Shown here: positions 1 to 44,408 of the stretch, piece by piece
Layout of the letters: each line of letters begins with the position of its first letter
Position numbering within the stretch: the stretch's first letter is position 1
DNA from: a virus
Strand: one strand, 5' to 3'
DNA length: 44,408 bases
Virus record (IMG/VR): IMGVR_UViG_3300006112_000022
Span: 1 to 44,408 of that record
Position numbers and translations under genes: made by a program
The notes under the pieces: model-generated
The model's database searches: none
Seen by the model: only the letters and a program-made list of their open reading frames with translations
What the model was told of the DNA's origin: nothing

Positions 1-804
1 GCTACTATCACTACTGCCAACGTAACCAGTGTTCTTAACGCACGATATATTTCAACTGGTTCTCAAACTAATCCAGGTAAATTGATTGGTTCTTGGACAG
101 TTAACGGCGCTGCCGGTGGCAACGCATTATCAATGACAAGCGGTTATATTGCTTTCCCTGCAGGAGACACTACCAGTACTGGTATCAAGTGCGATAATTA
201 CTTGTATGCGAATGGTCAACCATTCAACCCAAGTGGTACATACAACAACGGTAATGTCAGTGATTATTTGACTGGTGCTAATAATGTCACACAATTTAAT
301 GGCAACATTACTCCAAACAATTTATCATCTAATACAATCTCTACACTTTCAGGTACAGGTACTATTAGTGGCATTTGGACATTGACAACTGGCGCTCGTA
401 TTAATGCAACATATGCTGACTTAGCAGAACGCTTTGAAGCTGATGATATCTATGATGCAGGCACAGTTGTTGAAATTGGCGGAGACAAAGAAATCACTGC
501 CGTTACAAAAGATGCAAGTGAAGAAGTATTTGGTGTTGTTTCAACTACTGCAGGTTTCACTATGAACGGTGCTGCTGGTAGTGATGAGACACATCCATCT
601 GTTGCTGTATCAGGGCGTGTGCTTGTTAAAGTGATCGGTAAAGTTAAAAAAGGTCAACGTTTAGTATCTGCTGGTATTAAGGGCTACGCACGTGCTGCTA
701 AGAAAGAAGAATTGACAGCATTCAATGTTATTGGTCGTGCCTTAGAAAATAAGACAGATGCAGCAACAGGAATGGTTCTTGCAGTGGTTTCAATCACTAA
801 GTAA
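1..804 (+). CDS. Tail fibre protein, C-terminal part (5' end outside window)
   Basis: The frame is open from base 1, so the gene begins upstream of the window; the TTG at 82 is only an internal codon. The first half is low-complexity Asn/Thr/Gly-rich sequence typical of fibre shafts. The second half starts with a YADLAERFEAD block followed by GTVVEIGG and a beta-rich stretch with GRVLVKVIG. This ADLAER-type module is common at the C-terminus of phage tail fibres and resembles their auto-processing or trimerising end domains. A strong ribosome site for the next gene follows nine bases after the stop. Host-binding role is inferred from family resemblance and from the neighbouring fibre and adhesin genes. 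Confidence 0.75.
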   Translation, partial: ATITTANVTSVLNARYISTGSQTNPGKLIGSWTVNGAAGGNALSMTSGYIAFPAGDTTSTGIKCDNYLYANGQPFNPSGTYNNGNVSDYLTGANNVTQFNGNITPNNLSSNTISTLSGTGTISGIWTLTTGARINATYADLAERFEADDIYDAGTVVEIGGDKEITAVTKDASEEVFGVVSTTAGFTMNGAAGSDETHPSVAVSGRVLVKVIGKVKKGQRLVSAGIKGYARAAKKEELTAFNVIGRALENKTDAATGMVLAVVSITK

Positions 805-813
805 GGATAAAGA

Positions 814-1797
814 ATGTCATACGCAGTCAACGGTTTAATTCAGGCATCAGATTTTAATACTTTTGCCACACAACTTAACACACTATGGGCTACTGGTACT
901 GGTCCTAGAGGGTTAGGTCAAACTCCTATTCAAACAGTTGCAGTAGGAAGTAAAGTGACTGCTGCTCAGTGGGATTCTATCATTGCAGTTTCTAATGCAC
1001 TTTCATATCAACAAGGTCCACATTCGATAATTACTCAACCTACCTATGTACCTTCTAACAGTGGAAGTGACGCACAAACGTTGATTCAATATATGTCTGT
1101 AATATCTACAAATATTACAACATTGTCAAGTAATTATTTGAACTCGCATGGTCAAGTTTCATTAACACCTGCTACAATTACATCTACTCAACAATGGTCA
1201 ACTGAAGCAATTTACTCATTCACTGTTTCATTTGCATCAGGTGACGCTGCTAGATACTTTTTCAATAGTGGTGGACAAATTGCAATCACGATGTCACATC
1301 CAACCGGTACTCCATTAGATAGCATGTACGCAGTACTGTGTCAACAAATTGGATCTATCATTATCAGTGCTCCCGGTATTAGCCCATCAACCGCACATAT
1401 CGCTGGATCTGATTATACAGGATTAACACAGGTTACTGATCTTCAAGGTGCAGTTCCAGATACGTTTGTAAGTCAAGCTGGTTATTATGGATTGACCGCA
1501 TCTAGTGCTGAGATTTTCAAGCAACGTATGGATACAGGTTTTTACTCAAACTACCTTGGTTCAGCAATTGCAATCAGTGCTAAAACAAATGGAACACAAG
1601 GATTACACGGAGACAATGGTAGTTCTATTACTATTAACGTAGTTTGGAGCGAGATTCCTGCAACATTGTCAGTAAGTTCGGGAACAACAATTGCATTGAC
1701 ATTGAAACAGTCATCTACATATCCAACTGATACATCCTCATCTACTACAAACTCTTGGGGCACACCAAAAGTTCAGTATACAGCAACTTATATATAA
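814..1797 (+). CDS. Virion-like structural protein, probably tail-associated
   Basis: The 327-residue product starts at ATG 814 behind AAGGATAAAG. It is rich in Ser, Thr, Gln, Asn and Gly and poor in Lys, a composition shared by the fibre proteins of this window. The N-terminal part (MSYAVNGLIQASDFNTFATQLN) looks helical; the rest is predicted by eye to be beta-rich. No enzyme motif is visible. The gene follows the fibre gene with only nine bases between, so the two are probably co-transcribed. It is most likely a tail, fibre or decoration protein; the precise role is not recognisable. Confidence 0.55.
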   Translation: MSYAVNGLIQASDFNTFATQLNTLWATGTGPRGLGQTPIQTVAVGSKVTAAQWDSIIAVSNALSYQQGPHSIITQPTYVPSNSGSDAQTLIQYMSVISTNITTLSSNYLNSHGQVSLTPATITSTQQWSTEAIYSFTVSFASGDAARYFFNSGGQIAITMSHPTGTPLDSMYAVLCQQIGSIIISAPGISPSTAHIAGSDYTGLTQVTDLQGAVPDTFVSQAGYYGLTASSAEIFKQRMDTGFYSNYLGSAIAISAKTNGTQGLHGDNGSSITINVVWSEIPATLSVSSGTTIALTLKQSSTYPTDTSSSTTNSWGTPKVQYTATYI

Positions 1798-1820
1798 AAA
1801 TAACGGTAATGCAGTATCTA

Positions 1821-1828
1821 TGTAAATA
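1821..1828 (+). promoter_or_regulatory. Possible late promoter (TGTAAATA)
   Basis: A TAAATA core lies six bases upstream of the ATG at 1834. It deviates from the better [GC]NTAAATA copies elsewhere in the window at the base before TAAATA context, so it is a weak candidate. Confidence 0.3.
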
Positions 1829-1833
1829 TTCAC

Positions 1834-2139
1834 ATGGATACCAAAACCTTAATCGCAGATGCTAAAGCCCGTTTTAGCTTTAACGCATCTAAAACATATC
1901 TACATGACAAGTACACAAGCAAGTTGATCTTTGCAGACCAAAATGGTTTGTGGAGAGCTAGTATTGAATTTATATCAGCCTTAAGTGCTTTAGAAGATGA
2001 TACACTGGTTTTATTGGATGATTATAAAAACCCAATCAAAGTCAATCGCTCAACATTGTTAGCAAAAGCAAAGAATGTATATTCTAAAGTTATGGAAGAT
2101 TGGTATAACGAATTTGAAGAATTAAAGAATACCAGATGA
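1834..2139 (+). CDS. Hypothetical protein, 101 aa
   Basis: A short, charged and mostly helical protein beginning MDTKTLIADAKARFSF. No motif is recognised. It starts close behind a TAAATA box and ends in an ATGA overlap with the first glycosyltransferase-like gene, so it appears to head the sugar-chemistry run that continues to 10315. Its position suggests either a chaperone-like partner of the preceding virion protein or the first member of the downstream operon; the sequence does not decide. Confidence 0.6.
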   Translation: MDTKTLIADAKARFSFNASKTYLHDKYTSKLIFADQNGLWRASIEFISALSALEDDTLVLLDDYKNPIKVNRSTLLAKAKNVYSKVMEDWYNEFEELKNTR

Positions 2140-2924
2140 GTCGAGGTGTATTACTATTTGCATTCAACAGCAACATTGTTAACTATTATGATATGGCAGT
2201 GTATTGTGCTAAACGAGTCAATTACTTTTTGAATCTACCAGTAACGTTGATTACTGATGACAAATCGTTGCCAGACAATCAAGAATATACGTTTGATAAT
2301 GTTATATTGGTTGATGCACAGACCGATAACTATAAACAAAAAGAAACATGGATAAACAAAGGAAGATACCAAGCATATGATCTTTCTCCGTATGATGAAA
2401 CATTGTTATTAGATACTGACTATGTTGTAAACACTGACAAACTAAATCAAATTTTTGATATTTACACAGACTTTATGTGTGCCAAAACTGCAATTTATTT
2501 GATGTTTCCTGAAGTACCAAAAGATATTATAAGTCCTAGCAGCTTTGACTGCCCTTGGGCAACAGTTATGGCTTTTAAGAAAACAGATAAAGCAAGGCAA
2601 ATATTTGAGTGCATGAGAATGGTACAAGAGAACTATGTTCACTATAGTAATTTGTATGGATTTATCTCAGCACCATATAGAAACGATTATGCGCTTGCTA
2701 TTGCATTGCATATAGTGAACGGTGGTTTAGAAGACCCCTCAAACTATATTCCTTGGAATTTGTTGCATGTGAACGATAAGGCAAAACTATATAAGACAGG
2801 TGATGAGTTTGATACTGAATATGTTGCCACTAGAGTAATTAAAAGAACAGAGTATATAAAAATTAAAAGTGTTGATTTTCATATGCTCAACAAAAAGAAT
2901 TTTATAGAGATAATAAATGAATAA
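2136..2924 (+). CDS. Glycosyltransferase-like protein (GT-A fold)
   Basis: The 262-residue product starts with a beta strand (GVLLFAFNS) and has a DTD triplet at residues 93-95 in the context LLLDTDYV. A DxD after a hydrophobic strand is the metal/nucleotide-sugar site of GT-A enzymes, and the spacing resembles GT8-type proteins. The start overlaps the previous stop (ATGA) and the end overlaps the next gene by eight bases. The next gene looks like a paralogue with EADMY at the same place. The donor and acceptor sugars cannot be told. Other nucleotide-sugar-binding proteins of the same fold remain possible. Confidence 0.6.
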   Translation: MSRGVLLFAFNSNIVNYYDMAVYCAKRVNYFLNLPVTLITDDKSLPDNQEYTFDNVILVDAQTDNYKQKETWINKGRYQAYDLSPYDETLLLDTDYVVNTDKLNQIFDIYTDFMCAKTAIYLMFPEVPKDIISPSSFDCPWATVMAFKKTDKARQIFECMRMVQENYVHYSNLYGFISAPYRNDYALAIALHIVNGGLEDPSNYIPWNLLHVNDKAKLYKTGDEFDTEYVATRVIKRTEYIKIKSVDFHMLNKKNFIEIINE

Positions 2925-3672
2925 GGGATTTGTAATCGTTGCACAAAACACGGCTCGTGTTGATTATGTTAAATGTGCTGAGGTACTAAAAAATAGTATA
3001 CTGAAGGCAATGCCAGACGCCAGCGTCACTATACTTGATGTATTACCTTACGGAGATCAAGCACCTGATAGTGATTGGAAACTCATCAATGATTGGCAAG
3101 TGTATGACGCAAGTCCATATGACTACACGATCAAACTAGAGGCAGACATGTACATTCCAAGTGACATTGGCTATTGGTGGGATGTTCTAAAAGATAGAGA
3201 TTTGGTAGTAAGTACTACTATAAGAAACTACAAAGGTGAGATATCTGATGTTAAGGTCTATCGTAAATTTATAGAAGACAATAATTTACCTGATGTATAT
3301 AACGCAATTACATACTTCAAAAAAAGTGACATAGCCGAACAGTTCTATATAACAGTTAAGAACATCTTTGAAAATTGGGATGAATATAAACAAATTTTTA
3401 AGTGTGATCCTGATGAGCCTGCGACAACTGATTGGGTGTATAGTATTGCTTGCCACTTGATAGGTGTAGAACAAACAACATTGCCAGAATTTACACAGTT
3501 CAGTATGGTGCATATGAAAAAGTTTATTAACGATACTAAATCTGATAATTGGACAAACGAGTTGGTGTATGAGTTTACTGACCCATTACGCATTCAAACG
3601 TTCCCTCAGCGTTACCCATTTCATTATCATGTGAAAAACTTTAGTTACAAATTGGATAAAAATTATGGTTGA
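2917..3672 (+). CDS. Glycosyltransferase-like protein, paralogue of the preceding gene
   Basis: The 251-residue protein begins MNKGFVIVAQNTARVDYVKCA and contains IKLEADMYI, with E75-A-D77 in the position of the GT-A DxD of its upstream neighbour. The shared order (N-terminal strand, 'YDxSPYD' segment just before the acidic motif) suggests duplication. It overlaps both neighbours by eight bases, so translation of the block is coupled. The acidic motif is ExD rather than DxD, which may change metal use or activity. Function is inferred from fold signature only. Confidence 0.5.
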   Translation: MNKGFVIVAQNTARVDYVKCAEVLKNSILKAMPDASVTILDVLPYGDQAPDSDWKLINDWQVYDASPYDYTIKLEADMYIPSDIGYWWDVLKDRDLVVSTTIRNYKGEISDVKVYRKFIEDNNLPDVYNAITYFKKSDIAEQFYITVKNIFENWDEYKQIFKCDPDEPATTDWVYSIACHLIGVEQTTLPEFTQFSMVHMKKFINDTKSDNWTNELVYEFTDPLRIQTFPQRYPFHYHVKNFSYKLDKNYG

Positions 3673-3943
3673 ATATCGTCTTTATTATGATGACGCGGGT
3701 AAGGTAATATGCTATACTACTGATAACCTTGAGGGTAATTATGTGGTCATCGACAAGATAACATATATCATGGCAAGACATGATATGCGTGTAATCAATA
3801 ACAAAGCAGTAAGATTAACATCAGGTGCACACATTCTTAAATTAATCCCACAAGATAAAGGCACCATGTGTCACAAAGAAAACATACTGGTCATTGATGA
3901 TATTGATCCAGTTTACTGGGATTTAACCGTTTATGAAAATTGA
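3665..3943 (+). CDS. Hypothetical protein, 92 aa
   Basis: A small beta-rich protein (MVEYRLYYDDAGKVICY at the start; two Cys, several His). No known motif. It overlaps the genes on both sides by 8 and 11 bases and so belongs to the same translationally coupled run. It may be an accessory subunit of a neighbouring transferase, but nothing in the sequence shows this directly. Confidence 0.6.
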   Translation: MVEYRLYYDDAGKVICYTTDNLEGNYVVIDKITYIMARHDMRVINNKAVRLTSGAHILKLIPQDKGTMCHKENILVIDDIDPVYWDLTVYEN

Positions 3944-4868
3944 AATACAAGATTTAGATTGTATCTACTTAAGCTATGATGAACCACAAAAAGAAGAATT
4001 TTGGCTCAAGATTAAAAACATGGTACCCTGGGCCAGACGTGTCGACGGTGTTAAGGGCAGTGATGCGGCTCATAAAAGAGCCGCGGAAGAGTCTGATACT
4101 GAACGATTTATTCTAATTGATGGTGACAACATACCTGATAGTAGTTTCTTCGACCTCACACTAGACTATACAGATAAAGAAGAATCATATAATAAAGCAC
4201 AGTATCGTTGGAAAGCAAGAAACAATATCAATGGCTTAGTGTATGGTAACGGTGGCATTAGTTCATGGACAAAAGAATATGTTATGAACATGAAGACACA
4301 TGAAAACAGTAATGGTAATAATAAAACAACTGTTGACTTTTGTTTAGATTATAATGATAGTCTATACTGGGCAATGAATGACTGTTACAGTACAACATAT
4401 CCTAACTATACTCCGTTCCAAGCATGGCGTGCTGGCTTCAGAGAGGGTGTAAAGATGTGTTTAGTGGGCGGCTTAGTTCCCAATGTAACTGAATTTAAGC
4501 GCATCCCAAGCCGCAATTTAGATAACTTAACAGTGTGGCACAACGTGGGCGCAGACGTAGAGAATGGCATGTGGGCTATCTATGGAGCAAGACTTGGTAC
4601 GTTTATGACTATGCTACAAGACTTTGACCCTATACAAGTTCAATGGTTTGATAACCTAGAAAAGTTATGGCAAGACCATAAAGATAACGACCCAAGAATT
4701 AACGCAGAGTTATTTGGTAATAGTTTACGCAATAAGCTAGACTTACCTATTAATACACTTGACCGTGACCAATCAAGATTCTTTAAGCGTCACTATAATA
4801 AAGACAGACATAACGTTGGTCCTCTTGTTAAAGAGATTGATGTAATTAGAAAAATAGAGGGCTGGTAA
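3933..4868 (+). CDS. Glycosyltransferase-like protein with DGDN motif
   Basis: The 311-residue product has RFILIDGDNIPD, with D63-G-D65 placed after a hydrophobic strand as in GT-A transferases. Downstream segments NNINGLVYGNG and FQAWRAGFREGVKMC have clear counterparts in the C-terminal half of the protein encoded at 8600-10315 (NPINGLEYGH and DVWRTAFREMIKLCC), so both carry the same domain. Here the acidic motif is intact, whereas it is lost in the other copy. The gene overlaps its neighbours by 11 bases and by 1 base (TAATG). A sugar-transfer role is inferred. Confidence 0.55.
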   Translation: MKIEIQDLDCIYLSYDEPQKEEFWLKIKNMVPWARRVDGVKGSDAAHKRAAEESDTERFILIDGDNIPDSSFFDLTLDYTDKEESYNKAQYRWKARNNINGLVYGNGGISSWTKEYVMNMKTHENSNGNNKTTVDFCLDYNDSLYWAMNDCYSTTYPNYTPFQAWRAGFREGVKMCLVGGLVPNVTEFKRIPSRNLDNLTVWHNVGADVENGMWAIYGARLGTFMTMLQDFDPIQVQWFDNLEKLWQDHKDNDPRINAELFGNSLRNKLDLPINTLDRDQSRFFKRHYNKDRHNVGPLVKEIDVIRKIEGW

Positions 4869-6211
4869 TGCTAGAAGATTTTCGTGACGAACTAAATGAG
4901 ATTAGTCCCTCATTCTGCGTAGCTAAGTGGAAACAAGTTACAATACATTTACAGAATGGACATACGCATAGTTGCCATCATCCACAAACACACTATGTTT
5001 CAGTAGAAGAATTGAAACGCAACAAGACTGCACTACATAACAGTGAATATAAAAAAGAACAACGTAAACTTATGCTTGAGGGCAAACGCCCCGAAGAATG
5101 TGACTACTGCTGGCGCGTAGAAGATGCAGGTTCTATGAGTGACAGGGTATACAAAAGCGCAGACAAGTATTGGGCAAAGCCTTATATCAACGAAATACTC
5201 AGCAAGTCTTGGGATGAGGATATTGATCCTAGTTATGTTGAAGTTAGTTTTGGTAACGTGTGTAATTTCAAATGTAGTTATTGTGCTCCTCAGATTAGTA
5301 GTCAATGGATGGAAGAAATTGAACGTTATGGTCCCTATCCTACAAGTGAAAAGTTCAACAACTTAAATTGGTTAAAAGGGCAAAACGCATTACCCATACC
5401 TAACAAAGACGAGAACCCATACGTTGATGCATTCTGGGAATGGTTTCCCGATATGTATAAGAACTTAAAGTATTTTAGAATCACCGGTGGAGAACCTTTA
5501 CTAAACAAGAACACCTTCAAAGTACTTGACTATATTATTGCTAATCCTAACTCTGAATTAGAAGTTGCAATTAATACAAACATGAATCCCCCTAGAGAAT
5601 TATTAGAAACTTTCTTAGAGAAAGTCAACATAATTCTCAATGAGAACAAACTTAAACGAATCAAAATATTTACCAGCGCAGAAGCATATGGTAAGCAAGC
5701 AGAATATATTCGTCATGGTATGCATTACTTTCAATGGCTCAATAACATTCGTCATGCACTGAGCAAGAATGACAAGTTAGAGTTTACGGTAATGAGTACA
5801 TATAACCTGTTGAGTATCCCAACTTTCAAGTTGATGCTAGAAGACTTGACCAAAATTATCCTTGAGTATCGCACACCCACAAACAAACGTATTTTAGTTG
5901 ATATACCATATTTGCGTTACCCAGAACATCAAACTGTGTTCATTATGGATCATGACCATTTACACTATATTCAGGAACAGATTGATTACATGGCAGCAAA
6001 CATTGATAACTACGTTTTCAATGAAATTGAACTAGAGAAACTTAAACGCATATATATAGTTGCAAGTGAAAGTATTGATGCTAACCTATTAGTAAAGAAT
6101 AGAAAAGACTTTATTAAATTCGTAGATGAGCATGATAGAAGACGAGGAACTAACTTTGTTAAAACTTTCCCTGAATACGCAGAACTATATAGAACCTGGA
6201 GTGAATTTTGA
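4868..6211 (+). CDS. Radical SAM enzyme, twitch/SPASM-like
   Basis: The 447-residue protein carries the radical SAM cluster motif CNFKCSYC (C132, C136, C139), which binds a 4Fe-4S cluster and cleaves S-adenosylmethionine. The N-terminal 90 residues contain further cysteines (C36 in SCHHP, C78 and C81 in CDYCW) that fit an auxiliary cluster of the twitch type. A GGEP-type segment (RITGGEPLL) about 70 residues after the Cys motif is the usual SAM-binding glycine motif. Enzymes of this shape modify peptides, sugars or cofactors. It overlaps the genes on both sides by one and four bases, so it is probably part of one pathway with the transferases and the carbamoyltransferase. Confidence 0.8.
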   Translation: MLEDFRDELNEISPSFCVAKWKQVTIHLQNGHTHSCHHPQTHYVSVEELKRNKTALHNSEYKKEQRKLMLEGKRPEECDYCWRVEDAGSMSDRVYKSADKYWAKPYINEILSKSWDEDIDPSYVEVSFGNVCNFKCSYCAPQISSQWMEEIERYGPYPTSEKFNNLNWLKGQNALPIPNKDENPYVDAFWEWFPDMYKNLKYFRITGGEPLLNKNTFKVLDYIIANPNSELEVAINTNMNPPRELLETFLEKVNIILNENKLKRIKIFTSAEAYGKQAEYIRHGMHYFQWLNNIRHALSKNDKLEFTVMSTYNLLSIPTFKLMLEDLTKIILEYRTPTNKRILVDIPYLRYPEHQTVFIMDHDHLHYIQEQIDYMAANIDNYVFNEIELEKLKRIYIVASESIDANLLVKNRKDFIKFVDEHDRRRGTNFVKTFPEYAELYRTWSEF

Positions 6212-7014
6212 GTGAATTGATTATGACCCCTCACGATGGGCTACGTTCATGTACATTGAACTTTGCACACACTGATTCAGAAGAATTGTTTTTAAAAAAC
6301 AAAAAGAAGTTTGGACCACGCTGGTATTATGCCAATAAAACATTTGAGTATAAATTCAACTATCTTGGGTACAGAATGAACAAAGAACTCAATGAAGTTG
6401 ATTATGATAATCACATTGCTTTCTTTGGATGTAGCAATACAGTAGGTATCGGGCTTGAGTTAGAAGAAACATTCAGTTATAGAATTGCTAATCAGTTGGG
6501 TGTTGACTATATCAATGGTGCTATTGGTGGTGCAAGTCCTGATTTTGTTTTCTATAACATTACCCATTACTTGACTAATGTTAAAACACATCCCAAGTTT
6601 ATTGTTGTTAACTGGCCGCAAACATCACGTACCTTGTTTTGGGAACATGACCAAATGCATTTCTTTCTACCTGCATTAGAAACTACAGCAAAGCACTGGC
6701 GTGAATCATTCAAAGAATATATCATGGAAGATAGTAACATGTTGCAAAAATTTAGTTACTATCGCAAAGCAATTAATGTAATGTGCAAGTTGGCTGATAT
6801 TAAACTCATTGAAGTTACTAGTTGGCAAGATACTAATGGTTTTTGGGAACGTAACCCTGATCTTCCTATTCTTAATTTATGCAACTATGGTGACAAGTAT
6901 GATATTAATTTAGATAAGGCTCGTGATATTTTGCCTGGATCAGAGATTGCTCATCCTGGCATCTACCATCAACAAGTAATCATTGATTACGTATTTTCAC
7001 AACTGGCAAAATAA
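6208..7014 (+). CDS. SGNH/GDSL-like hydrolase
   Basis: The 268-residue protein has FFGCSNTVGIG, with G74-C-S76-N77 in the place of the block I GDSN nucleophile motif of SGNH esterases. INGAIGGAS may give the block II Gly, and AHPG near the C-terminus fits the catalytic His block. The TTG at 6208 overlaps the previous TGA and sits behind GGAG; an ATG at 6223 is the alternative start but has no good ribosome site. Such enzymes add or remove acyl groups on glycans, so it fits the neighbouring transferases. Substrate is unknown. Confidence 0.6.
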   Translation: MSELIMTPHDGLRSCTLNFAHTDSEELFLKNKKKFGPRWYYANKTFEYKFNYLGYRMNKELNEVDYDNHIAFFGCSNTVGIGLELEETFSYRIANQLGVDYINGAIGGASPDFVFYNITHYLTNVKTHPKFIVVNWPQTSRTLFWEHDQMHFFLPALETTAKHWRESFKEYIMEDSNMLQKFSYYRKAINVMCKLADIKLIEVTSWQDTNGFWERNPDLPILNLCNYGDKYDINLDKARDILPGSEIAHPGIYHQQVIIDYVFSQLAK

Positions 7015-7015
7015 T

Positions 7016-7117
7016 ATGATTAACTATATCAAAGACCTAATATTTAAAATTAAACGAGAAATGGCCTATCGTAAAAAACTTAAAGAGTTGAAGAAGAAAG
7101 ACCCCTTCATTTATTAA
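7016..7117 (+). CDS. Very small basic protein, 33 aa
   Basis: An ATG one base after the previous stop opens a 33-codon frame that ends one base before the next ATG. The product is strongly basic and helical (KRE..YRKKLKELKKKDPFIY). Its perfect fit between two genes, codon use like the neighbours, and a conserved-looking KKKDPFIY tail argue that it is expressed. Function is not known; a short regulatory or RNA/protein-binding peptide is possible. Confidence 0.55.
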   Translation: MINYIKDLIFKIKREMAYRKKLKELKKKDPFIY

Positions 7118-7118
7118 T

Positions 7119-8603
7119 ATGGACTATATTGGAATAAGTTCAGGCTTCCACGATGCCGCATTAAGTGTTATCAATCGCAGGGGCGATGTAGTTTTCGCCG
7201 GGCATAGTGAACGCTATACCAAAATAAAACACGACAAGCAAATCACTAGTGATATTGTAACTGATGCCATGCATTATGTTAATGATGATTATGAGATTCA
7301 CTATTACGAAAGACCTTGGTTAAAATTTCTACGTCAAATCAGATCAGGTGAAAATCCTAAACTAGCAAGTTTGAGTCCTAAGTTTCAATTAAGTAATGGT
7401 GCAATAACGTTGTTGGGCAACAAGAAATATCATACTCATAATCATCACATGAGTCATGCTGCAGGTGGTTTTCAAACCAGTGATTTTGTTGATGCTACTG
7501 TAGTTGTGATTGATGCTATTGGTGAGTTCGACACCATTACTATTTGGGATGCACGTTACAATAGCAATGGTAAAGCAGTATATAAGAAGTTATATAGCCA
7601 AACATATCCTGATAGCATTGGATTGTTCTATTCAGCTATGACCAAACGAGTTGGGTTAAAACCATTAGATGAAGAATACATCTTAATGGGTATGAGTGCG
7701 TATGGCACACCTAAACATTATACTGAACTACATTCTAGTTTAATTAACTCAAGCAAAGATTTAGATTTTAAACTGAATTTGCATACAGGCGTTCCTAATG
7801 ATTTTCTTATAGATGCAAATGATATGGATATTGCATCTAGTAGCCAAACACTAGTTGAGCATTTGATATTACAAGTATTACGTAAGGCAAAAATACTAGG
7901 TGAAAGTAACAATCTAGTGTATTCAGGTGGGGTAGCATTGAATTGTGTAGCTAATAGATTGTTAGGAGCTTATTTTGATAAAATTTATATTATGCCTAAT
8001 CCTGGTGATGCTGGCTCTAGTTTGGGTGCTGCCTGTCTTGGTTATGGTTATAAAGTTAATTTTAATAATGCTTATCTTGGTTATAACATATCTGGTAGTT
8101 ACCCCTCTAATGCTATTCTTGACCATTTGCTTAATGATGGTATTGTTGGTGTAGCAAGTGGTAGAGCAGAGTTTGGACCACGTGCGTTAGGTAATAGAAG
8201 TTTATTAGCAGATCCAAGAGGACCAGATATAAAGGATAAAGTAAATGACATTAAACGACGCCAGAAATTTCGACCCTTTGCTCCTGTCATTTTGGAGGAG
8301 TATGTTCATAACTATTTTGTTATGCCTAGTGGTTGGCATGACAGTAGGTATATGCAAGTCGTCGGTACTTGTAGGTTTCCTGACATATATCCTGCTATCG
8401 TTCATCATGACGGTACCAGTCGCATACAGACTGTACCTAAAGATGGATCGGGAATAAGAGAACTATTAGAAAAGTGGTATGTGTTAACAGGTTGCCCTAT
8501 GCTGCTCAATACAAGTCTAAACATCAGAGGTGAACCAATGGTTAATGACCGTAGTGACGCTGATAGATTTGAAACAAAATACAACGTTAAAGTATTATCG
8601 TGA
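7119..8603 (+). CDS. NodU/CmcH-type carbamoyltransferase
   Basis: The 494-residue protein shows the complete family pattern: N-terminal GISSGFHDAALSV (ASKHA-type phosphate strand), the metal-binding HNHHMSHAA at 107-115, SGGVALN at 269-275, and the C-terminal-domain signature GRAEFGPRALGNRSLLADP at 348-366. Family members move carbamoyl from carbamoyl phosphate, by way of carbamoyl-adenylate, to a hydroxyl of a sugar or antibiotic. Length is slightly short but full domains are present. It ends in a GTGA overlap with the next gene. Context with three transferase-like proteins and a hydrolase suggests O-carbamoylation of a glycan on virions or host surface; modification of DNA bases is an alternative. 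Confidence 0.88.
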   Translation: MDYIGISSGFHDAALSVINRRGDVVFAGHSERYTKIKHDKQITSDIVTDAMHYVNDDYEIHYYERPWLKFLRQIRSGENPKLASLSPKFQLSNGAITLLGNKKYHTHNHHMSHAAGGFQTSDFVDATVVVIDAIGEFDTITIWDARYNSNGKAVYKKLYSQTYPDSIGLFYSAMTKRVGLKPLDEEYILMGMSAYGTPKHYTELHSSLINSSKDLDFKLNLHTGVPNDFLIDANDMDIASSSQTLVEHLILQVLRKAKILGESNNLVYSGGVALNCVANRLLGAYFDKIYIMPNPGDAGSSLGAACLGYGYKVNFNNAYLGYNISGSYPSNAILDHLLNDGIVGVASGRAEFGPRALGNRSLLADPRGPDIKDKVNDIKRRQKFRPFAPVILEEYVHNYFVMPSGWHDSRYMQVVGTCRFPDIYPAIVHHDGTSRIQTVPKDGSGIRELLEKWYVLTGCPMLLNTSLNIRGEPMVNDRSDADRFETKYNVKVLS

Positions 8604-10315
8604 TTGATCGTGACGAAGGTTATTGGGAGATACCTGATAACTTAGATACAAGTGAGTTTGATTTTAATTGGAGACCTGATCCATACGATCCGCCGTTGAT
8701 CCATCAGTTTGGAACACAGTGGCAACGCACAGGTGGTCCAAGATATGTTGTGCCTGACCATGAAGGTACAAAATATTATGATACTCAACGAGCAATCAAA
8801 CTTCCCGATCCAAATAACAGATGCTGGCGTCCATTAGTTGCAAATGCAACAATTGATTATAGCTGGCATCCGCCCGAAACTGACCCACCGTTAATCTATA
8901 TCTTTGTCAATCAATGGCATGATGATATGCCTACATATCAGTATAGAGTCAAGGGTGCGACAGAGAAAAAGTTTGTAACGGAAATCAAAGCAACACTACT
9001 ACCCAACAAAGATAACTTTGAAATACTAGTAGATGATGACATAGAGTTTGATTATAGTTGGGTACCTAGTCACCATGAGCCACCTATGGATTTTGTATTT
9101 GGCAATCAGTGGCATGATAGTAAAACAATGCCCACATTAAAATATAAAGGCACTAATGGTGACACAAAATATGTTGATGATATGTTTGCGATTATCAAAC
9201 CCAACAATAAAAAGTTTAGAGTATTAGAAGCAACCACTGACTTTGATTATAGTTGGAGACCTGATCCTAATGATCCTCCCTACAATTATATCTTTGGTAA
9301 TGAGTATCATACTCCTGAGTTTATGCCTACAGTTATGTACAGAGTTTCTGGAGCTTATGAAACAAAGTATGTGAATGAACCAAAATCAAAATTATCAATA
9401 GAGAAAGTACCGTTTGAAGATACTATATTTGATGCAGTCAAAGAACATAACTTTACAACCAAATATGCTCACTTTCAAAATACTAGTCATCATTTAGATT
9501 ATCGTATGGCTATACCAAAGTATGACATTGAACGAGAGTATGCTCATTTGTATGAAGATTGTGCGATTGTACCCAATAAAATTAAAACACATTTAGTTCA
9601 TAGTTTGTTAGATTACCCCTATGTTGTTACTGATAAACTTTTGGGATATCGTAAACCTTTAGACATTATTTTTATTAGTAACGGGGAAACTTGTGCAGAA
9701 GATAATTATAATCATTTATTAAATCTTAACTTACCTAATCGTATAGTTAGAGTATCAAATATTAACGGTCGAGTTGCAAGTCAACATGCAGCAGCAAATA
9801 GCGCAGAGACACCCTGGTACTTTTTAGTTAATGCTAAGTTAAAAATTAATGAATCATTTAATTTTAACTGGCAACCTAACATTATGCAGACAAGAAAGCA
9901 CTATATTTTTAGAGCACATAATCCTATTAATGGTTTAGAGTACGGTCACATGGCTATGGTAGCAAATAATAAGAAGCTAACACTGGCTACTGTGGGCAAC
10001 GGCTTAGACTTTACTATGGAAAGTCCACACGAAGTCGTAGATATCTTATCCGGAACCGCAGTATTTACTAGTGCATGGGATGTTTGGCGCACCGCGTTTA
10101 GAGAGATGATTAAATTATGTTGTAATACTGACCAAGATTCAATTGATAGAGGATCAGCTTGGATAAACAAGGGCAATGGTGAGTTTGGTGAATACAGTAA
10201 ACTTGGTGCAAGAGATGCGGTTGACTATTATACCTATGCAGGTGGTGACATGACGTTGTTGATGAATAGCTATGACTGGAGATGGTTACTAGATTTTTAT
10301 AACGATAAATATTAG
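8600..10315 (+). CDS. Four-repeat protein fused to a degenerate transferase-like domain
   Basis: Translation probably begins at GTG 8600, which overlaps the carbamoyltransferase stop. Residues about 20-285 hold four copies of a roughly 65-residue unit with the core FDYSWRPDPxDPPYxYxFGNQWH followed by MPTxxYxxxGA and TKYV. The C-terminal part (about 350-571) resembles the protein encoded at 3933-4868, sharing NPINGLEYGH and the WRTAFRE block, but the DGDN motif is replaced by VNAK, so metal-dependent transfer is unlikely. The repeats look like binding modules (many W, Y, D and P). The gene ends in TAG, rare in this window, and a late promoter box lies over its last codons. No known family name can be given. 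Confidence 0.65.
   Translation: MIDRDEGYWEIPDNLDTSEFDFNWRPDPYDPPLIHQFGTQWQRTGGPRYVVPDHEGTKYYDTQRAIKLPDPNNRCWRPLVANATIDYSWHPPETDPPLIYIFVNQWHDDMPTYQYRVKGATEKKFVTEIKATLLPNKDNFEILVDDDIEFDYSWVPSHHEPPMDFVFGNQWHDSKTMPTLKYKGTNGDTKYVDDMFAIIKPNNKKFRVLEATTDFDYSWRPDPNDPPYNYIFGNEYHTPEFMPTVMYRVSGAYETKYVNEPKSKLSIEKVPFEDTIFDAVKEHNFTTKYAHFQNTSHHLDYRMAIPKYDIEREYAHLYEDCAIVPNKIKTHLVHSLLDYPYVVTDKLLGYRKPLDIIFISNGETCAEDNYNHLLNLNLPNRIVRVSNINGRVASQHAAANSAETPWYFLVNAKLKINESFNFNWQPNIMQTRKHYIFRAHNPINGLEYGHMAMVANNKKLTLATVGNGLDFTMESPHEVVDILSGTAVFTSAWDVWRTAFREMIKLCCNTDQDSIDRGSAWINKGNGEFGEYSKLGARDAVDYYTYAGGDMTLLMNSYDWRWLLDFYNDKY
10304..10311 (+). promoter_or_regulatory. Late promoter box (GATAAATA)
   Basis: The T4-type late core TAAATA lies inside the last codons of the preceding gene and 27 bases before the ATG of the first glycine-rich adhesin, with AGGAAT as ribosome site. 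Confidence 0.55.
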
Positions 10316-10338
10316 ATACTTACCGTATAGGAATTTTT

Positions 10339-11412
10339 ATGACATTAGCAGCATCACCATCACAAATTAGTTTAGGTGGGTCAAATAGCGGAACATCAAT
10401 TGAACTAGAGATAGGTCAGTTAGGTGGTGTTTATCCTAACAGTGGCGCGGGCGGAGGTGCTGCAGGCTCCGGTAACAGTCCCATTAGTTTAGGCGATACT
10501 CCCATATGGAGTGTTATTGGTGGATACTCATCACCTTCTAATATCAGTATGGATTACTTACGAGGCAAATCGTATAGAACAGCACCTACATATTCCGTTA
10601 GTGTCAATCAACATGATGTAACTGTCAATTTATCTTCTCTTCCTAATTACCTAGCAGGTAAAAGTGATGTAACTATCACAATAGCGTCCGGTGCATATTT
10701 ATATGCTACCGCAACGACTAATGCTGCATTGACTATTACAGGTGCAAGTGCAGGAGACACACTTACGTTAATTAATAACGGCTATATCATAGGCATGGGC
10801 GGAGCAGGTGGGTATGGTGGGGTACAAACTGCTAATAATGGTGCGGCAGGCGGGTCTGCAATAAGTATAGGTTGTACGACATCTATCACGAATAATGGCT
10901 ACATTGGTGGCGGTGGCGGTGGCGGTGGCGGAGCTGGCGCAGCAGCTGGCGCCGGAGGTGGTGGCGGAGCCGGTGGCGGTGTCGGTGGAGGCGCAGGTAA
11001 CTCAGGTACTGGTGTAGGTGTAGGTGGTACAGGCGGCGCACCCGGAGCTGCCGGTACTAACGGTGGAGGCACAAGTGGTGGTATTATAGGCGGCGGAGGC
11101 GGCGCTGGTGGCGGCGGCGCAGCATACTCTGGCAACCGCATAAGCGGAGGTGGCGGCGGCGGACGTATTCTTCCCGGAGTGGGAGGAGCCGGTGGCAATT
11201 CCGGTACAGGTGGCGCCGGTGGTTCTGCTAACAATCCTGGTTCTTCGGGTACGAGCGGCGGCGGCGTTGGCGGCGCAGGTGGCGGCGGTGGTTGGGGAGC
11301 GAGTGGTGGTTCTGGTACGGCAAGTGGCGGTGCCGGCGGCAAGGCAATAGCACTTAATGGATTCGCAGTTACTTGGAACACATATGGAACTGTATATGGA
11401 GCAGTAAGTTAA
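10339..11412 (+). CDS. Glycine-rich receptor-binding adhesin, copy 1
   Basis: The 357-residue protein has an N-terminal attachment-like part of about 130 residues, then a beta-rich part (TLINNGYIIGMGG), then more than 150 residues dominated by Gly-Gly-Gly runs, ending in ALNGFAVTWNTYGTVYGAVS. Long polyglycine runs split by short variable loops resemble the polyglycine-II bundles of T-even gp38-type adhesins, where the loops contact the host receptor. G+C content is locally very high because of GGC/GGT codons. A smaller partner gene follows after ten bases. A second complete cassette at 11701-13115 and a remnant at 13501 share the TW...GT..GA ending. Confidence 0.75.
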   Translation: MTLAASPSQISLGGSNSGTSIELEIGQLGGVYPNSGAGGGAAGSGNSPISLGDTPIWSVIGGYSSPSNISMDYLRGKSYRTAPTYSVSVNQHDVTVNLSSLPNYLAGKSDVTITIASGAYLYATATTNAALTITGASAGDTLTLINNGYIIGMGGAGGYGGVQTANNGAAGGSAISIGCTTSITNNGYIGGGGGGGGGAGAAAGAGGGGGAGGGVGGGAGNSGTGVGVGGTGGAPGAAGTNGGGTSGGIIGGGGGAGGGGAAYSGNRISGGGGGGRILPGVGGAGGNSGTGGAGGSANNPGSSGTSGGGVGGAGGGGGWGASGGSGTASGGAGGKAIALNGFAVTWNTYGTVYGAVS

Positions 11413-11422
11413 AGGAATAAAA

Positions 11423-11692
11423 ATGAAAACACAATATGCAATATTAAGTCCTGTAACAGGAACATACACAAAGGTAGACGATCCAAAACAAGTACCTGCA
11501 TTGATTGCTCAAGCAGCATTAGATTTCTATCTAGCACATACACATCAATCACCTTATACTATTATTCATGTAAATGATGATGGTTCAGAAACATGGACTA
11601 GTATTAAAGGTGAAGTGTTATTTGATAGTGTAGAGGCAAAGAAACAATTAGATTTGTTAATTGCTGCAGGTTATACTCCACCCATCAATTAA
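11423..11692 (+). CDS. Small adhesin-partner protein, copy 1
   Basis: An 89-residue protein beginning MKTQYAILSPVTGTYTKVDD, with VNDDGSETWTS in the middle. It is clearly related to the 91-residue protein at 12840-13115 (YAxLxPxTGTY, ALDxY, VNDDxSETWxS shared), and each follows a glycine-rich adhesin directly. The constant pairing suggests a chaperone or a capping subunit for the adhesin, as with other phage fibres that need a dedicated helper. Ribosome site AAAGGAATAAAA precedes the ATG. Confidence 0.65.
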   Translation: MKTQYAILSPVTGTYTKVDDPKQVPALIAQAALDFYLAHTHQSPYTIIHVNDDGSETWTSIKGEVLFDSVEAKKQLDLLIAAGYTPPIN

Positions 11693-11700
11693 GACAATCA

Positions 11701-12825
11701 ATGGTAACAAGAACTCCTAGTAGTGGTCAAATTTCAATGAGTGATGTCAATCTAGCATTGACTGGAAAAAATGCCACGGATAAAGTAAGCCTTAATGACA
11801 CTGCGGTTAGAAGTTTAGCAGGGGCAGGCTATACAACTACTAATTCTACTATTAGCATGAGTGTTTTGTATGGTAAAATTTCACTGATATCAGGATCTAC
11901 TTCAACAAATATTCAAAACTTAAACATTTACAATGAATTAATTAAAATAGGATGGGATGGTGCAGCTCCTGCAGCGTACACCATCAATGCAGGGGTTTAT
12001 ATTTGGAGTGACTCAACTTCAATAGCGGCATTAGTTACTGGTGGACCCTTTCCAGGTGGACTTACTATTATCAATAATGGATACATCATGGGTAAAGGTG
12101 GAACTGGTGCTGGACAAGGATATACAACAAGTAATAATGTAATTACTAGTCAGTTTGATGCTGCTGCCACAGCAGGTGGTACTGCGATAAGTGTGCAGAT
12201 TGGTAATTTAACAATTACTAATAATGGATATATTGCGGGTGGTGGTGGCGGCGGCGGCCGCGCCGGTTCATATTCTAACTCTGCTGGTTACACTGGTACT
12301 GCAGGCGGAGGAGGAGGAGGCGCAGGTGGCGGCGCTGGTGGCAACGGAACAGTATTTTTTTACGGACCTAACCCAAGTGCTGGCGGTGCCGGCGGCGTAC
12401 TCGGCGGTTTAGGAGCAGACGCATACCAGGATTCATACCTAGGTGGAACCGGCGGCGGTGGCGGTGGTAGAGTATTACCGGGTACAGGCGGTGCTGGTCA
12501 AAATTGGACTGACGGGAACCCGGCAAAAGGTGGAGGCGCAGGTGGCGGTGGCGGAGTTGGATACCAGATATTAACTAATCTCCCGGGACAACCGGGATAC
12601 GGAGGTAACGGTGGTAGCGCCGGCAATTCAGGTGATAACGGTAACAGTGGCGGCGGCGCAACTAATAACTCCGGCGGAGGCGGCGGATGGGGTGCAAGCG
12701 GTGGTAACCCGAGTAGCTATAGTTACGGTGGAACAAGTGGCGCCGCAGGTGGTAAAGCAGTTGCTCTAAATAGCTATAGCGTTACTTGGACAGCTACTGG
12801 AATTCGCTACGGTGCAATATCTTAA
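11701..12825 (+). CDS. Glycine-rich receptor-binding adhesin, copy 2
   Basis: The 374-residue protein has the same plan as copy 1: a non-repetitive head, the segment TIINNGYIMGKGG, a long polyglycine region with variable loops, and the tail ALNSYSVTWTATGIRYGAIS. Head sequences differ from copy 1, but the polyglycine framework and the tail agree, so the two arose by duplication and diverged in the loops. It begins eight bases after the partner gene of copy 1. Ribosome site is weak (AAGACA), suggesting coupling. Role: probable host-range determinant. Confidence 0.75.
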   Translation: MVTRTPSSGQISMSDVNLALTGKNATDKVSLNDTAVRSLAGAGYTTTNSTISMSVLYGKISLISGSTSTNIQNLNIYNELIKIGWDGAAPAAYTINAGVYIWSDSTSIAALVTGGPFPGGLTIINNGYIMGKGGTGAGQGYTTSNNVITSQFDAAATAGGTAISVQIGNLTITNNGYIAGGGGGGGRAGSYSNSAGYTGTAGGGGGGAGGGAGGNGTVFFYGPNPSAGGAGGVLGGLGADAYQDSYLGGTGGGGGGRVLPGTGGAGQNWTDGNPAKGGGAGGGGGVGYQILTNLPGQPGYGGNGGSAGNSGDNGNSGGGATNNSGGGGGWGASGGNPSSYSYGGTSGAAGGKAVALNSYSVTWTATGIRYGAIS

Positions 12826-12826
12826 C

Positions 12827-12834
12827 TATAAATA
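12827..12834 (+). promoter_or_regulatory. Late promoter box (TATAAATA)
   Basis: An exact TATAAATA, the T4 late promoter consensus, lies one base after the stop of adhesin copy 2 and five bases before the ATG at 12840. A transcript from it would start at or inside the start codon. Confidence 0.6.
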
Positions 12835-12839
12835 GAAAT

Positions 12840-13115
12840 ATGAAAAAATATGCAGTTTTAAACCCAATGACCGGAACATACGAATACGCTGATACCGAAA
12901 ATGATGCTGAAAGTTTGCTTGCTAATATTGCTTTAGATTTGTACATTAATAATCATTGTCACGGAAATCCATTTAGTATAGTAACTGTCAATGATGATAA
13001 TAGTGAAACATGGCAATCTTATACAGGTGATATTATCCTTAGTCCAAAACAATTAGAAGATGCTTTGAAAAGTAATACATCTAGAATAACAGGTATAAAG
13101 AAGACAGTAATATGA
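12840..13115 (+). CDS. Small adhesin-partner protein, copy 2
   Basis: The 91-residue product starts at ATG 12840 (MKKYAVLNPMTGTYEYAD); the frame is open further upstream inside the adhesin gene, but alignment with the copy-1 partner fixes this start. VNDDNSETWQS and ALDLY are shared with copy 1. The stop overlaps the cupin gene (ATGA). It probably helps fold or cap adhesin copy 2. Confidence 0.65.
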   Translation: MKKYAVLNPMTGTYEYADTENDAESLLANIALDLYINNHCHGNPFSIVTVNDDNSETWQSYTGDIILSPKQLEDALKSNTSRITGIKKTVI

Positions 13116-13498
13116 ACGTAATAAACAAACCAAAAATATCTATGGCATATGTCAGTGATATATGGTGTAGACAAATGCATTTTTTGAAAAAAGGTGATGT
13201 TGAACAAGGTCATACACACAATCACGATCATCTGACACTATTATCATCAGGTTCATTAAGAGTTACAGTTTCAGAAAAAACTACAGATTTTGTCGCCCCG
13301 CATATGATATTCATTACCAAAGATAAAACTCATTTATTAGAAGCGTTAGAAGATAACACAGTGGCTTATTGTATACATGCTCTCAGAGATAAAGATGGAT
13401 CTGGTGATTTGATTGATCCTAATATGATTCCTGAAGGAACTACCCCATTGAATATTAATCAGTATGCAGAATCTATGATAGCACCTAAAAATAACTAA
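13112..13498 (+). CDS. Cupin-fold protein
   Basis: The 128-residue protein carries GHTHNHDHLTLLSSGSL (H34, H36, H38, H40), which fits cupin motif 1 with its metal-binding HxH and final glycine, and a THLLEAL segment that fits the His of cupin motif 2. Small single-domain cupins act as isomerases, dioxygenases or simple metal and sugar binders. It starts in an ATGA overlap with the adhesin partner gene, so it belongs to the copy-2 cassette; copy 1 lacks a cupin. A role on the host-recognition tip or in sugar modification is a guess. Confidence 0.7.
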   Translation: MNVINKPKISMAYVSDIWCRQMHFLKKGDVEQGHTHNHDHLTLLSSGSLRVTVSEKTTDFVAPHMIFITKDKTHLLEALEDNTVAYCIHALRDKDGSGDLIDPNMIPEGTTPLNINQYAESMIAPKNN

Positions 13499-13500
13499 AC

Positions 13501-13602
13501 ACTATCGGTGGCGGTAGCGGTTCAGCCGAAGCTGCTATTATAGGATATTCAAAAATTACATGGAATACTAGAGGAACAATTAGCGGAGCGACATCAGGAT
13601 GA
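13501..13602 (+). pseudogene. Remnant of a third glycine-rich adhesin (C-terminal end)
   Basis: In the frame from 13501 the bases read TIGGGSGS... and end KITWNTRGTISGATSG plus stop. This matches the C-terminal tails of the two intact adhesins (VTWNTYGTVYGAVS and VTWTATGIRYGAIS). A stop lies just upstream in the same frame and there is no start, so only the last 33 codons of a former adhesin remain. It points to loss by recombination within a tandem adhesin array. Confidence 0.65.
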
Positions 13603-13694
13603 GTTACTTATTTTGGATACTATTTTTATTAGTTGTCGGCGCAGCAATCTATTGGATTATAGATTGGAAGCAACAACATCCTAACGGCGAGTAA
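13599..13694 (+). CDS. Small single-span membrane protein, 31 aa
   Basis: ATG 13599 overlaps the stop of the adhesin remnant (ATGA) and opens a 31-codon frame. The first 22 residues (SYLFWILFLLVVGAAIYWII) form one transmembrane helix, followed by a short polar tail ending HPNGE. ATGA coupling is the normal gene junction in this genome, which supports it. Function unknown. Confidence 0.45.
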   Translation: MSYLFWILFLLVVGAAIYWIIDWKQQHPNGE

Positions 13695-13699
13695 TTATA

Positions 13700-13727
13700 T
13701 TGACATTATTTGACACTACCCAATACT
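13700..13727 (+). promoter_or_regulatory. Possible sigma70-type promoter
   Basis: TTGACA at 13700-13705 and AATACT at 13722-13727 are 16 bases apart, ahead of the secreted-protein gene at 13752. Confidence 0.4.
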
Positions 13728-13732
13728 AAATA
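13725..13732 (+). promoter_or_regulatory. Late promoter box (ACTAAATA)
   Basis: TAAATA core 20 bases before the ATG at 13752 and overlapping the possible sigma70 -10 box; the gene may be served by both early and late transcription. Confidence 0.5.
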
Positions 13733-13751
13733 TATTAGGGAGTCAACAATA

Positions 13752-14216
13752 ATGAGAAAAATAATAACAAGCCTTACATTCCTTTTGGTTACCACGGCTG
13801 CGCTATCGCAACCTATCGTAACAGAATCTACAAGCACAACCACAACTAACGGAGAAACCACAACTACGGTTAAAAGTCCTCCACCTAGCGCAATCAGTCC
13901 AACTATTACTAACATTAATAGCGATGTTTGTGCTGTGGGTTTTGGTGGTGCAGCACAAACACAGATTCTAGGTATCAGCTTTGGCGGTACAACAACAGAC
14001 TGGAACTGTGAACGCTTAAAACTAAGCAAGACACTATTTGATATGGGTATGAAAGTTGCAGCAGTTGCTACAATGTGTCAAGACCGTCGTGTATTTGATG
14101 CTATGATGGCAGCAGGCACACCATGTCCTATTGATGGTAAGATCGGTCAAGAAGCAAAAACAGCATGGGAAGAACACCCAGAGCGTCAACCTAAAGTTGT
14201 AACTGAGAAAAGATGA
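13752..14216 (+). CDS. Secreted protein with signal peptide, 154 aa
   Basis: Start chosen at ATG 13752 behind AGGGAG because it gives a signal peptide MRKIITSLTFLLVTTAALSQP; an upstream in-frame ATG at 13710 lies inside the promoter region. After cleavage comes a Thr/Ser-rich stretch, then a domain with four Cys (SDVCAVGFGG, WNCERLK, MCQDRR, TPCPID), which suggests two disulfides in the periplasm. The stop overlaps the next gene (ATGA), which also encodes an exported Cys-rich protein. Function unknown; location in the periplasm or on the surface is inferred. Confidence 0.7.
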   Translation: MRKIITSLTFLLVTTAALSQPIVTESTSTTTTNGETTTTVKSPPPSAISPTITNINSDVCAVGFGGAAQTQILGISFGGTTTDWNCERLKLSKTLFDMGMKVAAVATMCQDRRVFDAMMAAGTPCPIDGKIGQEAKTAWEEHPERQPKVVTEKR

Positions 14217-16198
14217 AGCAACTATTTGCGCTAGTATTAGCGTTGGTAGTATCAATCAGTTTAGCGCAGACACAAACTACCAACAACTTAGTTAATCCAC
14301 TAGCCTGGACTGGACAGAGCATGAGTGGAGCCATCAACACCAACCCACGAAATCCCTTGGGTTGCTGTACTGGCAACACTGCCTATGTAGATACTGGTAA
14401 TCAACAGGGTGGCGGCTCAATCTATTTCAGTTACAACCAAGCCACAGTTCAACAAACCATTGCTATCAATAATGCGCTACAAGGCAGTGGTGTAGCTATC
14501 AACGGTTACAACTACAGTTGGAACTATTGGAACAATGGCTACAATGCTGGTACGTTAAATGGTAATATAGCATTGACTGCTCCTAATGGTACTACCCTAC
14601 AAAGCTATAACTACTCAATGGGCGCAACAGCGGCAGCATGGACGCCTATGAGTGGCACACAAAACTTTACCAATCCTTATGCACTTAGTGCAGTCAGTGG
14701 CCTAAGAATCAGCTTTAGTGGACACGACAATAGAGGTTGGGCTGGATATTATGGTCCTGCCGTATCTAATATTAATGTTAGTTTGAACTATGGAAGTGAT
14801 CCTTGTGCTAGTAATCCATTGAGTAGCACAAGTTGTGCCGGCTATGCACAAGCATTTTTAACACAACAATGTACAGCCAATCCATTGTATAGCACAAGCT
14901 GTTCTGGCTATCAAACCGCATACTTTAATCAACAATGTAGCTCCAATCCATTGTACGCTTCAACATGTCCTGGTTATCAAGCAGCGTATGTTCAACAACA
15001 ATGTAGCATAAATCCATTATATGGAACAGCATGTCCCGGTTATCAACAGGCATATTACAATCAACAATGTACGGCTAACCCGTTATATGATACTGGATGT
15101 CCTGGTTACCAAACAGCATATTTTAACCAACAGTGTAACGCAAATCAATTGTACAGTACAAGTTGCCCCGGGTATCAAGTGGCATATCATGCTCAACAAT
15201 GCAATATCAGTCCATTATTTGCAAGTGATTGTCCTGGCTACCAACAAGCATTTTTAACACAACAATGTACAGCAAATCAATTGTATAGTACACAATGCCC
15301 TGGTTATCAACAAGCATACTTTAATCAACAATGTACAGCTAACCCATTATATAATACAGCATGTCCTGGATACCAACAGGCTGCGTTTGCACAAAGTTGC
15401 AACCAAAATCAATTGTATAGTGTAACTTGCCCCGGATATCAACAAGCATACTTGACACAGCAATGTAGCATGAGTCAATTATATTCAACAAGTTGTCCAG
15501 GATATCAAGCAGCATACCATGACCAACAATGTCGTATTAGTCCATTATTTGCAAGCGATTGTCCCGGATATCAAGCAGCGTATCAAGCCAAACAATTTAC
15601 AGATAGTTGTAAAATTAATCCACAACCTGGATGTAGTAATTATGTGGCACCAGTAACTGTAGTAACAACTACAAGCAATACGATAACACCTACTATAGTC
15701 CAGACACCGGTGCAAAGTGCAACAGTTGTACCTACTACAACTAGCCCAACAAGCGTAACCAGTGTGACTAGCGTTATCAATGCACCAAGTACAACTAGCC
15801 CAACAAGTGCTACAAGTTTAGCACAAACACCTACTAGTTCAACAACTAATAGTTCTAGTTCTTCAAGTTCAACTACAACAGCAAGCAAATCTGAAAGTAA
15901 AGAAGAACAAAAGAAAGAAGCAGGTGCAAAAGCTAAGGCAGCAGCAGAAAACATGAAGAAGGCAGCCACATTAGAAGCACAAGTTGCAGCACAGGGTGCA
16001 GTAGTAGCAGCAATGGGCTATGTACCGGGATTCACCGCATATCAGAATTCAATTGTACCAGATACGAATGCATTGCAAATGGCAAGACAATATAGTAAAC
16101 CAGTCACAGACAATCGCAATGCACAGCGTAGGTTAGCAGGTCCCAGCGAATACAAATGGGAAGAAATGGTTGAGAGCCAATATAAACTAGGAAACTAA
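14213..16198 (+). CDS. Exported protein with twelve 22-residue cysteine repeats
   Basis: The 661-residue protein begins with a signal peptide (MKQLFALVLALVVSISLAQ). Residues about 28-195 form a beta-rich domain. From residue 198 to 461 there are exactly twelve 22-residue repeats of the form CxxxPLYxTxCPGYQxAYxxQQ, each with a Cys-x9-Cys pair. A Thr/Ser-rich linker follows, then a charged Lys/Glu/Ala coiled-coil-like tail. The start is coupled to the preceding exported protein by ATGA, and a membrane coiled-coil gene follows after one base. It may be a surface or periplasmic stalk protein; no known family was recognised. Confidence 0.75.
   Translation: MKQLFALVLALVVSISLAQTQTTNNLVNPLAWTGQSMSGAINTNPRNPLGCCTGNTAYVDTGNQQGGGSIYFSYNQATVQQTIAINNALQGSGVAINGYNYSWNYWNNGYNAGTLNGNIALTAPNGTTLQSYNYSMGATAAAWTPMSGTQNFTNPYALSAVSGLRISFSGHDNRGWAGYYGPAVSNINVSLNYGSDPCASNPLSSTSCAGYAQAFLTQQCTANPLYSTSCSGYQTAYFNQQCSSNPLYASTCPGYQAAYVQQQCSINPLYGTACPGYQQAYYNQQCTANPLYDTGCPGYQTAYFNQQCNANQLYSTSCPGYQVAYHAQQCNISPLFASDCPGYQQAFLTQQCTANQLYSTQCPGYQQAYFNQQCTANPLYNTACPGYQQAAFAQSCNQNQLYSVTCPGYQQAYLTQQCSMSQLYSTSCPGYQAAYHDQQCRISPLFASDCPGYQAAYQAKQFTDSCKINPQPGCSNYVAPVTVVTTTSNTITPTIVQTPVQSATVVPTTTSPTSVTSVTSVINAPSTTSPTSATSLAQTPTSSTTNSSSSSSSTTTASKSESKEEQKKEAGAKAKAAAENMKKAATLEAQVAAQGAVVAAMGYVPGFTAYQNSIVPDTNALQMARQYSKPVTDNRNAQRRLAGPSEYKWEEMVESQYKLGN
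14804..15595 (+). repeat. Twelve tandem 66-bp coding repeats
   Basis: The span is 792 bases, exactly 12 x 66. Each unit encodes a 22-residue block opening with Cys and ending QQ. Units differ mainly at third codon positions and at a few residues, so the protein repeat is kept while the DNA has drifted. Confidence 0.85.
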
Positions 16199-16199
16199 A

Positions 16200-16763
16200 A
16201 TGACAGAAGAAATTAAAGATGTCAATCAAAAAATTGACGAAGCAGAAGCAGCAGTAAAGAAGTACGCAAGTGCTGATACTGTAATCAGTATTGGCGGCTA
16301 CGAATTCACACCAGCTAAACTAATGGTAGCATTTACATTAGCAAGTTCAATCATAGGTGGTTTGTATGGATGCTTTCAAGTTTACAATGACTACATGGGT
16401 ATGAAGAAAAAGATTGCCGAATATGTAGCCCCAGACTTGACTGAGTTTGATAAACGCCTGTCAGTTATTGAAAAGAATCAAAACGAAACAGCAGCCGCGG
16501 TTCAAGACAGCGCAAACAAAACAGCGGATTATACTCGTGACATTAAAAACGATCTTAAAGGCGATATCCGTCGTCTAGAAGGTGTTGTTGAAAATGTAGA
16601 ACGCAGTCAAAAACAAAGTGCTCGTGAAACAGATCAAGCAGTACGAGATGTACAACAAGAACTACGCCGCAACAGCAAAGAAGTAGATCAATCACTAAAA
16701 GAAGTTCGTAAAGAAGTTGATTCAAAGATACAGAAAGCAATGGATAACCCATTAGCAAAATAA
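16200..16763 (+). CDS. Membrane-anchored coiled-coil protein
   Basis: The 187-residue protein has an N-terminal polar segment, one transmembrane helix at about residues 40-62 (KLMVAFTLASSIIGGLYGCF), then about 120 residues of heptad-like charged helix (IEKNQNETAAAVQDSANKT, then repeated VRDVQQELRR / SLKEVRKEVD blocks). It follows the cysteine-repeat protein by one base, so the two may form a trans-envelope assembly. The architecture would also suit a holin-associated or superinfection-exclusion protein; no specific family was recognised. Confidence 0.65.
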   Translation: MTEEIKDVNQKIDEAEAAVKKYASADTVISIGGYEFTPAKLMVAFTLASSIIGGLYGCFQVYNDYMGMKKKIAEYVAPDLTEFDKRLSVIEKNQNETAAAVQDSANKTADYTRDIKNDLKGDIRRLEGVVENVERSQKQSARETDQAVRDVQQELRRNSKEVDQSLKEVRKEVDSKIQKAMDNPLAK

Positions 16764-16774
16764 CTTACCCAAAC

Positions 16775-16797
16775 TAATTGACAGGTATTGTCAATTA
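16775..16797. promoter_or_regulatory. Perfect 9-bp inverted repeat over the tmRNA promoter
   Basis: TAATTGACA and TGTCAATTA flank a five-base loop. The left arm contains the TTGACA -35 box at 16778-16783, so the palindrome may be an operator. Confidence 0.45.
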
Positions 16798-16806
16798 TGA
16801 TTAAAT
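16778..16806 (+). promoter_or_regulatory. Probable promoter of the permuted tmRNA gene
   Basis: TTGACA at 16778-16783 is followed 17 bases later by TTAAAT (16801-16806). A TAAATA late-like core overlaps the -10 region. Transcription from here would cover the acceptor piece, the inner ORF and the coding piece. Confidence 0.4.
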
Positions 16807-16810
16807 ATAA

Positions 16811-16877
16811 GTTATTGCTGTATGAAGCAAAGAGAAAAGTGTTCTGGACGCGGGTTCGACTCCCGCCAGGTCCACCA
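16811..16877 (+). ncRNA. ssrA: tmRNA acceptor piece (upstream half of permuted ssrA)
   Basis: The T arm GCGGG-TTCGACT-CCCGC (16850-16866) is followed by acceptor strand CAGGTCC (16867-16873), discriminator A and encoded CCA (16875-16877). The stretch GGACGCGGGTTCGACTCCC is the highly conserved 3' end of bacterial tmRNA. The acceptor strand pairs over all seven positions (one G-U) with GGGCCTG at 17089-17095, which lies downstream rather than upstream, so the gene is circularly permuted. The 5' boundary of the mature piece is approximate. Two-piece tmRNAs are known from alphaproteobacteria, some cyanobacteria and some betaproteobacteria. Confidence 0.85.
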
Positions 16878-16889
16878 TAAAGAAGTTTG

Positions 16890-17087
16890 ATGAAAAAAGT
16901 AAAATACGATTATGTTACTATTAACAAAGGTGTTCAAAATTTCGAACACAAGTTGTTGATTGGTGTTTGGGAAGATGATGTTTATCGTCCACTAAACAGA
17001 AACGAATTAGAGTGGTTTGCTACTCAATATACTTTTGATCCAAACATTACTGGTGCTAAGTTAGTTAAACGACCAGTTTCTTTATGA
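16890..17087 (+). CDS. Small protein encoded inside the tmRNA intervening segment, 65 aa
   Basis: ATG 16890 lies 12 bases after the CCA of the tmRNA acceptor piece, and the TGA ends one base before the first G of the coding piece (17089). The product begins MKKVKYDYVTINKGVQNFEH and has a balanced, soluble composition with several Trp, Tyr and Phe. Ribosome site is modest (AAAGAAG). No family was recognised. The exact fit between the two tmRNA halves means it would be translated from, or released with, the spacer that is cut out of the tmRNA precursor. Whether it acts in trans-translation is unknown. Confidence 0.65.
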   Translation: MKKVKYDYVTINKGVQNFEHKLLIGVWEDDVYRPLNRNELEWFATQYTFDPNITGAKLVKRPVSL

Positions 17088-17088
17088 T

Positions 17089-17250
17089 GGGCCTGTCATG
17101 GTTTCGACAGGGCAAAGAGTAACAGAGTGGACAGCACATCAGCAACGATGTAAAAAGAAGAAAACAAAGTAAATGCAGCCAATGATGCTGTTTGGGCTCT
17201 TGCAGCCTAAATGAGGTTTGAGTAGCGCCTTATAACCAAACGCTACTTAA
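17089..17250 (+). ncRNA. ssrA: tmRNA coding piece with tag reading frame (downstream half of permuted ssrA)
   Basis: The piece opens with acceptor strand GGGCCTG and the conserved tRNA-like start ATGGTTTCGACAGGG. The tag frame is GCA GCC AAT GAT GCT GTT TGG GCT CTT GCA GCC TAA (17175-17210), giving (A)ANDAVWALAA, which has the ALAA end recognised by ClpXP-type proteases. After the tag, GTTTG (17216-17220), AGTAGC (17221-17226), CAAAC (17237-17241) and GCTACT (17242-17247) pair in the crossed order of an H-type pseudoknot. The 3' boundary is approximate. Together with 16811-16877 it forms a two-piece tmRNA for ribosome rescue. Confidence 0.88.
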
Positions 17251-17251
17251 G

Positions 17252-17276
17252 AAGGCTACTTCGGTAGCCTTTTTTC
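17252..17276 (+). terminator. Rho-independent terminator of the tmRNA gene
   Basis: AAGGCTAC-TTCG-GTAGCCTT is a perfect 8-bp stem with a UUCG tetraloop followed by a T run. Confidence 0.9.
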
Positions 17277-17306
17277 TTGCGATAAATATATTGTCATATA
17301 TATAAT
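17277..17306 (+). promoter_or_regulatory. Promoter next to the start codon at 17312
   Basis: TTGCGA (17277-17282), 18-base spacer, TATAAT (17301-17306). Only five bases separate the -10 box from the ATG, so a leaderless transcript is expected. A late box GATAAATA lies at 17281-17288 in the spacer. Confidence 0.5.
17281..17288 (+). promoter_or_regulatory. Late promoter box (GATAAATA)
   Basis: TAAATA core directly after the tmRNA terminator and 23 bases before the ATG at 17312. Confidence 0.45.
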
Positions 17307-17311
17307 ATAGT

Positions 17312-17623
17312 ATGAGCAACGAACAAGCAAAATTTCTAAATAGCCGTCGCCGTCATAAGACCGACGTAGCAATCGCAAGACAGTTAAAGATTGCTAAAGC
17401 AGCGCATATTCCAGGTACAATGCGTAGTCCCAGCGAGAAACAACCTCATCGTTTGGCTAAGCATCATGCTATGGATTGTGGTAATCCAAAGTGTTATATG
17501 TGTGGTAACCCACGTAAAACACATAAAGATAAACTCACAGCACAAGAACATCGCTTGTTTCAGGACCTAGATGGTCATAGAGATAGGCATAGCAACGGGT
17601 TGGTAGATGAGTCGGAAGAATAA
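17312..17623 (+). CDS. Small basic protein with Cys cluster, 103 aa
   Basis: The first half is basic (NSRRRHKTDVAIARQLKIAK); the middle holds MDCGNPKCYMCGNPRK, a C-x4-C-x2-C cluster with nearby His residues that could bind zinc or a metal. The last third is acidic. The protein has the look of a small nucleic-acid-binding factor, but no named family was recognised. Its ATG lies five bases from a -10 box. The end overlaps a small membrane-protein gene by 17 bases. Confidence 0.65.
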   Translation: MSNEQAKFLNSRRRHKTDVAIARQLKIAKAAHIPGTMRSPSEKQPHRLAKHHAMDCGNPKCYMCGNPRKTHKDKLTAQEHRLFQDLDGHRDRHSNGLVDESEE

Positions 17624-17774
17624 CTTCTGGTCACTTTGGTCTAAAGCATTGGGTGAAAAAGCCCATAATGATGATGCCATTGCTGACAAAGTTGCTATAA
17701 TCAGGACACTAATCGTGTTGTGTTATATTATAACCAACATGTTTATTGTTGCCGGTGTAGTACGACACTGGTAA
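17607..17774 (+). CDS. Small membrane protein, 55 aa
   Basis: ATG 17607 lies inside the end of the previous gene. The frame encodes MSRKNNFWSLWSKALG, a polar segment, and one transmembrane helix (TLIVLCYIITNMFIVAGVV) before a short tail RHW. It fills the gap to the porin gene exactly and the ribosome site for the porin follows. The two adjacent genes may both concern the cell envelope. Confidence 0.5.
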   Translation: MSRKNNFWSLWSKALGEKAHNDDAIADKVAIIRTLIVLCYIITNMFIVAGVVRHW

Positions 17775-17805
17775 AATTTCATAAACTTTAAAGGAAAATT
17801 GAAAA

Positions 17806-18819
17806 ATGAAGAAGGTAATTTCAGCCGTATTCGCATTAACAATCGCAATGTCAGCAATGGCAGATGTTAGTGTTTTCGGCACAATGGACGCTGGATATTC
17901 TAGCACAAAAGCACCAAACGCTGCAACAACAACTACAGGTTATACTAGTGGTGGAATGACAACAAGTTTTATTGGCTTCAAGGGCAGTGAAGACTTGGGT
18001 AATGGTTCTAAAGCAGTTTTTGAATTAAGCAGCTTCTTGAATGACAGCAACGGTGCTGTACAAGGTGGTTCAACAGTTAACACATTTGCCCGTTCAGCAT
18101 ACGCTGGCTTGCAAGGTAGTTTTGGTGAACTAACATTGGGTCGTCAAACAAACCCAACATTCTTGCCAGTGATCTTGTTTAACGCTTATGGTGACAGTGG
18201 CGCTTATAGCCCATTATGGCATGCTACTTACTTTGGTAACACAGGTAATGCACAAACTCAGTTGTACAATGATACAGCATGGGACAACAGCGTAAAATAC
18301 ACAACACCAAGCATCGGTGGTGCAACAGTTAGCTTGCAAAATTCTAAAGGTACAAGTGCTCAAAACTTCGGTGGCAATGTATTGTACTTCAAGGGTGATT
18401 TGGGCTTGACAGCATTCTATCAAAAGACAGGTTACAATAGTTCTGGTAGTTTCCAAACTGACATCTACACAGCTAACCCAGGCACACAATCAACAGAGCG
18501 TGGTCTAGGCGCAAGCTATGACTTGAAAGTTGCTAAATTGTTTGCTACCTACACAGAAGGTAAAGACAAAGCATTAAACATGGATGGTAAGACAACACAA
18601 GTGTCTGCAAATGTTCCAATGGGTCCAGGTAGCGTATTGGCAGAAGCTGCACATACTCGTTATGACGGTGGTGCAATTACTACATACGATGAGTATGCAG
18701 TTGGCTATGACTATAACCTAAGCAAGAAAACTGATGTTTATGCAACAGTTGGTCGCACTTATGTAACAGCACAAACTGCTGGTCAAACATTGGGCGCAGG
18801 TCTACGCATTCGTTTCTAA
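17806..18819 (+). CDS. Outer-membrane porin, betaproteobacterial general-porin type
   Basis: The 337-residue protein has a signal peptide (MKKVISAVFALTIAMSAMA) and then DVSVFGTMDAGYSS, the usual first strand of 16-stranded Gram-negative porins. The segments SFIGFKGSEDLGNG, LGRQTNPT and the final strand AGQTLGAGLRIRF with a C-terminal Phe are family hallmarks; the Phe is the signal for outer-membrane insertion by BAM. Full length, with no frameshift. Ribosome site AAAGGAAAATT precedes the ATG, and a strong terminator follows, so it is a self-contained transcription end. Porins are rare in phages; known cases in lambdoid phages replace host porins and change phage sensitivity. A similar receptor-replacement role is inferred here. 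Confidence 0.88.
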   Translation: MKKVISAVFALTIAMSAMADVSVFGTMDAGYSSTKAPNAATTTTGYTSGGMTTSFIGFKGSEDLGNGSKAVFELSSFLNDSNGAVQGGSTVNTFARSAYAGLQGSFGELTLGRQTNPTFLPVILFNAYGDSGAYSPLWHATYFGNTGNAQTQLYNDTAWDNSVKYTTPSIGGATVSLQNSKGTSAQNFGGNVLYFKGDLGLTAFYQKTGYNSSGSFQTDIYTANPGTQSTERGLGASYDLKVAKLFATYTEGKDKALNMDGKTTQVSANVPMGPGSVLAEAAHTRYDGGAITTYDEYAVGYDYNLSKKTDVYATVGRTYVTAQTAGQTLGAGLRIRF

Positions 18820-18844
18820 TCATTGATTAGACCATAACTTAATA

Positions 18845-18870
18845 AAAAGGGCACTTAGGTGCCCTTTTTT
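18845..18870 (+). terminator. Rho-independent terminator after the porin gene
   Basis: AAAAGGGCAC-TTAG-GTGCCCTTTT followed by more T. Confidence 0.9.
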
Positions 18871-18908
18871 GTTGCTTTCTTCGATATATGCATATATAAT
18901 ACAAAACA

Positions 18909-18966
18909 TAGAGCACTAAGTAAAAGTATAGAGTGCTCTACGATAGTGCTCTACAATAGTGCTCTA
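18909..18966 (+). repeat. Operator-like repeat array upstream of the HNH gene
   Basis: One inverted copy TAGAGCACTA (18909-18918) and three direct copies of (T)AGTGCTCTA starting near 18931, 18944 and 18957, i.e. a 13-bp period. They end 14 bases before the ATG at 18981. Inverted plus direct copies allow a hairpin or cooperative protein binding. Confidence 0.6.
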
Positions 18967-18980
18967 TAAGAAAGAGGAAA

Positions 18981-19352
18981 ATGTCAAATTCAAGTTGTTT
19001 TACTTGTTTAAATTGTGGTAGGAATAATCCTAGCAAAGGATCTTCTTACACCAACAAGTACTGTAATAATAGTTGCCAGCAAGAACATCAGCGCAGAAAC
19101 AAAGCGTTTGAGAAAGTTCAAGAATGGAAAGAAGCTAAAACGCCACAAGCGTGGGCTAAGATTCCTGACTATATTAAACAGTATTTGATTGGTCAAAGAG
19201 GACATCGTTGCCAAGTTTGTGACAACACAGACCACAACGGTCAAACTATCCCGTTAGATGTAATTTACAAAGACGGTGACAGTTACAACAACAAGGAAGA
19301 TAATCTACAGTTGATATGCCCCAATTGTAGGGCACAACGTAAAATTCATTAA
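18981..19352 (+). CDS. HNH-family endonuclease with zinc-binding cysteines
   Basis: The 123-residue protein has an N-terminal Cys cluster (CFTCLNCGRN, YCNNSC) and a C-terminal domain with CQVCDN, IPLDVIYKDGDSYNNKEDN and LICPNCRAQ. The paired CxxC motifs around an N-rich core are the HNH/zinc-finger arrangement seen in phage homing endonucleases; the usual first His of HNH appears replaced in the IPLDVI segment, so activity is uncertain. Ribosome site AGAGGAAA. It stands alone between the porin terminator and ahpC, a typical place for a mobile endonuclease gene. Confidence 0.65.
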   Translation: MSNSSCFTCLNCGRNNPSKGSSYTNKYCNNSCQQEHQRRNKAFEKVQEWKEAKTPQAWAKIPDYIKQYLIGQRGHRCQVCDNTDHNGQTIPLDVIYKDGDSYNNKEDNLQLICPNCRAQRKIH

Positions 19353-19370
19353 TACACAAAGGAAATTAAA

Positions 19371-19916
19371 ATGAAAACAATCGGCGATAAAATCACAAGT
19401 TTTGCAGTCACAGGCGTTAAGCCAGGAGCATTGACACCAGACAATGCATTTGAAACAATCACAGACCAAAGTTTTGAAGGTAAATGGAAAATCATCGTTT
19501 ACTATCCAAAAGACTTTACATTCGTATGCCCAACTGAAATCGTTGCATACGACAAACTACGTCAAGACTTTGAAGACCGTGATGCGGTGTTGATGATCGG
19601 TTCAACAGATAATGAATTCTGTAAACTAGCATGGCGTAATGCACATGAAGATTTGAAGAAAACAACTTCATGGAGTTTTGCCGATGTTGCTCGTGATGAA
19701 AATTCATTGGCAGAACAATTGGGTATCTTCTATGGTCCAGCAGGTGCAGCACTTCGTGCAACATTTATTGTTGATCCAGACAATATTATTCAACATGTTA
19801 CAGTAAACAACTTGGACGTTGGTCGTAACCCAGATGAAACATTGCGTATTCTTGACGCATTGCAAACTGGCGAGTTATGCCCATGCTCACGTCCAATCGG
19901 TGGAGACACACTATAA
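19371..19916 (+). CDS. ahpC: Peroxiredoxin AhpC, mycobacterial/AhpD-dependent type
   Basis: The 181-residue protein has DFTFVCPTE with peroxidatic C53 and the C-terminal GELCPCSRP with C170 and C172. Three cysteines in this pattern mark the AhpC group that is reduced through AhpD rather than AhpF. It reduces hydrogen peroxide, organic peroxides and peroxynitrite in the cytoplasm. The stop overlaps ahpD by one base (TAATG), so the pair is co-translated. Ribosome site AAAGGAAATTAAA. Full family length. Confidence 0.9.
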   Translation: MKTIGDKITSFAVTGVKPGALTPDNAFETITDQSFEGKWKIIVYYPKDFTFVCPTEIVAYDKLRQDFEDRDAVLMIGSTDNEFCKLAWRNAHEDLKKTTSWSFADVARDENSLAEQLGIFYGPAGAALRATFIVDPDNIIQHVTVNNLDVGRNPDETLRILDALQTGELCPCSRPIGGDTL

Positions 19917-20434
19917 TGACTGCTTGGGTAGACGCACTAAAAGAGCAAAGTATTCCTGACTATGCCAAGGATACTAAGCTAAACATTGACGCTGTAATTA
20001 AGCGTAGTACTCTACCTGTTGAAGAAGCAGAAGCGGTTGCACTAGCGGCTGCTTTTGCTACTGGCAACAGTAAATTGTGGACTTGGATGGAAAGTCAAAT
20101 TGAAAACAAGACTGAAACACAAGCTGCATTAACAGCAGGTGCATTGATGGCACAAAACAACATTTGGTATCCATTTGTTGAAATGGCTGACGATGAAAAC
20201 TTAAAAGGTTTACCTGCACAATTGCGTATGAATGCTATTAGTACAAGCGGTGGAACAACCAAAGAAAGATTTGAAGCATATTCATTAGCTGCAAGTATCG
20301 TTGGTAAATGTCACTTTTGTGTAAAAGCACACTACGAAGGGTTGAAAAAGATGGGCTATACCGTAGAACAACTACGAGATATTGGTCGCATTGCAAGTGT
20401 TATTAATAGTGTAAGTAAAGTTGTAGCGAGTTAA
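19916..20434 (+). CDS. ahpD: Alkyl hydroperoxide reductase AhpD
   Basis: Start taken at ATG 19916, which overlaps the ahpC stop; the frame is open 39 bases further up inside ahpC. The 172-residue product has VGKCHFCVKAHYEGL with C132, C135 and H139, the CxxC...H redox site of AhpD/carboxymuconolactone-decarboxylase-like proteins. Family knowledge: AhpD passes electrons from dihydrolipoyl enzymes to oxidised AhpC. It needs host lipoylated E2 protein and lipoamide dehydrogenase, neither of which is seen in this window. Confidence 0.9.
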   Translation: MTAWVDALKEQSIPDYAKDTKLNIDAVIKRSTLPVEEAEAVALAAAFATGNSKLWTWMESQIENKTETQAALTAGALMAQNNIWYPFVEMADDENLKGLPAQLRMNAISTSGGTTKERFEAYSLAASIVGKCHFCVKAHYEGLKKMGYTVEQLRDIGRIASVINSVSKVVAS

Positions 20435-20435
20435 A

Positions 20436-20828
20436 ATGTCAAACTTAGCAGAGTATTTTGAAAAGAATCGTTATAAACCAAGCTATCTGTTTGGTGAACG
20501 AGTGTTTGGTTATTGGAATAAGATTCCTTTCATTGGCTCTGTGGGCAATGAAGGTGTGGTTAGTGATCTAGAAGGACCTAGAATCACTATCACATTAGAT
20601 TTGCCCATTAAGTTTGAAAATGATATACACAATGTTATAATTGTAAAACACAAAGACATTAAATCTTTGTTGAGAGATTATAATGCGTCGGGAGTTCCAA
20701 AGGCCGGAGCGACTGATTCTAAACCAGTAGGCAGTGGGTTCGAATCCCATCCGACGCACCAAGACACTAAAAAATCTAAGAGCAGTAGTCTCTTAGAAAA
20801 CTTGAAAAAACTTAAAGGTAAAAAATAA
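20436..20828 (+). CDS. Hypothetical phage protein whose frame runs through a tRNA gene
   Basis: The 130-residue protein has a compact beta-rich N-terminal part (residues 1-82: ERVFGYWNKIPFIGSVGNEG ... LDLPIKFENDIHNVIIVKHKDIK) that reads as a complete small domain. Residues 84-109 are encoded by the 77-base tRNA sequence at 20685-20761. The last 20 residues are Lys/Ser-rich. The tRNA was most likely inserted into, or captured as, the 3' end of this gene while the frame stayed open. Processing by RNase P would cut the mRNA, so protein and tRNA production may compete. Function of the N-terminal domain is unknown. Confidence 0.55.
   Translation: MSNLAEYFEKNRYKPSYLFGERVFGYWNKIPFIGSVGNEGVVSDLEGPRITITLDLPIKFENDIHNVIIVKHKDIKSLLRDYNASGVPKAGATDSKPVGSGFESHPTHQDTKKSKSSSLLENLKKLKGKK
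20685..20761 (+). tRNA. tRNA with anticodon CUA (candidate amber suppressor)
   Basis: Acceptor GCGTCGG (20685-20691) pairs with CCGACGC (20751-20757), followed by A and encoded CCA. D stem GTTC/GAGC, anticodon stem ACTGA/CCAGT (last pair A-C), loop TTCTAAA, five-base variable region, T stem GTGGG/CCCAT with loop TTCGAAT. Counting gives T32, T33, anticodon CTA at 20719-20721, then A37 A38. Position 8 is G instead of the usual T and pair 31-39 is mismatched. If the loop were shifted one base the anticodon would be TCT (Arg), but then the stem does not form. The charging amino acid cannot be told from sequence. Confidence 0.75.
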
Positions 20829-21046
20829 TGGATATGGACATAGCAGCAGCATGGTTAGCAGGTAGTATCTTGTTTAGTCTAGGTACGATTGTTATCATTG
20901 CGGGCATTATCGTTATCAATAACTTGTTGAGCAAATACTGGAAACCAGTACAGTTCTTCAAGTGGGCAGATCAACCTCCTTCACGCTTTATGACACATGA
21001 AGAAGCAGAAAAGATTGCTCCTTCATTTGAAGATCCAAAGAAATGA
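20828..21046 (+). CDS. Small single-span membrane protein, 72 aa
   Basis: Starts in a TAATG overlap with the previous gene. Residues 8-35 (AWLAGSILFSLGTIVIIAGI) form one long hydrophobic helix; the remaining part is polar and ends EKIAPSFEDPKK. The end overlaps the next gene (ATGA). Function unknown. Confidence 0.65.
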   Translation: MDMDIAAAWLAGSILFSLGTIVIIAGIIVINNLLSKYWKPVQFFKWADQPPSRFMTHEEAEKIAPSFEDPKK

Positions 21047-21291
21047 AAACTTGGTTCCTACAACCTCCATACACAGGAGATGATTTAACTTGGTTAGATA
21101 GTGCCAATAAAATGGATGATGTGCATGTTGAAGTTGAAGAACCATATAACTATCCGGACAGTGGTTGGTGTGACATGGCAACAGGTCAACAACTAATCAC
21201 TGACCAACATCGCATCTACATATTAACTTTTGGAGACAAGGGTGAAATGTGGACTCTGTTGAAATACCAAGACAGAGTTGAATTACGCTAA
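21043..21291 (+). CDS. Hypothetical protein, 82 aa
   Basis: A small soluble protein rich in Trp, Tyr and Asp (MKTWFLQPPYTGDDLTWLDS at the start). It is linked to the membrane protein upstream by an ATGA overlap. A late promoter box overlaps its last bases. No family recognised. Confidence 0.6.
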   Translation: MKTWFLQPPYTGDDLTWLDSANKMDDVHVEVEEPYNYPDSGWCDMATGQQLITDQHRIYILTFGDKGEMWTLLKYQDRVELR

Positions 21292-21294
21292 ATA
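21287..21294 (+). promoter_or_regulatory. Late promoter box (GCTAAATA)
   Basis: TAAATA core 27 bases before the ATG at 21322 of the amber-interrupted gene. Confidence 0.5.
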
Positions 21295-21321
21295 AAAACG
21301 ACATAACTTAAGGAGAATAAA

Positions 21322-21894
21322 ATGTCACAACAATAGATTGAGTACGCATGTAAAGATGTAGTCTTCCACTTTAACAAGAAACATTTAGAAGACCAGACCA
21401 TTCCAATGTGGACCTTAAAATCACATGGAGAAACCTTTTATGTCAATCATGTGGAATGCAATGTTCCATGGAGTACGAAAGAGACCCCTGATAACCCAAG
21501 TACAAAAGGTAGCATCAAAGTCAAAGAAGTATTATTGACGATTGATCCAGATAACAACGCAATATTAACCAAGTTAACTATCTTTGATAAAGTACGATTA
21601 CGCAATCAAAAGATGGGCATAACTCGTATCATGTTTGAACCACACACTGAAATTCACAAAGCATTATTGGCAAATGAATTTAAGCACGGGCCTATGAAAA
21701 CTATTTCAGCACCTTGTACCACACGGTATGTTGTGTGTGATTTACTAGATAGGGCAGAAACTACATTTGCAGCATTGAAGTACGATTTTAGAGTACTACA
21801 ACCTAATGATAGTTACTATAAACGATATGATGAAGATGGAGACTATATCAGTGCCGACTATAGTGATCCAGACACCCCGTATGAATATAGTTGA
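21322..21894 (+). CDS. Conserved-looking phage protein with in-frame amber codon at position 5
   Basis: A strong ribosome site AAGGAGAATAAA precedes ATG 21322. The frame reads Met-Ser-Gln-Gln-TAG (21334-21336) and then continues open for 185 codons to TGA. Residues after the amber (IEYACKDVVFHFNKKHLED...) run smoothly into MWTLKSHGETFYVNHVECN, so codons 6-28 look like genuine coding sequence. The next ATG at 21406 has no ribosome site. A tRNA with anticodon CUA is encoded about 560 bases upstream, so readthrough would give a 190-residue protein. A simple nonsense mutation or assembly error is the alternative. Biochemical function unknown; the body (VPWSTKETPDNPSTKGSIKV) appears beta-rich. Confidence 0.7.
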
Positions 21895-22078
21895 ACTTTT
21901 TATAAAACGAGAGGATATCTTTGCAGTCTCTAAGTTATTATCTGAGAGTGGTGCAAAGTATTATCCTTTTGAAAAAACATGGGTTAATGTTGGCAACTTT
22001 ATAGGTACTGGATACAGAATTAGAGTTGACGATCATCCTATTATTAGTTTTATTGCATTGAAATATGCTGTCACATGA
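21881..22078 (+). CDS. Hypothetical protein, 65 aa
   Basis: The frame is open from 21806, but ATG 21881 (MNIVELFIKREDIFAVSKLL) is the likely start because it leaves only a 14-base overlap with the preceding gene. The product is a small mixed alpha/beta protein ending IALKYAVT. No motif recognised. Confidence 0.55.
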   Translation: MNIVELFIKREDIFAVSKLLSESGAKYYPFEKTWVNVGNFIGTGYRIRVDDHPIISFIALKYAVT

Positions 22079-22086
22079 TTGTCATA

Positions 22087-22101
22087 TTAGGTAAAACCTA
22101 A
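22087..22101. promoter_or_regulatory. Small palindrome before the late box
   Basis: TTAGGT-AAA-ACCTAA is a perfect 6-bp inverted repeat five bases upstream of a late box; possible operator or hairpin. Confidence 0.35.
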
Positions 22102-22105
22102 AATC

Positions 22106-22113
22106 TATAAATA
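22106..22113 (+). promoter_or_regulatory. Late promoter box (TATAAATA)
   Basis: Exact T4 late consensus, four bases before the ATG at 22118. Confidence 0.6.
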
Positions 22114-22117
22114 GTAG

Positions 22118-22891
22118 ATGACACAGAAAACTTATCGCAGCATCTTTATCAGTGATGTACATTTAGGTACTAAAGACTCACAAGCAGAAAAACTAAATAA
22201 TTTTCTCAAACACAACTCCTGCGAGACACTTTATCTGGTAGGAGACATACTAGATGTTTGGAAGATTCAACAAAACAAATGGCGTTGGAAACAAAGCCAT
22301 ACCAATGTCGTTCGCCGTATTCTTGGGCATAGTAAGCGTGGCACTCGTGTTATATACATTGCTGGAAATCACGATGAGTTTTTGCGCCCACTAATGCCAT
22401 ACAATATCAACTTTGGTAATGTTGAAGTGGTTAATCAGATTGAACATATAGGATTAGATGGCAATCATTATCTAGTTGTACATGGTGATTTGTTTGATGG
22501 TATTACACGATTAGCGCCGTGGTTAAGTTTTTTAGGTGACAAAGCATATGATTTCATCCTTGCACTCAATAGCAAATTCAATTGGATTCGCCATAGGCTT
22601 GGTTTTGGGTACTGGAGCCTTAGCCGTTTCCTTAAGCATAAGGTCAAAAAAGCGATTGACTTCATTTTCCAGTTTGAAAGAAACCTTGCAGGATACTGCA
22701 AAAAACGAGGATACGATGGTGTAATCTGCGGACATATTCATCATGCCGAAATAAAAATGATAGATAATATAGTGTACATGAATGATGGTGACTGGGTAGA
22801 AAGTTGCACGGCACTAGTTGAAAAATTCGACGGTACATGGGAAATTGTAACCTGGACGAAAGACAAAGATGACAGTATTAATACTATCTAA
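22118..22891 (+). CDS. LpxH-like metallophosphoesterase
   Basis: The 257-residue protein shows the calcineurin-like metal motifs in order: DVHLG (13-17), GDILD (42-46), GNHDE (83-87), HGD (122-124) and GHIHH in the last third. The overall length and the C-terminal half resemble UDP-2,3-diacylglucosamine pyrophosphatase (LpxH) and its LpxH2-like relatives, which act in lipid A synthesis at the inner membrane. It overlaps the ATP-grasp gene by 23 bases, and a GT4 transferase follows. In bacteria such phosphoesterases often sit next to GT4 mannosyltransferases. Lipid A or other phospho-glycolipid substrates are possible; the name is tentative. Confidence 0.75.
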   Translation: MTQKTYRSIFISDVHLGTKDSQAEKLNNFLKHNSCETLYLVGDILDVWKIQQNKWRWKQSHTNVVRRILGHSKRGTRVIYIAGNHDEFLRPLMPYNINFGNVEVVNQIEHIGLDGNHYLVVHGDLFDGITRLAPWLSFLGDKAYDFILALNSKFNWIRHRLGFGYWSLSRFLKHKVKKAIDFIFQFERNLAGYCKKRGYDGVICGHIHHAEIKMIDNIVYMNDGDWVESCTALVEKFDGTWEIVTWTKDKDDSINTI

Positions 22892-23756
22892 ACAAGAACG
22901 AAACGAATACGAAACTAACCGATTGGTTGAAAGTTTCACTAATAAAAATATATCAGCAATGGTTGGTCACCCTGATGACTTTGACATTGTTGTTAGTCAA
23001 GACTTAAATCAGTCTATCAAGTATAAAGGTCAAGACTTTACAAAGCCTGACTTAGTATTAGTTAGATTAGGTGCAGGTATATTACCTTTTCAGTTAGCAA
23101 TCATTCGTCAGTTTGAAGAAATGGGTGTGCCATGTGTAAACCCAAGTAAACCAATCAATGTTGTTAGAGATAAACTAAGAACAGGACAGATACTTGCAGC
23201 AAATAAGATTGCTATACCAAAGACTATGATGGTTCGTTATCCTATTGATGATGGGTTAGTAGAGCATCACATAGGTTTTCCTTGTGTTGTTAAACTTGTT
23301 ACAGGTAGTTATGGCGAAGGTGTATATCTGTGTGAACGCAAGCGTGACTATAAGAAACTAATGGAGTTCATTGATACACTTGGTGCAAAGAAGACTATGA
23401 TTGTACAGGAGTACATGGCTACTAAACCAGGTGAAGACTTGCGTGTATTTGTAGTAGGTGGCAAAGTGATTGGTGCTATGCGTAGAACAGCACCAGAAGG
23501 TGACTTTAGAGCAAACATCACAGGTGGTGGCACTGGCAGTAACTATGAAGTTACACCCGAGATTGAATATCTTGCTAGAGAAACAGCACGAGTACTTGAA
23601 CTAAACATTGCCGGTGTTGACTTGTTGTTTAGTGAAACAGGGTTTGTAGTATGTGAAGCAAATAGTAACCCTGGCTTTAGTGGGTTTGAAAAGTATTGTC
23701 AAGTTGATGTAGCTGACCACATCACAGAATATATTAGATTTAGATTAAACCAATGA
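22869..23756 (+). CDS. RimK-like ATP-grasp ligase
   Basis: The 295-residue protein has the ATP-grasp pattern: N-terminal pre-ATP domain, CVVKLVTGSYGEGVYL (ATP-binding Lys and Gly-rich loop), EDLRVFVVGGKVIGAMRR, then GVDLL and VCEANSNPGFSGFE with the metal-binding Glu and Asn. These are typical of RimK/LysX/GshB-type enzymes that add amino acids such as glutamate to a peptide or protein. RimK itself modifies ribosomal protein S6, so a host translation target is possible. The gene is overlapped by its neighbours on both sides and must be co-expressed with them. Confidence 0.82.
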   Translation: MTVLILSKQERNEYETNRLVESFTNKNISAMVGHPDDFDIVVSQDLNQSIKYKGQDFTKPDLVLVRLGAGILPFQLAIIRQFEEMGVPCVNPSKPINVVRDKLRTGQILAANKIAIPKTMMVRYPIDDGLVEHHIGFPCVVKLVTGSYGEGVYLCERKRDYKKLMEFIDTLGAKKTMIVQEYMATKPGEDLRVFVVGGKVIGAMRRTAPEGDFRANITGGGTGSNYEVTPEIEYLARETARVLELNIAGVDLLFSETGFVVCEANSNPGFSGFEKYCQVDVADHITEYIRFRLNQ

Positions 23757-24739
23757 AAACTGTACTCATTGTAACTGATAACTTAAAGGATCAGATTAAT
23801 GGCGTTGTCACAACATATAAAAACATTGAAGCGTGTGCGCTTTTGGACGGTTATAACTTTGTATATGTTGATCCCGGGAGGTTCGGCTACATTGATTGCC
23901 CTAAGTATAACGAAGTCAAGATTGCCTATCCCCGGAAGATGGGCCAGATACTTGAGGAGATCCGTCCGGATCATATCCACATCGCCACAGAGGGTCCTCT
24001 CGGTCTGTACGCTAGAAGGTATCTTTCATTGGTTGGCAGGAGCTATAATACTGCTTATCATACCCGTTTTCCTGAAGGTATAAAAAAGATATTAGGCGTA
24101 CCTGAATCTATTACATGGAAGTATGTCAAGTGGTTTCATGCTAAGTCAAAAAAGATATTGACTACAACTGACACAATGGTTCGTGAATTAAAAGATAAAG
24201 GATTCAAGGGCGAAGTTATACCTTGGACACGAGGTGTTGATAGAAGTATATTTCATCCCGGTGATAGTGAACTAAGCAAACGAATGATTTTGGTATGTGT
24301 TAGTCGTGTTAGCAAAGAAAAGAACCTAGAACAATTCTTTGAATTAGATATGCCAGGTGCTCGTAAGATTATGGTAGGTGATGGACCTATGCGTAAAGAA
24401 TATGAAGCCAGATATACCGATGTAGAATTCGTTGGATTCAAAACTGGACACGAGTTAGCAGAATATTATAGAATGGCACATGTGTTTGTGTTCCCTAGCG
24501 TTTGGGAAACATTTGGTATAGTAATGATTGAAGCAATGGCATGCGGTACACCTGTTGCGGCATTTCCTGCACCTGGACCATTAGATGTAATTGATGAAGG
24601 TGTTACCGGTTGTATGCATGATAGCTTAAAATTTGCAGTAATGAACGCCTCATTATTAGATAGAACTAAAGTACTAGAAGGTAGTCAACGATGGAATTGG
24701 GAAAATGCGTGGTTGATTTTTAAAGAGAACCTAGTATAA
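23753..24739 (+). CDS. GT4-family glycosyltransferase
   Basis: The 328-residue protein has the C-terminal GT-B signatures of family GT4: CVSRVSKEKNLEQF, KIMVGDGPMRKEYE, EYYRMAHVFVFPSVWETFGIVMIEAMACGTPVAA. The WETFG...EAMACG block binds the nucleotide sugar. The shape is close to GDP-mannose-dependent mannosyltransferases. ATGA overlap with the ligase gene. Bases about 23873-24050 are clearly richer in G+C than the rest of the gene (34 of 60 in 23941-24000 against 21 of 60 in 24061-24120) and use codons such as CCC, CGG and ATC, suggesting a patch acquired by recombination. The protein frame is uninterrupted through it. Confidence 0.85.
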   Translation: MKTVLIVTDNLKDQINGVVTTYKNIEACALLDGYNFVYVDPGRFGYIDCPKYNEVKIAYPRKMGQILEEIRPDHIHIATEGPLGLYARRYLSLVGRSYNTAYHTRFPEGIKKILGVPESITWKYVKWFHAKSKKILTTTDTMVRELKDKGFKGEVIPWTRGVDRSIFHPGDSELSKRMILVCVSRVSKEKNLEQFFELDMPGARKIMVGDGPMRKEYEARYTDVEFVGFKTGHELAEYYRMAHVFVFPSVWETFGIVMIEAMACGTPVAAFPAPGPLDVIDEGVTGCMHDSLKFAVMNASLLDRTKVLEGSQRWNWENAWLIFKENLV

Positions 24740-24740
24740 T

Positions 24741-24748
24741 ACTAAATA
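24741..24748 (+). promoter_or_regulatory. Late promoter box (ACTAAATA)
   Basis: TAAATA core one base after the glycosyltransferase stop; it would transcribe the structured leader and the GIY-YIG gene. Confidence 0.45.
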
Positions 24749-24750
24749 CA

Positions 24751-24769
24751 TTGCTAGATAGGCTAGCAA
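24751..24769 (+). promoter_or_regulatory. Hairpin in the GIY-YIG gene leader
   Basis: TTGCTAG-ATAGG-CTAGCAA, a perfect 7-bp stem without a T run. A counterpart (AATGCTA-ATA-TAGCATT) stands at the same place in the leader at 25510-25526. Confidence 0.5.
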
Positions 24770-24834
24770 ATCTAACAGACTTTAACCAATATGACCTTAG
24801 AGTGTTTTGGAATAAATACTTCTGATAATACTAA

Positions 24835-24869
24835 CTGACTTTAATCAATGGGCGTTTAGTCAGTACGCC
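24835..24869 (+). ncRNA. Predicted H-type pseudoknot in 5' leader, copy B
   Basis: CTGACT (24835-24840) pairs with AGTCAG (24858-24863), and GGCG (24851-24854) in its loop pairs with CGCC (24866-24869). Copy C at 25551-25586 has the same plan with compensating base changes in both stems. It lies about 25 bases before AGGAGAG of the GIY-YIG gene. The rest of 24740-24905 holds the late box, a hairpin and a decayed similar element (CAGACTTTAACC at 24776-24787). Confidence 0.6.
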
Positions 24870-24905
24870 GTTCAATGGTGTTGTCGCACTTTTAGGAGAG
24901 CGATA

Positions 24906-25511
24906 ATGCTTCAATTTTATGTATATGCGTATCTACGCAAACAAGACTCAAAAACAGCCAAAGCCGGCACACCTTATTACATCGGTAAAGGTCGCGGTGA
25001 TAGAGCATGGAATCACAAATCAAAAGATGTTATAGCACAACCGTATGATTTCCGAGATATTGTTATTTTAGAAGACGGATTATCCGAGCTTGGCGCATTT
25101 GCGTTAGAGCGTAGGTTGATTCGTTGGTGGGGTAGAATTGATAATGGGACAGGTATACTAAGAAACTTAACTGACGGTGGCGAAGGGACGAGTGGGTATA
25201 AACAATCAGTGGAGCATATAAAGAAACGATTTACTAATAGAAAGTTAATCAAAGCACCTGAAGTACAAAACACTTTTACTTGCGTTGTTTGTAATAAGAT
25301 ATTTGAGAAAACCTTTTCTGTATTCAATAAACTAAAGGACTGGAAACCTGATCATTGTTCGTTAGAATGTTCCAGAAAAACACAGTCTTCCCGAATCTCT
25401 AACAATACAGTGACATGTAATTGCGGGCACATAACCAGACCATGTAATCTGAAAAGACACCAAAATAAATGTAAAATGTTTACCGAACTCATAGACAGCA
25501 CTAAATATTAA
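24906..25511 (+). CDS. GIY-YIG endonuclease with zinc fingers
   Basis: The 201-residue protein has VYAYLR and [15 protein letters not shown], the two strands of the GIY-YIG catalytic core with the following Arg, then [14 protein letters not shown] with the catalytic Glu region and [11 protein letters not shown]. The C-terminal half has Cys/His sets ([26 protein letters not shown]) likely to bind zinc and DNA. Such genes are mobile homing endonucleases in T4-like phages. It sits between two copies of a leader element, so it may have been inserted between a leader and its gene. Confidence 0.82.
25500..25507 (+). promoter_or_regulatory. Late promoter box (ACTAAATA)
   Basis: TAAATA core overlapping the last codons of the GIY-YIG gene, upstream of the second structured leader. 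Confidence 0.45.
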
Positions 25512-25539
25512 TGCTAATATAGCATTGCTATACAATAGC
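25510..25539 (+). promoter_or_regulatory. Two small hairpins in the leader of the zinc-ribbon gene
   Basis: AATGCTA-ATA-TAGCATT (25510-25526) and GCTAT-ACA-ATAGC (25527-25539) are adjacent perfect stems. Confidence 0.5.
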
Positions 25540-25550
25540 ACCTAAGATAT

Positions 25551-25586
25551 CAGACTTTAAATGTACGAGCCTTTAGTCTGTGGGCT
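25551..25586 (+). ncRNA. Predicted H-type pseudoknot in 5' leader, copy C
   Basis: CAGACT (25551-25556) pairs with AGTCTG (25575-25580); AGCC (25568-25571) pairs with GGCT (25583-25586). Loop sizes match copy B (TTT between stem-2 5' strand and stem-1 3' strand, two bases before stem-2 3' strand). The ribosome site TTTAGGAGA begins 10 bases later, so folding could control translation. Confidence 0.6.
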
Positions 25587-25611
25587 GTTTTAAATTTAGG
25601 AGATAAAATTG

Positions 25612-26409
25612 ATGTACGCAAACAAAATGGCCGTCGCCATGAAGACAAACGGGCGTGTTCTCCGCGAACACAAAGACACTGTATTCGTTAACTTCGGATC
25701 TGAATACACAGTGTATATGAAAAACCTCAACACAAAACGAGCATTAGTCAATGTATTCATTGACGGTGAAGACATGACACCTGGTGGCATTGTTCTCAAT
25801 GCAGGTCAAGAGATTGACTTGGAACGCTCAATCAAAAACGGCAATCTACGTGAAGGTAACAAGTTCAAGTTCATTGAACGTACCGGCGCAATTGAAAATC
25901 ATCGCGGTATCAAACTAGAAGACGGATTAGTTCGTGTTGAATATCAGTTTGAACTATATGATATGAATCAATTCTTTCACTCTAACCAAATAATGCAAAA
26001 ATATTACCGAGGAATTGGTGGTTCAACAGGTGATTGGGTTGGCCCAATGAGCGCAACATATAGTGCGACTAATATCAGTGGCAGTGCGTCAATGGATAGT
26101 AGTTGGATCACTGCATCAGGTGCAAGTCTTAACTCAGTGCAAGCACAATCAATGCCAGCAAATGATGTTGGTATCACAGTAGCAGGTAGTAAGAGTACAC
26201 AATCTTTTACAACAACTACAATAGGTACACTGGAGATTGAAAAGCATTCTATTGTATTGAAATTGCTAGGTGAGACACCAAACAACAAGCCTGTATTACA
26301 ACCTGTCAATGTCAAGATGAAACCTAAATGCTCTACTTGTGGTAAGCAAAACAAAGCAACAGCAAAGTTTTGCACCGAGTGTGGTACATCACTTGAAATC
26401 TTTGCATGA
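25612..26409 (+). CDS. Zinc-ribbon protein, 265 aa
   Basis: Start at ATG 25612 behind TTTAGGAGATAAAA; a TTG directly before it is in frame but less likely. Residues 1-130 are a compact beta-rich domain (DTVFVNFGSEYTVYMKNLNTK...). The middle is Ser/Thr/Ala-rich and flexible. The C-terminus CSTCGKQNKATAKFCTEC is a zinc ribbon of two CxxC knuckles. Its leader carries a pseudoknot, as does T4 gene 32, but no other similarity to gp32 is evident. It could be a virion or nucleic-acid-associated protein. ATGA overlap with the next gene. Confidence 0.65.
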   Translation: MYANKMAVAMKTNGRVLREHKDTVFVNFGSEYTVYMKNLNTKRALVNVFIDGEDMTPGGIVLNAGQEIDLERSIKNGNLREGNKFKFIERTGAIENHRGIKLEDGLVRVEYQFELYDMNQFFHSNQIMQKYYRGIGGSTGDWVGPMSATYSATNISGSASMDSSWITASGASLNSVQAQSMPANDVGITVAGSKSTQSFTTTTIGTLEIEKHSIVLKLLGETPNNKPVLQPVNVKMKPKCSTCGKQNKATAKFCTECGTSLEIFA

Positions 26410-26660
26410 AAATAGAAACATCACTAGACTGGGCTGAGGTCAAATCTAAACTGATTAGTCAGATTAGTAAAGTTGACTATCACCCAGACTTTAGTAAGAT
26501 GGTTGCTAACATAAGCAAGTTAGTTGACGAGTTGAGTATATTAGAAGTTAATGCAAGACGTATTAATAAAACTACATATACTCAACCTAAAGTTGATGAA
26601 ATCAACAAAGCAATAGACCATTTGGAAAAATTGTTGTTGATTGCTCAGTTGATGAATTAG
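26406..26660 (+). CDS. Small helical protein, 84 aa
   Basis: A Lys/Asn/Ile-rich helical protein (MKIETSLDWAEVKSKLISQI at the start) coupled by ATGA to the zinc-ribbon gene. It ends in TAG, one of only three TAG stops seen, overlapping the stop of the convergent fibre gene by two bases. No family recognised. Confidence 0.6.
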   Translation: MKIETSLDWAEVKSKLISQISKVDYHPDFSKMVANISKLVDELSILEVNARRINKTTYTQPKVDEINKAIDHLEKLLLIAQLMN

Positions 26661-28246
26661 AAGTTAGTCACTGATGTTGATATTGATACGGTGGATAGTG
26701 CAGGTGATGTGTTTGCACCAGAAACACTACTACCACCTGCACTTATTGTACCTCCACCTGCAGTGTTATTTGGTGTGAATGAGGTAAATGTGTTTGTTGC
26801 CGATGCATATGTATATCCACTAATAGTAGGTTGTGCTCCGCTGGCAGGTAATTTAAAGATGCTACCTCCTCCAGTACACAAATAGAAGTATGTAGTATCA
26901 TTAACTCCGGTGTACACTTCATAGGAACTGTTAAATGCTGTAACACTACTCAGAACATTTTTCCATAAAACGTTTCCGCTCGTATCCATTTTTATAATAA
27001 TACATGCCCCGGTACCCACTGAGTACTGATATCCTGCAAGATAAATTACTGTTTGTGATTTTGAGTAATGCACAGTAGCTACAAACATGTCGGCAATTGT
27101 GTAAGCCCAATTTGTAGTAGAACCTGAAGCACTAAGACTGATAATTGTTGATCCATTCGTTATGTAAGTACACCTACCACCAATAATCACATTGGCGTTA
27201 TTATCTACATCTATTGCTTCTGGGACCAAATATGTTCCGGAAGTAGGTGCTGAAATTTGTCTTTCCCAATTAGTAGAACCGCTGGAACTAAAATTAAACA
27301 TCACAAAACCATTACCCGGATTGCTTGCGAAGCTGATAACCCCAAAGTAAGTGTTTGATTCACGCTGACACACTGAATACGCATATTCACTGGCTAATCC
27401 TGTAATTTGTTTTTGCCACGATAATGCACCTGCGGTTGTAAATTTATGAACAGTTGGGTTAGTTTGTATAGTTATCACTGCAGGACCAGTGTGATCTGCT
27501 GACATAGAATAATAATCACCTGAGGTTCCTAATAATGAAGTAGGTGTAATTCTAACATGCCATGCTAGTGTAGCACTACTGCCACTATTGTTCAATTTAA
27601 TTATATCTGAATATGAAAATGTACTGTTTGGACCAGTGGCTGCTTGAACATATACTGCGGCAGTATTGGCTGTGCTACTATTTGTTCTTTCAAGTGCAAC
27701 GGTGTCTGGCCAATAATCAGTATACGCTGGATAATTATATGCAAAATTTACTGCACCTGCAGAAGTGAATGACTGCGTATACCACCCAGTGTAAGCTGAG
27801 TTTCCACTGGTAGCTAAAATATTGTTTGCACTATCTACTGCAATAGACACTATACGAGGTGCGGATGTAGTAACAGCAGCCACCCATCCTTGTGATATAG
27901 GTGTAATGGAACTACTCTGTGTACTGTTTGCACTGTTGCCCACACTGTTAGTGGCATATACCACAAATGTGTATGCTGTACCAGTTGTTAATCCAGTTAC
28001 GGTTACTGAACCAGAACCCGATTGTGTGACTGTTGCGGTTAAACTACCGGGACTACTAACTGCGGTATATTTTGTAATAGGTGAACCACCGTTACTGCTT
28101 GGTGCGGTAAAGTTTACAGTAACGCTAGTAGGTGATGCTTCAGTAACACTAGTAATACTAGGTGCCCCTGGCACAGTTGCCGATGATACTAATGTTACTG
28201 CAATTGATTCAGGACCAAACACAGATCCAATACTAGTTATAAACAT
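26657..28246 (-). CDS. Tail-fibre-associated protein with fibronectin III domain and beta-propeller-like region
   Basis: The 529-residue protein has a short N-terminal part, one fibronectin type III domain (PGAPSITSVTEASPTSVTVN ... TGLTTGTAYTFVVYATNSVG, residues about 28-115), and then several related blades of 40-50 residues with patterns such as 'VDSANNILATSG' and 'SGSTNWERQIS', fitting a beta-propeller. Fn3 domains are frequent on phage tails and bind carbohydrates. It is the last gene of the minus-strand fibre operon, six bases after the gene before it, and converges on the plus-strand genes. Confidence 0.7.
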   Translation of the reverse strand: MFITSIGSVFGPESIAVTLVSSATVPGAPSITSVTEASPTSVTVNFTAPSSNGGSPITKYTAVSSPGSLTATVTQSGSGSVTVTGLTTGTAYTFVVYATNSVGNSANSTQSSSITPISQGWVAAVTTSAPRIVSIAVDSANNILATSGNSAYTGWYTQSFTSAGAVNFAYNYPAYTDYWPDTVALERTNSSTANTAAVYVQAATGPNSTFSYSDIIKLNNSGSSATLAWHVRITPTSLLGTSGDYYSMSADHTGPAVITIQTNPTVHKFTTAGALSWQKQITGLASEYAYSVCQRESNTYFGVISFASNPGNGFVMFNFSSSGSTNWERQISAPTSGTYLVPEAIDVDNNANVIIGGRCTYITNGSTIISLSASGSTTNWAYTIADMFVATVHYSKSQTVIYLAGYQYSVGTGACIIIKMDTSGNVLWKNVLSSVTAFNSSYEVYTGVNDTTYFYLCTGGGSIFKLPASGAQPTISGYTYASATNTFTSFTPNNTAGGGTISAGGSSVSGANTSPALSTVSISTSVTNF

Positions 28247-28252
28247 TATATT

Positions 28253-30490
28253 TTATCCAAATGAGTTATAAGAACCGTATGCCTGCCAAGTACCACCTGA
28301 TGTTCTTAATAAAGCAAATGTTTGTATTTCATATCTACTTGCAGTTGGTGTTGGTGCAGTTGCGTTTGGCCAATAGATAGTAGTTGCTGAGCCGTTAATT
28401 TGTAATGCATTAGCAAAATACGGAGTACTACCTTGATTTAAGAATAATGAAACAGAAATTACTTGACTATTAGTAGTTGGTACGTTTTGCAAGTTTGCTG
28501 TAAAGTTCGCAGAAATACCCGTGTGTATAAACACCGCACCGGTTGAGATATCATGGTTAACTGTACCTGTTGCACCGGTTTTTGTATTAAGTGTTTCAGT
28601 TGCTTGTTGAATACTCAACCAACCTGTTGTAGATAAGTTACCAGTAAATACGCCAATTGAAGAACCAATGTTACCAACGTTAGCGTTAGCGGTTACAGCT
28701 AAACTACTTAATGTACCAACACTTGTAATGTTAGGTTGTGCAGCAGTTGTTAATACACCTTGGTGATAATTAGCAACTACTAAATTACCTAAACTAGCAT
28801 TAGATGCAGTAATATTACCAGTACCACCGGTCCCTACAGATAAGTTACCAGTTACACCTATATCACCTGCATGACTATTATAATATGTGCTGATTGCATT
28901 AGTTCCAGTTGAATCTTGTATGTTTGCAACCTTAACATAATTAGTAACATTTAAGTTTGTTAATGTACCAACACTAGTAATATTAGGTTGTGCATTTGTT
29001 GTTACTGTTCCTGCAGTGCCAGCACTTGTTGCATAAGTTGCATTAGCTACGGTACCGGTTACATTAGCACCATTAATACTTGTTAGTAGACTACCATCAG
29101 CAGTTATCTTGTGACTAAATGTAAAACTATTTGATGTAGAATTATATAAGATGTTAGCACTTGCACCTGTTATTTTAATGCCAGCACCATTTGCTTGCAC
29201 CGCGCTTGATGCATTATTTGCAAGTATGATATTGAGGTCATTAGTAGTAATTGCAGTACTATTAATAGTTGTTTGAGTGCCGTTGACAACTAAGTTACCA
29301 CCAACAGTAACATCGTTTGTAACACTCAAACTAGTTAGTGTACCGGTACTAGTAATATTCGGTTGTGCATTAGTTAGTACAGTTCCTGCATACAACGAAT
29401 AGTTTGCATTTGCGACGGTACCAGTTACGTTTGCACCGGTTATTCCCGATAGTAGATAACCATTACCTGAATGATAGTTAGCAATTACTAAGTTACCCAA
29501 ATTAGCATTTGCAGCAGTAACGTTGCCGCTTAGTGTAACAATGTTACCTGTTATGTTACCTGTATAAGTAGGTAGATAACTAGCTACATTTGAATTTGCA
29601 TATGCTGCGGGAAGACCAGTCAGTTGACTTCCGTTACCAATGAAATAAGTTGCAGTTGCATTACCACTAACTGATAGATTTGCGCTTGAACCAGAAACTG
29701 CTAAATTACCCGAAACCAATGCATTGCTATTTAAATGTACGTTCCCACTACCGTTACCGGCTAATGTTAGATCGCCATTTGTAGTTTTTGCACTTACACT
29801 ATCAACATTAATTTGTTCGGCAAACACAATAGGATTTCCATCACTACTTGTGATATTATTTCCGGTTTGAATTTGCAATGTTCCTTGTACAGCGATAACT
29901 CCTGACCCTGTTGGATTCAATCTAATTCCACCTGATCCAGACGTAGTTACTTGTAAGTCTTGATTTAAATTTGCAGATACAACAATAGTTCCTGAATTTG
30001 ATTGCAAAACTTTTTGACCATCAATATATAATGAACCAGGACCAATATATGCACTTTTAAAATAGTTTGATGGGCTACCTAAACTGTATATATTTGCGGT
30101 TATAGGCATAATGTTACCGCCTAAATTAACATTTGCTAAATTTGATGTTCCAGTAGAAACAATATTTGATGTTATATTATCTACTGTTAATGTGTTGCTT
30201 GTACTGTTGAATGTAAAATTCGCACTTGCACCAAAACTTCCAGCATTGTTAAATTGAATTTGTGTATTTGATCCTGCCGGATTAGTTGAACCTCCACCGC
30301 CTCCACCTGAGACGGTTGAGAAACTTAGATTTCCTGCACCGTCTGTGACAATAGCTTGTCCACTACTACCACCTGTTATTTTGACGTTTCCTATAGATCC
30401 TAATTGACTTGTGCCATTAACTACGAGGTTAGCAAAGGTAAATGTTGCTGATCCATTAACGCTCGTAGGTTGTAAATTGGTAAATGACAT
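28253..30490 (-). CDS. Tail fibre protein B
   Basis: The 745-residue protein is made of Asn/Thr/Gly/Ser-rich repeats such as TTAAQPNITSVGTL (three good copies) and 'ASLGNLVVANY', typical of long fibre shafts. The C-terminal 100 residues (VFIHTGISANFTANLQNVPT onward) form a non-repeat head with counterparts in fibre A. A long stretch (LNVTNYVKVANIQDSTGTNA) is nearly identical between the two fibres, though the codons have drifted. A late box lies 22 bases before its ATG, with AGGAAT as ribosome site. Confidence 0.85.
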   Translation of the reverse strand: MSFTNLQPTSVNGSATFTFANLVVNGTSQLGSIGNVKITGGSSGQAIVTDGAGNLSFSTVSGGGGGGSTNPAGSNTQIQFNNAGSFGASANFTFNSTSNTLTVDNITSNIVSTGTSNLANVNLGGNIMPITANIYSLGSPSNYFKSAYIGPGSLYIDGQKVLQSNSGTIVVSANLNQDLQVTTSGSGGIRLNPTGSGVIAVQGTLQIQTGNNITSSDGNPIVFAEQINVDSVSAKTTNGDLTLAGNGSGNVHLNSNALVSGNLAVSGSSANLSVSGNATATYFIGNGSQLTGLPAAYANSNVASYLPTYTGNITGNIVTLSGNVTAANANLGNLVIANYHSGNGYLLSGITGANVTGTVANANYSLYAGTVLTNAQPNITSTGTLTSLSVTNDVTVGGNLVVNGTQTTINSTAITTNDLNIILANNASSAVQANGAGIKITGASANILYNSTSNSFTFSHKITADGSLLTSINGANVTGTVANATYATSAGTAGTVTTNAQPNITSVGTLTNLNVTNYVKVANIQDSTGTNAISTYYNSHAGDIGVTGNLSVGTGGTGNITASNASLGNLVVANYHQGVLTTAAQPNITSVGTLSSLAVTANANVGNIGSSIGVFTGNLSTTGWLSIQQATETLNTKTGATGTVNHDISTGAVFIHTGISANFTANLQNVPTTNSQVISVSLFLNQGSTPYFANALQINGSATTIYWPNATAPTPTASRYEIQTFALLRTSGGTWQAYGSYNSFG

Positions 30491-30511
30491 GTAATATTCC
30501 TGTACTTTTTA

Positions 30512-30519
30512 TATTTATC
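30512..30519 (-). promoter_or_regulatory. Late promoter box for fibre B (GATAAATA)
   Basis: On the minus strand the box is followed by TAAAAAGTAC and AGGAAT before the ATG. The fibre A leader has the matching series TAAATACAAAAGTAC and AGGAAT. Confidence 0.6.
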
Positions 30520-30543
30520 TAAAAATTAGATAGACAGGTTTAC

Positions 30544-31716
30544 TTATGATAGAGAACCAGTGTTCGTAGTTGGGAATGAACGACTATTTCCAGGCCAAAT
30601 AATGCGTACAGCACCTGTACCTCCTGAGCTAGAGCCAGCTCCGCCGCCGCCACCACCGCCGTAAGCAGCCCCAGAACCACCTGAACCTGCACCACCTGCA
30701 CCACCTGGCTGCCCCAATGCTCCACCAGAACCATCACCGGTATTACCAAGTAATCCTACACCGCCTCCGGGACCACCAGTGTGTGTGCCCGTTCCGTATG
30801 ATCCACCGCCTCCGCCACCGCCGCCGCTTCCTCCTGTAGGACCAGAACCAGCTGATCCATAATTACCGCCGTTCCCCCCCGCACCTGAATAACCGCCTGC
30901 GCCGCCGCCGCCGGCACCTATATAAATGTTGCCAGGTCCTCCTTGACCACCGTTACCGCCGTTACCGCCACCGTCACCTACAAATGTTCCACCGCTGCTA
31001 TATGAACCTGAAGGGGCGTTGTTGGCATATCCATTTAGTCCGCCGTGCCCTACACAAGTAGAACCATCTACAAAATAGCTATCGCCTCCACTTGCTGGTG
31101 CTGATGGGGGTCCACGCCATCCTATTTGTACGGAATATCCAAAACCAGGCGTAACTGTATAATTATTTTTGTACCCTAATCCACCGCCACCTCCACCTGA
31201 GTATCCATATCCACCACCGCCTGCAGGGATTTCAATACCACCGCCACCCACGGCTACAACACTTACACTATACACATATGCTGGCACAGTAAACGTTGTA
31301 GATGTATTAGCACTACCTGAAGGTAAGAATATTTGTTCTCCAACTGGTACATGCAATGTTATTGTAGGAGATGTTAAAACAACTGTTCCTGAAGTAGAAA
31401 CTGTGGTTATTTTTAATGTGAATGTAAAAGTTGAACTAGTAGTTGCATTTGAGGTAGTTGATATATTAAAAGAACCTGCGTTATTGCTAATTGTAAAAGA
31501 TCCACTAGTTGCGCTAAAGTTTGCATTTGTAGAAGTACCGTTAACGACCGACCAATATAATGTTGTACCTGTCCCCACACCGGTTGTTGCAATAGAATAA
31601 GTAAACGTGGCAGGTTGACCTATATCAGTTGCTGGACTAGTAAAAGCGTAACTAACTGGTACAGGAGATGCTGCACCTCCTACCCCCTGAACTAAACCTA
31701 AACTTGATAAATGCAT
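30544..31716 (-). CDS. Glycine-rich fibre/adhesin protein
   Basis: The 390-residue protein has two N-terminal beta-rich Ig-like stretches (SYAFTSPATDIGQPATFTYS; STFTFTLKITTVSTSGTVVL), then residues about 150-380 dominated by polyglycine with loops (VGGGGIEIPAGGGGYGYSGG), as in the plus-strand adhesins. It starts four bases after fibre A and so belongs to its transcript. A receptor-binding tip for fibre A is likely. Confidence 0.75.
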   Translation of the reverse strand: MHLSSLGLVQGVGGAASPVPVSYAFTSPATDIGQPATFTYSIATTGVGTGTTLYWSVVNGTSTNANFSATSGSFTISNNAGSFNISTTSNATTSSTFTFTLKITTVSTSGTVVLTSPTITLHVPVGEQIFLPSGSANTSTTFTVPAYVYSVSVVAVGGGGIEIPAGGGGYGYSGGGGGGLGYKNNYTVTPGFGYSVQIGWRGPPSAPASGGDSYFVDGSTCVGHGGLNGYANNAPSGSYSSGGTFVGDGGGNGGNGGQGGPGNIYIGAGGGGAGGYSGAGGNGGNYGSAGSGPTGGSGGGGGGGGSYGTGTHTGGPGGGVGLLGNTGDGSGGALGQPGGAGGAGSGGSGAAYGGGGGGGAGSSSGGTGAVRIIWPGNSRSFPTTNTGSLS

Positions 31717-31720
31717 AATA

Positions 31721-33733
31721 TTAACCGTATGATCCCAATTGTCCTAATACTGAATATGTGCCGCCATTGTTAAAAATAGTGAAAACCATTGTTTCAGTTC
31801 TACTTGCGGTACCAGAAGGTGTTGTTGCGTTAATCCATTTTGGTGATATTGTTGTAGAATTTGCAGTGCTAGAAGTACTGATAGAAATGTTACTTGCAAT
31901 ATAAGGGGTTGCACCTTGAACTAACACAACAACTATTACAGTTGCTCTACTTGCAGTGCTATCAAAATTCGTAAGACCTACAGTAAAGTTTCCTGCAATA
32001 CTTGTATGATAGAAAGTTGTACCTGTACTAAAATCATGTGCTGTTAAACCGGTTGCACCTGTCTTAGCAACAAAAACTTCTTGTGATTGATGGAATACAG
32101 ATTCACCTGAGACTGCCAAACTAACTAATGTTCCTGTACTAGTAATGTTAGGTTGTGCTGCTGTAGTTAATGTGCCAGTTAAGTTAGTAGCAGAGACATT
32201 ACCAGTTCCGCCAGTACCTACAGTTAAGTTACCGGTGATACCAATGTCACCAGCATGGCTACCATAATATGTGCTGATTGCATTAGTGCCTGTACTATCT
32301 TGTATATTTGCAACTTTAACATAGTTAGTTACATTTAAGTTTGTTAAGGTACCGACACTGGTAATATTTGGTTGCGCCGCAGTTGTCAACGTACCTGTTA
32401 GATATGTTGCACTGACCAAGTTGCCACCACTTAATGAGTTACTTGAACCCATCGTAGTGTTTACTAGGGTACCAACGCTAGTGATGTTTGGTTGTGCAGC
32501 AGTAGTTAAAGTACCAGTGAAATAGTTAGCACTGACTAAGTTACCACCTGTTAATGAGTTTGCACCACCTAATGTAGTATTAATTAAAGTTCCAACGCTT
32601 GTAATATTAGGTTGTGCGGCAACACTAACTGTATTAGCAATGTTTGCATTAGGTGCCCAACCTGTAATATTTGCACCAGTGATTGATGTTAATAGTGACC
32701 CGTTGCCAGTGAAATAGTTTGCAGTTACTAAGTTACCTAAAGTAGCGTTGCCTGAAGTAATATTTGCACCGCTAGTTATATTACCAGTTACATTTAAGTT
32801 AGCTAGTGTACCTACACTAGTGATGTTTGGTTGAGCGTTTGTAGTCAACACACCAGTAAAGTAATTGGCACTGATTAAATTACCACCGGTTAGTGAGTTT
32901 GCACCTCCTAATGTAGTGTTGATTAGAGTACCTACACTTGTAATATTTGGTTGTGCTTGTGTCGTAAGCGTACCGGCAAAATAGTTTGCAGTTAATAAGT
33001 TACCTAGGTTAGCATTACCTGATGTAATATTTGCAGTAACAGTTAAACTAGCAAGGGTACCTACACTTGTAATATTTGGCTGTACTGCCGTTGTCAGTGT
33101 ACCTGTTAGGTAAGTAGCACTTACTAGATTACCCCCGGTTAATGCGTTACTTGAACCCATTGTAGTGTTTACCAGTGTACCTACACTAGTGATGTTTGGT
33201 TGTACTTGTGTAGTTAATGTACCTGTGAAATAGTTTGATGTAATTAAATTACCTAAACTAGCATTACCTGCAGTGACATTGCCTGTACCTGTGTTCAAAT
33301 TACCAGCTACGTTTACACTATTGGTTGTGACAATTAATACATTGCTAGTTCCACCGACACTTACAGCAACATTCCCACCGCTACTAGTAACTGCAACGTT
33401 GCTAGTTCCATTACTAATAGCAGTTGAATTGATTGTTGCCCAACTCAACCCACCGGCACCGTTGGTTTGAAGATATTGTCCGCTGGAACCACCGGTAATA
33501 GTAACATTGCCTACTGCGCTTAAGTTAGATAACCCATTGACATTTAAACTACTCAATGTGCCCAAACTTGTAATATTGGGTTGTGCGGAAGCAGTTACAG
33601 TACCTACACTAGTAATACCGCTGTTGATAGTAGTATAAACACGATTCCACACACTGTTGGCAGAATCATATTGAAAAACTGTTCCATTTATTGTTGTTTG
33701 TTGTCCATTTGAGGGGCTTACGGGCCATGCCAT
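31721..33733 (-). CDS. Tail fibre protein A
   Basis: The 670-residue protein begins MAWPVSPSNGQQTTINGTVF and contains nine QPNITSxGTL repeats, with sub-repeats such as TTLGGANSLTGGNLVSANYF. The last 110 residues (FHQSQEVFVAKTGATGL ... QLGSYG) are non-repetitive and resemble the fibre B end. It heads the minus-strand fibre operon behind a late box and AAGGAAT. The internal repeats are also DNA repeats, so length variation by recombination is expected. Confidence 0.85.
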   Translation of the reverse strand: MAWPVSPSNGQQTTINGTVFQYDSANSVWNRVYTTINSGITSVGTVTASAQPNITSLGTLSSLNVNGLSNLSAVGNVTITGGSSGQYLQTNGAGGLSWATINSTAISNGTSNVAVTSSGGNVAVSVGGTSNVLIVTTNSVNVAGNLNTGTGNVTAGNASLGNLITSNYFTGTLTTQVQPNITSVGTLVNTTMGSSNALTGGNLVSATYLTGTLTTAVQPNITSVGTLASLTVTANITSGNANLGNLLTANYFAGTLTTQAQPNITSVGTLINTTLGGANSLTGGNLISANYFTGVLTTNAQPNITSVGTLANLNVTGNITSGANITSGNATLGNLVTANYFTGNGSLLTSITGANITGWAPNANIANTVSVAAQPNITSVGTLINTTLGGANSLTGGNLVSANYFTGTLTTAAQPNITSVGTLVNTTMGSSNSLSGGNLVSATYLTGTLTTAAQPNITSVGTLTNLNVTNYVKVANIQDSTGTNAISTYYGSHAGDIGITGNLTVGTGGTGNVSATNLTGTLTTAAQPNITSTGTLVSLAVSGESVFHQSQEVFVAKTGATGLTAHDFSTGTTFYHTSIAGNFTVGLTNFDSTASRATVIVVVLVQGATPYIASNISISTSSTANSTTISPKWINATTPSGTASRTETMVFTIFNNGGTYSVLGQLGSYG

Positions 33734-33756
33734 AGTGAAATTCCTTAGTACTTTTG

Positions 33757-33764
33757 TATTTAGC
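33757..33764 (-). promoter_or_regulatory. Late promoter box for fibre A (GCTAAATA)
   Basis: Minus-strand TAAATA core 23 bases before the ATG at 33733, followed by CAAAAGTAC; back to back with an early promoter on the plus strand. Confidence 0.6.
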
Positions 33765-33772
33765 TCAAAAGG

Positions 33773-33801
33773 TTGACACTAATGCCCAAACATAGTATAA
33801 T
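33773..33801 (+). promoter_or_regulatory. Consensus sigma70 promoter
   Basis: TTGACA (33773-33778), 17-base spacer, TATAAT (33796-33801): full consensus. Six bases separate the -10 box from ATG 33808, so transcription should begin at the start codon. Confidence 0.85.
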
Positions 33802-33807
33802 ATGGTT

Positions 33808-34323
33808 ATGTTAAGAGAACACCTACTCAATCGTCATTTAGACTTAGAACTGCATCGTCCTATGATGGACGAAGATGAGGGTGTGGCTACATTTTACTTG
33901 TATAACTTGAGTGGTCAACTAGTTGGCTATCAAAAATATAGACCTGCAGGCGAGAAAAAGCCCAGCAACAATCCCAAGCTAGGTAAGTATTATACATACA
34001 GAAAGCAACCCACATTGGCAGTTTGGGGTGTTGAAAGTTTACATTTAACCCCACATGTTGTATTTTTGACAGAGGGCTTGTTTGACGCCGCAAGATTGAC
34101 AAGTCGCGGTGTTAGTGCTTTAGCAGTACTAAGTAACAACCCCAGTCCTGACCTACGCAATTGGCTTACTTGTTTGAATAGAAAAGTTGTTGCAGTTTGT
34201 GACAACGATGCAGCAGGTCGTAAACTAGCAAAGTTTGGCGATGTTGCAGTCTATACAGACAAAAAAGATTTGGGTGACAGTAGTGAGGAATATGTTACCA
34301 ATCTATTAAAGGAGTTCGTATGA
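33808..34323 (+). CDS. Toprim-domain protein
   Basis: The 171-residue product contains VVFLTEGLFDAARL and VVAVCDNDAAGRKLAKFG, which match the acidic Glu and DxD strands of the Toprim fold used by DnaG primases, topoisomerases and OLD nucleases. Only the N-terminal helper part and the Toprim core are present, so it is a stand-alone domain. ATG 33808 was chosen over 33802 because the latter overlaps the promoter; both are in frame. A role in DNA replication or primer handling is inferred. ATGA overlap with the next gene. Confidence 0.7.
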   Translation: MLREHLLNRHLDLELHRPMMDEDEGVATFYLYNLSGQLVGYQKYRPAGEKKPSNNPKLGKYYTYRKQPTLAVWGVESLHLTPHVVFLTEGLFDAARLTSRGVSALAVLSNNPSPDLRNWLTCLNRKVVAVCDNDAAGRKLAKFGDVAVYTDKKDLGDSSEEYVTNLLKEFV

Positions 34324-34706
34324 ATTTGACAAAGTACGGTAAGTACAAATTACAGAATAAACTAGCACTATATAAAGTAGATAAGGACTTTGCTGACCCT
34401 ATCTACAATTACCTTGTGCATGGGTACAATCCGGGTTCATTTTTCACAAGCGTGTTAGCCAATGACTTCATGGATGCTATATCACGTTCACATCCTTCGA
34501 ACACAATTCTTGCATTGAAAAATTTAGTGTGTTTCATTGTCAACGAAATGCCTCACGGAATCACACATGGTTCTTATGAAGCGGTTGACGCATGGACAAA
34601 GTTGTCTACTGAGGAACGTAGGAAAGTATTAGAAGAATGTAGGCTAATCTTTACTGAAAAAGAAGAAATTATAAAGGTTCTCAAAGATGAGCCGTTAAGC
34701 ATTTAG
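34320..34706 (+). CDS. Hypothetical protein, 128 aa
   Basis: A helical, charged protein beginning MNLTKYGKYKLQNKLALYKV. It is translationally coupled to the Toprim gene by ATGA. It ends in TAG; readthrough would add six residues before TGA. No family recognised. Confidence 0.6.
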   Translation: MNLTKYGKYKLQNKLALYKVDKDFADPIYNYLVHGYNPGSFFTSVLANDFMDAISRSHPSNTILALKNLVCFIVNEMPHGITHGSYEAVDAWTKLSTEERRKVLEECRLIFTEKEEIIKVLKDEPLSI

Positions 34707-34723
34707 TACTACAAAAATAAAAG

Positions 34724-34752
34724 TTGACAATAAATCCAACACCTGCTATACT
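34724..34752 (+). promoter_or_regulatory. Near-consensus sigma70 promoter
   Basis: TTGACA (34724-34729), 17-base spacer, TATACT (34747-34752), then six bases to ATG 34759: the same leaderless arrangement as at 33808. Confidence 0.8.
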
Positions 34753-34758
34753 TACAGT

Positions 34759-35217
34759 ATGAAAATTGAAATCGTAACTAGTTCAGTCAAACGCCGAATC
34801 GTTATTGACCTCGTGACTAAATTCTTGACCAAAGAATTGAAGTTAGAGAATAGCACTTACGGTTTAACAATTTACAATGCCCCAGGCTTACGCAAGCGTG
34901 AGGGCAACAATGGAATGGTTGCCAAAACAGGTGACCGTGAAATGCAAATGTTTGTGGATGGTGGTCTTAGTGAATGTGACTTGATCTTGTGTATCGCACA
35001 TGAAATGGTTCATGTTAAGCAAATTGCAAAAGGTCAACTATCATTGAGCAAACGAAACAAAAATCTCTGGTTCGGTCAGCGTATTCTAAAAGAATACCAT
35101 GAGCGTCCTTGGGAACAGGAAGCGTTCGCCCGTGAACGCCTCTTAGCTACCCGTGCAATGATCTATGTTGAAAAACAAATGGTCAAACGCATTGACAAAC
35201 TTGTAAAAAATGCTTGA
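34759..35217 (+). CDS. Small zinc-metallopeptidase-like protein (HExxH)
   Basis: The 152-residue protein has LILCIAHEMVHVKQ with H81-E82-x-x-H85, the zinc site of SprT/IrrE-like peptidases. A third ligand may come from the WEQEAFARE segment about 35 residues later. It has a compact size like other stand-alone phage peptidases of this type. No ribosome site is visible and none would fit, since the promoter -10 box ends six bases before the ATG. It lies just ahead of the MoxR gene, near a second HExxH protein at 36699. Confidence 0.65.
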   Translation: MKIEIVTSSVKRRIVIDLVTKFLTKELKLENSTYGLTIYNAPGLRKREGNNGMVAKTGDREMQMFVDGGLSECDLILCIAHEMVHVKQIAKGQLSLSKRNKNLWFGQRILKEYHERPWEQEAFARERLLATRAMIYVEKQMVKRIDKLVKNA

Positions 35218-35242
35218 CGAGAAATCAAATCAAGCATACAAT
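35214..35242 (+). promoter_or_regulatory. Sigma70 promoter for the MoxR gene
   Basis: TTGACG (35214-35219), 17-base spacer, TACAAT (35237-35242). A normal leader with AGGAG follows before ATG 35286. Confidence 0.75.
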
Positions 35243-35285
35243 GCAAGTTCTTTAATTTTTTCTAAGCCAACAACAGGAGTTAATA

Positions 35286-36404
35286 ATGGCATCAGCAAGT
35301 CCCGTCAGTGACAATCACACAATCACTGCAATTCAAGCCGCTCGTTCACTGAAACAAGCAATGAAAGCAAAACGCCCCGTGTTCTTGTGGGGTCCTCCCG
35401 GTATCGGTAAGAGTGATGTTGTTCAACAACTAGCAATTGAGCTTGGTGGTTCTAAAGACGCAATGATTGACTTGCGTATGGCACAAATGGAGCCTACTGA
35501 CATTCGTGGTATCCCATTCTTCAACAAAGACTTGAACAAGATGGATTGGGCTGAGCCAGTTGACTTGCCAAGCAAAGAGTTTGCAAAACAATTTGACACT
35601 GTGATTTTGTTCTTGGACGAAATGAACAGTGCGCCTCCTGCTGTACAGGCAGCAGGATATCAACTTATCTTGAACCGTCGTGTTGGTAAGTATGTATTGC
35701 CAGATAATGTCGTTATCGTTGCCGCAGGTAACCGTGACAGTGATAAAGGTGTTACATATCGTATGCCAATGCCCCTTGCTAATCGTTTCGTTCACTTGGA
35801 AATGCGCCCTGACTTCAATGCTTGGCAGTTGTGGGCTGTGAACAACAACATTCACAAAGACGTTGTTGGTTATCTCTCATTCGCAAAAAATGACATGTAC
35901 GAATTTGATGCCAAGTCAAGTTCACGTGCATTCGCTACACCTCGTTCATGGTGTTTCGTGTCTGACTTGTTGAATGACGAGGACAACATTGATACTGATT
36001 CATTGTTCAACTTGGTTGCAGGTGCTGTTGGTGACGGTCTTGCTGTGAAGTTCATGGCTCACCGCAAAGTTGCAGGTAAAATGCCCGCACCAGCAGACAT
36101 TCTTGAAGGCAAGGTCAAAGACTTGCAGGTCAAAGAAATTTCTGCTATGTACTCATTGACAATTTCAATGTGCTATGAGTTGAAGGATGCGATTGAAAAC
36201 AAACGAGTGGACAACAAAAAGTTCCACGAAATGGCATACAACTTCATTGAATACATGATGAAAAACTTTGAAACAGAGTTGGTCGTTATGGGTGCTAAGA
36301 TTGCGTTGAAAACATATCGTTTGCCAATTGAACCAACTCAATTGAAAAACTTTGACGAGTTCCACAAAAAATACGGCAAATACATTGTTGATGCCGGTAA
36401 CTGA
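35286..36404 (+). CDS. MoxR-family AAA+ ATPase
   Basis: The 372-residue protein has Walker A GPPGIGKS (36-43), Walker B ILFLDE (107-112), and the MoxR-type segment AAGNRDSDKGVTYRMPMPLANRF with sensor 1 Asn and the Arg finger region. MoxR ATPases work with VWA-domain partners to insert metal cofactors or remodel proteins; such a partner is encoded at 36699. Ribosome site ACAGGAG. A strong terminator follows, so partial readthrough or the promoter at 36640 must feed the VWA gene. Confidence 0.88.
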   Translation: MASASPVSDNHTITAIQAARSLKQAMKAKRPVFLWGPPGIGKSDVVQQLAIELGGSKDAMIDLRMAQMEPTDIRGIPFFNKDLNKMDWAEPVDLPSKEFAKQFDTVILFLDEMNSAPPAVQAAGYQLILNRRVGKYVLPDNVVIVAAGNRDSDKGVTYRMPMPLANRFVHLEMRPDFNAWQLWAVNNNIHKDVVGYLSFAKNDMYEFDAKSSSRAFATPRSWCFVSDLLNDEDNIDTDSLFNLVAGAVGDGLAVKFMAHRKVAGKMPAPADILEGKVKDLQVKEISAMYSLTISMCYELKDAIENKRVDNKKFHEMAYNFIEYMMKNFETELVVMGAKIALKTYRLPIEPTQLKNFDEFHKKYGKYIVDAGN

Positions 36405-36428
36405 TTGTCAACAGTAAGTTGACTCCCT

Positions 36429-36444
36429 AGTGTCGCAAGACACT
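36429..36444 (+). other. GNRA hairpin between the MoxR gene and its terminator
   Basis: AGTGTC-GCAA-GACACT is a 6-bp stem with a GCAA tetraloop, four bases ahead of the terminator stem. Confidence 0.6.
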
Positions 36445-36448
36445 CTTG

Positions 36449-36484
36449 GGGGTGAGGATAGAAATGTTCTCACCCCATTTTTTT
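36449..36484 (+). terminator. Rho-independent terminator after the MoxR gene
   Basis: GGGGTGAG, 12-base loop, CTCACCCC, then A and seven T. Confidence 0.85.
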
Positions 36485-36497
36485 CTAAGGAATTAAT

Positions 36498-36650
36498 ATG
36501 TCAGGTAAAAAATATTTCTATGCACTTGGTCAACGTGTCCGCGCACAAGGATTTAGCAAGGACGAAGGAATGGCATTGTACTGTATTGAGGCAGGTGCCC
36601 ATTATGCTCGTATTGCGTTTGACGCAGGTTATCGTGGACTTGCGCTTTAA
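36498..36650 (+). CDS. Small protein, 50 aa
   Basis: ATG 36498 lies behind TAAGGAATTAAT and opens a 50-codon frame ending TAA at 36650. The product (MSGKKYFYALGQRVRAQGFS at the start) is compact, basic at the N-terminus and ends in AFDAGYRGLAL. Codon use matches the neighbours. A longer frame at 36430-36702 in another phase looks non-coding. Function unknown. Confidence 0.6.
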   Translation: MSGKKYFYALGQRVRAQGFSKDEGMALYCIEAGAHYARIAFDAGYRGLAL

Positions 36651-36668
36651 TATGGTTTGTGCTATAAT
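36640..36668 (+). promoter_or_regulatory. Sigma70 promoter for the metallopeptidase/VWA gene
   Basis: TTGCGC (36640-36645), 17-base spacer, TATAAT (36663-36668), overlapping the end of the small gene; AGAGG lies before ATG 36699. Confidence 0.65.
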
Positions 36669-36698
36669 CATCATATCAGAATTAATTAGAGGTTTAAC

Positions 36699-37973
36699 AT
36701 GAGCGAAGTCATTGGTAGTAAAAAGAAAACACGCAATTCAAAATTTGATAATCTTGTAGGTCCAACTGAACCCAAGATTGATGCCGAAGCACGAGAAATG
36801 CTTGTCTCTGCTCGTATTGGTTTATTATTGCGTCATGCATTCTTTGGTAACCTGGCTACTCGTTTGAAACTTGTCAATGGTGATGAGTGGTTGAGTACAG
36901 CGGCTACTGATGGCCAAACATTCTATTACAATAGCCGCTTCATTAAAATGTTGAAAACTAAAGAAGTTGAGTTCTTAGTAGCACATGAGGTATTGCACGT
37001 GGTTTACGATCACATGGGTCGCCGTAATCATCGTGATCCTCAAATCTGGAACATTGCTGATGACTATGCAGTTAACGCAGACTTGAAGCGACACAAAGTT
37101 GGTCAATTCATTACTACTGTGCCTTGCTTGTATGAACAAAAATATGATGGCAAGGCAGCAGAGGAAATCTATGATGACTTGATGAAGAATGTTCAGAAGA
37201 TTAACATTGACTCATTGATTGACCAGTTGCTTGACGACCACATGGATGGTGATGGTGACGAGGGTGAAGGTGGTGATGGTGAACAAAAAGGCAAAGGTCG
37301 TCCTCAACTTTCACAAGAAGAAAAAGACCGTATTCGTCAAGAAGTCAAACAAGCAATTATCAATGCCGCACAAAGTGCAGAAGCAGGTACATTGCCAGTA
37401 GGTGTTGAACGATTGGTTCGTCAAGTTACTGATCCAGTCATGCCTTGGCGTGAACTGATTCAAACAAACTTGACTAGCGCAATTCGTACTGACTATTCTT
37501 GGATGCGTCCTTCTCGCAGAGGTTGGCACATGGATGCAGTTATGCCAGGCATGACTCCGGGTGAAGAGATTGACGTTGTTGTGTCTATTGACATGAGTGG
37601 GTCAATCAGTGACAAACAAGCACAAGCATTCTTGGGTGAAATCGCAGGCATGATGAATGCGTTTGATGGCTACAAAGTTCATGTATTCTGTTTTGATACT
37701 AAGTGGTACAATCCACAAGACTTTACTAGCGAGAACATGGATAGCATTGAAGAATACAAACCACAAGGTGGTGGCGGTACTGACTTTGATGTTATCTTTG
37801 ACTACTTGAAAGAAATTGGTAATGTACCAAAACGCTTGATTGTTTTCACTGACGGATATCCTTGTGGTTCATGGGGTGATCCTGACTACTGTGACACAAC
37901 TTGGATCGTTCATGGTGACCCTGACCCAAAACCCCCATTCGGTCAGTGTGCGGTGTACGATGAACATAAATGA
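36699..37973 (+). CDS. Putative metallopeptidase/VWA-like protein, MoxR partner
   Basis: The 424-residue protein has two parts. The N-terminal half holds FLVAHEVLHVVYDHMGRR, an HExxH zinc motif followed by NIADDYAVN. An acidic Gly/Asp/Glu linker (residues about 175-205) leads to a VWA-like domain with VVVSIDMSGSIS, GGGGTDFDV and VFTDGYP, the DxSxS...T...D metal-ion-dependent adhesion site. This is the DUF2201-type architecture that is commonly paired with MoxR ATPases. Together with the gene at 35286 it would form a two-component remodelling or protease system; its target in phage infection is unknown. The stop overlaps the next gene. Confidence 0.85.
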   Translation: MSEVIGSKKKTRNSKFDNLVGPTEPKIDAEAREMLVSARIGLLLRHAFFGNLATRLKLVNGDEWLSTAATDGQTFYYNSRFIKMLKTKEVEFLVAHEVLHVVYDHMGRRNHRDPQIWNIADDYAVNADLKRHKVGQFITTVPCLYEQKYDGKAAEEIYDDLMKNVQKINIDSLIDQLLDDHMDGDGDEGEGGDGEQKGKGRPQLSQEEKDRIRQEVKQAIINAAQSAEAGTLPVGVERLVRQVTDPVMPWRELIQTNLTSAIRTDYSWMRPSRRGWHMDAVMPGMTPGEEIDVVVSIDMSGSISDKQAQAFLGEIAGMMNAFDGYKVHVFCFDTKWYNPQDFTSENMDSIEEYKPQGGGGTDFDVIFDYLKEIGNVPKRLIVFTDGYPCGSWGDPDYCDTTWIVHGDPDPKPPFGQCAVYDEHK

Positions 37974-38224
37974 TTGAGCGAGAACTTGATCCATATGTTT
38001 GGTTTGGTGAGAGAGAAATCTCTCCCATTCCACGCCATTTTGTAAAAGCATCTACTCCAATGTCAAATGAGAATCATGTTTGGGTAATTACAAGACTCAA
38101 AGGTCGATATGGTATAGGTATATCTGAAAACGATAATGAGTTTCTATCTAGTCTAGAGAGCTTTTTCTACTTTGAAGATCCAGGCGAAGCGATGATGTAC
38201 GAATTGCGCTGGTCCGGAAAATAA
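37970..38224 (+). CDS. Hypothetical protein, 84 aa
   Basis: A small aromatic-rich protein (MIERELDPYVWFGEREISPI at the start) with an ATGA overlap to the VWA gene. Residues 35-60 (HVWVITRLKGRYGIGISEND) look like a beta hairpin. It may be a partner of the VWA protein by position only. Confidence 0.6.
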   Translation: MIERELDPYVWFGEREISPIPRHFVKASTPMSNENHVWVITRLKGRYGIGISENDNEFLSSLESFFYFEDPGEAMMYELRWSGK

Positions 38225-38243
38225 TTTAACACAATAAAACTTA

Positions 38244-38251
38244 TGTAAATA
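38244..38251 (+). promoter_or_regulatory. Possible late promoter box (TGTAAATA)
   Basis: TAAATA core 23 bases before the ATG at 38275, with GAGGAGAT between; weaker context than the other boxes. Confidence 0.3.
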
Positions 38252-38274
38252 TAGTATCCTTGAGGAGATATTAT

Positions 38275-38982
38275 ATGAGTTTTTTAAAACACGTTGGTAA
38301 ACATGGTGAGCGCAAAGTAGCAGTTCTATTTCGTGAAGTGCCCAATGAACCACACATGTGCCTAGTTACATACACTGAATTATTGAATCGTCACATTCAC
38401 GATCCAATGATGTCATGCATCGAAGGTTCGATTGGTCAACAAAGTGAAAATCTTGCTGACGCATTAAGTCGCACACATACGGCTGATGGCAAATATATTT
38501 TGAACGTATTGCACAAAGAAGGTCTAATTAAGAAAGTTCAAACTGAACAAGTAGTAATGACACCCAACCCAAGCACTAAAATTAAACTTAGTGAATTGAA
38601 TGTTATTCTTAATGAAATGGCACAAGGTGAAGCAGCAATTAAAAAACTTGCTGACATGGATGCTAGTTTGGGAATGCAAACCCCAGCAGAAATTGCTAAA
38701 AGAATGCGTGATAACAATGCAGCACAGACACCACCAAAAGGTATTGCAGGTAGCCAAGATGTATTAGGTGATACTGCATTAGCAAATAACTTACGTACAC
38801 AAGCACAACGCATGGCAGCAGAAGCAAAAGGTTTATTGGCTGAAAGCGCACGACTAGAACAACAAGCAAATGAAATGCTTGGAATTCCAACTGCAACACA
38901 GATTAATGAAACAGTAACAACAAGTGCTGAACCAGTTAAAAGAGGTAGAGGTCGTCCTGCAAAGGCAAAATCCCTAGCATAA
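38275..38982 (+). CDS. Hypothetical protein with AT-hook-like tail
   Basis: Start set at ATG 38275 behind TGAGGAGATATT; an earlier in-frame ATG at 38260 lies upstream of the ribosome site. The 235-residue protein has an N-terminal alpha/beta domain (VAVLFREVPNEPHMCLVTYT ... DALSRTHTADGKYILNVL), a helical Ala/Glu-rich middle (RTQAQRMAAEAKGLLAESAR) and a basic C-terminus KRGRGRPAKAK. The RGRP core is an AT-hook that binds the minor groove of A+T-rich DNA, which suits a transcription- or nucleoid-related role. A weak TAAATA box lies at 38244-38251. Confidence 0.65.
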   Translation: MSFLKHVGKHGERKVAVLFREVPNEPHMCLVTYTELLNRHIHDPMMSCIEGSIGQQSENLADALSRTHTADGKYILNVLHKEGLIKKVQTEQVVMTPNPSTKIKLSELNVILNEMAQGEAAIKKLADMDASLGMQTPAEIAKRMRDNNAAQTPPKGIAGSQDVLGDTALANNLRTQAQRMAAEAKGLLAESARLEQQANEMLGIPTATQINETVTTSAEPVKRGRGRPAKAKSLA

Positions 38983-38989
38983 GTACATA

Positions 38990-39292
38990 ATGAAGAAAAC
39001 ACCAGAATATATTAAAAAGTGGGAACACATTCTTCTGGACGTTGAAAAGAGTGATGTTCCCGTAGAGTTCATAAAGAAAGTTGTTGTTAAGATGATTGGT
39101 AAAAAACAACATACCATCAACATACAATCTTTATTGAAACAAGGTTTAGAACCAGAAGAGATTGAGCAGATTGTCAACCGTAAGTTGAACGAGCTTGATC
39201 CAGTGGCTATAAGCATCTCTTTCGTTTTTGATGTACAAACTATCGCAGAAACGGTTCAACCAGAGACTGATAAGTTACTTGGCAATTTGTAA
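38990..39292 (+). CDS. Hypothetical helical protein, 100 aa
   Basis: A Lys/Glu/Ile-rich, mostly helical protein (MKKTPEYIKKWEHILLDVEK at the start). It follows the AT-hook gene by seven bases and is probably on the same mRNA. No motif recognised. After it, 39293-39409 carries a tRNA-like half (39314-39360) and a small hairpin GTTGTA-ATCA-TACAAC (39374-39389) ahead of thyA. Confidence 0.6.
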   Translation: MKKTPEYIKKWEHILLDVEKSDVPVEFIKKVVVKMIGKKQHTINIQSLLKQGLEPEEIEQIVNRKLNELDPVAISISFVFDVQTIAETVQPETDKLLGNL

Positions 39293-39409
39293 GGTTTTGA
39301 CTTGTGATCCTAAAGGAGGAATAGGTCAATGGTAAGATGCTCTGATTAAAACTCAGGGCATTTTGCCAATATAGTTGTAATCATACAACAACACTGTTAA
39401 ACTATAACC

Positions 39410-40321
39410 ATGAAACAATATTTAGATTTACTACAAGATATTTTAGAAAACGGAGAAGACAAAGATGATAGAACCGGTGTTGGCACTTATAGTGTTTTTG
39501 GATGTAATCTTCGCTTTGATTTGCGTACAGGATTCCCTGCCATTACCACTAAGAAACTTGCTTGGAAAAGCGTTGTCGGTGAATTACTTTGGTTTATTGA
39601 GGGAAGTGGTGATGAGCGTAGATTGGCAGAACTCACCCACGGTAGTCGTGATGGAACCACAACAATCTGGACGCCAAATGCGCTTGCACCATATTGGAAG
39701 CATAAAGCGAAGTTTGAGGGCGACCTCGGTCGTGTATATGGAGTACAATGGCGTCGCTGGCAAACGCCAGTCTATCATTCACAGGAAACGTTTAAGGACG
39801 ACTTCGGTAGTCAATACAACAGAGAAGGTCACTTCCATGTCAAAGAGACGGATCAACTCAAAAATCTATTACAAGGTCTAATTGAAGATCCTAATGGTCG
39901 TAGACATATCATCAGTGCATGGAACCCAGGTGAGTTTGACCAAATGGCTCTTCCACCTTGTCACATTCTTTGTCAGTTCTATGTTAACAAGAACAAAGAA
40001 CTAAGCTGCCACATGTATCAACGCAGTGTTGATGTGTTCTTGGGCTTACCCTTTAACATTGCAAGTTATGCATTGTTGACACATCTTATTGCACATCACT
40101 GCGGGTTACAAGTAGGTGAGTTGATTATCTCCACCGGTGATACTCATATCTACAAAGACCACGTTGAACAAGTCAAGGAGCAATTGTCTAGAACACAATT
40201 TCATCCACCTAAATTGGTGTTGAACTCTGAAAAGACCAACATATTTGAAATGACAATGCAAGACATTGCACTCGAAGGCTATCAAAGTCACGGACAATTA
40301 AAAGCAAAAATGGCTGTATAA
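39410..40321 (+). CDS. thyA: Thymidylate synthase ThyA
   Basis: The 303-residue protein has all ThyA landmarks: DDRTGVGTYSVFG at the start (phosphate-binding Arg21), RRHIISAWNP (164-173), catalytic C184 in ALPPCHILCQFYV, QRSVDVFLGLPFNIASYALL and DTHIYKDH. It makes dTMP from dUMP with methylene-tetrahydrofolate for phage DNA synthesis. Length and motifs are complete. It overlaps the next small gene by one base. The 117-base leader contains a perfect 6-bp hairpin and a tRNA-like sequence but no clear promoter. Confidence 0.95.
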   Translation: MKQYLDLLQDILENGEDKDDRTGVGTYSVFGCNLRFDLRTGFPAITTKKLAWKSVVGELLWFIEGSGDERRLAELTHGSRDGTTTIWTPNALAPYWKHKAKFEGDLGRVYGVQWRRWQTPVYHSQETFKDDFGSQYNREGHFHVKETDQLKNLLQGLIEDPNGRRHIISAWNPGEFDQMALPPCHILCQFYVNKNKELSCHMYQRSVDVFLGLPFNIASYALLTHLIAHHCGLQVGELIISTGDTHIYKDHVEQVKEQLSRTQFHPPKLVLNSEKTNIFEMTMQDIALEGYQSHGQLKAKMAV

Positions 40322-40557
40322 TGGAATATGTCGTGAAACAAATCAGAATGAGTGACTGTGAAGATCCAGACTTGTTTGTTTCACAGCCCATATACGAGTG
40401 GCAGCAAACAGAAGAGGGTAAGTATGTGATGAAGAACAGTAACCCTGAACCAATGTGGTTTAGAAGTTTTGACCATACAGCATACGGGTATCTTTATACA
40501 ATCAAAGCATATCTTACTCCTGAGCAAGCAACATTTTTTGAGTTAAAATTTAAATGA
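40321..40557 (+). CDS. Hypothetical protein, 78 aa
   Basis: A small protein (MEYVVKQIRMSDCEDPDLFV at the start) with aromatic-rich middle (EPMWFRSFDHTAYGYLY) starting in a TAATG overlap with thyA. The stop overlaps an ATG that was once the start of the epimerase gene (ATGA). Function unknown. Confidence 0.6.
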   Translation: MEYVVKQIRMSDCEDPDLFVSQPIYEWQQTEEGKYVMKNSNPEPMWFRSFDHTAYGYLYTIKAYLTPEQATFFELKFK

Positions 40558-40589
40558 ACATACTAGTAACAGGTGGATTAGGAAGATAA
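40554..40589 (+). pseudogene. Severed original start of the epimerase gene
   Basis: ATG 40554 overlaps the preceding stop in the usual ATGA way and reads MNILVTGGLGR then TAA. MxILVTGGLG is the NAD-binding start of the epimerase whose intact copy begins at 41415 as MSSILVTGGLGLIG. The homing endonuclease gene lies between. This is therefore the cut-off 5' end of the old epimerase gene. The two DNA versions differ at most third codon positions. Confidence 0.75.
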
Positions 40590-40592
40590 ATA
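40585..40592 (+). promoter_or_regulatory. Late promoter box (GATAAATA)
   Basis: TAAATA core at the junction of the severed start and the inserted endonuclease gene; ribosome site AAGGAAATTGTT follows before ATG 40612. Confidence 0.5.
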
Positions 40593-40611
40593 AAGTAACA
40601 AGGAAATTGTT

Positions 40612-41418
40612 ATGATTACTTACACCTTATATTTAAAAGAACATGCTGTAACAGGATTAAAGTATCTTGGATACACAAAAAATGATGTTACAAAGTACAA
40701 CGGCTCTGGAAAATACTGGCTGAGGCACCTAAAAATGCATGGAAATGAACACAAAACTGAGATACTTTTACAGACTTCCGATAAGGAAGAAATAAAAAGT
40801 ATGGGAAGATATTACAGCAATCTATGGGATATTGTTAATGCTAAAGATGCCACAGGAAACAAGATATGGGCAAATTTAAGAATTGAAGAAGGTGACGGCG
40901 GTGGCGGATATATTTTCTCAGAAGATGATAGGAAAAAAATCGGTGCCAAGACAAAAGCAGCTTGGACTGATAATGAATCAAGAGAAAGACGAATACAAGC
41001 GATATCAGAATCTTTAAATAAACCTGAGGTAAGAGACAAAATTAGTCAAACAAGCAAACGCACACTCGCCGACCCGCTAATTAAAGAAAAATTAAAAAAA
41101 TCAAGCAAGAAAACATGGAGTGATCCCGTGTTGCGAGAAAAACATAGCATACTTCAAACTGAGGTACAAAATAGAGAAGAAGTTAAGGAAAAGAAAAGAA
41201 CCGCTGCAATAAAAAATTGGACTGATGAAAATATTAGAAATTCTAGAATTGAAAAGATGACGGATCAAACAATATACATTTTTGAAAATATAAAAACTGG
41301 TGAACGAATAAACGCAACCCGTAAAGAATTAGTTAATAGATATAATCTAAACAGAGCGCAATTATCAAAAGTTATTACAGGTAAATCAAAATCAATTAAA
41401 GGATGGAAGAAAATATGA
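40612..41418 (+). CDS. Homing endonuclease, divergent GIY-YIG type with NUMOD-like repeats
   Basis: The 268-residue protein has an N-terminal YLGYTKNDVTKYNGSGKYW region that fits a degenerate GIY-YIG nuclease core. The middle holds short repeats of the NUMOD3 kind (KAAWTDNESRERRIQAISES; KRTLADPLIKEKLKKSSKK; KKTWSDPVLREKH; IKNWTDENIRNSRIEKM). The C-terminus FENIKTGERINATRKELVNR ... SKVITGKSKSIKGWKK is a NUMOD1/HTH-like DNA-binding unit. It is A+T-richer than its neighbours and sits inside the 5' end of the epimerase gene. Its stop overlaps the rebuilt epimerase start. Confidence 0.75.
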   Translation: MITYTLYLKEHAVTGLKYLGYTKNDVTKYNGSGKYWLRHLKMHGNEHKTEILLQTSDKEEIKSMGRYYSNLWDIVNAKDATGNKIWANLRIEEGDGGGGYIFSEDDRKKIGAKTKAAWTDNESRERRIQAISESLNKPEVRDKISQTSKRTLADPLIKEKLKKSSKKTWSDPVLREKHSILQTEVQNREEVKEKKRTAAIKNWTDENIRNSRIEKMTDQTIYIFENIKTGERINATRKELVNRYNLNRAQLSKVITGKSKSIKGWKKI

Positions 41419-42383
41419 GCAGTATACTGGTTACTGGAGGACTGGGACTCATTGGTCATAACGTAGTCAAGCGACTACAAGATCAAGGTCATATCGTATC
41501 AGTAATTGATACGCAAACAAACTACGGCATCATCCCACAAGATGAAATTAATTATCTCATGGGCGAACGACTAAAGAAGATTGATACCAAGAATCTACAA
41601 TTCTACTCAAGAGATATTGCTAATGCGGAAGAAATGGATCGCATCTTTAATATTGAACAGCCAGAGATTGTGATTCACATGGCTAGCTTCCCGAGACAGA
41701 AGGTAGTTAATGCAAACCCTGCACTTGGTAGTCGTACAATGAGCGAAGGGTTACTCAACTTGTTGGAAGCCTGTGACAAATATGAAGTACGCAAGTTCAT
41801 CTATATCAGTAGTTCAATGGTGTATGGTGACTTCACCGATGATGTAAAAGAAGATTATGAATGTAAACCACAAGGACAATATGGAATCCTCAAACTCGCA
41901 GGCGAATGGCTTGTTAAAGACTATAGCCGTCGTACTAATCTTGTTCATACTATTATACGCCCCTCTGCTGTATATGGTCCACTTGACGTGGAAGACCGTG
42001 TCATTTCAAAATTCATCCTCCGTGCAATGCGAGGACAACCGCTTAATGTTAACGGTGCCAGTGAAACACTTGACTTCACGTTTGTAGAAGATGCAGCAGA
42101 CGGTATCGTTGCAGCCGCATTGAGCGATAATACAGACAATAAAACATACAATATCACAAAAAGTCATAGTCACACACTACTTGATGCAGCCAAATTAGCT
42201 GTAAAAATCGTGGGTCAAGGTGAGATTATTGTAGGAAACAGGGATTTAGACTTCCCAAGTCGCGGGGCATTGAATATTGATGCTGCACGTAGAGACTTTA
42301 ATTTTGACCCCAAAATTGACGTTGCTGAAGGTTTCCAAATTTACTATGATTGGCTGAAAGGGTCTAGTTTTTTCGCTAAATAA
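41415..42383 (+). CDS. NAD-dependent sugar epimerase/dehydratase
   Basis: Start set at ATG 41415, which overlaps the endonuclease stop; a start at 41403 adds only MEEN. The 322-residue protein has the Rossmann motif TGGLGLIG, YISSSMVYGDF with catalytic Ser/Tyr region, YGILKLAGEW with the YxxxK pair, and RPSAVYGP. These are typical of the extended short-chain dehydrogenase family acting on nucleotide sugars. It could feed the phage transferases. The first ten codons differ in codon choice from the severed original start at 40554. Confidence 0.85.
   Translation: MSSILVTGGLGLIGHNVVKRLQDQGHIVSVIDTQTNYGIIPQDEINYLMGERLKKIDTKNLQFYSRDIANAEEMDRIFNIEQPEIVIHMASFPRQKVVNANPALGSRTMSEGLLNLLEACDKYEVRKFIYISSSMVYGDFTDDVKEDYECKPQGQYGILKLAGEWLVKDYSRRTNLVHTIIRPSAVYGPLDVEDRVISKFILRAMRGQPLNVNGASETLDFTFVEDAADGIVAAALSDNTDNKTYNITKSHSHTLLDAAKLAVKIVGQGEIIVGNRDLDFPSRGALNIDAARRDFNFDPKIDVAEGFQIYYDWLKGSSFFAK
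42375..42382 (+). promoter_or_regulatory. Late promoter box (GCTAAATA)
   Basis: TAAATA core overlapping the epimerase stop, five bases before ATG 42388 of the lysis-type cassette. Confidence 0.5.
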
Positions 42384-42387
42384 GTGT

Positions 42388-42843
42388 ATGTTCTTCCTAC
42401 ACTTTATACCCGACAGTTATCTTCAATTATTCATTGACGGCGTCCTAGGTCTTGGAGCCGTATTGTTTTTAATTTCAACAATACTATCTGGCTTGTTCAA
42501 GCGATGGTTTCCCGCTGTTGAAGCATACATGATATTGGTTCATATACTAGCACTTGTATTATTAGCAGGTGGCGCCTTCTTTAAGGGCGGATATGAGACT
42601 GAACTACTCTGGAGACATAAAGCAGAAGAAATTCAGGCTAAAGTAGACAAAGCAGAACAAGAAAGCAAACTTGCTAACGACAAGTTAGACAAAAAAGCAA
42701 AACAAAAAGAAAAAGTCATTATTGTACGTCAAGGAGTCAATAAAGAATATATTCAACGAGAAGTTGCAAAATACAATAAATCCTGTGTAATTCCTCCTGA
42801 ATTCGTCAAAGCACACAATGATGCAGCGGAGGCACCAAAATGA
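42388..42843 (+). CDS. Inner-membrane spanin-like protein (Rz type)
   Basis: The 151-residue protein has two hydrophobic segments at about 12-36 and 45-66, then a charged coiled coil (AEEIQAKVDKAEQESKLAND) and the end KYNKSCVIPPEFVKAHNDAA. A short C-terminal motif with CVIPPxFVxxHN after a periplasmic coiled coil is frequent in phage Rz-like i-spanins. The stop overlaps a lipoprotein gene (ATGA), as expected for an i-spanin/o-spanin set that fuses inner and outer membranes at lysis. Two helices rather than one is unusual. Confidence 0.65.
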   Translation: MFFLHFIPDSYLQLFIDGVLGLGAVLFLISTILSGLFKRWFPAVEAYMILVHILALVLLAGGAFFKGGYETELLWRHKAEEIQAKVDKAEQESKLANDKLDKKAKQKEKVIIVRQGVNKEYIQREVAKYNKSCVIPPEFVKAHNDAAEAPK

Positions 42844-43250
42844 GATATGGAGTAATACTTGGTATATTAGCGTTTCTACTAATAATACTTACTGGATGTT
42901 CAACAGTTGAAGCATTCTTAATGAAATATGATGGCAATGAATATAAATTAGCAACTGACATTAGGGTCAAAGCTAATCTAAGTCAAAATTCTTGCAATGA
43001 CCAAACACTAAGCAAAATCAACAGCAAGGAAATTGCAGATGCAACAACTGCATTACAGTTCTATGCTGAGAATCTTCCACACAATAAACCAATGCAAGAT
43101 GCTAGTACTCAACTAAATCAAATGGCCCAGGGATTTAGTAAGATGTATGATTCAGGTAAAGTCAGTGAAGTATTTTGCAGAATCAAGTTTAAGAACTTAG
43201 AAGACAACGCAGCCAAACTACAGATGATTGAAGGAGGCAAACCTAAATGA
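42840..43250 (+). CDS. Lipoprotein, candidate o-spanin or lysis accessory
   Basis: The 136-residue protein starts with a lipoprotein signal (GILAFLLIILTGCS, lipobox LTGC at about residues 17-20). The mature part is helical with three Cys beyond the lipid Cys or near it (QNSCNDQ, EVFCRIK). It is coupled to both neighbours by ATGA. Position directly after the Rz-like gene suggests an outer-membrane partner. Confidence 0.6.
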   Translation: MRYGVILGILAFLLIILTGCSTVEAFLMKYDGNEYKLATDIRVKANLSQNSCNDQTLSKINSKEIADATTALQFYAENLPHNKPMQDASTQLNQMAQGFSKMYDSGKVSEVFCRIKFKNLEDNAAKLQMIEGGKPK

Positions 43251-43504
43251 GCGACTTATCAGAAATTCAATTTACACTCAATAGTGTAGAAAGCGAAAAC
43301 CCAGCAGTTAATAGTGAGATTGACACAATCCACCAATACACTGAATTGGTAAAGGCGGGTAAACTATCTGTCCCTGAGTACAAAGAATTATTATTAGATA
43401 TCCAGCGTACATTAAATATCAACAGTGCTCAAGTTGAGCAAAACCATTTGAATACAATTAACATGTGTATCAATGGATTAATTAACATTGCAGGTGCAGT
43501 ATGA
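43247..43504 (+). CDS. Hypothetical protein, 85 aa
   Basis: A soluble helical protein (MSDLSEIQFTLNSVESENPA at the start) between two lipoprotein genes, coupled to both by ATGA. Residues 27-60 (YTELVKAGKLSVPEYKELLL) form amphipathic helices. Role in lysis is suggested only by position. Confidence 0.55.
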   Translation: MSDLSEIQFTLNSVESENPAVNSEIDTIHQYTELVKAGKLSVPEYKELLLDIQRTLNINSAQVEQNHLNTINMCINGLINIAGAV

Positions 43505-43830
43505 TTGATGACGATACAGATGAAAAATATACTTGGGTAGATACAGTTAAAGGTATAGTTGTTGCTATATTAATATGTTTAATAGTTATTTGGTTAACAG
43601 GTTGTAGCACAACAGTTGGGGTAACTGCCAAGTTTCCCGATAGTCCTAGCAGCAAATCACTAGAACGTTGCCCTGACTTACAGAAGTTACAAGATAAAGC
43701 GCAACTTAGTGATGTTGCAGATACAGTGAATGTTAATTATTCTACTTATTATCAATGTGCTGTAAAATCCGATCAATGGATTGAATGGTATCAGATACAG
43801 AAAAAGATATTTGAAAACGCTACAAAATAA
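43501..43830 (+). CDS. Second lipoprotein, Rz1-like candidate
   Basis: The 109-residue protein has a polar N-terminus, a hydrophobic segment VVAILICLIVIWLTGCS with lipobox LTGC, and a helical outer part with two more Cys (LERCPDLQ, YYQCAVK) ending in IEWYQIQKKIFENATK. It fits an o-spanin/Rz1-type outer-membrane lipoprotein. It is the last gene before a bidirectional terminator. Confidence 0.6.
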   Translation: MIDDDTDEKYTWVDTVKGIVVAILICLIVIWLTGCSTTVGVTAKFPDSPSSKSLERCPDLQKLQDKAQLSDVADTVNVNYSTYYQCAVKSDQWIEWYQIQKKIFENATK

Positions 43831-43857
43831 AAAAGCCCCGATTAAGGGGCTTTTTTT
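43829..43857. terminator. Bidirectional rho-independent terminator
   Basis: AAAAGCCCC-GATTAA-GGGGCTTTT with A and T runs on both sides serves the lysis cassette and the convergent endonuclease gene. Confidence 0.9.
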
Positions 43858-43874
43858 GTGAGTGTCAGTGTTGA

Positions 43875-44408
43875 TTAATCAGCACTTGCGCTTGCACCGC
43901 ATTTTTGACGTTTTGCATTTGTCAATGCGCCAAAGTCTACTGGCCATTCTTTACCTGGTGCTAGTTCAACTGCTCCTGGAGGGAAAGCAAATTGTACACC
44001 ACCTGCTTGTTCAATCTGACTGATTGGCAAACGGAACTTGGTCAAGTCATTACCTAAGTTAGGATAAGGAGCAACGTGAGGGAATGCCCATCCTGCTATT
44101 TCTTTGGTCTGATTATTGATAACAATTTTGTAAAAACCATGCGGAACAACGACGCCGTTGCCGATTTTCTTGTCTTGTGCATTATATACTCCACCTACAT
44201 AAACAGTGTATGATTGATTGCGCTGAACTGCCCAACCACGAACACTAGTTTCTAGTAGTTTCCAGATACCGCGATTCAGTGAACCTGCTTGTGGACTCAT
44301 GTTAGTCATCAAGAAACTTTCGTACTCTACTTGAACATCCCATGATAGGTCGCCATCGGGAGCCATGTGTCCTTTGTCATATCCTGTACCGGCGTAGTCG
44401 CCAGGTAC
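43875..44408 (-). CDS. DNA/RNA non-specific endonuclease (NUC1 family), 5' end outside window
   Basis: The frame is open to the window edge; 177 residues are visible. Just inside the edge it reads GYDKGHMAPDGD, the DRGH-type active site of Endonuclease_NS enzymes (with Lys for Arg) carrying the catalytic His. LMTNMSPQAGSLNRGIWKLLE supplies the metal-binding Asn and family core, and YTVYVGGVY is the following strand. Such enzymes cut DNA and RNA without sequence choice. It may degrade host DNA or extracellular DNA; whether it has a signal peptide cannot be seen because the start is missing. Confidence 0.85.
   Translation of the reverse strand, partial: VPGDYAGTGYDKGHMAPDGDLSWDVQVEYESFLMTNMSPQAGSLNRGIWKLLETSVRGWAVQRNQSYTVYVGGVYNAQDKKIGNGVVVPHGFYKIVINNQTKEIAGWAFPHVAPYPNLGNDLTKFRLPISQIEQAGGVQFAFPPGAVELAPGKEWPVDFGALTNAKRQKCGASASAD

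Follow-up and report, generated by a model that had tools for sequence, protein, structure and literature searches.

The intervening segment (IVS) of a permuted phage tmRNA gene carries a protein gene of its own in the virus record analyzed here (44,408 bases, referred to below as the window), and the same position in related phage loci is occupied by other, unrelated small proteins. We consider it probable (roughly 0.8) that the IVS of phage permuted tmRNAs houses nested protein genes and acts as an exchangeable slot for them. One transcript would then serve a protein gene as well as the gene of a stable RNA, with the protein gene lying in the piece that is expected to be discarded.

In the window, the nested open reading frame (ORF) fills the IVS almost exactly: its ATG lies 12 nt past the encoded CCA, it runs for 65 codons, and its stop is 1 nt short of where the mature 5' piece begins. 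In frame 1 only, codons are used as in the other genes of the phage (z 4.75 relative to stop-free shuffles), and four phage genes of similar size, used as controls, gave z values of 3.6-4.9. The same ORF occupies this position in a second viral contig (L002), where it is 98% identical, with three synonymous changes and one nonsynonymous change; these four sites are too few for a selection test on that pair alone. The 65-aa protein has no family, fold or PDB match, and its AlphaFold model is weak (pLDDT 69). Neither this protein nor two other IVS families have a match in isolated phages. Most relatives have TAAGGA as their ribosome-binding site; that of the window ORF, TAAAGAAG, is weaker.

Pattern scans of IMG/VR, together with a few isolate loci, yielded 152 permuted tmRNA loci, 138 of them distinct. 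The loci were gathered by length-specific patterns, and all counts given below are therefore conditional on IVS length and do not represent prevalence; in a first, less length-selected scan, ORF-bearing IVSs were a minority. ORFs are present in 55 loci and fall into 38 families without detectable mutual similarity.

The permuted tmRNA gene of the window

A permuted tmRNA in phage DNA had been claimed at 16778-17276 in a preliminary description, which proposed ARAGORN and covariance models as the check. Both confirm it: ARAGORN predicts the gene at 16785-17301 on the + strand, with the 3' half upstream of the 5' half, and Rfam model RF04321 (tmRNA_permuted) matches over its full length with a score of 112 bits (cut-off 47, E 3.4e-21). 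The Rfam beta_tmRNA model stays below its cut-off (48 versus 84 bits). The acceptor strands CAGGTCC and GGGCCTG, described earlier as pairing over seven positions in spite of their reversed order, do so, and the pairing includes a G3-U70 wobble, the mark of alanine tmRNAs and tRNAs, which is joined by A73 and the encoded CCA as alanine acceptor identity. The tag frame likewise ends in ALAA as claimed (AANDAVWALAA-stop, GCA ... GCC TAA), an ending of the degradation-signal type, and the D-region reads GGTTTCGAC. The claimed terminator was also recovered, and the claimed pseudoknot is retained as a candidate, as its AGTAGCG helix folds at -10.7 kcal/mol and the crossing helix was read by eye (Table 1).

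The window gene is confirmed by these matches as a permuted phage tmRNA, for which two-piece maturation, alanine charging, SmpB binding and trans-translation are predicted. No SmpB gene was recognized in the 44-kb window, so the phage would have to rely on SmpB from its host. The T loop is uninterrupted according to ARAGORN, and no group I intron model matches in Rfam. The inverted repeat directly upstream of the tmRNA is possibly an operator, the end of an upstream transcript or a promoter element. That the phage captured ssrA from a host and supplies its own ribosome rescue, as had been suggested from the sequence, is plausible on both counts. T4-type core genes were not recognized among the sampled window proteins, whose PHROG matches are to a primase, a carbamoyltransferase, a tail fibre and an Rz-like spanin. 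The preliminary description did not include the IVS as an open reading frame.

Table 1. Features of the permuted tmRNA locus in the window
Feature	Positions	Strand	Sequence or detail	Basis
Inverted repeat	16768..16800	+	9-bp, perfect, TAATTGACA-GGTAT-TGTCAATTA; directly upstream of tmRNA	RNAfold, -8.1 kcal/mol
Permuted tmRNA gene	16785..17301	+		ARAGORN
Covariance model match	16816..17210		full model length	RF04321
tmRNA 3' half (acceptor-side piece)	16809..16877	+	ends predicted	ARAGORN, RF04321
T arm	16850..16866	+	part of tmRNA 3' half	
Acceptor strand of 3' half	16867..16873	+	CAGGTCC	
A73	16874	+	tmRNA 3' half	
Encoded CCA	16875..16877	+	tmRNA 3' half	
Intervening segment (IVS)	16878..17088	+	211 nt	bounds from ARAGORN/Rfam
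IVS end stem, 5' strand	16878..16887	+	TAAAGAAGTT; overlaps ribosome-binding region of nested ORF	
Nested protein gene	16890..17087	+	65 aa, MKKVKYDYVTINKGVQNFEHKLLIGVWEDDVYRPLNRNELEWFATQYTFDPNITGAKLVKRPVSL; stop TGA 17085-17087	codon usage; L002 homologue
IVS end stem, 3' strand	17075..17084	+	AGTTTCTTTA; last codons of nested ORF	
tmRNA 5' half	17089..17210	+	GGGCCTG 17089-17095, D-region to 17108, mRNA-like part with tag frame	ARAGORN, RF04321
Tag frame	17175..17210		AANDAVWALAA-stop	
H-type pseudoknot candidate	17215..17248	+	GGTT/AACC crossing AGTAGCG/CGCTACT	sequence
Terminator hairpin	17251..17272	+	GAAGGCTAC-TTCG-GTAGCCTTT, then T-rich tail	-12.2 kcal/mol

The IVS end stem and a possible link between translation and maturation

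The two ends of the IVS pair with each other. In a fixed register, the 10-bp end stem is paired in 96.8% of cells across 34 unique ORF-bearing IVSs, compared with 76.6% when partners are permuted (0/5000), and it covaries, with several pair types at each position. It often overlaps signals of the ORF. The Shine-Dalgarno core AAGGA is found in the first 12 nt of the IVS in 23 of the 38 ORF families versus 8 of 61 other IVSs (p 1e-6), and in 16 of the 34 unique IVSs above it falls within the end stem. The 3' strand of the stem is the ORF end or the bases right behind its stop, and a conserved TGAT before the mature 5' end is the source of many ORF stop codons.

From this arrangement we infer how processing, translation and tmRNA activity may follow one another. 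The precursor RNA would contain first the 3' tRNA-like half, then the ribosome-binding site with the 65-codon ORF, and last the tag-bearing 5' half. Pairing of the IVS ends would extend the acceptor stem and bury the ribosome-binding site against the last ORF codons. The binding site would be transcribed ahead of its pairing partner, so that ribosomes could load and translate the ORF; once the ORF end has been transcribed and is ribosome-free, the stem and the acceptor helix would close and further initiation would stop. The closed helix would in turn let tRNA-processing enzymes excise the IVS, yielding the two-piece tmRNA. Each transcript would thus be translated a few times into a small phage protein before it yields the tmRNA.

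We put forward such a coupling of translation and subsequent maturation tentatively, at somewhat less than even odds. The broader proposal, that the IVS is a mobile and widely used cargo slot that switches between ORF translation and tmRNA maturation, with ribosome traffic setting the amount of rescue RNA, is more doubtful. If true, a processing by-product would have been turned into a messenger, with ribosome loading and rescue-RNA production competing on one molecule. The nested genes are also a possible reason why phages keep the permuted form of tmRNA.

Alternatively, the nested ORFs may be real and maturation may proceed independently of their translation, the IVS being simply a site where a compact genome tolerates small genes, and its stem serving only the folding and cutting of the precursor; we give this a little under an even chance. 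ORF-less IVSs share the end stem (90.7% paired versus 58.7% with permuted partners), so the stem probably predates the ORFs and its role may be confined to processing, and the unrelatedness of the 38 ORF families suggests no shared function. However, with AAGGA placed inside the stem as often as it is, and with the stop so often in the TGAT by the predicted cut site, a regulatory effect seems hard to avoid.

A further possibility concerns the tmRNA itself, which could be a decoy or inhibitor of host trans-translation instead of a working rescue RNA. Phage DS6A has a tmRNA that consists of the tRNA-like domain only, and this RNA or a similar one is reported to inhibit host tmRNA (PMC11915505, PMC4131195). 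We regard this as improbable for the present tmRNAs, as full tag frames, mostly ending in ALAA or LAA, are kept in the window and its relatives and the covariance model is matched over its full length.

Coding and exchange of IVSs among phage loci

We defined a spanning frame as one that starts within the first 16 nt of the IVS and runs to its end. Of the 67 unique IVSs that measure 110 nt or longer, 54 contain such a frame; dinucleotide shuffles predict 2.2, and the antisense strand has 1. The case is weak for IVSs of 75-110 nt (13 of 23 versus 5.5 expected). All 21 IVSs of at least 200 nt are coding, 18 of them by one spanning frame. The other three are L144 (IVS of 273 nt) and L147 (256 nt), which have two tandem small ORFs each, every ORF with its own Shine-Dalgarno sequence, and L139, the ORF of which starts at +39 behind a triplicated TAAGGAAATA. 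Within the first 40 nt of the L139 IVS, the ribosome-binding/stem sequence TAAGGAAATATCCA occurs three times in tandem ahead of the ORF. In the 11 ORF families with usable pairs, pooled pN/pS is 0.37 (p 1.5e-15) and third-position changes are in excess (p 6e-8), which indicates that the IVS ORFs as a class are under purifying selection. The singletons L051, L070 and L166 may be spurious.

It is therefore very improbable that these are ordinary permuted phage tmRNAs in which the spacer ORF is a chance occurrence or a functionless, decaying remnant. Many phage IVSs lack an ORF, and spacers of 75-110 nt are fairly often open by chance, but neither the longer IVSs, the codon usage of the window ORF and the pooled pN/pS nor the complete thioredoxin described below fit this explanation; for the class, a chance origin is ruled out by the shuffles, the antisense control, codon usage and pN/pS. 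ARAGORN detected no tRNA within the ORF-less long IVSs. Of the six isolate-phage loci, five have a permuted tmRNA; the IVSs of these five do not exceed 126 nt and contain no convincing ORF. One pattern (IVS of about 190-220 nt), run against the genomes of 84,980 bacterial and archaeal species, gave two matches, neither being an ORF-filled permuted tmRNA.

In one locus (L010), the IVS frame continues beyond the start of the mature 5' piece and extends into the tRNA-like domain, with MMGLPWFRQG as its last residues, resulting in an overlap of ORF and mature tmRNA. Three other loci (L174, L196 and L200) have IVSs of nearly the same length as L010 and contain AAGGA, with no closed ORF.

The encoded proteins range from 24 to 84 aa and include one-span membrane peptides. 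One IVS family is a complete thioredoxin with a WCGPC motif (PF00085, E 4e-21), which shares 46% identity with a free-standing protein that adjoins the ribonucleotide reductase genes of Limnohabitans phage DC31. Another family matches PGDYG just over its cut-off, two families have weak, sub-threshold matches to DUF6171 and DUF6552, and some IVS ORFs match PHROG entries. Six loci (L056, L109, L084, L023, L044 and L080) have IVSs of 88-97 nt that encode single-span hydrophobic peptides of 24-27 residues behind a Shine-Dalgarno-like site. The small phage proteins of the IVSs could easily be missed by annotation because their genes are located inside an RNA gene.

IVSs are exchanged among loci. 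In L123 and L128 the IVS is 98% identical, compared with 71-74% in the flanking tRNA-like pieces of the tmRNA, and the acceptor stems differ; in L136 and L137 the corresponding values are 94% and about 67%. Identity between the window and L002 extends from the 3' half (69/69 positions) through the IVS to the start of the 5' half and ends in the mRNA-like part. These comparisons indicate that an IVS can pass from one tmRNA to another that is otherwise different. Recombination within conserved sequence, in the T arm and the D region, would explain this movement, and swapping through such conserved tRNA-like flanks would place different proteins in the slot of different phages. With conserved RNA flanks as recombination arms, phages would have a concrete route for trade in small genes. 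That the ORFs are instead mobile or homing elements spreading themselves through tmRNA genes, like intron homing endonucleases, is the least probable explanation even though IVSs pass between different tmRNA genes, as the ORFs are small and mutually unrelated, include a thioredoxin and one-span membrane peptides, and have no nuclease match in Pfam or PHROG scans, and recombination in the flanks suffices.

Comparison with known tmRNAs and neighboring genes

A permuted tmRNA in a phage is by itself not new, since 53 two-piece tmRNAs were reported in 2022 among 18,146 phage genomes, nearly all aquatic, including one in Methylophilales phage Melnitz (PMC9004378). Together with the 152 loci collected here, this number does not agree with the earlier view that such a gene is unusual in a phage. 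The phage tmRNAs of that study resemble the present one in the permuted ssrA, the aquatic phages and the RNA family. They differ in that Melnitz has a glutamine riboswitch with its ssrA, whereas the Rfam scan of the window found none, and in that no IVS protein gene is described in PMC9004378. The window gene shares the conserved tRNA-like domain and the paired spacer ends with RF04321 and the bacterial models RF01849/01850/01851; however, the consensus spacer of the Rfam permuted model is about 24 nt, and that of the window is 211 nt and coding.

A second gene in the intervening segment has a parallel in a survey of 97,179 tmRNAs, which describes permuted tmRNAs with a tRNA-Ala in one intervening sequence and a repeat element in another (PMC11915505). 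These are an RNA gene and a repeat, each in a single sequence, whereas the window has a protein gene, and the searched parts of the survey make no mention of IVS protein genes in permuted tmRNAs. The survey also reports that group I introns of tmRNA genes can carry genes for homing endonucleases (36/883). There too a protein gene lies within a removed part of a tmRNA gene, but it is a nuclease ORF in a self-splicing T-loop intron, while the window has no intron and the IVSs encode unrelated small proteins. In our literature search, with subscription papers mostly outside its reach, no publication described a protein gene located in the intervening segment of tmRNA, and protein genes in phage tmRNA IVSs, including the thioredoxin, appear not to have been described before.

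Further downstream, the window contains a tRNA gene with anticodon CTA, which would read TAG (20685-20761, labeled Pyl by ARAGORN), within an ORF at 20436-20828. Readthrough of TAG by this tRNA is unsupported: of the three listed genes that end in TAG, two would gain only 4 to 6 residues, and the third 74 residues that run antisense into the next gene. Between this tRNA and the tmRNA (17806-20434) are genes for a porin of the gram-negative type (PF13609, E 1e-43), together with those for an AhpC/TSA peroxiredoxin and a CMD/AhpD-like protein. A single match, of 28%, was obtained for the porin among 50,697 phage records, and, without real phage relatives, the porin looks like host-derived cargo.
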